From Metridium senile (taxonomy: Eukaryota; Cnidaria; Anthozoa; Actiniaria; Metridiidae): a DNA stretch of 64,000 bases. Shown piece by piece: positions 1 to 64,000 of the stretch. The stretch covers positions 2,587,368 to 2,651,367 of the forward strand of contig OX459105.1 of the NCBI GenBank assembly GCA_949775045.1. Direction: 5' to 3'. A program made the position numbers and the translations under genes. Below the pieces are notes generated by a model. The model had not been told where the DNA came from and ran no database searches. It saw only the letters and a list, made by a program, of their open reading frames with translations. Within the stretch, counting starts at the first letter, position 1. Each line of letters opens with the position of its first letter.

Positions 1-769
1 ATGTTTAACCATAGTTAAACCTCTGTGTATTAAACAAGTAACAGTAAACATGGAAAAGAAAGTTTGAAATCTATGTTCACGATTAATTCTATTATCAACA
101 AAGACTTTAAATAAAGACTTTATTATGATTAGAGTTATTTGTGAGTCAGTTCAACGAACAATAAACGATTTCTCAAATATTTCTGGGTGTTCACGGTTTT
201 TCGATTCGCACTGTAATGACATCGACTGTACAATACTACATGTATGTACGAACCACTATTTATAGCGCGAACTGCAGCCACACGATGCAATCCATGATAC
301 AAAGAAGCCACGCAGCTTGCAATCAAGGTAAATTTAATACTTAATCTTTTCTATAACCTAAAATTATTTGAGTTGATTTTGAAAAAAAACCTCTAAAATA
401 GTTTTTGGTAATAAAAAACTAAAATATTTCTAATTTGCGCAAAGTTCAATGCATTTATTGTATTGACAAAGAAAGTTGATACATTTATTTTGCAAACCAT
501 ACTACAATTGACTTGGTTATATTTATATGTATATATTTTTATATAATTTTTCATAGTACAAACAACAACACATTTTCGCGGCCATTAGAGCGTTTGTCTG
601 TCCAGTTTGATATTCGTCCCAACAGACTGCACTGCGTAACGCTGAATACTACAGTTTCATCTTATCTACAACCGCTGTACTGTTTGGCCGCAAAAGGCGT
701 ATTTGCACAGGCCTCATTTCAGATGGCCTCATTTCAGAGTAAATTGATAAAAATGTGTTTCCCATAGGT
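1..769. other. AT-rich stretch, no gene recognised
   Basis: Mostly AT-rich sequence with no splice-bounded exon that I recognise. A plus-strand frame through about 570-765 stays open and has mixed composition, but no family, start codon or splice pair supports it as coding. Confidence 0.3.
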
Positions 770-893
770 TAAGTGTTGGTATTGTGATGCAAATTTGACA
801 ACCATTTTCACAATATATTTGTTAATTTTCTTTGTCAGTTCTAATAACAATGGTTGGTTGGCAAAACCATAACAAAATACGTCACTGTACATC
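770..893. repeat. dispersed repeat, copy 1 of 2
   Basis: A block containing GGTTGGTTGGCAAAACCATA followed by ACAAAATACGTCACTGTAC recurs nearly unchanged, in the same orientation, at 4558-4677. The preceding 60 bases (AACCATTTTCACAA...) also match. It is a dispersed repeat of unknown class. Confidence 0.7.
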
Positions 894-956
894 CACCTAT
901 TTGTGAATATTATGACCACCAATTGAGGCTTAGCCTGTGCAATTGTGGAGTTTTTG

Positions 957-1050
957 GGAAAAATCGGGTTTGGGGTTCCTGTGTTATAACGGGCGAGCCC
1001 CATGTTTTTTGCGGGTTTCCAGATAACGCAGGAACCCCAAATCTCGGTTT
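957..1050. repeat. small fold-back element
   Basis: The left arm GGTTTGGGGTTCCTGTGTTAT pairs with the right arm ATAACGCAGGAACCCCAAATC. The outer bases GGAAAAA/TTTTTCC also pair. The arm resembles the ACACAGGAAGCCCAA motif that recurs elsewhere in this window. Confidence 0.6.
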
Positions 1051-1326
1051 TTCCACAAGAACGCCAGTTCAGGCTACAACTGAGAAAGCGGTGGGAACTG
1101 AGTTTATTATTCCATTTTCAGTCGCCAGCTAGTTGTTGGATACACTGGGTCACAGAGGCTCGTAGTTGTTGGTGGGATATCGTTTAGCGAACTTCCGCTG
1201 TACAAAACGATCACGTTGCCATGATATATATCAATCTACCAGGTCTTTGAGTTAATTAGCTCACAGTATCCATAGTAACAGTCGCATCTGTTTTTCATAA
1301 TGTTTGAAAGATTCAATTTCTTTCAG

Positions 1327-1451
1327 AGGAGCTTTTCAGTGAATCCATCCCTTCTCGCCTCAGTACTCCTCGCTTACTACACGGTAAGCCCGACTCGAGA
1401 GAAACTGTAGTAGACTGGCAAGAGGCAACATGGAGCCTTACTCAGTTGTAG
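1327..1451 (+). CDS. candidate coding exon, unknown gene
   Basis: A pyrimidine-rich acceptor (TTTCTTTCAG) is followed by an open frame of 40 codons to a TAG. The frame begins ELFSESIPSRLSTPRLLHG and continues GKPDSRETVVDWQEATWSL. A possible donor (ACACG/GTAAGC) lies at about 1382, so the exon may end there. The amino-acid mix is protein-like and less AT-driven than the surroundings. I do not recognise the family, and no start codon is present. It could be a chance open frame. Confidence 0.3.
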
Positions 1452-1575
1452 TATATAGATATATATACAATGTCAATGTCATTGTCTCTATTATTATAAA
1501 TATACATTTTCATTGATCACGTGACTCATCAAACCATGATTGACAGCTGTCTATCTTATGATACCATAGTAACAG

Positions 1576-1677
1576 TTCAAAGCAACGACAAAGATGAATA
1601 ATGTGTTGGATGTCCATCCGCGTGACCGTGACGCCGCGTTGCGTGACCAACTGTCTCCATTTAGTACAAATCCTTGA
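1576..1677 (+). CDS. candidate coding exon, unknown gene
   Basis: After a possible acceptor (AGTAACAG) a 33-codon frame runs to TGA and includes MNNVLDVHPRDRDAALRDQ. Its GC-rich codons (CCG CGT GAC CGT GAC GCC GCG) stand out from the AT-rich flanks. It lies 125 bp beyond the candidate at 1327-1451 on the same strand, so both may belong to one unrecognised gene. No family match is known to me. Confidence 0.25.
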   Translation, partial: FKATTKMNNVLDVHPRDRDAALRDQLSPFSTNP

Positions 1678-1785
1678 ACATCTGAAGTCATCGGCCTGTC
1701 ACGACAGAAAACATAACGGTGATTATTATAGTCACAAAATAATAGCTATAGATTATAATGATGATAATGTTGAAAAAAATTAAAT

Positions 1786-2010
1786 GGAAATTAGCGAGTT
1801 AACTAGTATAGGCTGCGTCTGTGTTTGATATAAACGATAGGCAATAGAATGAAATTTAATTTGTAACACCGTAAAAAAATTTGACTTAAATTGACTGACG
1901 TTTCGAGCTTTAACCCTTCGTCGGAATAAAAAAAGGCTTAAGCTCGAAACGTCAGTAAAGTTAAGTCAACATTTTTTACGGTGTTACAAATTTCATTATA
2001 GTACCTATCA
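1786..2010. repeat. 95-bp-repeat fold-back element, locus 1
   Basis: One plus-oriented unit (..CTAGTATAGGCTGCGTC..TTTGTAACACCGTAAAA) leads into a central hairpin, GACGTTTCGAGC...GCTCGAAACGTC. The same unit then returns in reverse complement (TTTTTTACGGTGTTACAAAT). This arms-plus-hairpin arrangement is shared by at least six other loci in the window. Confidence 0.75.
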
Positions 2011-2659
2011 TTTAAAAAAAATTAGGTGTTCAAGATCTGATTATTTTGGCAATGACGACAATGATGATGATGATATCAATTAATGGATCTTACAACATAA
2101 ATAAACAGACTAAGATAAATGATGAGGCCTAGATGATATCAATTAATGGATCTCACAACATAAATAAACAGACTTAGATTAATGATGATGTAGATTAAAC
2201 GAATCAGTCTCTGCAATTAAACAGACTGATTACATGATTCCGACCAAGTTATTTCTTTGTCGATACTTCACTTTGTCGCTGACAGAGAGCGCGTACGGAA
2301 TTAGTCATCTAATCACAACCTCGTTCCCAGGACCCTCTCCCATTTTTTCAAGGTCGCTTCCTGCATTTTTGGTGCATTTTTGGTATGAAGCATCGTTGAC
2401 AAGTATTCCTTATTCAGACATCAACACCAAACCAACTTTATGCTAGGTAGTCTAGGTCAGACCACACACACGGGCAGCTTCATGGCTATACTATCACGTC
2501 TGGATACCCTAGGCCTAGTTCAATTGTTGCATCTCACATGTAGTGTAATGAATTAAATATGGTGCTTATGTATTATGTGTGCAAACTGAATGCGTTTGGA
2601 TCATTTGCATTAGATTCGGCACATGTAAGATGCGACGTTTAAACTAGGCCTTAGATACC

Positions 2660-3330
2660 GTGCAACTGATGATGATTATGATGATGATGACATAATGATG
2701 GAAATGATGATAACATATTGATGACAATGATGATGATGGTGATGATGATGACATGATGGAAATGATGATGATAACATATTGATGACAATGATGATTATGG
2801 TGATGATGATGACATAATGATGGAAATGATGATGATGATGACATAATGATGGAAATGATGATGATGATGACATAATGATGGAAATGATGATGACAACATA
2901 TTGATGACAATGATGATGACATAATGATGGAAATGATGATGATAACATATTGATGACAATGATGATTATGGTGATGATAATGATGGAAATGATGATGACG
3001 ACATATTGATGACAATGATGATTATGGTGATGATGATGACATAATGGTGGTAATGATGATGATGACATGTTGATGACAATGATGATGACGACATAATATT
3101 GGTAATGATGATATCAGTGTTAATGATGATGATAACATAATGATGGTAACGATGATGATGACATGTTGATGACAATGATGATGATGATAATATAATGATG
3201 GCAATGATGATATCAGTGTTAATGATGATGATGACGTAATGATGGCAATGATGATGATGACATGTTGATGACGATATAATGATGGCAATGATGATATCAG
3301 TGGGTTAATGATGATAATGACAATGAAAGT
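2660..3330. repeat. ATGATG-rich microsatellite/minisatellite
   Basis: Imperfect GAT-based array with longer repeating blocks built around CATAATGATGGAAATGATGA and ATTGATGACAATGATGAT. Long open frames exist in several frames but are simple-sequence artefacts (His/Ile/Ser runs). Confidence 0.9.
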
Positions 3331-3346
3331 AATAAGTACTACCTAC

Positions 3347-6300
3347 CCTTTTGATGGCGGAATCCTTTTCGATGCTTTCTGTATCAGATGTACTCTACTG
3401 TAGTCGGGTTTTCTCTTCCACAATTTTTCGCATCTTTTTCTCTTTCGTTTTCTTCTCCCTCTACAACCTCTGTGTTTTCGAATATACTCTTTGTCTGCCA
3501 GCAGTGACTTCTTGGCTTTGAAACTGTATGGAAACATAATGAAATGAATGATAAATAGATGAATGAATGGATAAATGAATGGATGAGTGAATGAACTAAT
3601 GACTGAATAAATAAATGAATGAATGAATGAATAAATGAACGAACGAACGAATGAATGAATGAATGACTGAATCAATAGACGAATGAATAAAAGCCCGGAA
3701 TGAACGAACAAATGAATGGATGGATGAATGATGTGAGCGGGCGAGCGAGCGAACAAACGAGTGAATAGAATAAAAAAAATCATAGATTGATAAATAAATA
3801 ACGAATTAAATAAATAACGAATTAAATAAATAACGAATTAAATAAATAACGAATTAAATAAATAACGAATTAACCAATCTTACGTTGTTTACGCAGTATA
3901 AATTACAAAATATTATCATAATTGTCATTATTTACTAATCATTAATAACAACTTTATCCGGGACTTTTGTCAGTGATCTATCCATGACGTCACCTCACAA
4001 TATTTTCCCGCTCTTTTTACGATTTACAGCGCGCGTGACACCGGCCAGTTGAGTGGAAGACGAGGCAAGTGAGAGATTTTGGCTTACTCAGCAAAAAAAA
4101 ACGTATTTATAAACAGTTAAAAACTTTTCTGAAAACTTAAGATACGCAAAAGGCTTTCCAAACTGGAAAGACTCTAGAAAAGCCAAAGGCAACAATTTGT
4201 TTGAACTTTTAGCGACTTGTGTAAATTTGTGTTGACAGGATCTTGACAAACATGGCGAACTTCATTTGGTAAAAACTTTGCAGTTTTTGCTTCTCAAAAG
4301 GCTTCTTAATTCGGCTGACACAAGATGGTTTTACAGTAAGTTCACCGAAAAGGTAAGAAATGTTTTTCTTTCTAATGAGTTAAACACTCGTGTTTATTTG
4401 ATAGAACTGATATTGTCCGCGATAGGTTTAAATAATTACGAAGCTCAGTTTATCTAAGTGCTGTAAAAATGTTAATGAGTTCAATGAATTTAATCGTGAA
4501 ATAATTTGGCTTTCAATATTCGACCAAAACCGATATAATTTTCGAGTAGTGTTTACAAGTGTTGGTAATGTGAGATAATTTGCCAACCATTTTCACAAAA
4601 TATTTTTTAATTTTCTTTGTTCTAATAACAATCAATGGTTGGTTGGCAAAACCATAACAAAATACGTCACTGTACGTCGCACATTTATTACAGCATGGCT
4701 TGTACTTCGATAAGTTTTATTGTCACAATGGCTATTCGACTTTCTTGGCTTTTTCTGGATGTTCAGTTTTATGACTGACACAAATAAACATTTTACTACG
4801 TTGAGCTTCAAACTTACTACAATCAGCATTTTCACGTGATTTTACTATCATAACAAAAGTTGTAATTGTTCATTCGTCCGTTGTGTTTTAGCTTGTTTAC
4901 TTATTTTTTTGGTTATTTGCTTAATGTTTACTTGTTTGTTTGGTTTATTTGTTTGTTTGTTTTATTTGTTTGTTTATTTATTTATTTTTGTTTATTTGCT
5001 TGTATGTTTGTTAACTTGTTTTTTTTTTATTTTTTGTTTGTTTGTTTGTTTGCTTGTATATTTGTTTACTTATTTGTTATATTTTTTGTTTGTTTGCATG
5101 TTTGTTTACTTGTTTGTTTGTTTGATTTATTTGCTTGTTCGGACGTTATTTTGTTTGTAAATGTTTGTCAAAAACTCAAGATATCTCCCCTTTTCTGGAC
5201 ATGGTTGATAATAAGACCTGTATCACATAATAGCCGACCCATCACCGAACTCGTTGCACCTCGTTCTGGCGTATTTGTATTGTATGAACATAACACTCAT
5301 CTGCCACTGCAAGAACTTAAGCTGTTGCTATAGTTTCTGATGAAACAAATATTTATTTAAAAAACGAGTAATAAATCACAAATTATGTTCGTATTATACC
5401 GACATCCTTTGAGGGCTTTGGACTGTAGCTTCGTTTGCGACAGCAATTTTAGGAATAGGTATAAGGGAACGGTCATTAATTACTAGGGGGGCGGTAAGTT
5501 TAGGGGGGCTAAGTTTTTTTGGGGCTCTGGTTTGGGGAGGGCCAAAAATGTTTTTGGCTGGCATTTAAGGAGAGGGTCATTTTTTTGTGCTTGGATTTGG
5601 GGAGGGACAATAATTTTTGGGACGATGTTTAATGACCGCTCCCTAAACTGAGCTTCTAATACTACTCACCTTGGTAGACTCTGCGTGGAGGAAACATATT
5701 CGATGTCATAACCTTGTTTTTTCATGATATCAATTATGCTGTGGTTACCAAGAAAATGTCCTGCATGAGAACAAAAATAATCCAGTTTAGTTATCATTTA
5801 TATAATACCTATTTCAAAAAGGTTACGCAAACAACGTATTCAACATACTGGTATTTCAAGAAACATTGAATACTGAATAGTGCATTCCAAGACCAAAGAG
5901 CATTGTTGGTCTCATTAATTTGTAAATAAGAAGTAAATATACAGCGATCTGCTCCCTATATATTTAGCTAGTATATTGTTTCGGATAGAATGTAGTGCTT
6001 ATAATGCACATTTGAACTGATATAATTTGCATCAATATTTATGATACATACATCCAAAAGCGAAGGGAGAGGGCCCTGGGAACGAGGTTGATACATACAT
6101 CAATTGGAATAATTATAATGCATTGAAGATTACCTGCACCAAAAGCAAAAAAGAAATCTTTTTCAGGATGTTCTTTCAATAAATCACTGACTCTCTTTGC
6201 CATACGGACGTTACGTTGATAAATCAATTTAGTCTTAAAATACGCATCAATCGCTTTGGCTTGGCTTTTGTCCCTCTGACTACGGGTCGAATTGACCGTG

Positions 6301-9300
6301 AGTGGTGTGATTTGTGCGGACTGGGTACTAAATAAGACTGACATGAGGTCGCCACAGTTGTAATGGTCGATGAGATCGTCTGTTGAGTACGTTAGTTGTG
6401 TACGGCCATAACGGAGACTTTCTTGGAAATTAAGCGACTGGTTTAAAGCGAAGATCACCTGCAAACAGAATGTGTCACTGTTAGCTGTATCAGAAATACC
6501 GTATGCAATCTTGAGAACAATGTCATTCCCATATATGGTATTGTAGGTGAGAAGTAACAAAAGAATTTGATTAGCGCGCGAGATTTTTGCAACAGAACTG
6601 ATAGGCATATCTTTGATACGCACTTCGAATATTTCTGCCGGTTTTGACACTGTGTTAAATCTCTTCAATTTTTATAGTGCGATAGACTTGCTCCAAGTTT
6701 CGCTCGTTAAATTTTGTCGATGATTGGGGTTCCTGGTGGGAAATTACGACAAAGGAGGGCTAGATTATAGAATACCCCGTCACCCAAACGTCTTATGAAA
6801 AAGCCTGCCACCGCGGTCCGTGGTCCAGTCTAAGGGAATGAATTTACCCAAAAGTCTTAGCGATCACCGCAGCACCACGGACCGCGGTACATAGTTTTCT
6901 CAAGGAAAGTGCGTTATATAAATTCAATATCATTAAGATACATTGTAAAATGCATTTGAACATATTTCACATGAAAAGTGCGCTATATATTTCCATATCA
7001 TTATCATTCATCATTCATCATCATCATCATGTTTTCCCTATTGGCGCGATGACGTCCTTAGGGCGAGTTATTGGAGCCGCTGCTCCAAAAAAAACTCTTA
7101 AAGTTCATTTTGTCCATCAACATCCGTCTGGCCTGTTGTTTATCCACTCCCAGATTGTCTTCCACTTTTTTTTACAATTAAAATACATTGTAAAATGCAT
7201 TTGAACATATTTCACATGAAAAGTGCTCTATATAAATTCTATATATTCCACATGACATCATCAATGACTTTGTCTATTCTCAACCACAAGCGTTCTTACA
7301 TTTTAACACAGGAATCCCACTTATATCCTTCTTAGTCAATAAGCGGAGGCGGTTTATATAACAGGAAGCTCTATAGAGTATTACTCATTAAAATCCCTAC
7401 AATTAGGGTGTGCCGTACGAAGTTCCGTCACATTACAATAGATACATTTACCAAAATAGTGCGGCATTTGAACAAAAATAGATAACTTAGTTGATAAAGT
7501 GAATAGCTCACAGCAATTAGAATACCATAACAAACTAGCAAGTCATAATACTGCCTAATACTGCACGTGGGATTAACATAACAAAAAACAACTTCGTCTC
7601 GTGTTTTTTGATCTGTGCGTGAAGTTACTCTTGCGCCAACTTCTAATCTTTTTAAATACTTTAACTTGTTTCACTTTGGATATATTAACTTGCTTTAAGA
7701 GTTAAAAATTGTCGAAAATTAACAACCAATGACAACTTACAAGAACAACTTCGTCTCATGTTTTTTTATCTGTGCGTGAAGTTACTCTTGCGCCGACTTC
7801 TAATCTTTTTAAATACTTTAACTTGGTTAACTTTGGATGTATAAAGTGGTTTTAAGATTTCAAAGTTGTCAAAAATTAACAACCAACTTTGGACAATGAC
7901 AACTTAACAAAGAACAGCTTCGTCTCGTGTTTTTTTTATCTGTGCGTGAAGTTACTCTTGCGCCGACATCTAATCTTTTGAAATACTTTAACTTGGTTCA
8001 CTTTGGATGTATAAAGTGGTTTTAAGATTTCAAAGTTGTCAAAAATTAACAACCAACTTTGGACAATGACAATAAAAAAGAACAATTTCGTCTCGTGTTT
8101 TTTTATCTGTGCGTGAAGTTACTCTTGCGCCGACATCTAATCTTTTGAAAGACTTTAACTTGGTTCCCTTTGGATGTATTAAGTTGTTTTAAGAGTTAAA
8201 AGTTGTCGAAAATTAACAACCAGCTTCAATATTATTGACAATGACAAATTAACAAAAGAACAACTTGGTCTCGTGATTTCAGTCCTGGGGCCAGTTGTAC
8301 GAAGCCTGAATAAGAGTTATCCGATGTGTAGAATTTGTACAGGTTTTATCCGGTGGATAGCGCTATTCAGGCTTTGTACAACTGGTCCCTGATCAGTACA
8401 CGATAACTCGTAAAATTATACATCTTTGCAAGGATTGAGTCGTACAGACTTGGAAACTGAGAATTTAGCCGTCAACTTTACTTTGATGACAACTTCAATT
8501 ACAACGTAACAAAGACCACCTTTGCTCGGGTTTTTTTGATCAGGATACTTCTAACGAGTTTTGCAATAATTAAGTTGTAGGTTTAAAATTACGAAAATAC
8601 AATTATTAGACAAGAAAACCTCTGGTTTCGATTCCAGGGTACGTATTAGTATACTTTTGTTTTTGCGCTAAAATGCGTAAATTTTTTAAATCTATATTCG
8701 TATATATAAGTGATATTTTTGACCATGTTAAAAAACATCATCAGTTATTTGAGTAACTTAAAAAACCAACACTTTTATAGAACTGGGGCGATCAAATCAA
8801 ACGTTCAAAAACAAAAAAACAAAAACAAAGACCAACACCACATTGTGTTTTTGTTTTATGTGGCCGGGACAATACTTTCAATTTTAGTTCTTATCAAAAG
8901 AGATCAAACACTATGTTATCATATTGAAAATCGCTTTGGACCTACTTGTGAAAAAGTTACAAAAATAAGACCCTGAGAGCTGAGGTTAAAATTGCAAGAG
9001 CTGCGTTTTTAATGGCGATTTTATCGCAGATTTGTCAACGCTATTTTGAACATGCTCGAAATTTAGTGCAACTTGCTGCAATTTTCTGTCTCCTTAATTC
9101 GAAGGTATTCGAAATTGCGGCGACAAAGCTGCGATAAAATAGCCATTGAAATCGCCGCTCTTGTCGCGCGACAAAATTGCTAGTGCATGTAAACGGGCCT
9201 TTAGGGCGACGAGCAAAGGGTAAGAGAAAAATAGCTTCTGCTCACAGGGTACGAAAATAATAACTTTAAGCGTTCAAATGTTCAACAATACAACAACAAC

Positions 9301-12087
9301 GCGGACTTTAACACCTTATCGCTGCAGTCTTTTCAGTATAAAACTGTTATACTTGTCATCTGCCATAACTTATGCTTTTTTAAGGCCCGGGCAAACGGTT
9401 TCAACATTTGCTTCAACATCCGTTCGATTTGGTTGAATGGCAATGTTAAAACGCTTTTATAAACTCTTTCAACATTGTTGAAACATGTACTTTGAATCGA
9501 CGTGGAATTGATGTTGAAATAAACATTGCCATTCAACAAAATCGAACGGATGTTGAAGCAAATGTTGAAACCGTTTGCCTGGGCCCTTACATAACATTGA
9601 AACAAATAACGTAGAGCTATTTTCATAGCTATAGACAATGTGTAGTGTTCTTATGTTGAACATTAAAAACAAACAAGGTAAGATATGTTTTTGCGGATGA
9701 AGGCACCATCGTGCAAACATCTACCATAAAAAAATCGGGTCTGCATATCATAACTTTTGTTCTAAACCGCTGTTTCTTACATAGAATCAAGTATTTTGGA
9801 GTTACTTTTTCAACTCTAGGCCAGCTCTTTTGTTTTAATATTATTACAATACAACAAAGACTAAAACTATATCGTGTTTTGTGGCTGGGCACCATATCGT
9901 GCAAAGTTGTACTATAAATTCAGATCTGCACATTATGTTTAAGCCGCTGTTTCTTACAGAGAATCAAGTAGTTTAAGTTAAACATGCGTTTTGTAACACC
10001 AAGGGCAATGTTAAAATATTCAATAACAGCGTAACAATAGAAAAAGTTCCCGCCTTCATTGGTAAAACAGAGTTTTAACTCATTAAACACAGTCGACTAT
10101 AAATAGTCCCTTAAATGTCACTAATAACAAAATAAACATGGCCATTTTAACAGAATTCTTCTAAACGGTTTCTGACAGACGATTAATTATCAGGAACGGG
10201 GGAGCCGATTACAAACAATGAATTGTTTGCATACATAATTAAAAGTGTCATATTAAGTGAATATTACTAATACCAAGTGAGCAGATACACTGACATATGC
10301 ATGTCCATACTTTCACATAGCATTCCAATTTTTGATCACGTTACAGAGATACCGTCGTGATGGAGTGTATTAATCAAACCCTGAGGCTTATTCATTGTTT
10401 GGCACTCTTAGTTTGATTAATGCTTTTGTTCTACCAAAGGGTTTGTTGACATCGTCTCTGATTCAATTTAGTATCCCTTGATGTGTTAATTTCATTACAG
10501 CATGGAATAATTTGTTCTTTTTGCTGTTCGGTCTGTTCAGTTACTGGTTGTTTATGGAATCCAGTAGTGTTCACAGTTGTATAACAGTATGGTGGTGGCG
10601 GTAACATTTCACTAGTTGAAGACGGCAAGCGTCATTGATACGCACGAGAAACTTTCACTTAAATTTACAGCACGTGTTGATCAAAGCTTCGATTTCACTC
10701 AAATAAACTAGAATTATCTACCAACTTAGGACTAATCTTTCATTATTTACGCCCTCTATTTGCCCTTAAGGGGTTCAAATATGATCATATTAATAAGAAA
10801 TAAAAAGTCAACCATGTCGAGGCGTAATCTATACTGAGCAATGTTTATCGGCATTTCCGCTTTCATTGAGTGCGACAATTGACCCTGAATTTCAAACACT
10901 GTCGAATCAAATATTCGAGCACGTAGAGTTTTGAAATGGTAGTATGTTTATATACCAATTGTAAACTCGTTAACAGGTCGCTAAATCACGACCACAGTTT
11001 ATGAAACAAATTAGCTACGGCTTAAGAAACTAAACAATTACTTTCCCATATGGGTTAAAGTTACTTTGAGTTCTATTCCATGTTTGACAATATTGACTAA
11101 TCTTGTCAATCTATTATTAAATGCCCAACATATCGCCCATAAAAGAGCATCTTGTTCAGTCCTGGTGCAATACTCGATCGAGTCGTAAATTCAAGTACCT
11201 TTAAATGATCGAGCACCGGGACCTCGATGCTTTCTAATCCGTCAAAATACCTGTAAATCTTTATTAAACTCTTTAGCACTACTAACCTGAGACGCGTTAA
11301 GTGAATTTAATGGTTTACACTGCTCCTCGACGTCCTCTACGGCGCCGACATGCTTCTGATTTTGCCTTGCTGCTTTTGCTAAGTATTGATCTAATACAGA
11401 AATACCAAAGTTTTTGATATCACTCTCTGAGAGCGAGTTTACAAGCAGCATGACCCAAATGGGTCGCTTTTTCCTCCAGTCATGGGTAAGTCGATCGAAC
11501 AATCTATTGGCGTGAGGTATCACGGACCGAGTGTCTTTACTCTGCAGCCAATATGGCATCTGTCTCTTGATATATCTCAGGTGATTCTTTAAGCGTTTGA
11601 ACAATTTTTCAGGAATAATAGTTCGTATTGTTCCATTCGGTAATAACTGACATCTCATAAGGGCTCGTAATGTGCTTTTGTTCTTTAGATCAAGTTCAAA
11701 GTATACATTTTGGCTGTTATCAAATGCCTCTTTGCTATTCCTTGGTATGTAGTCCCATACCCGAGTATACGGTACATGTATAGTGCCAAAGAAGTACGCC
11801 GGCGGTGATCGCTTAATCAGCCATAAAAATGAGTTGAGTTCTTTCTGCGACTGCAACAGAGAAACGAACTATTAGATACTTGCATTACAGAAGTACACGA
11901 AAATTCTATAACGTAAATAATTCATACCGTCGATTCGGTGCACTTCTCCAGAGATATTCCTTCGCGGGACAGACATAGCGTAATTTTCTGTCAAGATAAA
12001 TAATAGTTTAGTAACGAGTTTAGGTTAGGATTTAAGGATAATACATACAGTTAAGACAAGTATCCATACTAGGATGGTGCTAGCCAT
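3347..12087 (-). CDS. TIKI: TIKI-family Wnt metalloprotease (TRABD2-like), C-terminal end missing
   Basis: Six exons on the minus strand join in phase: 12087-12049, 11987-11928, 11850-11287, 6458-6134, 5760-5670 and 3523-3347. All have GT-AG borders. The start MASTILVWILVL is a signal peptide. The protease domain begins ELNSFLWLIKR and carries FGTIHVPYTRVWD (GxxH, G55-H58), KRPIWVMLLVNSL and, across the exon 4/5 junction, FGAGHFLGNH (second GxxH, H331). These are hallmarks of TIKI, the TraB/PrgY-type membrane or secreted protease that clips the N-terminus of Wnt proteins and so blocks signalling in the secretory pathway or at the cell surface. After the domain comes a strongly basic segment (GRRKRKRKRCEKLWKRK), as in vertebrate TIKIs. 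Exon 6 ends with a donor (AAAGG/GTAGGT), so at least one more exon, perhaps with the membrane anchor, lies below 3347. I could not find it. 418 residues are read; vertebrate forms are about 500. Confidence 0.93.
3540..3871. repeat. GAAT-type microsatellite and 16-bp tandem repeat
   Basis: 3540-3765 is a degenerate GAATGAAT/GAACGAAC tetranucleotide array. 3790-3871 is about five copies of a 16-bp unit, AATTAAATAAATAACG. Both lie in TIKI intron 5, just upstream of exon 6. Confidence 0.9.
4558..4677. repeat. dispersed repeat, copy 2 of 2
   Basis: Direct copy of the block at 770-893 (GGTTGGTTGGCAAAACCATA...), with small indels such as an inserted CAAT. It lies in TIKI intron 5. Confidence 0.7.
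4880..5150. repeat. TTTG-type microsatellite
   Basis: Degenerate TTTG/TTTA tetranucleotide array in TIKI intron 5. The plus-strand open frames through it read only Cys/Leu/Phe/Val runs and are not coding. Confidence 0.85.
5463..5645. mobile_element. short inverted-repeat element (MITE-like)
   Basis: The ends AAGGGAACGGTCATTAAT and GTTTAATGACCGCTCCCT are inverted repeats. The interior is G-rich (TTTGGGGAGGG...). It lies 25 bp downstream of the exon 5 donor of TIKI. I could not read a clear target duplication. Confidence 0.55.
6058..6091. repeat. short shared repeat (GGGAGAGGGCCCTGGGAACG)
   Basis: The same 30-odd bases recur in reverse complement within 17142-17180, and degenerately at 2320-2350. 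It is palindrome-rich and lies in TIKI intron 4, just past the exon 4 donor. Confidence 0.5.
7580..8275 (+). repeat. ~157-173-bp tandem repeat, about four copies
   Basis: Each unit starts near CAACTTCGTCTCGTGTTTTT and includes ATCTGTGCGTGAAGTTACTC and AACAACCAACTTTGGACAAT. Starts fall near 7591, 7748, 7917, 8084 and 8257, the last truncated. The array lies in TIKI intron 3. I saw no coding. Confidence 0.85.
8284..8394. mobile_element. fold-back MITE, 'GGCCAGTTGTACGAAG' family, copy 1
   Basis: The left arm GGGGCCAGTTGTACGAAGCC pairs with the right arm GGCTTTGTACAACTGGTCCC. The interior has GGATAGCGCTATTCAGG. Two relatives are at 28435-28566 and 51915-52015. Confidence 0.8.
9383..9586. mobile_element. 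PIF/Harbinger-type MITE, TTA target duplication
   Basis: A 204-bp fold-back. AGGCCCGGGCAAACGG at the left pairs with CCGTTTGCCTGGGCCC at the right. It is flanked by TTA at 9380-9382 and 9587-9589. TIR sequence and a 3-bp TWA duplication match the Harbinger pattern. A relative with TAA duplication is at 60490-60679. Confidence 0.75.
10431..10611 (-). CDS. candidate terminal exon with PPPPY motif
   Basis: On the minus strand, after an acceptor-like CAACTAG, a frame of about 59 codons runs to TAG. It reads EMLPPPPYCYTTVNTTGFHK and later CCNEINTSRDTKLNQRRCQQ. The amino-acid mix is unlike the simple-sequence frames nearby. The PPPPY run would be a WW-domain ligand. It lies inside TIKI intron 3 on the TIKI strand, so it could be an alternative 3' exon or a piece of an unrelated gene. 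No upstream exon could be matched. Confidence 0.28.
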
Positions 12088-13050
12088 CCCTCCATCGGCA
12101 TGTAAGACGGTAAACAAATATCTACAGTGGAAAGCCAGCTTCTTGACTGACTCACACGGCGCCAAAATCGATCCATCTGCGGTTTGCACTCATGTTTTTG
12201 AGAAGATTTTTGCTCATGTCACTCCAGTATTGCTTATGAACCTTTCACGACTGAATGAGGAGTGATGTGATTGGTTGGAAGTGTTGAGTAATTGGCATAG
12301 TAATCTACCAACAAAAGGTCGTTCACCAATCAACAACACCAAGCTGCTGTACTCAACCACTCTAGTAACTCTCGGTGTAAGGTTTACACGTTGTGTAATA
12401 CCTCCTACTAACATCTAACATCGTGTGAGCAGTAGGCTACAAGGGTCACCTCGGTTGAATACCCACTAGTCGTTCATATGAGCTCTGCCGACATCACACA
12501 CACCGCTAGCCCGCGTGGATTTCACTCAAATGACGCACAAATGATGTGCTAATGAGGATAGTTATTTTGCGTTGATATGGTTGTATTGTGAATATTATTA
12601 AATCTAAGTGGTAGTGTGTATGTTCTGTTACCGATATGTGATAACACTATGGTTGTATTTGCACTTGATTTAGCCCTCAAACACCTCATGTTTAGCCCAA
12701 TGAAGGGATTATTCTCTAAGCTCTCTTCAATAGTTTTTCACTTAGAAAGTTATTTACGAAGATTAATCATTCTTTAAGTCATGGTGTATTTAGCGTTGTT
12801 CGCAGCGGCAACTTTATCTGAATATTAAACCGTTATTAACCTAATTATGGTACTTAAGGTAACCCATAGCCAATATTCTCATAAATAACCTTAAAAGTAC
12901 TTATCAAACCTGATGAGTTTCAAGTACTGAACAAGAATAGATTACCGCCGCCGCAATGCTCCACTGGTGAGCGGTGAGCCAACCGATCAATAATCTGTTC
13001 AAAAAGGCTTCTTGCGCTAAAAATAATAGTTCGGTGCTTGACCATTTAGA
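12088..13050. other. upstream region of TIKI, no gene recognised
   Basis: Intergenic DNA upstream of the TIKI start codon at 12087. I see no convincing coding frame, splice pair or repeat family, so the TIKI promoter should lie here. The plus-strand frame at 12074-12265 is antisense to the TIKI leader and is not supported. Confidence 0.4.
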
Positions 13051-13058
13051 CATTTTTA

Positions 13059-13176
13059 GCATTAGGATTTTAAAATCGATTCTTGCTCTCACTGCCGGAA
13101 GCCAATGAAGGCGTTTCGAAATTTTATTTTTCCTCGCTCTACAAACAAGCCTAGCTGCTGTATTCTGTAGACGCTG
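13059..13176 (-). pseudogene. CR1/L2-like LINE reverse-transcriptase remnant
   Basis: The minus-strand frame reads QRLQNTAARLVCRARK followed by LHWLPAVRARIDFKILMLK. This is the well-known region after the reverse-transcriptase core of CR1/L2-type non-LTR retrotransposons (pattern LQ..QNAAARLV...LHWLPV..RI.FKI). Only about 40 codons are recognisable. The rest is decayed and runs into 95-bp-family sequence. Confidence 0.75.
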
Positions 13177-13344
13177 AGTAAATATAACTGAGGAAAGCAA
13201 CAACAAATGGAAACTAGCGAGTAAAGTAGTAAAAACTAAGGGAAAACACACGGAATAATCTGTTCAAAAAGGCTTCTTGCGCTAAAAATAAAGCTCCAGC
13301 AGGTTATTGAATTAACAAAAACATTTTCCCAGAGAAATATAACA

Positions 13345-13830
13345 GAGATAAAAACACTGGAAACTAGCGAGTAAAGTAGTAAAAACTAGTAGAGAAAAAC
13401 ACACGATTTGACCTTTATTCTATTTATTTATCTATTTATTAACTATAGGTAATATAATGAAATTTGTAACACCGTAAAAAATGTTGACTTCGTCGGCGGG
13501 ATAGAAACTCAAAACGGTAAAGTTAAGTCAACATTTTTTACGGTGTTAAAAAATTCATTATATTACCTATAGTTTATATCAAACACCGACGCAGCCTATA
13601 CTAGTTTACTGGCTAGTTTCTATTTCTATTTTTTACGGTGTTACAAATTTCATTCTATTACCTATCATTTATATCAAACACTGACGCAGCCTACACTAGT
13701 TTACTCGCTAGTTTCTATTTCTATTTTTTACGGTGTTACAAATTTCATTCTATTACCTATAGTTTATACCAAACACCGAAACAGCCTATACTAGTTTCCA
13801 TTCTCGCTAGTTTCCATTTATATTTTTGAA
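13345..13830. repeat. 95-bp-repeat fold-back element, locus 2
   Basis: A degraded left unit with plus orientation meets a central hairpin (TGTTGACTTCGTCGG...AAAGTTAAGTCAACA at about 13480-13530). Three or so reverse-complement units follow (ACGGTGTTACAAATTTCATT...CTCGCTAGTTTC). The structure is the same as locus 1 with longer right arms. Confidence 0.75.
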
Positions 13831-14283
13831 CTATGTTTCAATTTTATCTCACTTTTGTAAAGTTTTTTGTTTCTTTTCTGAAATGTTTTTTTTTTATGAA
13901 TTGTGAAATCACGATCGAGCATTTAGAGCGATCCTTACGGGGGTGTCACGTGACATTTCGTTACGTTAAATCTATTTTTAGTGGACAATATAATGTCATT
14001 GATTGTATACACATGTATAGTAGGCGAATATATTGTCATAGGCGAAAGGCAATAGGAAATAGGTCATTCCAAGATCCAAGAATAGCTGGAATAATGTGTT
14101 TCTGCTTCTTATTTTCACCAAGAACACGGAGTTTAGTGTTGAAATATTCCGTGTTGTTTTTAGTCCACGAAACCATTTTAAAGGCCTCGATTATTCCTGT
14201 TTAGTTGTATGGATGGCCTATCGCTTATCGCCTTTTGCCTTGACGATAACAAAGGGTTTTTTTAAAATACAGTTGACTAAGAC

Positions 14284-15060
14284 TCCGACCATCTCCTGTA
14301 AGTAACCACTATTTCAATTTCCCATTTTTTTTTCATATAAAGTCTGTAATAAATTTCTCTCGTAAGCGACCATCTCCCGTAAGCGACCACTATTTCAATT
14401 TCCCGTTTTTTTTCCATATAAAGTCTGTAATAAATTTCTCTCGTAAGCGACCATCTCCCGTAAGCAACCACTATTTCAATTTCCCATTTTGTTTCCCATA
14501 TAAAGTCTGTAATAAATTTCTCTCGTAAGCGACCATCTCCCGTAAGCGACCACTATTTCAATTTCCCGTTTTTTTTCCATATAAAGTCTGTAATAAATTT
14601 CTCTCGTAAGCGACTATCTCCCGTAAGCGACCACTATTTCAATTTCCCATTTTGTTTCCCATATAAAGTCTGTAATAAATTTCTCTCGTAAGCGACCATC
14701 TCCCGTAAGCGACCACTATTTCAATTTCCCATTTTGTTTCCCATATAAAGTCTGTAATATGATCTCTGTCGTAAGCGACCATCTCCTGTAAGCGACCACT
14801 ATTTCAATTTCCCGGTTTTTTTCCATATAAAGTCTGTAATAAATTTCTCTCGTAAGCGACCATCTCCCGTAAGCGACCACTATTTCAATTTCCCATTTTG
14901 TTTCCCATATAAACTCTGTAATATGATCTCTGTTGTAAGCGACCATCTCCCGTAAGCGACCAATATTTCAATTTCCCATTTTGTTTCCCATATAAGCTTT
15001 GTAATAAATCTCTCGTATAAGTGACCACTCTCTTAAGCGACCGCGACCACCTTTAGGATT
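14284..15060 (-). repeat. ~81-bp tandem repeat with two alternating variants
   Basis: About nine copies of an 81-83-bp unit containing CGTAAGCGACCATCTCCCGT and CATATAAAGTCTGTAATAAA. Units carry either CCCGTTTTTTTTCC or CCCATTTTGTTTCCC, partly alternating. That suggests a two-unit higher-order repeat. A unit of 27 codons leaves open minus-strand frames, which I do not call genes. Confidence 0.9.
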
Positions 15061-15414
15061 CAAGTATTGGACTTTTCATTTTCATTTCTTTTTCCTCTCT
15101 CGTAAGTGACCATCCTTAGTCATTAGATTGCTGACTTTTGGAAAACAATACCTAACACATCTTTAGAGATACCGTTGAGGAAAAAATATGCCAAACAAAA
15201 GATACGGTAATTTTGAAATTCGTTGATAATATTTGACATGTGTCCGGACGTTTTGGAAATAACATATGGTTTGGGCTTCATGTGATAGAGTTCTCGTTGT
15301 TTGGGCTTCCTGCGTTGAAGTTCTCGTAAGCGACCGTCTCCCGTAAGCGCAGTGACTACTTTCTTCTCAGTTGTCTAAAGGTGGTCGCTAACGAGAGTCA
15401 AATGTAGGTTATAT

Positions 15415-15840
15415 AAATAGAAACTAGCGAGTAAACTAGTATAGGCTGCGTCGGTGATTGATATAAACGATAGGGTAATAGAATGAAATTTGTAACACCG
15501 TAAGAAATAGCAATAGAAACTAACGAGTAAACTAGTATAAGCTGCGTCGGTGTTAAACATAAACGATAGGTAATAGAATGAAATTTGGAACACCGTAAAA
15601 AATAGAAATAGAAACTAGCGAGTAAACTAGTATAGGCTGCGTCAGTGTTTGATATAAGTGATAGGTAATATAATGAAATTTGTAACACCGTAAAAAATAG
15701 AAATAGAAACTAGCGAGTAAACTAGTATAGGCTGCGTCAGTGTCTGATATAAACGATATGTAATATAATGAAATTTGTAACACCGTAAAAAATGTTGACT
15801 TAACTTTACTGACGTTTCGAGCTTTAGCCCTTCGTCGGAG
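15415..15840. repeat. 95-bp-repeat fold-back element, locus 3 (left half)
   Basis: Four plus-oriented units (CTAGTATAGGCTGCGTC...AACACCGTAAAAAATAG) end in the hairpin half GTTGACTTAACTTTACTGACG and TTTCGAGCTTTAGCCCTTCG. The right half is absent, and a SINE-like tail begins at 15846. Confidence 0.8.
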
Positions 15841-15845
15841 TAAAA

Positions 15846-15965
15846 ATGGTATATAAATAAATAAATCCCTTTTTTAACGTCTCAATGTATTTAGCCAGTG
15901 GCTAATTGGGGAGACTCAGACACACACTCACTACCTCTACGTTAATTATTTTGCACACAACTCAA
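15846..15965 (-). mobile_element. SINE 3'-module copy
   Basis: Reading the minus strand, GTGTGCAAAATAATTAACGT and AGAGGTAGTGAGTG, then GTCTGAGTCTCCCCAAT and TTGAGACGTTAA, match 48615-48720. The AGAGGTAGTGAGTG part also matches the tail of the SINE at 29084-29455. An A/T-rich tail abuts the 95-bp family at 15840. Confidence 0.6.
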
Positions 15966-16334
15966 CTCACATCTATAACCTATCCAATAGGCTATATCCA
16001 GTATCTATAACCCACCAATTCTTCCCCTCTCTCTTTTTGTTTGACTTGTGATAATTCGCTCATCTTTGAAGCACACACAAAGAAATCACCAAAATCAAAT
16101 TGTCCGAATTGTGTTTTCCGATGCGCTTTTGATATTGTGATTTGTTCCTACATTCTTGGCCTGATAAGCTACTTCAAAGGTTTTGCCGTGACTACTCCTT
16201 CATGTTTGACGAATTAGCGTTTATCTCATTAGCTGCAAAACATTAAAGCGCGCGAAGCTTTGATGATAAGAAAATAGAAGTCGATGGCTGGCATTGATAA
16301 CCGGCCTAGTCTAAATGAAACCATACTGTACATT

Positions 16335-16780
16335 TATCAGTAAACTAGTATAGTCTGCGTCGGTGTTTGATATAAACGATAGGTAATATAAAGAAATTTG
16401 TAACACCGTAAAAAATAGAAATAGAAACTAGCGAGTAAACTAGTATAGGCTGCGTCAGTGTTTGATATAAACGATAGGTAATAGAATGAAATTTGTAACA
16501 CCGTAAAAATTAGAAATAGAAACTAGCGAGTAAACTAGTATAGGCTGCGTCAGTGTTTGATATAAACGATAGGTAATAGAATGAAATTTGTAACACCGTA
16601 AAAATTAGAAATAGAAACTAGCGAGTAAACTAGTATAGGCTGCGTCAGTGTTTGATATAAACGATAGGTAATAGAATGAAATTTGTAACACCGTAAAAAA
16701 TAGAAATAGAAACTAGCGAGTAAACTAGTATAGGCTGCGTCGGTGTTTGATAGAAAAGACAGGTAATATAGAATGACGTT
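16335..16780 (+). repeat. 95-bp tandem array, locus 4
   Basis: Four and a half plus-oriented units with an exact 95-bp period (for example unit starts at 16511 and 16606), ending in a damaged hairpin half (GACGTTTCTAGCTTTA). This is the clearest array of the family. Confidence 0.9.
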
Positions 16781-16960
16781 TCTAGCTTTATTTTATATAT
16801 CCATATATACACAAGGGTACTATCATTAAAAAAAAAACTGTTCGGTTGTTTTTTTTCGGGGGAGAACGACGATATTGTATGCTTTAGTTCTCTTGTAAAT
16901 GTTTGTCGGTCGTTATTAGAGGTACCCCCCTCCCCCGAAATATCTAACTAAATTTACTAA

Positions 16961-17525
16961 TTACTCAGGCTACCCCGCAGGGCAGCCCGAGTCTAGATTT
17001 ACCTTTTCTATCGTTGTGTCTATCGTTGTGTCGAGATTACACATGACGTAATGCACTTAGCCTCCTCTGCAGGCAACATTGTTTACTTTTGGGCGTCCTG
17101 TTTTGAGAAAAAGGAGTAGCCTGCGGAGAAGGCAACCTGGTTCCCAGGGCCCTCTCCCTTCGCTTTTGGGAACGAGGTTGCGGAGAAGGCTAATATCAAC
17201 CATTGAGGGTTTGACTAAATGCACTCTGACTCTCTAATCAAAACTCAATGATTCAGTTATGTCAATTTATTTCAAACATATATACATATGGGAACAATCG
17301 TCTGGAGAAATCAAGATTTCTTTGAGTATCATCAGCATAGCTATGGCCATAATAAGAAATAAACTAGACACACTTAGTGCGTTTACTCAGGCTACATCAT
17401 AGAGTAGTAATTGATAGGCGGTTTACCTGTGGCATTACGTCATGTGTAATCTCGACACAACGATAGACCCATAGATAGAAAAGGTAAACCTAGACTCAGG
17501 CTCCCCTGTGGGGTAGCCTGAGTAA
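16961..17525. mobile_element. fold-back element with ~100-bp arms
   Basis: The arms TTACTCAGGCTACCCCGCAG... and ...GTGGGGTAGCCTGAGTAA are inverted. They continue through CGAGATTACACATGACGTAA on both sides, about 100 bp each. The interior holds a smaller palindrome (GGTTCCCAGGGCCCTCTCCC / TTGGGAACGAGGTTG). Confidence 0.8.
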
Positions 17526-17740
17526 AAATACAAATCACCCAAAGTGGAAAGCGCGAACGGGACTCTAAGTCTCATGCAAGGCGTCTCCCGCCTCAAATAA
17601 CATATAAAAAATAATTACATAAAATTACATGTAACGTGAAAAGATAATTGTTGCCGAAAAAGAGCTAGCTAAATTAATAGATAAAAATGAATCTAATATA
17701 ATCATCTGTGACCAAGACACTGGCGAACCAGTTTTCAGGG

Positions 17741-17760
17741 CAGTTTTCATCATCATCATT

Positions 17761-17798
<38 letters not shown>

Positions 17799-17850
17799 TT
17801 TCATCATCATCATCATCATTTTCATCATTATCTCGATATATGATATTATT
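17741..17850. repeat. ATC/GAT trinucleotide microsatellite
   Basis: (ATC)n with TTTTC interruptions. The minus-strand Met/Lys run here is an artefact. Confidence 0.95.
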
Positions 17851-17984
17851 TTCATGAAGATCATCATCATGATTAAATCTTATAACTTTAATTTGCTGTT
17901 GGTTTTTATCTAACCTCTGCTAGATTTTCAAGTAAAAAAGGTTTTTCCAATCTCGCTACATGCATTATCTGTATATAGAGTATA

Positions 17985-18110
17985 AATGGAAACTAGCGAG
18001 TAAACTATAGTAAAGGCTGCGTTGTGTTTCATATAAACCGCGATATAGCTAATAGAATGAAATTTGTAACACCTAAAAAATGTTACTTTAACAGTTATTG
18101 ACGTTTCATT
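17985..18110 (+). repeat. 95-bp-repeat unit, locus 5
   Basis: A single degraded plus-oriented unit (GGAAACTAGCGAGTAAACTA...GAAATTTGTAACACC) followed by a remnant of the hairpin half (GACGTTTCATTG). Confidence 0.7.
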
Positions 18111-18123
18111 GTTTTACCTATTG

Positions 18124-18277
18124 TATAGAGCGGTTTTCGTATGACTGTGAAACGGACGTGCAGTGCCGTGACTGCGCGTCATTGCCGTGGTTTCTATAAA
18201 AACGTTCGAATTTTCTGCCGTATCCGTGCCGTGCGGTGACCGTGCCTTTTTCACAGTCATACGAAAACCACTCTATA
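18124..18277. mobile_element. 154-bp MITE with ~29-bp inverted ends
   Basis: The ends TATAGAGCGGTTTTCGTATG and CATACGAAAACCACTCTATA are inverted, and both continue into ACTGTGAAA/TTTCACAGT. The interior is GC-rich and CpG-rich for this window. It lies about 190 bp beyond the stop codon of the LRR gene. Confidence 0.75.
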
Positions 18278-18469
18278 GAGTACTAAAAATCAACACAAAT
18301 AAAGAGCTTGGGCTACCTGTCTTTCACTGTCACATAACAGTCATTTATAACACAGAAATACAATTTACTGCTATCCCTTATTTGTTTCGAGGCAAGTCAA
18401 ATAGCACAACGATCAGGCTAGATATATAATGTACAAATTGGGAAAATGTGTCGAGTTTTTAGTAGACTA

Positions 18470-24657
<6,188 letters not shown>

Positions 24658-24690
24658 CTTTGATGTCTGATGGAAGTTGTATTATACGTA

Positions 24691-24704
24691 GCACTTCCGG
24701 TTAG
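24691..24704. promoter_or_regulatory. ETS-type site upstream of LRR gene start
   Basis: GCACTTCCGGTT (minus strand AACCGGAAGTGC) lies about 35-45 bp upstream of the LRR-gene ATG. It fits the ETS/GABP consensus ACCGGAAGT seen at many TATA-less animal promoters. Function is inferred from the motif and position only. Confidence 0.45.
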
Positions 24705-25085
24705 ATTCGTGGAAACTTCAATCACAACGAGAAGATAAGTTTCATTTATTAGTGTATGGGGGAGGGGAAATGGGGTCGACAATATCACGCTATTTTAGGA
24801 AGCTATATAGGGGTGGTGGGGGGGGAGAGGGGGGTAGGGTTACTAATTGAATGCAGCTTTAGCAATAAACTGCACAAACATAGGGGTGTTGGTTACAGCG
24901 CAAAGCCCAAAAGTGTGACCGCAGATAATTTATTCACATTCTTTTGACATGTTTGTCTGTAGCTGCTTTGGATTCAAATGGACTTCATTCTAGCTATTTT
25001 AACCTCAAAATTCATCTGAAGATTGACGTCATTCTATTTTTGAGCACAATGTTGCCTAAATTTTTAAAAGCGATCGCATGGCACA

Positions 25086-25169
25086 TAGTCTCCCCCGCAG
25101 CCGTTTTTAGTCTCGTTCCACTCCCCTACGGTCCACTTCTCTACTAAAAACGGCTGCGGGGGAGACTAC
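25086..25169. mobile_element. 84-bp hAT-type MITE with 8-bp target duplication
   Basis: TAGTCTCCCCCGCAGCCG...TTTTTAG faces ACTAAAAACGGCTGCGGGGG at the other end. ATGGCACA flanks both sides (25078-25085 and 25170-25177). The 8-bp duplication is the hAT signature. The element is nearly all TIR, with about 30 bp of loop. Confidence 0.8.
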
Positions 25170-25641
25170 ATGGCACAGAAACAACAAAAATTAATAATCT
25201 CCAAATTGTGAAAATTCCATGTTAAATGCATTGTTGTTAAAAAAGATAGTCAATAAGCTAAGAAATTGTCGACTTTACAGATATTCATTAAAAGACGTAA
25301 GACAGACCAGCTAAAGGGAGGTTATTTTGGGTATTTTACGGTTTCGTTTATTACTTCTTTTGTTTTCAGTATCCAACCGGGCTTCCTGTGGTTTGAATAG
25401 CACTCGAGGTGTTGGTAATTTCCCAGGAATTCGCATCTAGATTCGAAATGTGAGAATTGCTCATAAGAAATTCAATTTAACGAGAATAATTTACTAAATT
25501 CTCTTAGAAAAAAACAACCTGGGAAAAAACATCGTTGAAAATCAGCGCAGACATCATGTGAATTCAAGAGAACAAAGCGTTTTCGAAAACGTGTTTCACG
25601 AACAATTTCAAAACGCTAGCTGTCATTCGTTCCAGCTGTCC

Positions 25642-25653
25642 AAAATGGCGGCC
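25642..25653 (+). promoter_or_regulatory. YY1-type initiator motif
   Basis: AAAATGGCGGCC matches the AANATGGCGGC element often found at animal transcription starts. It is 360 bp upstream of the CK2-beta-like ATG. Any ATG here opens only a five-codon frame. Role inferred. Confidence 0.35.
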
Positions 25654-26012
25654 ACTTCTTGAAAGGGTGTGAGGTCTTTAAAAACTCCTATTTACTCGTT
25701 TAAACGACGGGAAACTCCGCGCAACTCAAGCAGAGCAAGTCATCGTATGCCTTAGTTGCTTTTGATTGAACTGAACAGGTCTTCGTCGATGCGCTCGTTA
25801 TTGTTCTTCTATTCTTTTCAAAGAGCTGGAGAAATGTTTGTGTTTGATTATCGCTAAGGAAAAACGTCACTGTGGAACAAGAGGTGGATTTCCTGTGAGC
25901 GAAACTACTCACCCGCCAAGACAAAAGAAGTAAGAGAGCCATTCATAATCTAAGAATCCCAACTATTTTAATATCTCAAGCGGATGAGAGACGAAGCAAG
26001 CCTCGAACAAAA

Positions 26013-26768
26013 ATGGAAACGAGTTTAGATAAAATGATCCAGTTTCGCGAACGAGATTATTGTATTGCCAATGGCAGCACTGGGGAATGGATTCATCGCT
26101 TTTGTACAAAGCTTGGGAACGATTTCTTCTGTGAAGTTGATAAAGAATACGCGAAAGACCCAGCAAACTTAGTATCCCTAGATGAAGAGGTTACATGTTT
26201 TATGCAGGCATTAAATGTTATTCTCGACAAAACATCCGATCAGGATTTTGTCCGTCTCAATAGAATATCCTACCAGTCTTCAGTGCTTGATAAAACAGTA
26301 GAAAAAACAGCGGAACATTTATTTGGTTTGATACATGCCAGATATATTCTATCTGACAAAGGCTGCAAGAAAATGTTGCAAAAATATCTAAAAGGAGATT
26401 TTGGGCACTGCCCTAGGGTGTTGTGCTCCAATAATAATGTGTTGCCTATAGGGCTGTCTGACCAGCCTGGCGAGGGCATGGTCAAAATCTACTGTCCAAA
26501 ATGTTGCGAAGTCTACGAGCCTCGGCAGTTAAAATACTGTTATATTGACGGTGCATACTTTGGTACTTCGCTGCCGCATATGTTGTTCATGGTGTACCCA
26601 GAGTATAGACCGACACGTAGTAAGCATAGCTATGTTCCTAAATTATATGGGTTTAAACTTCACTCATCTGCATTTGGTGATGAAGATAATTCTGGTAAGA
26701 AGGCATTACCTACAATAATTAATGGACCAGGTACTAGAGTTACAGTGAAAAAAACTAAATTAAGATAG
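26013..26768 (+). CDS. CSNK2B-like: casein kinase 2 regulatory beta subunit, intronless paralogue
   Basis: A single 251-residue frame, METSLDKMIQ... to ...KKTKLR. It aligns along its whole length with CK2-beta: WIHRFCTKLGNDFFCEVD (family W-FC--GNEFFCEVD), HLFGLIHARYILSDKG, then the zinc finger C133PRVLC138...C161PKC164 with PIGLSDQPGEGMVKIYCPKC, and DGAYFGTSLPHMLFMVYPEY...YVPKLYGFKLH. CK2-beta dimerises through this finger and docks catalytic CK2-alpha, tuning substrate choice. Animal CK2-beta is usually extremely conserved and multi-exon. This copy is intronless, has a novel N-terminus without the MSSSEE autophosphorylation start, and replaces the acidic loop by a neutral or basic stretch (TSDQDFVRLNRISYQ). 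It is probably an expressed retrocopy, as with the Drosophila testis CK2-beta genes. The intact frame argues against a pseudogene. Confidence 0.92.
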   Translation: METSLDKMIQFRERDYCIANGSTGEWIHRFCTKLGNDFFCEVDKEYAKDPANLVSLDEEVTCFMQALNVILDKTSDQDFVRLNRISYQSSVLDKTVEKTAEHLFGLIHARYILSDKGCKKMLQKYLKGDFGHCPRVLCSNNNVLPIGLSDQPGEGMVKIYCPKCCEVYEPRQLKYCYIDGAYFGTSLPHMLFMVYPEYRPTRSKHSYVPKLYGFKLHSSAFGDEDNSGKKALPTIINGPGTRVTVKKTKLR

Positions 26769-27105
26769 GTAATATATATTAGCATATGTTTGCTGTGGTT
26801 TAAGTTATTAGAGTTCAACTCAACTAATTTAATTTATAAGAAAGTTTAGAAATATTCTAGTTATATTACAGAGGGTTTGAAACCTTGTACTCTCAAGAGC
26901 TAGTAAATCTTAAATTATTTTAAAATTAACAACTTAGAGTTTATTTATAGTACAGTACAAATCTGGTTTTTCAAACTTCCAACAGAAGATAAACAATTTC
27001 TCAAAATAGAAATGAGAATTTGAGATAAATAATTAAAGAGAGGATAAGTAAAACCTTGTGAGCTCATACTACTTGTAAGATAGTCTAAGCAAGCACACCA
27101 ATAGG
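26769..27105. other. downstream of CK2-beta-like gene, nothing recognised
   Basis: AT-rich 3' flank. No convincing AATAAA within the first 300 bp, no repeat family and no coding frame that I can support. Confidence 0.3.
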
Positions 27106-27545
27106 GGGCTTTCCTTTATTAGTGTATGGGGAGGGGGGGGGGGATTGACAATATTGAGGGAGGTCACATTTTTGGAAACTACATAGGGTGGGGGGGGGCT
27201 GTTATTAATTGTGTTTGTAGCTTTAGTAATAATTTGTGTATGAGTATGATCGTCATGGAGTAATAAGCAATTTATGTAATTGCAATTATAGAACCCGAAA
27301 AAAAAAATTTGGACTTCAACGGGATTTCAATGGGACAATTACATAAATTGCTTATTACTCCGCGACGATCATACTCATACACAAATCATATAACCGCGGA
27401 TCAGACCCACATATATCTTTAGTAATAAACTGGACAAATATATAAATATATGTATTATTTTTGCCAACCAGGAAGGGGGGTTGCACAATATTTGGAAAAG
27501 ACAACAGGTGATTTTGCTGACCCCCCATACACTAATACATGAAAG
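27106..27545. repeat. G-rich dispersed repeat with internal fold-back
   Basis: TTATTAGTGTATGGGGAGGG and following text match copies at 24748-24890 and 47512-47705. Inside it, 27236-27382 is an inverted repeat (GTGTATGAGTATGATCGTC / GACGATCATACTCATACAC). That suggests one element inserted in another. Confidence 0.7.
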
Positions 27546-27612
27546 ACATCCTAACAGTTGGTTATGAAATATATTTTGGCTGCCATCAATCAAAAACATT
27601 AAAGGTGCTGAG

Positions 27613-28027
27613 TAATAGGCCTTTTGCAACAACAGGTCACGTGACCCTACCCCTTTTAAATCGAGCAGCAGTGTCAAAATAAACATCAGAAATGAAAAGA
27701 GCACCTCCATATTAGTAAGAAGTCAAAGTTTTAGCTCATAATGTTGAGCATAGGAGAAATGGCATAAGTATAAAATTCAAAATTTTATAAGGATTTGTAT
27801 GGGAAATATGCTGTGGTGGGCAAGCTTTGCCCACTGGAGCATATTTTCCATACAAATCCTTATAAAATTTTGAATTTATTGCAATTTCGTGTTACATTTT
27901 ATGAGCTGATATTTCGCCTTCTTACTAATGTTGAGGTGCTCTTTTCATTTCTGATGTTCATTTTGACATAGCTGCTTGATTAAGAAGGGGTATGGTCACG
28001 TGATCTGTTGTTGCAAAAGGCCTATTA
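27613..28027. mobile_element. 415-bp fold-back element
   Basis: The ends TAATAGGCCTTTTGCAACAA and TTGTTGCAAAAGGCCTATTA are inverted. Pairing continues for most of each half (GTCACGTGA, CAGAAATGAAAAGAGCACCT, TTATAAAATTTTGAAT). A central GGGCAAGCTTTGCCC forms the loop. A diverged half-copy is at 30655-30729 plus 31025-31150. Confidence 0.85.
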
Positions 28028-28189
28028 CGAGTAATTAGCAGCAGCCAAAAACATATTTCACAACTAGCCGATGGAATGTCTGAGTTCGCAGAAAGACAAA
28101 AAACCCATTAGCCTTTGAAACAACTACTAGCTATTTAGGACATAATAGTATTCAGTTATCAACTATTTAGTTTAAATTAAAATAAATGT

Positions 28190-28350
28190 CTTGCTATGTA
28201 GGAATCATTGAAAATAGAGTGAGGTCATTAAACCTGTGAAATAGATATTAGACTAACACTCTTTAGTAGACTCTAATTCCATTGTTTTCTTTTAAGTCTA
28301 TTTGACTATTACACTTTAGCAAGCAATTTCTATTTCACGGGTTAAGTGCC
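28190..28350. mobile_element. fold-back element, AACCTGTGAAATAG family
   Basis: AGAGTGAGGTCATTAAACCTGTGAAATA at the left and TTTCACGGGTTAAGTGCC...CACTCT at the right are inverted. The interior resembles that of 50588-50743. Confidence 0.6.
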
Positions 28351-28434
28351 TACACTCTCATGGTGTATCAATTACATATAAAAGCTAAGATTTGAATGAG
28401 CTGGACTTTTGGACAAATTGTCCATCCTCAGGGG

Positions 28435-28566
28435 CTGGTTGTACGAAGGGTGGATATAGTTATTCACAGAGAAAAGTTATCCACTGCATAGGTTTTTTAG
28501 ATATTTCATCTGCTGGATAGGGATTTATTCGGTGGATAGCGCTATTCACCCTTTGTACAACCGGCC
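28435..28566. mobile_element. fold-back MITE, 'GGCCAGTTGTACGAAG' family, copy 2
   Basis: GGGGCTGGTTGTACGAAGGG pairs with CCCTTTGTACAACCGGCCCC. GGTGGATAGCGCTATTCACC lies in the right half. Confidence 0.8.
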
Positions 28567-28651
28567 CCAGAGCTATAAGAATGACAAGGGGCCATGCAAG
28601 CTAACTATAGTTGCTCCAGTGATATCCAGTAGTTTGTTCAAAATGATGCAA

Positions 28652-28806
28652 TAGACCTTTTCACAGTTCTGTTCAGTGACCACAAATAATAGTTACAAGT
28701 CAAGGTTCGAGTTGCTGCGCATAGCAAAACTATAATATGTCATGTGCAGCAACTGGAACCTTGACTTGGAACTATCATTTGTGGTCACTGAACGGAACTG
28801 TGAAGA
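28652..28806. mobile_element. ~155-bp fold-back element
   Basis: CACAGTTCTGTTCAGTGACC pairs with GGTCACTGAACGGAACTGTG. CAAGTCAAGGTTCGAGTTGC and GCAACTGGAACCTTGACTTG form the inner part. Confidence 0.75.
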
Positions 28807-28824
28807 GTATTATTAGACAATACA

Positions 28825-29396
28825 TTATTTAGTTTCTCACTGTTCTGCTCCAGTGATATCCACAAGTTTGTACACAAAAGTACAATAATTAGACAATACA
28901 TATTTAGTTTTGTTCTCACTGTTCTGTTCCAGTGATATCCACAAGTTTGTACAAAATAGTACAATTAGACAATACATATTTAGTTTTGTTCTCACTAGCT
29001 GTTCTGCTCCAGTGATGCAAGTTTGTACAAGATAGTGCAATTAGACAATACATATTTAGTTTTGTTCTCACTAGCTGGGTAAGGGTGGCATGGTTGGCCG
29101 AGTGGTGAGGGCACCGGCCTTTCACCGCTGTGATCTGGGTTCGATTCCCAGGTCGGGCACCGGATCATATGTGAATTGAGTTTGTTTGATGTGTTGTTCT
29201 CTACCATGCCATGAGGGTTTTTCTCTGGGTTATCCGGTTTTCCTCCCTCAGCAAAAATCAACATGTGAGGAGTGATGTATTAAAATATTTAATGTAGAGG
29301 TAGTGAGTGTGAGTGCCAGCAGAAGAATAACCACTATGTGGATCTGCTGTGGAAAATATTATATTATTATATTATATTATTATTATTATTATATTA

Positions 29397-29449
<53 letters not shown>

Positions 29450-29650
29450 TATAGCTGTTTTGTTCTCACTAGCTGTTCTGCTCCAGTGATATCCACAAGT
29501 TTGTACAAGATAGTACAATTAGACAATACATATTTAGTTTTGTTCTCACTGTTCTGCTGCAGTGATATCCACTAGTTTGTACAAAATAGTGCAATTAGAC
29601 AATACATATTTAGTTTTGTTCTAACTGTTCTGCTGTAGTGATATCCACAA
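28825..29650 (-). repeat. ~80-bp tandem repeat interrupted by a SINE
   Basis: Units of about 78-90 bp contain TTTAGTTTTGTTCTCACTGT and GATATCCACAAGTTTGTACA. Three units precede and two or three follow the SINE at 29084-29455. The SINE therefore inserted into an existing array. Confidence 0.85.
29084..29455 (+). mobile_element. tRNA-derived SINE
   Basis: The head (29084-29161) is tRNA-like. It has an A box TGGCCGAGTGGTGAGGGC, a loop CTTTCAC that would put TTC (Glu) in the anticodon place, and a perfect B box GGTTCGATTCC. A body follows with GGGTTATCCGGTTTTCCTCC and TAATGTAGAGGTAGTGAG, the latter shared with 15846-15965 and 48600-48720. It ends in a (TTA)n tail at about 29360-29455. Internal A and B boxes would allow RNA polymerase III transcription. 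It is too altered in its acceptor stem to be a working tRNA. Confidence 0.88.
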
Positions 29651-30654
29651 GTAGGCCACCCTAAACATTGAGTAGAGGGGGAGAGGAGGGCTAAAAAAAT
29701 ATAAAGGGTAACGTTTTACAAAGTAACAGAAGCTGTTTTTCATTGTTGGTTGTTGCAGACAGCATTGCACAAAAGTACTCAAGCATGTTGAGGCCTGGGT
29801 CAAACGCCTAATTAGCTAAAATCACGATTTCTAATATTTCAACCGTTGCTTTAGAAATATTGTCAAGTAACTTGGAGAAATGTTTGGTTTTAATGAGTTT
29901 TTGCTTGTTGAATGGCATTTGGGTGGTCACATGACCATACATGTGGTTTATGATTCTTCAGATATTCAATGCAAAATGGGGTAAATAAAAAAACAAAATA
30001 AAATGATTAAAAATGTGTCAATACAGGACTTTTGTAAATAGCTTTCGACCTAGGCTTGGAATGGTTGTCCATCATTGATTATTTAAGAGAATATTGGCAA
30101 AACAGGTCACATGACCAATGGCATGTTTTACAAATTTCCATATAACTTCTCATTGTTCAGATGAAGTCATGCATTCCAGGCAGTTTCAAGTCTGTCTTGG
30201 TGTCCTTAACATTTTAACATCAAAAACAATCTTCCCAAAATACATTTTATCCACCACATTTTCGATTTTTCATTGTTTGAGGTCACGTGACCACCAAAAT
30301 CAGACCATTCATAAACAAAAAAGTTAAGAATCCCAATTCCTTCTATGGGTCCAAACTATTCTTCTGAACATTTTTTATTTTATTTATTTAGAGGATTTCA
30401 CCGAGAGCAAATACAAACTGTGTACAAACATTGAATACAAAATAGGAAAAAAAACTACAATGGAACACGCTAACGGACTCGTGGTCCCAATGAGGCGTGG
30501 CCCTATTAATATTTGTAGAGATATAATTTACAATTTTAAGAATTTTTCGGTCCATTCAAATACCCAGTTTTCACAACAGAACTTATCATCTTGAAACACC
30601 TTTGTGTATCACCCTTCCAGCAATTTGTGTCACAATAGTATTGCGAGACTAGTT
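29651..30654. other. gene-free stretch; part LINE-3'-UTR-like
   Basis: Nothing coding. 30370-30620 begins TTATTTTATTTATTTAGAGG and carries a sequence style typical of LINE 3' untranslated ends on the minus strand. Several GTCACATGACC palindromes recur in this stretch. Confidence 0.35.
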
Positions 30655-30729
30655 GCTAGTTGCAGCTAGATGTCACATGATCCCACCCTCAGCTGTGTCA
30701 AAATTATGTTCAGAAATGGAAAGAGCATG

Positions 30730-31024
30730 TCATCCTCGGGAACCCAGGGGTATTCTTCTGTCGCTCGTTTCTCGCTTTCACAACATATACCCCTGGGAAC
30801 GTAGTCTGTTGGAGCTTGTTCCGGAAGTCAAAATTCAGCTCTTTCCTGATTGGTCGACCTTATTAGGTCGACCAATGAAAATCAAGATAACCATTCAAAG
30901 AAAGTCGTTAAATAAGTTTGAATTTTGACTTCCGGAGCAAGCTCCAACAGACTACGTTCCCAGGGGTATATGTTGTGGAAGCGAGAAACGAGCGACAAGA
31001 ATACCCCTGGGTTCCCGAGGATGA
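30730..31024. mobile_element. 295-bp fold-back element with GAGCATG duplication
   Basis: TCATCCTCGGGAACCCAGGG faces CCCTGGGTTCCCGAGGATGA, with about 130-bp arms (including CAACAGACTACGTTCCCAGG and GACTTCCGGAGCAAGC). GAGCATG lies on both sides (30723-30729 and 31025-31031). It is inserted in a decayed copy of the 27613-28027 family. Confidence 0.85.
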
Positions 31025-31205
31025 GAGCATGTTGACATTAGCAAAAAGATTTACTTTTGGCACAGCCGATGGATTTAAAGTAGGTGGTGTCACATGGCCT
31101 CTAGCTGCAAAGGGATTAAAAACAGCAGTAGAACAGTGCCTTCAGCGACACTGAATATGTTCTAAAAAAAAAAAGAATTATCAAACACACTTGTCATAAA
31201 GGAAT

Positions 31206-31220
31206 GTGAGTTTATTTATT
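31206..31220 (-). terminator. SREK1: possible poly(A) signal of SREK1
   Basis: On the minus strand AATAAATAAA occurs about 365 bp past the SREK1 stop codon. It is the nearest AATAAA hexamer I saw. Use is inferred. Confidence 0.35.
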
Positions 31221-31274
31221 AAAACACATTGTCATATTAATGGATCCAATACAAAACATGCTGACACCATGTGT

Positions 31275-31515
31275 TACTGTGTGACTCGCCGTACTGTAGT
31301 CTCTTACAAAAACTTTTGATGAATTTTTGACATTATTGTTACATTGTTTTCATCTCAATGGACCGATTACAGACTTCAAAGTTTCTAAAGTCTCCGCCTG
31401 TCGATATAAACTTGTACTTGATTGGTCCATTGAGATAGAAAAATGTCAAAATAATGTCAAAAATTCATCAAATGTTTTTATAAGTGACTATGGTATGGTG
31501 AGTCGCACAGTAATA
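31275..31515. mobile_element. ~240-bp fold-back element
   Basis: TGTGTGACTCGCCGTA at the left faces TATGGTGAGTCGCACAGTA at the right. Inner pairing includes TTGATGAATTTTTGACATTA / TAATGTCAAAAATTCATCAA and TCTCAATGGACC / GGTCCATTGAGA. It lies in the 3' flank of SREK1. Confidence 0.8.
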
Positions 31516-31580
31516 ATGAAGCTGACTTCTTAGCTAATAATAGTATATTTTTGACCAGACATGAAGCAATCTGACAGTAC

Positions 31581-34500
31581 CTAGTTACTGTCAGATTCAT
31601 AGTGCTCAGCACTAACAGGCTTCTTTTTGTAACTCCTTCGTTTCTTCTTCTTTGGTGTTCCATCGTCACCTTCACTTGCTGAGTCATGAGCTTTCTTCTT
31701 ATCCTTCTCAGAACCACTGAGGTCGTCGTTACTGCTGTGACCACCTTTTTTACTTTTCTTCGCCAAGTCTGTATCACTACCTGGAAATAACAACAATTTG
31801 AGTTTAATAATAATAAAGTTTTTATTTAAAGAGGGCGACACGGAATAGTTAAAACACTAATAAACTAGTGGCCCTCTATCTTAAATTATAAAATACATAT
31901 ATTACATATAAAATTTAGAATAAACTTAATTAATAAAAATTACATGTACAAGAATCATAATATAAAAATTAAACAATACAGTAAACACCCGCATAAAAGA
32001 ACAAGTGGTTTTTGGGCTCAGGCTGATGTGTTTCTTATATATTGGGTGGTTAGTGATCAGGCTGAAGAAATCAGGCTGAAGATTTTGTAAGAGGTTCTTA
32101 AAATTGTTTCTGGAAATGAGGTTATTTACTCTAGCAACTCCAATCCTGTCTGCAAAATACTGTGTGTTTGTAATGGTCCAGCACACATACTTAGATCAGC
32201 CCCAGTGTTTTCTAATTTTAGATACCCTATTTGTTTCACATAAGAACATGTTTCATTTGTCAGGCTCATGATGCTCATGATTACATGTATTACAAATGAA
32301 AATAACAATGAAAGCTAATGAAATAATGATTGATTGATAAACTTCATGCTTTAAAGTATGCCTTCAATCAAAAACAATCAAAAACAATAATTTTTAACAC
32401 AATCAAAAATATGCATACATCACAAATGAACATTTAAAAGTGCAACAATAAATATCTATGACATACCTTTCTCGGCATCACTGTCCTCATAGTCACTTCT
32501 CTTCCTTCTTTCCTTACTTTTCTTGTCTTTCTTTTTCTTGTGATGTCTACAAGAAAACACAAATACATTTCTTATAAAATTCATGATTAACTAATGAGAA
32601 TTTTACAATAATAACATCTGTGTCGAGATCTGTAAATCTCATACAGATTTCCACTTAAGGGCGTTCGCGGGCATTGTTTCTGCACATCCTTTCTGTGAGC
32701 GCCGTGGAATGCCTTTTTTCTTAAATTTCACTAGCTCTTCATTTACTATATGGACCATCACTTGACATGAATACTTGTCTTCTAGTGCAAATAACTCACC
32801 TTGAATGCTTGGGTGATTCGGATGGTGATGGACTTTGTTTAGCCCTGGTTCTATCTCCATCCCGATCACGTTCCCTACGATCCCCATCATGAGCCCTATC
32901 ACGATCCCTACGATCTCTGTCACGATCAGGATCTCTACGATCCCTATTGCGGTCTCTGTCTCTTGCTATTTCTCTGCTTCTGTCCCTCTCACGATCTCTC
33001 TCTTTTGATTTCCTAGGCTTCTCGTCTTCCAGGTCATCTACTTCAGCATCTGACTTTGCCTGACCCTCGTCTCTATCAACAGGTTTTTCTTCTGACTTCT
33101 CACGTGAACGATCACAAGCCTTTTCACCTGACCCTGGAGGTGATCTCTCCTTTGATTTGTTGCGTGATTTTTCTGGTGATTTGTCACGTGATTTCTCCTT
33201 GGAGCGATCCATAGCTTTGGATCTGTCCCTAGATCTGTCACGTGGTCTTCCCAGTGACCTCTCTGGGGATCTTTTCCTTTTCTCTGGAGATCTGCTTCGT
33301 CGACGACCGAGACGTGCTTCCCTGAGATTAGATAATAAACATCAACCATCATGATTATCAATATTATTTTCATTACCATCATACATGCTTCTACTGTTAC
33401 AGTTTACAATAGGTCTTAGAAGACAATTGCAAGGTACCATGCTGTCATATTAAAACAGATTGGATCACTTAGAACCTTGCAAGGTTTTTTAAGGCAACAA
33501 TAAAGCAATATATAGCAACTCGGTGCTCACTTTTCAAGATTGCACCCCAATGGTTAACCTTAACAGTACAAATCTGTATTCTTATCATCACTATTACAGT
33601 AAAACCCTGCATATAAGAACCTAAAATTTAAGAACCTGTCAGGCTGAAATTTCCATTTGTTTTTCTGTAAAAAAGAGCCATGTGCAAAAGCATTGACCTG
33701 TATGTAAATACAATAGGAAGAAAGGTGTTGTAATGATGAAGTGAGTGATGCTTATAGAACCTACATAGCCAGATTTCAAGTTAAGCACCATTTATATAAG
33801 AACCTGTTCAGGCTGACTTGGAAAAATCTAGGTTCTTATACACCACTTTCATAAGTACCATAATATGTAGCAGAAAATGATTTTTCAAGTAAACAGATAT
33901 GTTCATATTTTAGCATTGTCATATGAAAGAACCACCTGAAATAGGCATGTTTGGAAGGTTTTGATGCTCTGGCTAAAATACCAAAGAAGTTATGCTTATT
34001 GAAAAATGTAAAGATTTGTATGTAATTTTCTACTACTACCATTTGCAAGCAAGCGTTAACTGTGAACTTTTTTTCGGTTTGTTTACGTTTTGAAACGCGA
34101 CGTTGTCTGGCCGATCGTTATCTTTGTGGGCGTGAAGTCTAAAGTTTGAAAGACAAACAATCAACTTTTGACAGGCCATTACATGTGGTTTTGCCGACAG
34201 CGCGCCTGGGTTTTGATATTAGTAAGCCAAAGTTTCATCCAAGCTATATCTTCGGTAACAAGATGCAAGTCAATAATCAAGGACGTTCGTTTAAGCCAGG
34301 TGTAGCTCTTTCAGACGATATGAGGAATCTGATAATTGACGAACTTTGTGGTCTTGGAGGTGACAGAACTACGCAATACATTCCCATCGGCTCTTACGCC
34401 AAAGTTGCGAAAACTTTGAAAGTTTCAAAAGCCACCGTTAAAAAAATATGGATTCAGTTTTGTGACAATTATTCATCTACAAGAAAGGAATGTGGAGGTG

Positions 34501-37500
34501 ATCGTTGTAGTAAACTTGAGCCTGAAGATTTGGAGCTCATCGAAGTGATGAAAAACTACAAGGGATCGGTTTCATTAAAGGAAATCTATTCAACATTGGA
34601 GGAACTAGGAAATATCGGGGGAAATATTTCTATCTCAGCGATTTCGCGGGCGCTCAAGTCAAGGATGTTATCTGGTAAAGAATACACTCGAAAGAAAATA
34701 ACACAAATAGCTCGTGAACGCTTTGGTTATGATAATTTATTGTACACTCAGCTGTTTTTGGATTATCTAAGCTCAAAGGATCCAAAACGCTTGAAATTTT
34801 TTGATGAAGCTGGGGTTAAATATGGCGATGTTGGAAAGCGTTTATATGGGCATGCACCGAAAGGCGAGCGGTGCGTAGAAATTTCAAAAAAGTGCGAATC
34901 GCCTAATTCAACTGTTAATATGCTTGTGTCTTTGGACGGACCAGAATATTATGAAGTTATTGACGGTGCCACAAACACAATTGAATTCTTGAAGTTTTTT
35001 GAGCAAGCTTCAAATGCTGTTAATCTAGAAACAATGCGTCCCGTCCTACAGGTTGGCGACATTGTAGTGATGGATAATCTTGCGGTTCATCACTACGACG
35101 GCGGCGAAGTTCTTGAGGAATATTTACAAGAAATGGGCATAGAATTGTTATACACGCCTGTTTATTCTCCAGACTTAAATCCTATTGAACTTTGTTTTAA
35201 TAAAATGAAAACAGTTATGAATTATGAGCTTCAAGATATAACTTGTACAAACATACAATTAGCAACAATGTTTGCCATCGAAACAATTACATATGGTGAT
35301 ATGATTGGTTTTTTTAGAAATACTTCTTATCTATTTCCTTGAATAAATTGTACAATAACAACAACAGATGATCTCAACTCAAGTAAAAATAAACTCAACA
35401 AAGTAAATAACACAACTGCATCTCTAGACTTGTAAGACGTTCTAACGGTGATATAGAGTTTCAAAATTGAATATTCTTGTAATGATACGTTCATTTTTAA
35501 ATATAGTATATCAAACGTGAAACAAATGTATTTGAGTTATTTCACAATAAAATGTTAACGGCTTTGAAATCAATAGACTGTTTTTTTACACGTGTCATGA
35601 AGTTGTTCTAATATGTTTACAAGTCAATGCTTTCGCAGAGAGAGCAGAGCACTTGCTGCTTCATTAACTTGGTCTGTTGAATCGTCAGGTACAGAGCTTT
35701 TGTGTTCATTTCTTGGACAAGTAGATGTACAGGTTACTTGACTTTGCGGCAATTGGTTTAGGCGATGACTTTCCACGAAACTAGCTGACAATGCTAATTT
35801 CAGTTGTTCGTTTTCTTCGTCTTGCGTCTTAGGCTTTATTCGATCAATCCAATTCGAAGGTCTCCAATTTTCATCTACTAAACATGTAGGAGATGACTCA
35901 GTTGGGAACTCGATACCACGCCTTTCTAAGACGGGTTTGCAGTGATTTTCTCTCGATGCTTTTGACATTTTGTGTTGAATTAGACCAGAAACATTAGTCC
36001 CATTGTCTGTATCAGTCATAGATAAAGCAGTTTTTAGCGTGTTCAAGACTTCATGCCTGGGTGGAATTTTTCCCTTCAATACAGTTCGACAGTAGTTTCT
36101 TAAGACAAAAACATGTTTTCTGAGGAGACTCCAGTTTTTTGTTCCATGTACATAATAAGATTCTCTATCTGCATCAAGTAGAGAGTTTTCTAGTCTATTT
36201 AAAATCGAGTCTTTTATACTCTCAGCGGACGATTTTTTGTGTTTCAGTTCCTCCAACAGTTTGTCTTTTTCATTTTTCAACTTGTTTATTCTTTGTTTAA
36301 GCTCCCTCAAACTTACTTCGCCTGAATGGAACTTTTCTTCTCCACAGCTATAGACGGACGAACACTTGTCAAAATTACAATTTCTGGCGGTGTGACCCAA
36401 TCGCATGTGGCAGTTGTGACAAAGAGAACCTTGGCCATTTCCTAATCTTGCTGTTTGTAATCTACTAATAATCCACGACTCTTTCGCCAGTAGCTTGTTA
36501 ATTTGTTTATCTTTCTCTCTTATGTTTTCTTCCGTTTTAGTGATATACCTTCTCGATGGGCGTAGATACTTTTTCGTGTGTGGGAACATTCACGATGACG
36601 GGTCTCTTTGAATTACTAGAGCTAGCTGAGTTAAAGTCAAGTCGACGCTTGCGTTCTTTTGAGTCTTCTTTCGGTTGGGATTCTGTCTGTTCTTTCTCTT
36701 TAATTGGTTCCCGTTTTCCAACAGGTGTCAGTTCATCATTTATTCTTACACACATTCTTGAAACATCTCCGTCAGTATTTGGGATAGGACTTAGGCTCAA
36801 TATAGCATCATTCAAATCTAAGTTGTCTTTCATAGTGACGAAGGTGCCTTCATCGTCGCGGTATTGAATTCGTTGTCCTACAGAACTGAAACCGACTGCT
36901 TTCATTATGATCTTTTTAAAGTTATCGAAAGACATATAGGTTAATGTTTCTTTGTCAATAGAGTGCACTTTACATTTTGTATAATTCTCACCGTAGAGAA
37001 TTTTGACCCTAACAGCCTTCGCCATGTTGAATGGTAGTCTAACAGTCACAAACTTGTTTTAGAGCGGGAAAGTTACGCGCGCTGTCGGCAAAACCACATG
37101 TAATGGCCTGTCAAAAGTTGATTGTTTGTCTTTCAAACTTTAGACTTCACGCCCACAAAGATAACGATCGGCCAGACAACGTCGCGTTTCAAAACGTAAA
37201 CAAACCGAAAAAAAGTTCACAGTTAACGCTTGCTTGCAAATGGTAGTAAGGCCTTTGATGCCTCGTTTTGGTGTTTTTCTGATTTTTCAAACTCTTTAAT
37301 TATAGCTTCTTGCAAATTTAATCGTTTTTCTCAAACTTTCACAAGTTATTGTTATGGTGAATGCCTATCATATGATGGCTTTCGTTTTCTTAAAACATCA
37401 ATTTTAAAAATTATGATAATTAATGGCGGCCATTTATGAAAGTCATCTATATGCAGGGTTTTACTGTACCACAAATTGTAAATTATTATTGCTAATAATA

Positions 37501-40500
37501 TTATCTGAATTCAATCATTATTGATAGAACAGCACATAAATCATGGGGAAAAGGAGATATAACTCACCTACTACGAGATCTCCTGGACCTCTCACGAGAT
37601 GGTGACTTTCTTCTCCTATCCCTGTCACGAGATTTTTCCCTGAAGAATAAGAAAATAAATGAAAATTAAAAATGGTGACTATCGTTATGATTCATACTAT
37701 GATAATAATAATAATAATAATAATAAACTTTATTAAACACAGAATACAAAAAGAAAAATCATTGTTATTAAGAGATGCAAACCTAAACTTGACTGTCTCA
37801 TTTATGAGATGCTCTTCATCCGTGACCGTCGACCGACACTTAACAAACAATCAGATTCTGTACGGGCCAAAGTCTTTGTTTGACTCTTTTGTTTATTTCA
37901 ATCCTATTGTATATTGTATACTTAAGCGAATATGTCAAACCTTTATGTAATTAAAGCCTTGAAAATGGAGTCAAGATGACTCCGAAACGTCATATTCTTG
38001 CGTTAGTTTTTATTCTAAATATGTTTTCAAAAATCTCTTTTACTTAAAGACTGATAATGATGATAACAATGATGATAACAATATTGATGACTCTGGAATG
38101 ATTATGATGACAAGAATGTTAATGATGATATCAATAATGATGACTCTGGAATGATTATGATGACAAGACTGATAATGATGATAACAATATTGATGACTCT
38201 GGAATGATTATGATGACAAGACTGATAATGATGATAACAATATTGATGACTCTGGAATGATTATGATGACAAGACTGATAATGATGATATCAATAATGAT
38301 GATAACAATATTGATGACTCTGGAATGATAATGATGATATCAATAATAATGATAACAATATTGATGACTCTGGAATGATAATGATGACAAGAATGTTAAT
38401 GATGATATCAATAATGATGATAACAATATTGATGACTCTGGAATGATTATGATGACAAGACTGATAATGATGATATCAATAATAATGATAACAATATTGA
38501 TGACTCTGGAATGATAATGATGACAAGAATGTTATAGTCAAACAAGCTCACGCGTTGACCCCTAGAGTCGATTAATGATTTGAAGGTTTGATTGTCGATT
38601 TCATTTTTCAGTTGAATTTTGCATCGTCGAAAACGAAGAGTGCAAAATTCAAATCAAATTTAAATTTTGATTGGTTAATGATTAACACAGGAAGACCAAG
38701 AAAGCTTGGCGGCTAGGAATCTTTTCTGTGTTTACGTGCCAGGAAGGCATTTATCGAATCTTATTCGACAATATATCGTTTAACTAAGCAATAGTTGTTT
38801 ATCTAACAAAGATATTTGATTCCGTCAATCGACAATATCTAACTGGGAGTCTAGAAGACACTTGAAGAAGAAAATACAAGGAGTTTACTAACGATAAAAT
38901 TTGTCAAGTGATTGAAATTGAAGCTCAAAAACTCCAGCGTTCATGGTCATGAAATTTGACATAGACTTCTTCTCCAAGGTTTTTACCCACCTTTGTTTTA
39001 TCTGATTTATTTTATCAAATCACAAGTCGAATTTCGACCTGATTCTTTGTTTTAATATTGCAATATTCGGTTAATCCCATTCGCACAGATAAAACGAATA
39101 ATCGACGAATGATTTGATTAATCCACTCTAGGGGTCAACGCGTGAGCTTGTTTGACTGTAATGATGATATCAATAATGATGATAACAATATTGATGACTC
39201 TGGAATGATAATGATGACAAGAATGATAATGATGATATCAATAATAATGATAACAATAATAATACCACTATTGATTACCTAGAACGTGATTTTCTATAAC
39301 GATTTCTTGACCAAGATGGTGACCTCGACTTCATTTTGCGAGAGCCTGACATTGACCTTCTCCTGCGTGAACCTGACCTTGATCTTGATCTTCTTGATCG
39401 TGATCTGCTTCTCTCTGAAAAATTTAGTAACTTTAGCCTATGAAAGGATATATTTACATGCAAATTCATATCACACAACTTGGTGTAATGTAATGTAATG
39501 TAATGTAATGTAATGTAATGTAATGTAATGTAATGTAATGTAATGTAATGTAATGTAATGTAATGTAATGTTATGCAATGGAATGTAATGTAATGTATTG
39601 TAATGTACTTTAATGTAATGTAATGTAATGTAATGTAATGTAATGTAATGTACTTTAATGTAATGTAATGTAATGTAATGTAATGTAATGTAATGTAATG
39701 TAATGCTATGTAATGTAATGTAATGCTATGTAATGTAATGTAATGTAATGTAATGTGATGTAATGTAATGTAATGTAATGTAATGTAATGTAATGTAATG
39801 TAATGTAATGTAATGTAATGTGGTGCTTATACACCTATTTCAATAATTATTGTCACAATCAAAGCTACAATCTACACTCTAAAGCCTGCAAAGGATGTTG
39901 GTATTTCTTCTCTTGTTATCAATTTATTCATAGCATATTTTGGTTGTACTAGTTTGTGTTAAATAACCATAACAAGTTGTTGCAGTGGTAGATAATTATA
40001 CAAATATTTCTTGAAAATACGTCTAATAAATCTCAAATTATGTTGATATTACCGACATCCTTTGCAAGTTTCAGAGTGTGGACTGTAGCTTTGATTGCGA
40101 CAACGATTATTGAATAAGGTATATAGCAAATTTTCACATAGGGTGGTGCAAATAACTTGTTGTCACTAAGTTGCTCAATACAGCCTAGAAGGACATGTAT
40201 GCTCTTCGTGACAATGTATGTGGTAGCTTCAAGTTTAATTTTAACCTTTTACTCCGACAAGGGGCTAAAGCTCGAAACGTCAGTAAAGTTAAGTCAACAT
40301 TTTTTGCAGTGTTACAAATTTCATTCTATTACCTATCGTGTATATCAAACACCGACGCAGCCTATACTAGTTTACTCGCTAGTTTCTATTTCTATTTTGT
40401 ACGGTGTTACAAATTTCATTCTATTACCTATCGTTTATATCAAACACTGACACAGCCTATACTAGTTTACTTGCCAGTTTCCATTTAACTGATTATAACT

Positions 40501-42242
40501 TTTTCACATAAAGCCCTTACTCCAATGAGACATCGACAAGTACTATTATTTAGCATTGGTAGTTCCTTCAGCTAATGCTTATCTACCAGGAATCTGACAG
40601 TGCGCTCTTTCCCACCCTTTCTATATCAATGCTCTGTTTTAGTGGTATTTAAAGCTACTCAAAGCTACACAGATTGGAAATAAGTTGAATCAAGCGTGAG
40701 GCCACTGGGGATCAAACCTGTGACCTCTTGCTCCGAAAGCTCACTAACCAACTTAGCTACACTTGTTCCTTAAAGTTCAACATTTGAAATCAACTTTGAT
40801 CCATATTTAAAATACCTCTTCTAGAGCTTCTGTCGCTATCCTTTTCATACTTTGATCTTGGCTTGTGAATAGCATTTTTGGAGTAGCTTACTCTAAAGAA
40901 GCATAAAACATACAGTGAAACCCCTCTATAACGGAATTGATGGATAAAGAATTGGATTTATCATATGACCCATATTTTGCCCGGCACGCGCTCTTAAGAA
41001 AACCTTCAGAAAAAGTCATATGATGGGGTCTGTACAGCTTTTTTTCACCTACTTGAAATGGCTTCTTCATTTAATTAAACTCAATTAAAAAGGGTTGGTC
41101 ATATGATCAAAAACTTATTGACCGAGTAAGGTCAAGCTGTACGGGAAAATAATTGGCTTTTGGTCATTTGTATGGACCTCACTGCACTCTGTCTGTATGC
41201 ATGACCATGAGCCAAATATTTTCTTGTATGGCCCTCTCACTCAGTCAATAAGTAAAAAAAAATAAAAAATAATAATAATAAAAAATCATACTGTAGTTTT
41301 TTTCCTCCAAAGATCACTGCATTGTACTGTAATGCAGTGAGAACAGAAGACTGCTCTGTGAACTCAAGGTAGGCACACCTGACAATAGATAACAAACACA
41401 TTAACAATAATAATAATAATGATGATAATAATGATTTCATTATTGTTATGAAATAATGATGATATTTGATAATAATATATATTAGGTAATATAACAAAAT
41501 TTGTAACACCATAAACAATGTTGACTTAACTACCTTACTGATGTTTCGAGCTTTAGCCCTTCATTGGAGTAAAAGAGTTAGACCTCCGGCTACAGTTCAA
41601 AACGTCAGTAAAGATAAGTGAACATTTTTTAAGGTGTTACAAATTTCATTATGTTACCTATCGTTCATATCAAACACCGACACAGCCTATACTAGTTTAC
41701 TCGCTAGTTTCTATTTCTATTTTTTCACAGTGTTACAAATTTCATTCTATTACCTATCGTTTATATCAAACACCGACGCAGCCTATACTAGTTTACTCGC
41801 TAGTTTCTATTTCTATTTTTTCACAGTGTTACAAATTTCATTCTATTACCTATCGTTTATATCAAACACTGACACAGCCTATTCTAGTTTACTCGCTAGT
41901 TTCTATTTCTATTTGTTTACGGTGTTACAAATTTCATTCTATTACCTATCGTTTATATCAAACACAGACACAGCCTATACTAGCTTACTCGCTAGTTACC
42001 ATTGATAATAATATAGATCATCATTTTGATTATAATGAAAATATATATATTCTTATAATAATCAGCAGTATAATGTTAATGTTATTGATGCTAATGGTGA
42101 TTATGGTTGTGATGATGATGACAACATGCAACAATGATGTCAACAATGACGATTATGATGAAAATGATATTCTAATAATAATTAGCAGTATAATGTAAAT
42201 GATATTGATGATGATGGTGATTATGGTTGTAATGATGACAAC

Positions 42243-42313
<71 letters not shown>

Positions 42314-45300
42314 GGTTTATTTGAAGCATTTCTACAGGGTAGCTCTACATCTTCAAAGTAACATAATGATTGTCAAATAGAAAAATAAATAGTGATATGG
42401 AAATAGTATAAAGTTGTGTATATGAATGTATGATAATCTAAAAATTACAACATGCAACAATGATGTCAACAATGATGATTATGATGACAATGATGTTATA
42501 ATAATTAGCGGTATAATGATTGTTATTGATGGTGAATGTCGTGGTGACGATGGTTGCCATGGTGATGATGGTAATGATAACAGTAATAACGAAAACCTAT
42601 TTACTTACTTATTCTCCTGTTCTTCATCACCTAGCAACCGAATAAACTTCACTTCTCCACAAGAGGAGAAGAATGACAGGATCTGCTCTGCTGTTATCTA
42701 ATATAAAATAAGTAGGTAAATAAGTAAGTAGGTAAATAAGTAAGTTACAGATTTAAGAACTTACAGATTTATCCAGGTCAGAAATAAACACAGTTCTTCT
42801 AATTTCATCTATCTTTCTAGAGTCTGTCTCAGCCAGTGTTGGTGCTTGTGGCATGCATGCGGGGACAGTGACTGTAGTACCGCATGATGTAATAATCTAG
42901 AAATAGACAATATTATATTATTTATTACATAATCAATGATAAAACGGAAGTGCTAATATTTTGCACTGGTATCTGCTGGTCTCAATGAACCTTTTTCTCC
43001 CCTCTCTGCATCAAAGCATGTTAACCAACTGAGCAATACTTCCTTTTTACAGTGAAGATACTTGAACCATGGACACTCTGAATTGTTTTGTTACTTTTTT
43101 TGACCCACATCAATAAATTAATAGATTAGAAATAAGACTTATTACCAACACTTAGTGTACTTTAACTCAATGCTTCATTTTAAGAGGTTTTGAAGCTGTA
43201 GAAGGTCCAGAAAACATTAACATGAAAAAAGTCAAGTGTTCACGGTTCGAGTATCCTCACTGTAATAATTGAATTGAATTTGTTCACATACATTTATTTC
43301 ACAATGACAATAAAGCAAATACAATATGAATGATTTACATGTACATAATTACTCGGGCTCTCCAAAGGAAGCCCAAGTCTTAAAATGGGCTTTTGTGTTC
43401 GTTTTTTCTTTTCTTCGTCGGTTGCAAAATGCCATCCTCACAGCGCATGCGTATGGTCACAGCGCATGTTGGTGAAGCAGATGTTGGTGAAGACTAACCT
43501 GAGGTGCAATGTGTGGTAGTGGAATCAAAGATCCTTCTGCTGACTGATCACCAAGCTGCTCTGCAGTGGTTACAGAATCTACAAAGACATATTCACAATA
43601 TCATACATTTTGCAGCAAAATTTGTGTTTGCTTTGAATTGAATTAAATTGGACAGTATTGTTGAGTGGTAAGAGCCGTAGCGCTCTTGAAATCCTGCTGT
43701 GGTCACTACCCAGGTTTAGCATCTTGTTAAGATCTGGTAAGATCATCCAAGATGTTACTAAAACCTTGGCAAGTAAATTTCTTGGAAGGATCTTGAGAAT
43801 ATCTTAATTAAATATTGGCAGAAACTTGAAAGTTCATGCAAGTTCTTGCAGATGGAGGGTTACATGTCAAGATCTTGTAAGATCATGTCTGGATCTTGCC
43901 AGGATCTTACATGGATCTTGGTAAGATGTTCAACCTGCATAGTCTCTTTTACCTGAATATATTTTAACTTTATTAAATGTATAATAAAACAATTATTGAA
44001 TTCAGTTTTCGCATGATATAGTAAATTATCAAGACCTTAAGTCTCTATTTTCTGCCTCAAAATACAGCTTCGGCAGATAACACAGACCTCAATTTTGATA
44101 ATTTATGATATCATACTCAACCTCATCCAATAATTTCTTAGTAAACATTAGTCTTACTATAAGTAATTCTAGCATACCTTCTGGGATTGGGATAACAATA
44201 AGATGTTTATCTATGAACACTGTATTGGTGAGATGTTGTGCAATGTCCACGCTAGAGGCTTCTTTGAACTTTACAAAACAGACACGAGATTGGACAGGGA
44301 TAGCAGAATACCTACAGAAATAACAATACACTTGATATTAATACACGATGATGATGATATTGGTGATGGTAATGATGGTGGTGATGATGATGATGGAAAT
44401 GATGTTGATGAGAATGATGTGGTAGTGATGATGATGAAGATGATGATGGTAATGATGATGACAATGAAAGTGCGGTGATAATGATAATAAAGATGGTGAT
44501 ACATGTAGCAATGACGATGATGATAATGATGATTATGGTCATGATAAGATGTTGGTGATAAAGATGATTATGATGGTAATAATGGTGATGATGATGGTAA
44601 TAATAGTGATGATGATGGTACTAATGGTGATGATGATGGTAATAATGGTGATGATGATGGTAATAATGGTGATGATGGTAATAATGGTGATGATGGTAAT
44701 AATGGTGATGATGATGGTAATAATGGTGATGATGATGGTAATAATGGTGATGATGATGATGGTACTAATGGTGATGATGATGGTAATAATGGTGATGATG
44801 ATGGTAATAATGGTGATGATGATGGTAATAATGGTGATGATGATGGTAATAATGGTGATGATGATGGTAATAATGGTGATGATGATGGTAATAATGGTGA
44901 TGATGGTACAAATGGTGATGATGATGGTAATAATGGTGATGATGATGGTAATAATGGTGATGATGATGGTAATAATGGTGATGATGATGGTCATAATGGT
45001 GATGATGATGGTACTAATGGTGATGATGATGGTAATAATGGTGATGATGATGGTAATGATAGTGATGATGGTAATAATGGTGATGATGATGGTAATAATG
45101 GTGATGATGATGGTAATAATGGTGATGATGATGGTAATAATGGTGATGATGATGGTAATAATGGTGATGATGATAGTAATGGTAGTGATGATGATGGTAA
45201 TAATGGTGATGATGATGGTAATAATGGTGATGATGATGATGGTAATGATAGTGATAATAATTAAAGTTGTTATGGAGAAGATACTCATGATGATGATGAT

Positions 45301-45899
45301 GATGATGATGGCCATAATGGTGATAATAATGATTACAATAATATTATGGTAATGATACTGATAACAATCGCAATGGTGCTGCCAATAATGATGATTAGAA
45401 TGATGTAGAATGGCAATAATGGTTATGATAATGATCATAATTATGATGATGATCCTAATAGTCAGTAGTGGCAAATAATGACATTTAATAATAATAATGA
45501 TGGTCATGAAGATGAAGATGACATCACCCACAATAAGATACAATTTACACACAAACTAAAACTGTATGATTACATTGATAAATATCCAAACAAATAGATG
45601 ACAATGATTTCATGTAAAAATACCAAATAATATAGTATTAATATAACATATTCATCAAAGCCAAGAATCAACATAAGAGTGTGTTAGAACTGCACATATT
45701 TTAGCCTTTTTATAAATTGTAAAACGGATCAAAATGCAGCATGTTTCAAATCAAAGTTCACTTACTCTGGAAAGAGTTTCAAGTCCTCAATCTCTCCTAG
45801 AAAGCTAAATAGCGTTCTCATTTGATCAGTTGTTGCATTAGGAGCTACATTAGCTACCTGAATGACTTTAGTCACGAAAGGTTCATCTCCTGCCGTCAT
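31581..45899 (-). CDS. SREK1: SREK1 splicing regulator (two RRMs, RS/KE-rich), 580 residues
   Basis: Twelve GT-AG exons join in phase: 45899-45766, 44311-44178, 43578-43499, 42896-42765, 42697-42609, 41378-41292, 40892-40816, 39414-39279, 37639-37568, 33321-32800, 32546-32467 and 31780-31581. RRM1 reads VIQVANVAPNATTDQMRTLF...SRVCFVKFKEASSVDIAQHL...NTVFIDKHLIVIP. RRM2 reads KIDEIRRTVFISDL...FFSSCGEVKFIRL...CAYLEFTEQSSVLTALQYNAVIFGGKKL...SKNAIHKP. Both match SREK1 (SRrp86/SFRS12) closely. Exons 8-12 encode RS, DRDR and KKKK-rich sequence. The protein is nuclear and modulates SR-protein action in alternative splicing. Introns carry satellites and several transposons, including an intact 3.2-kb element in intron 9. 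Exon 10 (522 bp) holds most of the charged region. The start is the first ATG and is shared with the FDX2 promoter. Confidence 0.96.
31800..32200 (-). mobile_element. LINE 3'-end-like sequence in SREK1 intron 11
   Basis: On the plus strand AATAATAATAAAGTTTTTAT and AAAGAGGGCGACACGG start a block typical of LINE 3' tails inserted in minus orientation. CR1/L2-type tails end in short AAT-like repeats. No reverse-transcriptase frame remains. Confidence 0.4.
33322..34035. other. SREK1 intron 9 flank, nothing further recognised
   Basis: Intron sequence between exon 10 and the left end of the transposon. It contains AGAACCTAAAATTTAAGAAC and CATATAAGAACCTG-type repeats that may be old element remains. 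No coding. Confidence 0.35.
34036..34205 (+). repeat. left 170-bp terminal inverted repeat
   Basis: Starts CTACCATTTGCAAGCAAGCG, ends TGCCGACAGCGCGC, and is preceded by TA at 34034-34035. It contains TTGAAACGCGACG and GGGCGTGAAGTC. No TATA box is evident, but the transposase start codon is 58 bp inside it. Confidence 0.93.
34263..35342 (+). CDS. IS630/Tc1/mariner-superfamily transposase, DD37E, 359 residues
   Basis: The frame is intact from ATG 34263; upstream in-frame codons reach into the TIR but have no ATG. The N-terminus has a helix-turn-helix (IGSYAKVAKTLKVSKATVKK), followed by a second DNA-binding helical region (VSLKEIYSTLEELG...ISAISRALKSRM). This is the paired-like layout of this superfamily. 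Catalytic residues are visible: D181 in LKFFDEAG, D271 in IVVMDNLAVHH and E309 in YSPDLNPIELCFNKMK. With 37 residues between D271 and E309 it is a DD37E enzyme. It would cut at the TIR ends and insert at TA. An AATAAA overlaps the stop codon and another lies at about 35546. All key residues are present, so it may be active. Confidence 0.94.
   Translation: MQVNNQGRSFKPGVALSDDMRNLIIDELCGLGGDRTTQYIPIGSYAKVAKTLKVSKATVKKIWIQFCDNYSSTRKECGGDRCSKLEPEDLELIEVMKNYKGSVSLKEIYSTLEELGNIGGNISISAISRALKSRMLSGKEYTRKKITQIARERFGYDNLLYTQLFLDYLSSKDPKRLKFFDEAGVKYGDVGKRLYGHAPKGERCVEISKKCESPNSTVNMLVSLDGPEYYEVIDGATNTIEFLKFFEQASNAVNLETMRPVLQVGDIVVMDNLAVHHYDGGEVLEEYLQEMGIELLYTPVYSPDLNPIELCFNKMKTVMNYELQDITCTNIQLATMFAIETITYGDMIGFFRNTSYLFP
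35624..36589 (-). CDS. transposon protein with zinc cluster and coiled coil, 321 residues
   Basis: Frame from ATG 36589 to TGA 35624. An N-terminal charged helix (TEENIREKDKQINKLLAKES) precedes a Cys/His cluster, C57HNC60...H66...C71 (CX2CX5HX4C, a zinc-knuckle variant). C76, C82 and H88 follow and could bind a second zinc. A long coiled coil (about residues 92-140, LKQRINKLKNEKDKLLEEL) comes next, then a conserved-looking but unrecognised C-terminal half. Its start overlaps the end of the PB1 frame by 53 bp in another frame, so it could be a separate protein, or the second half of one PB1-zinc-coil protein made by splicing or frameshift. A nucleic-acid-binding or assembly role is inferred. 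Confidence 0.75.
   Translation of the reverse strand: MFPHTKKYLRPSRRYITKTEENIREKDKQINKLLAKESWIISRLQTARLGNGQGSLCHNCHMRLGHTARNCNFDKCSSVYSCGEEKFHSGEVSLRELKQRINKLKNEKDKLLEELKHKKSSAESIKDSILNRLENSLLDADRESYYVHGTKNWSLLRKHVFVLRNYCRTVLKGKIPPRHEVLNTLKTALSMTDTDNGTNVSGLIQHKMSKASRENHCKPVLERRGIEFPTESSPTCLVDENWRPSNWIDRIKPKTQDEENEQLKLALSASFVESHRLNQLPQSQVTCTSTCPRNEHKSSVPDDSTDQVNEAASALLSLRKH
36537..37025 (-). CDS. transposon-encoded PB1-domain protein, 162 residues
   Basis: The ATG at 37025 lies about 50 bp inside the right TIR. Residues about 4-82 form a PB1 domain: VRVKILYGENYTKCKV (basic-face lysine in strand 1), MSFDNFKKIIMKAVGF, then the acidic OPCA motif YRDDEGTFVTMKDNLDLNDA. Having both faces would allow head-to-tail polymer or partner binding, as in p62 or aPKC/Par6. 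The rest is a Lys/Glu-rich linker ending VPTHEKVSTPIEK. A donor-like AAG/GTATAT sits just before the TAA, and the zinc/coil frame opens in the overlap. No PB1 protein is a normal part of Tc1/mariner elements to my knowledge. Confidence 0.85.
   Translation of the reverse strand: MAKAVRVKILYGENYTKCKVHSIDKETLTYMSFDNFKKIIMKAVGFSSVGQRIQYRDDEGTFVTMKDNLDLNDAILSLSPIPNTDGDVSRMCVRINDELTPVGKREPIKEKEQTESQPKEDSKERKRRLDFNSASSSNSKRPVIVNVPTHEKVSTPIEKVYH
37077..37246 (-). repeat. right 170-bp terminal inverted repeat
   Basis: Exact reverse complement of 34036-34205 as far as I can compare by eye, followed by TA at 37247-37248. It should drive the leftward PB1/zinc genes. Confidence 0.93.
37690..37730. repeat. 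AAT microsatellite at a retroelement end
   Basis: (AATAATAAT)n followed by AAACTTTATTAAACACAG, a LINE/PLE-tail-like start in SREK1 intron 8. Confidence 0.7.
37776..37883 (+). pseudogene. Penelope-like element, C-terminal fragment
   Basis: The plus-strand frame CKPKLDCLIYEMLFIRDRRP...TLNKQSDSVRAKVFV then TGA matches the end of the GIY-YIG region of Penelope-like retroelements (pattern LLIRERKPxLNxQSDSIRAKLF). About 80 bp on, ATGACTCCGAAACGTCATAT resembles the hairpin-forming tail of such elements. The rest of the element is missing, so this is a 5'-truncated copy. Confidence 0.75.
38049..38534. repeat. ~53-bp minisatellite (ATTGATGACTCTGGAATGAT)
   Basis: Units of about 53 bp and shortened variants, built from GATAATGATGATAACAATAT and TTGATGACTCTGGAATGATT. 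The array resumes at 39161-39266 after the MITE at 38535-39158, so the MITE split it. Confidence 0.9.
38535..39158. mobile_element. 624-bp MITE with TA duplication, CAGTCAAACAAGCTC ends
   Basis: TAGTCAAACAAGCTCACGCG at the left and CGCGTGAGCTTGTTTGACTG at the right are inverted for about 40 bp (through TTGACCCCTAGAGT). TA flanks both sides. The CAGT start and TA target fit a pogo/Tc1-type non-autonomous element. The interior shows no transposase. Confidence 0.8.
39161..39268. repeat. resumed ~53-bp minisatellite
   Basis: Continuation of the 38049-38534 array beyond the inserted MITE, ending just before SREK1 exon 8. Confidence 0.85.
39485..39822. repeat. (TAATG)n pentanucleotide array, ~67 copies
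   Basis: A nearly pure TAATG run with a few variants (TACTTTAATG, TAATGCTATG) in SREK1 intron 7. Confidence 0.98.
40245..40490 (-). repeat. 95-bp-repeat fold-back element, locus 6 (right half)
   Basis: Starts with the hairpin half CTAAAGCTCGAAACGTCAGT, then two reverse-complement units (ACAAATTTCATTCTATTACC...CTCGCTAGTTTC). The left half is absent. Lies in SREK1 intron 7. Confidence 0.8.
41470..42003. repeat. 95-bp-repeat fold-back element, locus 7
   Basis: A short left remnant, a central hairpin (GATGTTTCGAGCTTTAGCCC ... CAAAACGTCAGTAAAG) and four reverse-complement units to 42003. Lies in SREK1 intron 5. The 95-bp period gives open plus-strand frames without biological meaning. Confidence 0.85.
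42060..42500. repeat. AAT microsatellite within a duplicated GAT-rich segment
   Basis: The core (AAT)n runs 42244-42312, followed by AACGGTTTATTTGAAGCATT (retroelement-tail-like). The flanks at 42060-42240 and 42440-42500 repeat AACATGCAACAATGATGTCA. Confidence 0.8.
44346..45310. repeat. 21-bp GAT/GGT/AAT minisatellite, ~33 copies
   Basis: Units GGTGATGATGATGGTAATAA+T with occasional loss of three bases, in SREK1 intron 1. Open frames of 267 and 337 codons on the two strands (Met/Val and Ile/Thr runs) come from the period being a multiple of three. Confidence 0.97.
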
Positions 45900-46262
45900 T
45901 TTGATGCAAAATATGCAACAAAAACGACAAAATTACGATAACTTTGTCGGCTTTCGTCTTTGACAAAGCGAGCATGTACTGCGCATGGTAACACAGGAAG
46001 CCCACAATTCCATATAGTTTCCGTCATTTTTTTATCCTTTTTTGAAATAATTTCATTTATAAACAAGTATTTAATATATTTTATTATTCTAAGAATATTT
46101 TAAAGGTAGAAATTAGGGTAAAATATTTATCATAAAAATATATACTTTAATGTTGGGCTTCCTGTTTATGAGCTGAACCGCTGATCTCTACTCAACGGGC
46201 TCGTCTACGCATAAGCACATTGCACAAAAATAGAAAATTTGTAGTATTTTGATGGCAGATTT
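45900..46262. promoter_or_regulatory. bidirectional promoter, SREK1 and FDX2
   Basis: 363 bp separate the two start codons, which read away from each other. Within it AACACAGGAAGCCCAC (45989) and GTTGGGCTTCCTGTTT (46152) form an inverted pair. Their AGGAAG cores resemble ETS sites, but they also resemble fold-back element ends. GCGCATG motifs lie at 45981 and 46207. No TATA box is evident. Shared promoter use is inferred from geometry. Confidence 0.6.
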
Positions 46263-49574
<3,312 letters not shown>

Positions 49575-49654
49575 CACATGGGAAATGATAATGAAACATA
49601 TTTAACATATTTAACATATTTTGCATTTTATACAGACACCAAAACCATGAAAAA

Positions 49655-49823
49655 CTTTCCCATTTAAATCTGTACTTATGCAAATTTTGTTGATGTGTGC
49701 TAAACACACAGATCAACCAATCAGAGAAGTTCATTTCAGAAATAATATACTCTGATTGGTTGATCTGTGTGTTTAGCACACATCAACACAATTTGCATAT
49801 TAAGTACAGATTTAAATGGGAAA
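49655..49823. mobile_element. ~165-bp fold-back element in FDX2 3' flank
   Basis: CTTTCCCATTTAAATCTGTA at the left faces TACAGATTTAAATGGGAAAG. The inner arms TTGATGTGTGCTAAACACAC and GTGTGTTTAGCACACATCAA are almost perfect, as are GATCAACCAATCAGA / TCTGATTGGTTGATC. Confidence 0.9.
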
Positions 49824-50029
49824 GTACAGATTTAAATGGGAGCCTGTTCAAATAAAACCAAAATAGTTAGTAGCTAATATTTTTATTTGGTGGCAAGAAT
49901 ATTAGAATGTTTTCGTATTACCTATATTCAACATGCAAATGAGGTGTGCATGTAGCAAAATGCTTCAGTGAGTCATGCTCTTACATTAAAATAAACCAAA
50001 TAAAATACACCAAATTGAAATATGGCATC

Positions 50030-50165
50030 CAATTGTAATAACTATTGTTCTTGACTGGCTAGCCTCACATACATGTGAAAACTCCATTGTGTTTAAATGT
50101 GAACACAAGGCTGGTCAGTCAAGAACAATGGCTATTAAAATTGGACACCATATTTCAATTTGGTG
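50030..50165. mobile_element. fold-back MITE, 'TTGTTCTTGACTGGCTAGCC' family, copy 2
   Basis: TACACCAAATTGAAATATGG at the left and CCATATTTCAATTTGGTGTA at the right, then TATTGTTCTTGACTGGCTAG / CTGGTCAGTCAAGAACAATG. Arms are about 60 bp. Copy 1 is at 20490-20625. Confidence 0.85.
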
Positions 50166-50407
50166 TATGATTGACAACGAAAGTGTTTATAGATTTCCTT
50201 GAAACCACTTTTATCAATGATTTTTTACAGAGGCTTGTGGCTCAAGGAAAAAGGTGAAGCAAATAGCTACACTCACACCTCATTAGCATGTTATTTCACA
50301 CACATGCTCATTTGCATTTTATTGCACTTTATTCAACCACTATTACTCAACCAGAAACATCAAATACAAAAGGAAAAAATACCTGATCACAACTTTACTT
50401 TTCTTTA

Positions 50408-50561
50408 ATAGTGACTTATAGCACAGGAAGCCCAACAGATATCACGAGCAGTAGTTGACACAGGAAGCCCAAGCGACGAACAATTGCATGCGCGTGCGTT
50501 TTTCATCTATTTTATTCATAATTATTGATTGATTAAGGGTTCCTGTGCTTATAGTCACTAA
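50408..50561. mobile_element. fold-back element with ACAGGAAGCCCAA repeats
   Basis: TAGTGACTTATAGCACAGGA at the left faces TCCTGTGCTTATAGTCACTA at the right. A second ACACAGGAAGCCCAAGC lies inside at 50458. Confidence 0.75.
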
Positions 50562-50587
50562 ATAAAAACTATTAAATATGAGCAGTA

Positions 50588-50743
50588 GAGTAGACACACT
50601 AAATCCGTGACATATAATTAGTACTAATTAGTACTATTTCATAAAAAAACTCTTTGTTTTCTATTGTTTTATTATCACTATTTAGTACTAAAAATTAGTA
50701 TTTGTTTCACGGATTAAGTGTGTCTACTCTACCAATTTTATTT
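50588..50743. mobile_element. ~156-bp fold-back element, GAGTAGACACACTAAATCCG
   Basis: GTAGAGTAGACACACTAAAT at the left faces ATTAAGTGTGTCTACTCTAC at the right, with CCGTGA/TCACGG inside. Similar in plan to 28190-28350. Confidence 0.8.
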
Positions 50744-50946
50744 TATTTCATGGATCTAGTATTTTTGTTCTATTTACAAAAAAAAAGAATATTATCTTTG
50801 TATAAATTATAATTGTAGTTCTTTGATTGTCCTTCAAGTAATAATGGTACTCACTGATTATAGATATTAATTATGAAAAAATATTATGTACTGTGACATT
50901 TACATCATTTTTATTAGTCCCCTTCACAGTTCCCTGCACTATACAG

Positions 50947-51123
50947 GGGCGGATTCAGAAATTTGACAAGGGGGGGTGAACTTTGATATCCTTTTGGCGG
51001 ATAACGACAGACACAAGAGCGCAAAGATCATAATGTGCCCGCTTTTCTTTGCTAAAATGGGACTTTACTGCAAAAGAGGGGGGTGAAAAGTCACCCAGTT
51101 CACCCCCCCTCCGTCCGCCCCTG
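50947..51123. mobile_element. hAT-like MITE, CAGGGGCGGA ends
   Basis: CAGGGGCGGATTCAGAAATT at the left, and CACCCCCCCTCCGTCCGCCC+CTG at the right. Flanking CTATA occurs on both sides. CAGGGGCGGA termini are common in hAT elements, though only 5 bp of duplication can be read. Confidence 0.65.
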
Positions 51124-51183
51124 CTATATATCTTGAAAGGTAGCTGGGCCTTTGCATGTATGCCAAACGAACATTAGATCTCA

Positions 51184-51473
51184 GGTAGCCCAAGCTCACT
51201 GTTAGTGTTGATTAAATAAAGGATATATGGGTACATGTAATTTTCAACCTTCGATTTTTTGCCTTAAAATTTAATAAAATTCAACAAAACTTTAAATTCT
51301 TATGTAAGAAAGGGAGAAAGTTATTTATTCTGAATGAAATTGGCTGAAATTAACTCAGAGGATTCTAAAGATCAATTTTATTAAATTTTAAGGCAAAAAA
51401 TAGAAGGTTGAAAAGTGCCCATATATCCTTTAGTAAATCAACACTAACAGTGAGCTTGGGCTACCTGTGGTTA
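51184..51473. mobile_element. ~290-bp fold-back element
   Basis: CAGGTAGCCCAAGCTCACTG at the left faces CAGTGAGCTTGGGCTACCTG. TTAGTGTTGATT / AATCAACACTAA and ATAAAGGATATATGGG / CCCATATATCCTTTA extend the arms. A related end (GAGCTTGGGCTACCTG) is at 18303. Confidence 0.85.
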
Positions 51474-51909
51474 AACTTGCAATGATAGGGACATGTGAAT
51501 AATTGCCCTGCAATGTGTTGAAAGCTAAAGGTCTCTATCATATTGCAAGCTCAACATTCATCTTCCTTCGATGCAAAGGCCCTGCTATCTCTCGGGATGA
51601 CGAAGGGAATTACTGTGAAGGGGATTATTGACATATAACATAAAATAACTTGACATCACAAAAGAACATAGCACAGCTAAAGTTCAAAATGAGAGATCTC
51701 GAGGTTGGTCCCCAGTGGCTTCACATTTGTTTTCAATTGACTTCTTTCCATTTCTGTGTCATAGCTTTGGGTAATTTTAAATATTTACCTGTAAAATGCA
51801 GCATTGAGGGAGAGAGGGGGTAAAAGAGTGCACTGTCAGCTTCCTGGGAGACCAGCTTATTTCTAGCTGAAGGAACTATGTCACTAAATATAAATGCTTT
51901 TGCTTTTTT

Positions 51910-52020
51910 TGACCAGGGGCCGGTTGTACAAAGCCACTGAATAGCGCTATCCACCGAATAGATCCCTATTAAACAGATAAAACTTATACAAATTCTATAA
52001 ACTGGATAACTCTTACTCGT
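51910..52020. mobile_element. fold-back MITE, 'GGCCAGTTGTACGAAG' family, copy 3 (partial)
   Basis: CAGGGGCCGGTTGTACAAAG followed by GAATAGCGCTATCCACCGAA and AACTGGATAACTCTTA. The right end is missing or decayed. Confidence 0.65.
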
Positions 52021-52347
52021 GCACTGACCAAATCAACCCCCCCCCCCCCTTAAAAGTTAAATGGTCGGCCCCTTAGTTCTTCCGTCTTTAGTATCTTATC
52101 ACATAAATATCGGAATAAAGTTTGGTGTTTAGCTATCGAGTGGTGTTGTTTGTTATTATGCAATTTATGAATTGGTTTGCTTCGGTTTGAACGGGCCATG
52201 ACACCAACTGATGTACTAAAAATATACTGCAAATGATGTACTAAAAATATATCGCTTATTCCATGTAAACATTCGCCGGGACACAAAATCAACAATTATC
52301 GGCTGCTGCTGCGTTGTTTAATCGAAATTGAATTTTTACCCTAACAG

Positions 52348-52615
52348 GTACGCCGATCACCCCTACCACTTGGACAAAGGGAGTACACCCCAGGGACTCG
52401 GCACTAAAAACTTGCAAAAAAGTACTTATGAAATATATTCCAATACATTCTACAGGTTAAAGCACCTATTGTTCCTGGCACCTGGTATTACAGGAATAGT
52501 ATCACAGCTTGAAGACACCTATAACCCTGTATATCATCCAATCTGGGAATTGCACCCAGTCCTCATGACAACTACATACAATAGATTGTCAAGCGTGCTC
52601 TCTTACACCAACTAG
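52348..52615 (+). CDS. candidate 3' coding exon, unknown gene
   Basis: A good acceptor (TTTTTACCCTAACAG) opens an 88-codon frame to TAG beginning YADHPYHLDKGSTPQGLGTK, with STYEIYSNTFYRLKHLLFLA further on. A donor-like AG/GTTAAA at about 52456 could end a shorter exon after NTFYR. The residue mix looks like protein, and the start resembles short-motif proteins of cilia, but this is only an impression. No upstream exon was found. Confidence 0.35.
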
Positions 52616-53420
52616 ATCTGATGGTGGGTTGGTGCTTGTATGATGCCGTGTAATTCCAGGCTGCCAGTTAAGTATTCCGTTATAAATATTATTTAACCAT
52701 ACCATTGTGCCATTGCTAAGCAGTACCATTTCCAGACATTCCTAGACTTTTACTATACGCTTACTATATGCTTTTTGTGCTAGCTACAAGAAGTACCATT
52801 TACAGATAATTGCATTTGCATGCAACATATTCTGCTTCATATCATTAGGTAACTTGCTCTATTCATGAAAACGTCATGCAGATAAAGAAACACTTGCACA
52901 GTGTTTTTGTGTAGAAAGATGGCCTCCAACCTCCCCTCACAGCCATCCCATACCACTCCAGTGGAATACACTATCATAGAGAAATTACAACCAAGATAAT
53001 TTCTTACTTTGCAATGATACATCCAAGGCTTGCGAAGCAACAAGACTGAAGACCTAAGAGATAGAGCTAAATTCTAAATGACATCGTCAATAGTGAATTC
53101 AACTAGTATTGACAAACATAACTTTGTACTTGATTCCTTACATAGTTACCATCAACACTGACCAGTTCATGCCAAAAATTATAATCAGGCACCAGTTCAG
53201 AGTACATAAGGCAATTTACTCTCCTACTTGTACTATAATCATAATTAAGAGATGTTTGATCATCGACATCCTAATCCTCTGATTCCATACATATATGTTC
53301 ATATGCATGAAAACCCCTAAAAAACCACTCTCAATGAGTGGAAAAATGGGGAACCTTTCAGGAGTACATTCAAAGCATTGCCACTCGGAGTGTAATATAC
53401 TAGCCATGCTATAGAATTAG
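52616..53420. other. gene-free stretch
   Basis: Unique-looking AT-rich sequence with scattered TACCATT motifs that foreshadow the arrays downstream. No coding or RNA gene recognised. Confidence 0.3.
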
Positions 53421-53424
53421 AGTG

Positions 53425-53940
53425 TCATCTACCATACAATCCATTGCTATAGTGTCATGTACCTTATCATCCATTGCTATAGTGTCATATACCATCCATT
53501 GCTATAGTGTCCTCTACCATACCATCCATTACTATAGTGTACTCTACCTTACCATCCATTGCTATAGTGTCCTCTACCATACCATCCATTGCTATAGTGT
53601 CCTCTAATTTACCATCCATTGCTATAGTGTACTCTACCTTACCATCCATTGCTATAGTGTCCTCTACTTTACCATCCATTGCTATAGTGTACTCTACCTT
53701 ACCATCCATTGCTATAGTGTCCTCTACCATACCATCCATTGCTATAGTGTCCTCTACCATACCATCCATTACTATAGTGTACTCTACCTTACCATCCATT
53801 GCTATAGTGTCCTCTACCATACCATCCATTGCTATAGTGTCCTCTACCATACCATCCATTGCTATAGTGTCCTCTACCATACCATCCATTGCTATAGTGT
53901 CCTCTACCTTACCATCCATTGCTATAGTGTCCTCATCTAG
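53425..53940. repeat. 30-bp minisatellite, ~17 copies, open on both strands
   Basis: Unit ACCATCCATTGCTATAGTGT+CCTCTACCAT with few variants (CTTACC, TACTCTACC). The period is ten codons and no frame meets a stop, so both strands show about 194-codon open frames (repeats of SSTIPSIAIV and AMDGMVEDTI). I regard it as non-coding. Confidence 0.95.
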
Positions 53941-54735
53941 TTTCATTCCATATGCCATTCCATTGCCAGAGAGTACCATACCAATGCCAGAGAGAACCAT
54001 ACCATTGCCAGAGTACCATACCGTTGCCAGAGAGAATAATGCCATACCATTGCCAGAGCAAACCATACCATACCATTGTCAGATAGTATAATGCCAAATA
54101 CCATTGCCAGAGAGTATGATGCCATAATACCATTTCCAAAGAGTAATGATACCATACCATTACTAGAGACTATCCTACTATACCATGCCACTGATAGATA
54201 AGAGAGTATCATACCATATACAATAACCAGGGAGCAACATACCATATAATACTATATACCATACCATGTACCATACCATACCATTACTAGAGACTATCCT
54301 ACTATACCACACCACTGTCAGAGAGTATCATACCATATACAAATGCCAGGGAGTAACATACCATATAATACTATATACCATACCATGTACCATACCATAC
54401 CATTACTAGAGACTATCCTACTATACCACACCACTGTCAGATAAGAGAGTATCATACCATATACAATAACCAGGGAGTAACATACCATATAATACTATAT
54501 ACCATACCATGTACCATACCATGTACCATACCATTACTAGAGACTATCCTACTATACCACACCACTGTCAGATAAGAGAGTATCATACCATATACAATAA
54601 CCAGGGAGTAACATACCATATAATACTATATACCATACCATGTACCATACCATTACTAGAGACTATCCTACTATACCATGCCACTGATAGATAAGAGAGT
54701 ATCATACCATATACAATAACCAGGGAGTAACATAG
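53941..54735. repeat. CCATACCATTGCC and ~120-bp tandem repeats
   Basis: 53950-54180 is a degenerate array of ATACCATTGCCAGAGAGTA. 54168-54735 is four to five copies of a unit of about 117-128 bp containing ATTACTAGAGACTATCCTAC and AACATACCATATAATACTAT. Confidence 0.9.
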
Positions 54736-55030
54736 CTCAGTGCCTTGTTTCTATTAGATTTACGCTGGCGATTGATTTGGATGACACAAATCCTCTGCAT
54801 GAAAACTGAAGAAGTAGCTATTTACTTGTCGATATATCCTCGCTCTATAAAACGGTTTATTTCTATGCACAAAACGCAAAGGCATTAACATTCATTCATG
54901 TACTCGCTACATATTTCAGCATATTCTTTAGCGCGTGCTAAACATTTAATGCTTCAGTGATTTTTACCCATACTCCCGCTTGCATGGGCTAGTCGCGTAG
55001 TCGCGAAGCCGGTTGACGACAATGTTTAGT
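54736..55030. other. unique insert within the 120-bp array
   Basis: The array breaks after CAGGGAGTAACATA and resumes near ACAAATGCCAGGGAGTAACG, leaving about 290 bp of GC-richer unique sequence (GGGCTAGTCGCGTAGTCGCG). It may be an inserted element or original DNA between duplicated arrays. Confidence 0.4.
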
Positions 55031-55700
55031 ATACAAATGCCAGGGAGTAACGTACCATATAATACGATCTCTAATCAAGGAGCGTTATATCTGCATATGC
55101 CATACCACTGGGTTTTGTACCATATCTAACCATAATCCTGGTGTCATGCCAATACCATTTAATCCAGTAAAGAGTGAAATGAAATGTCCACACTAAGTAC
55201 AAAACTGACACACAAAAATATATGCATCAACCTATATTGCATCAATCATATTGTATAACTGCAATAACTTTATTTTAGACACAATAATATGCCTGCAAGT
55301 CCAATTGGCTTACCAAAATTTCCCGTAAACCAAACAACACCCAAAGACACATCATTCAGTTGTCAAGGCTATCCAACTAAATAGATATTAAGTTTAAATT
55401 TATATATATATGGTCTATATATGGTTTATTGTTTAATGGTTTAATTGTTTAGTGGAAAGTTTAGATCAAGGTTTAATTTAAATATCTCTCCACACTCACA
55501 CATTTGTATCTAAAAAGGATAGCCAAGTCAACCAAACTAAATGCCCTTGAAGCATCATTCAATCGAAAGACTAAATTGAAAGCCAAATGACTATCACTTA
55601 GGACAAGTGACAACGACTATCACCATTTTAAACAACAATCAAACAAGTGACAATCAAGTTAATTTGCCACTCACTCCAAAAGAGATAATATAAAGCGAGC
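55031..55700. other. gene-free stretch
   Basis: After a short return of the array, AT-rich sequence without recognised repeats or coding. Confidence 0.3.
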
Positions 55701-56034
55701 TTACAAACATCAAGCTGGGTTCGTGTATCTTCCTTCTCCAACAATTCTTTGATTAGTCCAAATTTTCTTCATGTCTTATCTGATATTGTCCATTGATCTT
55801 CTCCTTGTACGGTCTTCCTATTGGTCTGTTTTGCACATTTCCATGTCTTGTATGGCCTGTATCTGTGACCTGTAAATATTACTGTTTTGTATTTAGAGTA
55901 AGGGTGTTTGATACTAGTGTTAACCCTAGGGGTTGTTTATCAAACACCTTCCACCTTCCTATATTATCTTAATTTCTTGTTTGTAAATTTATTGTGTGGA
56001 AAATAAAACCATGAACCATGAACCATGTCCATCT
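55700..56034 (+). mobile_element. LINE-like 3' end with CCATGAA tail
   Basis: GATACTAGTGTTAACCCTAG and AATTTATTGTGTGGAAAATA lead into AAAACCATGAACCATGAACC. A polyadenylation-like stretch followed by short tandem CCATGAA repeats is typical of CR1/L2-like 3' ends. No coding part is recognisable. Confidence 0.4.
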
Positions 56035-56129
56035 TACTTCTATACGGACTTTCTTCTTGTACTTCCATTTGCCAGCTGGTCTCTTTCACTTAATAGTTGC
56101 CCATCCTTGGATGTCGATTTCACCATTAT

Positions 56130-56940
56130 ATATTCCTTACTCCTTGGCAGATTTTGACCCTATTACCTAATACTATTATCTGACTGTAGAAGATGTAAAG
56201 GAGAAATGTCCAACCATCCATTCAATTGATCACATAAGAACCATCTACTGTCAGCATCACCATATATTGTCATTGCCATCAAATTGTAACAGGTCCATAT
56301 TGTGACCCAATACTATTACCTGACTATAGTTGATGTAAGAATAACTGTCCAACCATCCATTCAATTGATCAAATAAGAACCATCTACTGCCATTATCACC
56401 ATGCATTGTCATTGACATCAAAAAGCACCCCTTTAGGTCCAGATTATGATCCAACTGACTATTACCTGACTAGTTGATGTACAGGATAAATGTCCAACCA
56501 TCCATTTCATTGATCAAATAAGAACTATATGCCGTGATTATTACCATGCATTGTCATTGACATTGAATTGTAATTTAGATCCAGATTATGATCCAACTGA
56601 CTATTACCTGACTTGCTAGTTGATGCAAATGATAAATATGATAAATAAAATACTTCATTTTTCTCAATTTTCCACGTTAATTGCCATTATTACCAGATTA
56701 TGTTACCATTACCAGATTTGTGCCCATTTAGGTCAACATTGTAATCCTAATACTATTACCTGATTGGTTGATCCAAAGGATAACTGTCTTACCATCTTTT
56801 CCTTTGTCTAAGTGATACCTTACCCATTTTCTGCATATCCAAGTTTCATTGTTGTCATTATTATTAGTGATAAAAATTGTTGCCATTACCGGATTATGTA
56901 CCCATTCCATACCCATTCGGCTTGTTACCCAATATATTAC
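56130..56940. repeat. ~120-bp degenerate tandem repeat
   Basis: Recurring AACTGTCCAACCATCCATTC, AATAAGAACCATCTACTG and CAATACTATTACCTGACT at intervals of about 120-130 bp, decaying to the right. Confidence 0.7.
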
Positions 56941-58032
56941 CTGGTTCCGGATAAGTTCTGTCCAGTCATGTATCGTCCAATTGCATCTGTTTTGTCCGGA
57001 TTCCTGGCCTTAACTGTATTTACCTGTCACGAAGTTTGATTCACATTTGGTACATCACTGTTAATAACCTACCATTTCCAGATCATATCAGTGCCCAATA
57101 CAAGACCTGCCGTGCTAGTTATACATACTTTATATACTCACCAACTTCCATGCTATTTTAACAAAGGCTTACTTCAACTTAGGAACCAAGACCTCTCAAC
57201 CTAGATGAACTTGGAAATGAAAAACGTGCAGGAAACAAATCGCTTCACAGAAGTTAGTGTTTTGTAAATAATATTGCAACTTAACTTAACTTGATTCAAT
57301 TTTTGACAGTTTTTCAATAATTTCTTAATTTTTCTTCGAAAAATAGACATATATGATATCAGTATTAAATGTTTTTATCAATTGCATTAATTGGAACATT
57401 TTTTTGCTCGTAATTAGTTTCATTGTAAAATTTCAGTGCATTATAAAGAAATGATTATAATAATTCCATTTGAGTGTATATATGCTTTGCACTTTTTCAG
57501 GTTTTGATTCAAAAATAATAGAATTAATGAGTTAATGACTCGAAAAGCCAAACTTCCCAGTTATTTGGTCCTAAGTTGTATATACTTACCAAACATACTT
57601 ACAGGTACAGTAGTCCTTCGAGGCACATGATTGTGAATCAGAAAAAGAGCATATTATTTTTACAAGTATTCTTCTATTTACAACAGTAAACTGCTTATAT
57701 TATTGATAGAAGTGATAATGATAAATATATTTCTTGCAGTAACAACTGAAGTACATTATCTTTTTTGTTTTTCTTGAAAAAAAACCATTTGTTTGAGAAT
57801 AAAACTTGTCGAGTGTGATCAGAACCAACCAAAGATGTTTGCCAGGATGAGGATAAAATAACAGGTCCATATTCACCAGCCAAAAAGTCTAAGGGGACAA
57901 AAAGACCATGCCACGTATCTTCTTCAGTTGTCGTTTAAAAAAAGGCTGTTGACTAAATTGTGGTTAGCTTCAAAAACACCCTTCAAAAAGTGTTAAATTA
58001 TTTTTTAATTTTTATTATCACAATATCCACAG
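56941..58032. other. gene-free stretch
   Basis: AT-rich, no repeat family or coding frame that I can support. Confidence 0.3.
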
Positions 58033-58233
58033 CAAAAATATCGATTTGTCTATAAATCATTCCATGCTCCAGAGTCCATTCATATCATGTCCAGTGTAGA
58101 ATTCTTCCAAGTGCTTCCAAGTCTTGAAAAGGCGGAACCATCTTCAAATTCAGATCCAAAAGCCATTACGTCGAAAATCCAAAAGTTTGTCAGAGTACTT
58201 AAACCGAAGCCGGAAACACATGATCCCAATTAA
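58033..58233 (+). CDS. candidate terminal exon, unknown gene
   Basis: After an acceptor (TTATCACAATATCCACAG) a 66-codon frame reads QKYRFVYKSFHAPESIHIMS, then FFQVLPSLEKAEPSSNSDPK and ends RVLKPKPETHDPN. The composition is balanced and protein-like in AT-rich surroundings. There is no start codon before codon 19. I do not recognise the family. It may be the last exon of a plus-strand gene or chance. Confidence 0.3.
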   Translation, partial: QKYRFVYKSFHAPESIHIMSSVEFFQVLPSLEKAEPSSNSDPKAITSKIQKFVRVLKPKPETHDPN

Positions 58234-59221
58234 TTATAAGGGTGAAGAGAAATAGTCCCACCAAACCCCAAGCTACCCAATTAAACTATGTTAATATAGG
58301 GTATGACCCTATATTAACTATACAGCAGAGTTAAGAGAAGGAATACAACCTCAATTAACCCTGCATGTAAAATAGCCGCAAAATAAAATCCTAACCTATG
58401 TGAAGTACTCTGACGCAAATGCTAAGCCGGAGTTTTTGGTTTTTGATTAATTAATAAAGCAAAGACACAAGACACACAATGTATAAATGACAGTATCAAT
58501 AATAAATGCATACAACATAATCAATGGGGAGTCCTAATCCTAACCTACCCTATACCCTTTGAAGGAGAAATTAGACTTTGTAGTGTCCACCAATGAGGAG
58601 GTCCAGTGTATGGCTATGTAGGGCTAGTCCCACCGTACAAAGTACCCAGCTTGTTTACCCTCAGTTAAATAACCTAGCTTACCTTGTAAACCATGCAAGA
58701 GTACTCACATGGCCCCCCCTGCATATATTGATACATGGAGTACTAAACTCAATGATCAACATAGGCAGGGTCGAGAGCAAACAGCCTCAAAGATCGGAAT
58801 TAAGACAAAGCAATTTCTCAAAAACTAAAAGCTTTTACCTGGACATAACACAACCAACAAATACACCCACCACTCGCAGGCAGTTATATTTGAAGGCCGT
58901 TACACTAAACGATGCATGTAAAACTACGTTGCTTTCACCATTGACGAAAAGGAGGATGTCTTCTTGTCTGCCTAACATGCCGCTGTGCTCAATTTCAAAC
59001 TTAAATTTGACGCAAATTTGGTGGATGTGGCATGAAACAAAAGCCAAATGAGCACTTACTACATATATCCCAAAAAACGAAACTACATTTACAACATCGG
59101 ATTACCGATGAAAAAACCTAAAAGAAGAGATCCTCAATCCCACAACAATGGTGACGAAAGTCCTGATAAAAGCTCCGAATAAAATCTAGATTGAAAAAAC
59201 GATAACTGGACACGTTTTCCG
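58234..59221. other. gene-free stretch with weak open frame
   Basis: A 152-codon plus frame (58593-59051) and its antisense are open, but neither has a recognisable domain, good codon pattern or splice context. Two diverged GTCCCACC...CAAGCTACCCA-like blocks (58255 and 58627) suggest an old repeat. Confidence 0.3.
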
Positions 59222-59439
59222 TCACGTGATGTACCCGAGAAAAGCTAAACATTTGAACAAAGGGAAGACCACCATAAAAAGAAAAACATCGAACCTCGTC
59301 TTCATCTGTACCAACTTGACTTGCGCGCGATGTATATGGTATCTTGCTGGGTGATGGTCTCTTGAGTCACTGTAGGTGTGCGATGTTGGTAGAGTCTCTT
59401 GATTCTTGGCCAATTTGATAATCTGGTTTTAAAAAAAAT

Positions 59440-59880
59440 GAATAAATGGATAAATGTCTAAACTCAAAATTAAAATAATGAACAAAATAAAAAGTATAGA
59501 TACACAGATTAAAATAAACAGATACAAACAAATATATGTAAACAAATAAATAGATAAACATATCTAAACAATCAAATAAATCTATAAAAAATGAATAAAT
59601 AAGCAAATATATTAAATGCATAAATAAATACGATAAATAACTAAATTGAACAAGAAAACTAGCGAAAAGAAATTACGTTTTCTTATTAAATTGTATTAGC
59701 AAAGTTCTTCTGATTAGAAAAACAAATAAATGTACAAAAAAAACTGAGATATTTTAGAAGTCATAAATAAATAAAAAGAAAAATTAATAAATGAAAGGAC
59801 AAATAAGGTGAAATATAAAATTCACAAATTCATGGCAGTCTAACCATGACTGAATAAATAAACAAACAAAAAGGCAACTG
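59440..59880. repeat. AAAT-rich low-complexity DNA
   Basis: Degenerate AATAAATA/ACAAATAA sequence. The minus-strand frames are Tyr/Phe/Leu artefacts. Confidence 0.7.
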
Positions 59881-59884
59881 CAAA

Positions 59885-61255
59885 ATACAACAAAAATACT
59901 GAAAACCCCGCATCTCACCCCCACCCCTCTCTCTCTCCTCGCAACAATGCAAAAACTGCACAAATACCACCCCCTCCCCTTGCGAAAAACACATTTTGGC
60001 GCCAAAATAGTTTTTGCCTATTTTCACATTTTACGGCGTGAAAAACATTAATTTTCATTTAAAATTGAAGGAGAAAGCTAAGATATATCGAAAGATATGC
60101 AAAACTCTTACCAATAAATAATTACCCCCCCCTCCCCTCTCCTCGCAACACTGCACAAATACCAACCCCTCCCCTTGCGAAAAACACATTTTTGCGCCAA
60201 AATAGTTTTTGCCCATTTTCACATTTTACGGCGTGAAAAACATTAATTTTCATTTAAAATTGAAGGAGAAAGCTAAGATATATCAAAAGATATGCAAAAC
60301 ATTTTACCAATAAATAATTACCCCCCCCCCCCTCCCCTCTCCTCGCAACACTGCACAAACTGCACAAATACCAGCCCCTCCCCTAGCTTGCGAAAAACAC
60401 ATTTTGGCGCCAAAATAGTTTTTGCCCATTTTCACATTTTACGGTGTGAAAAACATTAATTTTCGTTTAAAATTGAAGGAGAAAGCTAAAGGCCCGTGCA
60501 AACGCACGCAACATTGTTGGACCAACATGGTTGCTCCAACATGTTGGGCCCGTTTACGTTTAAACACCCTGTTGGATGATGTTGGATGAAAGTCATCCAA
60601 CATTTCTTTTGTTCTCGTGTTCAACAAACCGTATCGCAACAATGTTGGCCAACAATGTTGCGTGCGTTTGCTCGGGCCTTAAGATGTATCAAAAGATATG
60701 CAAAACATTTTACCAATAAATAATTACCCCCCCCCCCTCCCCTCCCCTCTCCTCACAACACTGCACAAATACCACCCCCTCCCCTTGCGAAAAACACATT
60801 TTGGCGCCATGCAAAATAACTTTGGCCCATTTTCAACTTTTACGGCGTGAAGAACATGAAGGAGAAAGCTAAGATATATCAAAAGATATGCAAAAATCTT
60901 AACAATAAATAACTATCCATTTCTCCCCCCTCCCCTTGCAAAAAAAAACAACACATTTTGGCGCCATGCAAAATAACTTTGGCCCATTTTCAACTTTTAC
61001 GGCGTGAAAAACATTTTAAAATTTTCATTTAAAATTGAAGGAGAAAGACATATCAAAAGATATGGAAAACAGTTTACCCCCCAAAAAAAAGAATTACCCC
61101 CCCCCCCCCTCGCAACACTGCAAAACTTGAACAAGTACGAACCCCTACCACACATTTTGACGCCAAAATATATTTTTCAATTTCATATTTTACGGCGTGA
61201 AAAATCATTGTAATTTTCATTTGAAATTGAAAGAGAAGCAAAGATATATCAAAAA
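59885..61255. repeat. ~195-210-bp tandem repeat, about six copies
   Basis: Each unit has TTGCGAAAAACACATTTTGG, CGCCAAAATAGTTTTTGCCC, TTTTACGGCGTGAAAAACAT, TTAAAATTGAAGGAGAAAGC and a poly-C/CCTCCCC run. Starts fall near 59980, 60176, 60388, 60786, 60945 and 61140. The third is lengthened by a 190-bp MITE. Confidence 0.92.
60490..60679. mobile_element. PIF/Harbinger-type MITE with TAA duplication inside a tandem repeat
   Basis: AGGCCCGTGCAAACGCACGC at the left faces GCGTGCGTTTGCTCGGGCCT at the right, with AACATTGTTGG/CCAACAATGTT. TAA lies on both sides (60487-60489 and 60680-60682). Neighbouring repeat units show the empty site AGCTAAGAT. Related to 9383-9586. Confidence 0.88.
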
Positions 61256-62277
61256 CTATGCTAAACATTTTACCTTAATGTATTTGCTTTGAAATACTTG
61301 GCAGGAAAAATTCTCCAGGAATAGCAGTTTGCCGATATTCAGATTCTAAAGAAAGAAAAGAATTAGAATTAAGAAATAGAATAGATAACAAATTAAACCA
61401 TAGATACTGAAGGAAAGACAAAAGAATTGAAGCATGAAAATACGCTACAAACATACAAAAGAGACATTCAAACTATTTCATTCAAGAAAAATGCATGGCG
61501 CAAAAAACGGACTAGTGCAGAATTGGCTCACTTTCAGTTGAATTCAATTGAATTTACTTTAAAATACACTTTTAAGATATAATTTGCTTTGTTTTGAAAA
61601 CTATTTTTGACATTAAAAAGGCGACAAAAGTTCTTCAGTTGGTAAATTTGCAACGTACCTTTGTAAATGTCAGAGGTGAAGGCGCTCGTTGATCATGGCG
61701 AAGGTCTTTCAAGCTCGGTAAACGGCTTACTTTTAAAAACTTTTAAAGTCTTTTAAAATCTATTTGTGGTAAAAACAGCATAGGGTTTCTTTCTGCAAAT
61801 AAAAAAGAAATATTTTAAGTCATAAATAAGAGTATTTCTGAGTAAGAAGACTTTGGCGGGAACATTTTTTCTTCAAATTCGCTAAGCAAAGCATTTGGCG
61901 CCAAAAAAATATACTAACATGCATTCAATAAACAGTTTCAAAATCATGATTAAGTGTGGTTTATAGAAGAAAAGCAGCAGAGAAGTGTTTTTACTAACCT
62001 TTTTGAACTGCTTCTTGCAAACTCCGCCTACACGTGGCTTCAACTTAGCGACCAAAATTGCTTCTTTGTGTTGCCATTAGGAAAAGTCATCTAAGAACAG
62101 CCTATGAAATGTAAAATTAGAAGAAAATAATGAATTTTGTACAAATATTTTAACAAAAAGTGAAGAAACCTTCTCACCTACATCCTTCTCTTCCTGCGTC
62201 TTGCCCCCGAGTGAAGGTGCATGGGTCGACGAGCACTTCAAATGAATTCCCACGTGCATCACCATGGTTACAGCCAA

Positions 62278-63080
62278 TCAGAAGAGTTCTACAATTTTGA
62301 TGTTGATTTCCAACTTATCACGTGAAAGAATAGTTGGGATATTTGGGGTGGACAAATTTTGAAGTTAGCGATGAGGGCCGAAGATCAAATTATACTGAAC
62401 TGATAGGGGTATTTTTAATAGTTTTCATTACTAAAAAGCACAAATTTTTTAATGAACAATATTTTTTTGGAGTTAAAATATTCTTTTATCTAATTCAAAT
62501 AAGCTTTAATTTCCATAATTTTTTTCAAAGGTTTTCTCTAAAATAAAATCATTTTCCCGCCAAACATTTTCCCAGGTCAAGCTCGACAACAACAAATAAA
62601 CAGCTGAAATTGGCCTCTCTGAAAACTACACTCAACAGCCCAAATGACCTCAAATATAACACCAATTGCTTCAGTGACTTTCTATCTTGCTTTTTCTGGT
62701 GTTTATTTTGCAAGAACAACTTAATAACACTGTTTCTTAGACCCTTTTTGAACTCACTAATTAACGAACCGAAGGTTGAACCAGGTAAAAGCAGACCATG
62801 CAGCGGACCTAAATAATATAATACCAATAAAACAACAACATTGAATACGCATTTTTTCGTTTCAAATAGTCTCAACCTAATCCAAGAAAATAATTATATA
62901 ATCGTAATGAATCCCGAGTCACGCAGATATGCGTCTAGTTTAGATATAAGATTTAATTTAAAGCTATTACGTCATCTTTCTACGATATTCATTGATAAGC
63001 CGATTTCGTGACATGAGAGAGTGCGTTACATCTCGAAGTGGTCCTGGGCTTGAGATGACGTCATTTTCGGGAAATTCAAG
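62278..63080. other. upstream region of OSBPL9
   Basis: No coding recognised. The frames at 62334-62546 and 62549-62875 lack any family or splice support. The OSBPL9 promoter should lie near the right end. Confidence 0.35.
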
Positions 63081-63090
63081 ATGGCGGTCG
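63075..63090 (+). promoter_or_regulatory. OSBPL9: YY1-type motif over the OSBPL9 start codon
   Basis: TTCAAGATGGCGGTCG fits the CAAGATGGCGGC YY1 element, which in many animal genes overlaps the translation start. Binding is inferred from sequence only. Confidence 0.45.
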
Positions 63091-63770
63091 TGATGGAGGG
63101 ACCTCTCTCGAAGTGGACGAATGTGGTCAAAGGATGGCAGTATCGATGGTTTGTCCTAGACGACAATACTGGTTTATTATCCTACTACACAGTAAGTTTA
63201 CTTTCAAACTCATTCAACTTAATTTTAGTGACATTTTTGGTGAAAATTTACAGTTGACTCAAAAGATTACACAAGTGAATGAGATCGTCCGTGAAATATT
63301 ATTTATGATTCAGAATTTTGAAGTTTTGAAGTTCATGTTATAGTTTATTATTCAATATTTACTTATGGAATGATTTTTACTGGCTTTATTTCGTCAACAA
63401 GTGACTAATGTTTTTACTTATTACACAGACCACTTGTTTATATAGAATTTAACTTTTTTGCAACTAAAAACCTCTACAAAGCGACCAAATTTATTGTTAA
63501 CCGACCAGTCAGAAAATACAAAGTCTCTACATTCACAATAACAATAATGCCTTCTGTTTTTAGGGGGTAGCTATTGTAATTCAAATCAAACAAATTGATA
63601 ATGAAAAAAAAAAAAAAAATGAACAATATCTACCCCTACCCCTCCCCCCCCCACCCCTAAAAATGAAATCATTTAATATGGTTATGCGACAGTTATGAAT
63701 GTATATCATCTTGTTTCAGTCCAAGGAGAAAATGATGCGAGGAGCCAGGAGAGGATGTCTACGCTTAAAG
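63081..63770 (+). CDS. OSBPL9: oxysterol-binding-protein-related protein (ORP9 type), first two exons
   Basis: Exon 1 is 63081-63191 and exon 2 is 63720-63770, both GT-AG and joined in phase 0. They encode a PH-domain start: [33 protein letters not shown], then [17 protein letters not shown]. This matches the N-terminus of ORP9 (and its relatives ORP10/11) almost residue for residue. In ORP9 the PH domain binds phosphoinositide at the Golgi, and the distant C-terminal ORD carries lipid between ER and Golgi. The gene continues past the window. Exon 2 is followed by a LINE fragment in intron 2. Confidence 0.92.
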
Positions 63771-63795
63771 GTTTTTATTCTCTCAAATACATAGT

Positions 63796-63996
63796 TATAA
63801 TACAAGGCTTGCATCTAAGTCTTCTTTTTCTCTCCCTCGCATAAGAACCAACTATGGTAAATTTAATATTAAATTTAATGGAGTCAAGGTATGGAATTCA
63901 GTAGACGAGAAACTGAAATATCTTGGCAAACCGTTATTCAAAAAAGGATTGAAAGACAGTTTGCTTAGATCATACCTTGACGATCAGCATCAATAA
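63796..63996 (+). pseudogene. CR1/L2-like LINE, C-terminal fragment
   Basis: The frame reads YNTRLASKSSFSLPRIRTNY, GKFNIKFNGVKVWNSVDEKL, then LFKKGLKDSLLRSYLDDQHQ and TAA. The series YNTR...RTNYGKF...G.KIWNS...FKK.LK..LL..Y is the end of many cnidarian and other L2/CR1-type ORF2 proteins. Only this end is present, so it is a 5'-truncated copy in OSBPL9 intron 2. Confidence 0.8.
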
Positions 63997-64000
63997 ATAT

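Follow-up and report, generated by a model that had tools for sequence, protein, structure and literature searches.

The 64,000-nucleotide stretch of Metridium senile DNA analysed here (the window) contains a recently active Tc1/mariner jumping gene in which the transposase gene is accompanied by a second, convergent gene (Table 1). The gene pair is linked and widespread in the genome, and the N-terminal module of the second protein varies over a kept core. The element reads best as a young, autonomous Tc1/mariner transposon with two genes, and we consider it somewhat probable that its accessory protein is an integral oligomerizing co-factor that acts with the transposase.

Table 1. Features of the two-gene element (window positions).
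Feature	Position	Strand	Basis or remark
Whole Tc1/mariner element	34036-37246		Perfect 170-bp TIRs, TA duplications, DD37E transposase
Left TA target-site duplication	34034..34035	.	TA at both ends in 7/7 full copies
Left terminal inverted repeat (TIR), 170 bp	34036..34205	+	100% complementary to right arm
Transposase gene, 359 aa from ATG, DDE_3 superfamily, DD37E	34263..35342	+	
Accessory gene, convergent	35624..37025	-	Single 466-aa frame in 5/7 copies; frameshifted in window copy
PB1 domain with basic lysine and OPCA-like acidic stretch, plus linker, within accessory gene	36537..37025	-	
Cys/His zinc-type cluster (CxxCH..H..C..C..C..H), within accessory gene	36326..36421	-	
Coiled-coil stretch (conserved core and variable tail), within accessory gene	35624..36325	-	
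Right terminal inverted repeat, 170 bp	37077..37246	-	Complementarity to left arm
Right TA target-site duplication	37247..37248	.	

The boundaries of a complete element given in the preliminary description proved exact, with fully complementary TIRs and TA on both sides; when the target-site duplications are included, the two arms (34034-34205 and 37077-37248) are 172 nt each and 100% complementary. TA flanks both ends in all seven full-length copies in the same genome. Of the family elements, all 14 in which TIRs were detected have, as read by eye, a TA next to their terminal motif, 0-3 bases in from the end of the arm. The window TIR contains no exact internal repeats of 8-12 bp of the kind that would suit a multimeric binder. 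An older inverted repeat surrounds the insertion site.

The transposase frame is open in the window copy, matches Pfam DDE_3 (E 1.8e-22) and has a D..E spacing of 37, in agreement with the intact DD37E transposase originally proposed. The frame is also open throughout the seven full-length copies. For a paired-type helix-turn-helix at the N-terminus, HTH_SB (E 0.021) and PAX (E 0.11) both match the window protein below their cut-offs, and PAX is a precomputed match for some homologs. The spacing is 37 in eight and 38 in seven of 15 family transposases, which divide into two clades, DD37E and DD38E, in a tree that omits L060, whose frame is short, and L067, which nearly duplicates L068.

The right-hand part of the element had been described as two convergent, overlapping frames. 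The convergence stands, whereas the two frames belong to one gene that is frameshifted in the window copy: the PB1 domain, zinc cluster and coiled coil lie in a single open frame of 466 aa in five of the seven full-length copies, and the relatives L031, L054, L057, L058 and L059 likewise have a single accessory frame. The literal reading of two separate genes, to which the window copy taken by itself lends itself, is refuted by these frames. One other full copy is disrupted, by a 59-bp deletion. An intron joining two exons was also considered, and was dropped because other copies hold the frame uninterrupted. The eight ligand columns of the zinc cluster are invariant across the 15 rows of an alignment (A2) of 10 homologs besides P0001 and P0003, plus four own-genome proteins.

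Both genes lie between TIRs with flanking TA in all seven full-length copies from the same genome. The preliminary description had asked whether the two genes co-occur between matching TIRs, and had held that their absence from other copies, or their presence at host loci only, would point to chance capture; every full copy found carries them, so the proposal was not refuted on this point. The second gene was present in 15 of 16 related regions fetched (in some of them broken or partial) and TIRs in 14, and a homologous second gene was found in 14 of 15 further families, the L063 family having no clear accessory gene. Since searches were candidate-limited, the linkage counts are lower bounds: at least 51 of the 67 accessory places have a transposase match at a distance of 5 kb or less, compared with about 0.35% expected, and the orientation is convergent in 50 of 51 linked pairs. 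A further 16 of the 67 places have no transposase match within 5 kb; among three unlinked places that were checked, one has a transposase, and the other two have none in the 2.1-2.5 kb on the expected side. For remoter transposases, at least 36 of 44 places are within 9.5 kb of a SAM-type accessory gene, a count for which the strongest 52 of 136 rows of a protein search with a SAM-type gene were used. Ten stretches on viral contigs fit a pattern and none encodes an accessory relative. On the homologous second genes in the further families, together with the linkage, we reject chance capture.

Between families, the accessory gene has pN of 0.28-0.44 versus saturated pS of 0.80-0.90 (7 pairs), values that indicate, at the level of sequence comparison, purifying selection on the accessory frame. 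Distances of the transposase and the accessory core correlate across 11 elements (r 0.91), a value that 1 of 5000 shuffles attained; with shuffling confined within clades, 44 of 5000 did. In the DD38E clade alone the two sets of distances are uncorrelated (r 0.24; reached by 1201 of 5000 shuffles). As judged from these distances, the divergence of the two genes agrees between clades and within the DD37E lineage. The accessory trees omit L053, L055, L056, L063 and L067 (broken, partial, unclear or copy).

A host gene captured as a passenger, with no role in transposition, has a precedent in the capture of PB1 by a mobile element, as seen in the exapted proteins MUG7 and MUG8 (MUSTANG-B), where, in the accessible text, PB1 is tied to a DDE transposase lineage as it is here; those are, however, host proteins of MULE origin that themselves bear the PB1 domain (PMC8616336). 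For the present gene this explanation is strongly disfavoured and very improbable, given homologs in nearly all further families and in two transposase clades, purifying selection and the linkage described above.

For the PB1 domain that had been proposed, with basic lysine and OPCA motif, the profile match is real though weak. The window frame matches at E 2.7e-4 and 21.3 bits, under the Pfam cut-off of 23.6, and the window family's own protein (P0001) scores 19.4 bits, also under the cut-off, while some relatives exceed it (P0003, 25.6; L053, 29.8; L066, 24.1; P0012, 37.4 bits). At E <= 0.1, Pfam PB1 is matched by 18 of 31 homologs (best E 2.5e-9; alignment A4, 31 of 32 homolog rows). A profile of the accessory family matches the PB1 structures of Cdc24 (1q1o, E 2.6e-4) and an NBR1 homolog (6tgn, E 1.5e-3), which differ from the accessory in being host proteins outside transposons. 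P0001 has both the basic lysine and the OPCA acidic motif. Counting against the reading, T occupies the last acidic position of the OPCA core (DDEGT), in the window protein as in most of its DD37E relatives. Crude patterns found the strand-1 lysine in 15 and the acidic stretch in 24 of 37 rows, many of them truncated, with four of the acidic stretches misplaced by eye. The accessories of L054, L056 and L057 have no Pfam PB1 match, and that of L055 was covered without its N-terminus.

Whereas the DD37E clade pairs with PB1-type accessories, those of the DD38E clade share the zinc/coiled-coil core and mostly have a SAM-like domain at the N-terminus, an exchange that the preliminary description, like the membership of a large clade, did not foresee. 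A single element, L066, combines a DD38E transposase (97/96 with L062) with a PB1 accessory. Core homology between the two types is supported by hhalign (98.5%, E 2.7e-15, for a single pair) and by plain protein searches, in which a SAM-type query recovered PB1-type genes with E values of about 1e-9 to 1e-6. Among 41 accessories (alignment A5, 41 of 70 rows), SAM_1 matches 12 and SAM_2 matches seven at E <= 0.1 (best E 1.2e-4), with the listed scores under the cut-off. The predicted model of the SAM-type homolog P0157 has, with fair to good confidence, five N-terminal helices (6-14, 20-29, 36-40, 45-49 and 58-72; block pLDDT 75-93). Whole SAM-type proteins gave six matches in a PDB search (E 0.41-0.96), none of them named as a SAM domain. 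The N-terminal profile alone gave four weak matches (E 0.31-0.52), including ARAP2 and EphA4 chains, which we take to be SAM domains, and an ANKS1B entry that carries the name sterile alpha motif.

PB1 and SAM are unrelated folds. Head-to-tail oligomerization is common to both, according to the part of the source consulted (PMC7051960). Because two such folds have been exchanged over a kept core, the exchange suggests that self-association is what matters. The second gene looks like a built-in partner, since related elements keep it with a different self-linking part. We propose that gene 1 supplies the DDE transposase and that gene 2 encodes a modular protein with an N-terminal head-to-tail association domain (PB1 in the window element, SAM-like in most of the sister-clade members examined), a linker, and a Cys/His zinc cluster that is flanked by helices, with a conserved core. 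Contact with the transposase or with the ends of the element would be made by the core and multimerization by the N-terminal module, and the oligomer may then concentrate transposase and pair the ends, thus serving as a transposition co-factor. Since the TIRs upstream of the two start codons are identical, each gene may be driven by its TIR, with matched dosage as the result.

An alternative is a dosage regulator or repressor, a self-assembling accessory that sequesters or poisons the transposase and thereby limits host damage. The matched dosage that the convergent arrangement with its identical TIRs could give, and the overproduction inhibition known for Tc1/mariner transposases, count in favour of such a role. 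It is nevertheless unlikely, since the full frame is kept in five of seven copies that are 0-0.31% apart, and a pure repressor would be hard to retain in young multicopy elements. Less probable again is docking of the PB1 or SAM module on PB1 or SAM proteins of the host, by which the element would evade silencing or steer insertion. Both modules do have host partners. Condensates are assembled by Polycomb SAM proteins in animal cells, as far as the accessible text goes (PMC7614096). Polycomb-type SAM and autophagy PB1 proteins would be candidate host partners. We favour self-association over tethering as the explanation of the PB1/SAM exchange because no partners common to the two domains are known.

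The initial statement that Tc1/mariner elements normally encode only a transposase was too strong, since the ciliate elements TBE, Tec and Paramecium Sardine, Thon and Anchois likewise combine a Tc1/mariner-type transposase with extra ORFs. Long TIRs also occur in Tec (~700 bp), Sardine (425) and Thon (~700), and TBE has a zinc-finger ORF (PMC7325037, PMC3464196). As described in the accessible text, they differ in their ciliate hosts, DD34E or DD35E motifs and three or more ORFs, which include a tyrosine recombinase in Tec, Sardine and Thon, and no PB1 or SAM is named there among extra ORFs that we compared by description only. The three-ORF TBE/Tec layout was not found in the intact copy L013, which has two frames of >=150 aa. 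The DD37E motif is shared with DD37E(L31) (oyster Mariner-31_CGi-like), compared by description only, a family which the text available gives as first described from oyster and places beside Tec (PMC7325037), and, with TA duplication and occurrence in cnidarians, with Mosquito (MS) elements, which differ in having a length of about 1.3 kb and a single ORF, that of the transposase, in the part of the source seen (PMC10379824). Harbinger transposons likewise pair a DDE transposase with a separate accessory protein, the trees of the two being globally congruent, and offer a model for co-factor action, so far as the source was available (PMC9179366). They belong to another superfamily, with a Myb-like rather than a PB1/SAM-zinc accessory; the present transposase is DDE_3, and no Myb is among the Pfam matches listed for the accessories. 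A targeted literature search, whose scope was without most subscription papers including those on L31 (Puzakov, oyster), found no Tc1/mariner element with PB1 or SAM. A second ORF may already be noted in the L31 papers, among them the Puzakov oyster paper and a later one on bivalves.

Textbooks present Tc1/mariner as the one-protein transposon, and gene tools of the Sleeping Beauty type are built on it. That a large lineage keeps a second gene shows a two-protein system to have evolved in part of the superfamily. More tentatively, a large animal clade may rely on an ATP-free accessory polymer that forms a scaffold on the TIRs, collects transposase there and brings the ends together, with polymerization kept while the domain is swapped between PB1 and SAM; if true, the polymer would correspond in function, on the eukaryotic side, to the bacterial transposition regulators that form filaments. 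With the core constant, the exchange of PB1 and SAM predicts self-association as the selected property, a prediction that is testable with the intact, nearly identical young copies.

The element in the window (Table) was searched for in the 389-Mb genome by its left end. Seven full-length copies were found (3155–3217 bp including TA), all with TA on both flanks and differing pairwise by 0–0.31% with gaps excluded, which indicates that the element moved recently. The preliminary description of a complete element with perfect 170-bp terminal inverted repeats (TIRs), a TA duplication and a DD37E transposase is borne out, and the transposase frame is open in all seven copies. The two overlapping accessory frames that it described are instead one gene, which forms a single open frame of 466 aa from its ATG in five of the seven copies and is damaged in the window copy by a frameshift and in the remaining one by a 59-bp deletion. 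Intact versions of both genes therefore exist. Start codons of the two genes lie ∼50–60 bp inward of the identical TIRs in the window, and wherever starts could be read in the remaining convergent DD37E elements the distance is roughly 5–110 bp. Both genes may therefore be driven by the TIR. The same search yielded several short TIR-bounded derivatives, four of which (L015–L018, 434–436 bp; on C4, C16 and twice on C6 of this genome) consist of the left 320 bp, 96–97% identical to the window, plus the outermost 119 bp of the TIR. The perfect inverted repeat on its two sides suggests that the element inserted into an older non-autonomous element with TA boundaries. A nearby arginine/serine-rich stretch raises the possibility that the insertion lies within an intron of a gene for an SR-type splicing factor.

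Features of the element and its flanks, in window positions
Feature	Position	Description
Complete element	34036–37246	TIRs 170 bp, mutually 100% complementary; TA on both sides
Transposase		359 aa from ATG; DDE_3 match; D..E spacing 37 residues
Accessory gene		Strand opposite to transposase, convergent with it
Flanking inverted repeat	33595–33615 and 37448–37468	21 nt, perfect, one arm on either side of the element
Arginine/serine-rich stretch	37570–37640, minus strand	Edges splice-like

The accessory gene is not a chance capture. The transposase query gave 114 matches in the genome (112 merged places) and the accessory protein of the window family 71, merged to 67 places. Fifty-one of these 67 lie within 5 kb of a transposase place, against a chance expectation of ∼0.35%, and the orientation is convergent in 50 of the 51. 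Conversely, 51 of the 68 transposase places at ≥36% identity have an accessory match within 5 kb; the other 17 include fragments as well as L055, a related element whose accessory core was visible on inspection. Three of the 16 accessory places with no transposase match within 5 kb were inspected: one adjoins a transposase (in two frames) and two have no transposase within 2.1–2.5 kb. With a SAM-type accessory query, 36 of 44 remoter transposase places were linked within 9.5 kb (35 of them within 5 kb), the orientation being tandem in 24 and convergent in 12. One of the eight unlinked places adjoins a PB1-type match, and five resemble members of the L063 family in identity and in the length of their frames.

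Sixteen related regions (L053–L068), chosen from the transposase matches, represent 15 families, L067 and L068 being near-copies. TIRs were found in 14 and the second gene in 15, including the broken or partial frames of L053, L055, L056 and L067. In the sixteenth, L063 (positions 1–4701, a related DD38E transposase family), no clear SAM or PB1 accessory was found; by eye, its convergent frames show a faint likeness to the accessory core and a lysine/serine-rich stretch, and may represent a third kind of accessory. In another, older element, L031, an intact accessory of 501 aa accompanies convergent transposase remnants, and the TIRs (136 bp) match at 97%.

The transposase tree separates a DD37E clade (8 rows) from a DD38E clade (7 rows) with support of 100/100. 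Among DD37E accessories, those of the window family, L053 and L059 match Pfam PB1 at the N-terminus with E≤1e-3, and that of L058 does so weakly (E 0.026). L054, L056 and L057 gave no Pfam PB1 match and align with PB1-type relatives across some or all of the PB1 region; the part of the L055 accessory observed was its core. Six DD38E-group accessories (L060, L061, L062, L064, L065 and L068) share a conserved N-terminal stretch (SEVxxWL..FESRGF..SL.YL..DLD..SP.KLLLAEKR) that is predicted to be SAM-like. Of 41 SAM-type homologues, 12 match Pfam SAM_1 and 7 match SAM_2 (E≤0.1; best 1.2e-4). An AlphaFold2 model of one homologue, P0157 (mean pLDDT 79.6, pTM 0.47), has five short helices within residues 6–72 and a low-confidence linker (87–133), followed by two long helices with the zinc cluster between them and then by three more helices. 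Gene order varies in the DD38E group, with L060–L062, L064 and L065 tandem and L066 and L068 convergent, in contrast to the near-uniform convergence (50 of 51) at the linked places of the PB1-type search.

The zinc/coiled-coil core is homologous between the two types (hhalign 98.5%, E 2.7e-15, for a single pair; E about 1e-9 to 1e-6 by single-protein search). L066 combines a DD38E transposase, sister of L062 (97/96), and a core with 49% identity to the query of the SAM-type profile, basal among SAM types in the core tree (94/93), with an N-terminal PB1 domain slightly over the Pfam cut-off, which may be an ancestral domain retained or one regained.

Accessory pN is 0.28–0.44 against a saturated pS of 0.80–0.90 in seven family pairs. 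Across 11 elements, transposase and accessory-core distances correlate at r=0.91, a value reached by 1 of 5000 shuffles and by 44 of 5000 when shuffling is within clades. Within DD37E r is 0.86 (reached by 12 of 2000 shuffles); within DD38E the distances are uncorrelated (r=0.24, 1201 of 5000).

Protein searches returned 32 PB1-type rows (the query itself among them), 70 SAM-type rows and 771 transposase rows. Four of the 32 PB1-type rows agree, by eye, in the length of the longest contig (3566, 146090, 262424 and 2343) with a row among the best 120 of the 771 transposase rows, which suggests that the two genes are linked in other genomes too. The sources named among the matches inspected were Paramuricea, Dendronephthya, Montipora, Actinia, Oculina and Stylophora, all of them anthozoans. 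An annotated Oculina patagonica protein (P0187, 605 aa) combines an accessory-like segment with a transposase N-terminus that is PAX-like, and is perhaps a gene-prediction fusion of both transposon genes.

Extra genes in Tc1/mariner elements are already known from ciliates, where TBE carries a zinc-finger ORF and Tec and Sardine a recombinase (PMC7325037, PMC3464196), and PB1 is already known with a DDE transposase lineage in the exapted MUG7/8 (PMC8616336). A PB1 or SAM accessory in Tc1/mariner was found nowhere in the literature searched, which did not extend to that on L31 (the DD37E family first described from an oyster).

PB1 domains with a basic and an acidic face associate head to tail, as do SAM domains, whose fold is structurally different (PMC7051960). 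A strict polymer model appears weakened, since T is frequent at the last position of OPCA, the acidic PB1 motif, and Pfam PB1 goes unmatched in three of the DD37E accessories. Regulation by sequestration is an unlikely role for the accessory, and docking on host proteins somewhat less likely again. We propose that the accessory acts as a transposition co-factor in the manner of the Myb-like partner of Harbinger (PMC9179366), from which it differs in origin, and that its core would supply the contact with transposase or DNA. The occurrence of either PB1 or SAM with a constant core would be most readily accounted for by selection that keeps multimerisation in the accessory.
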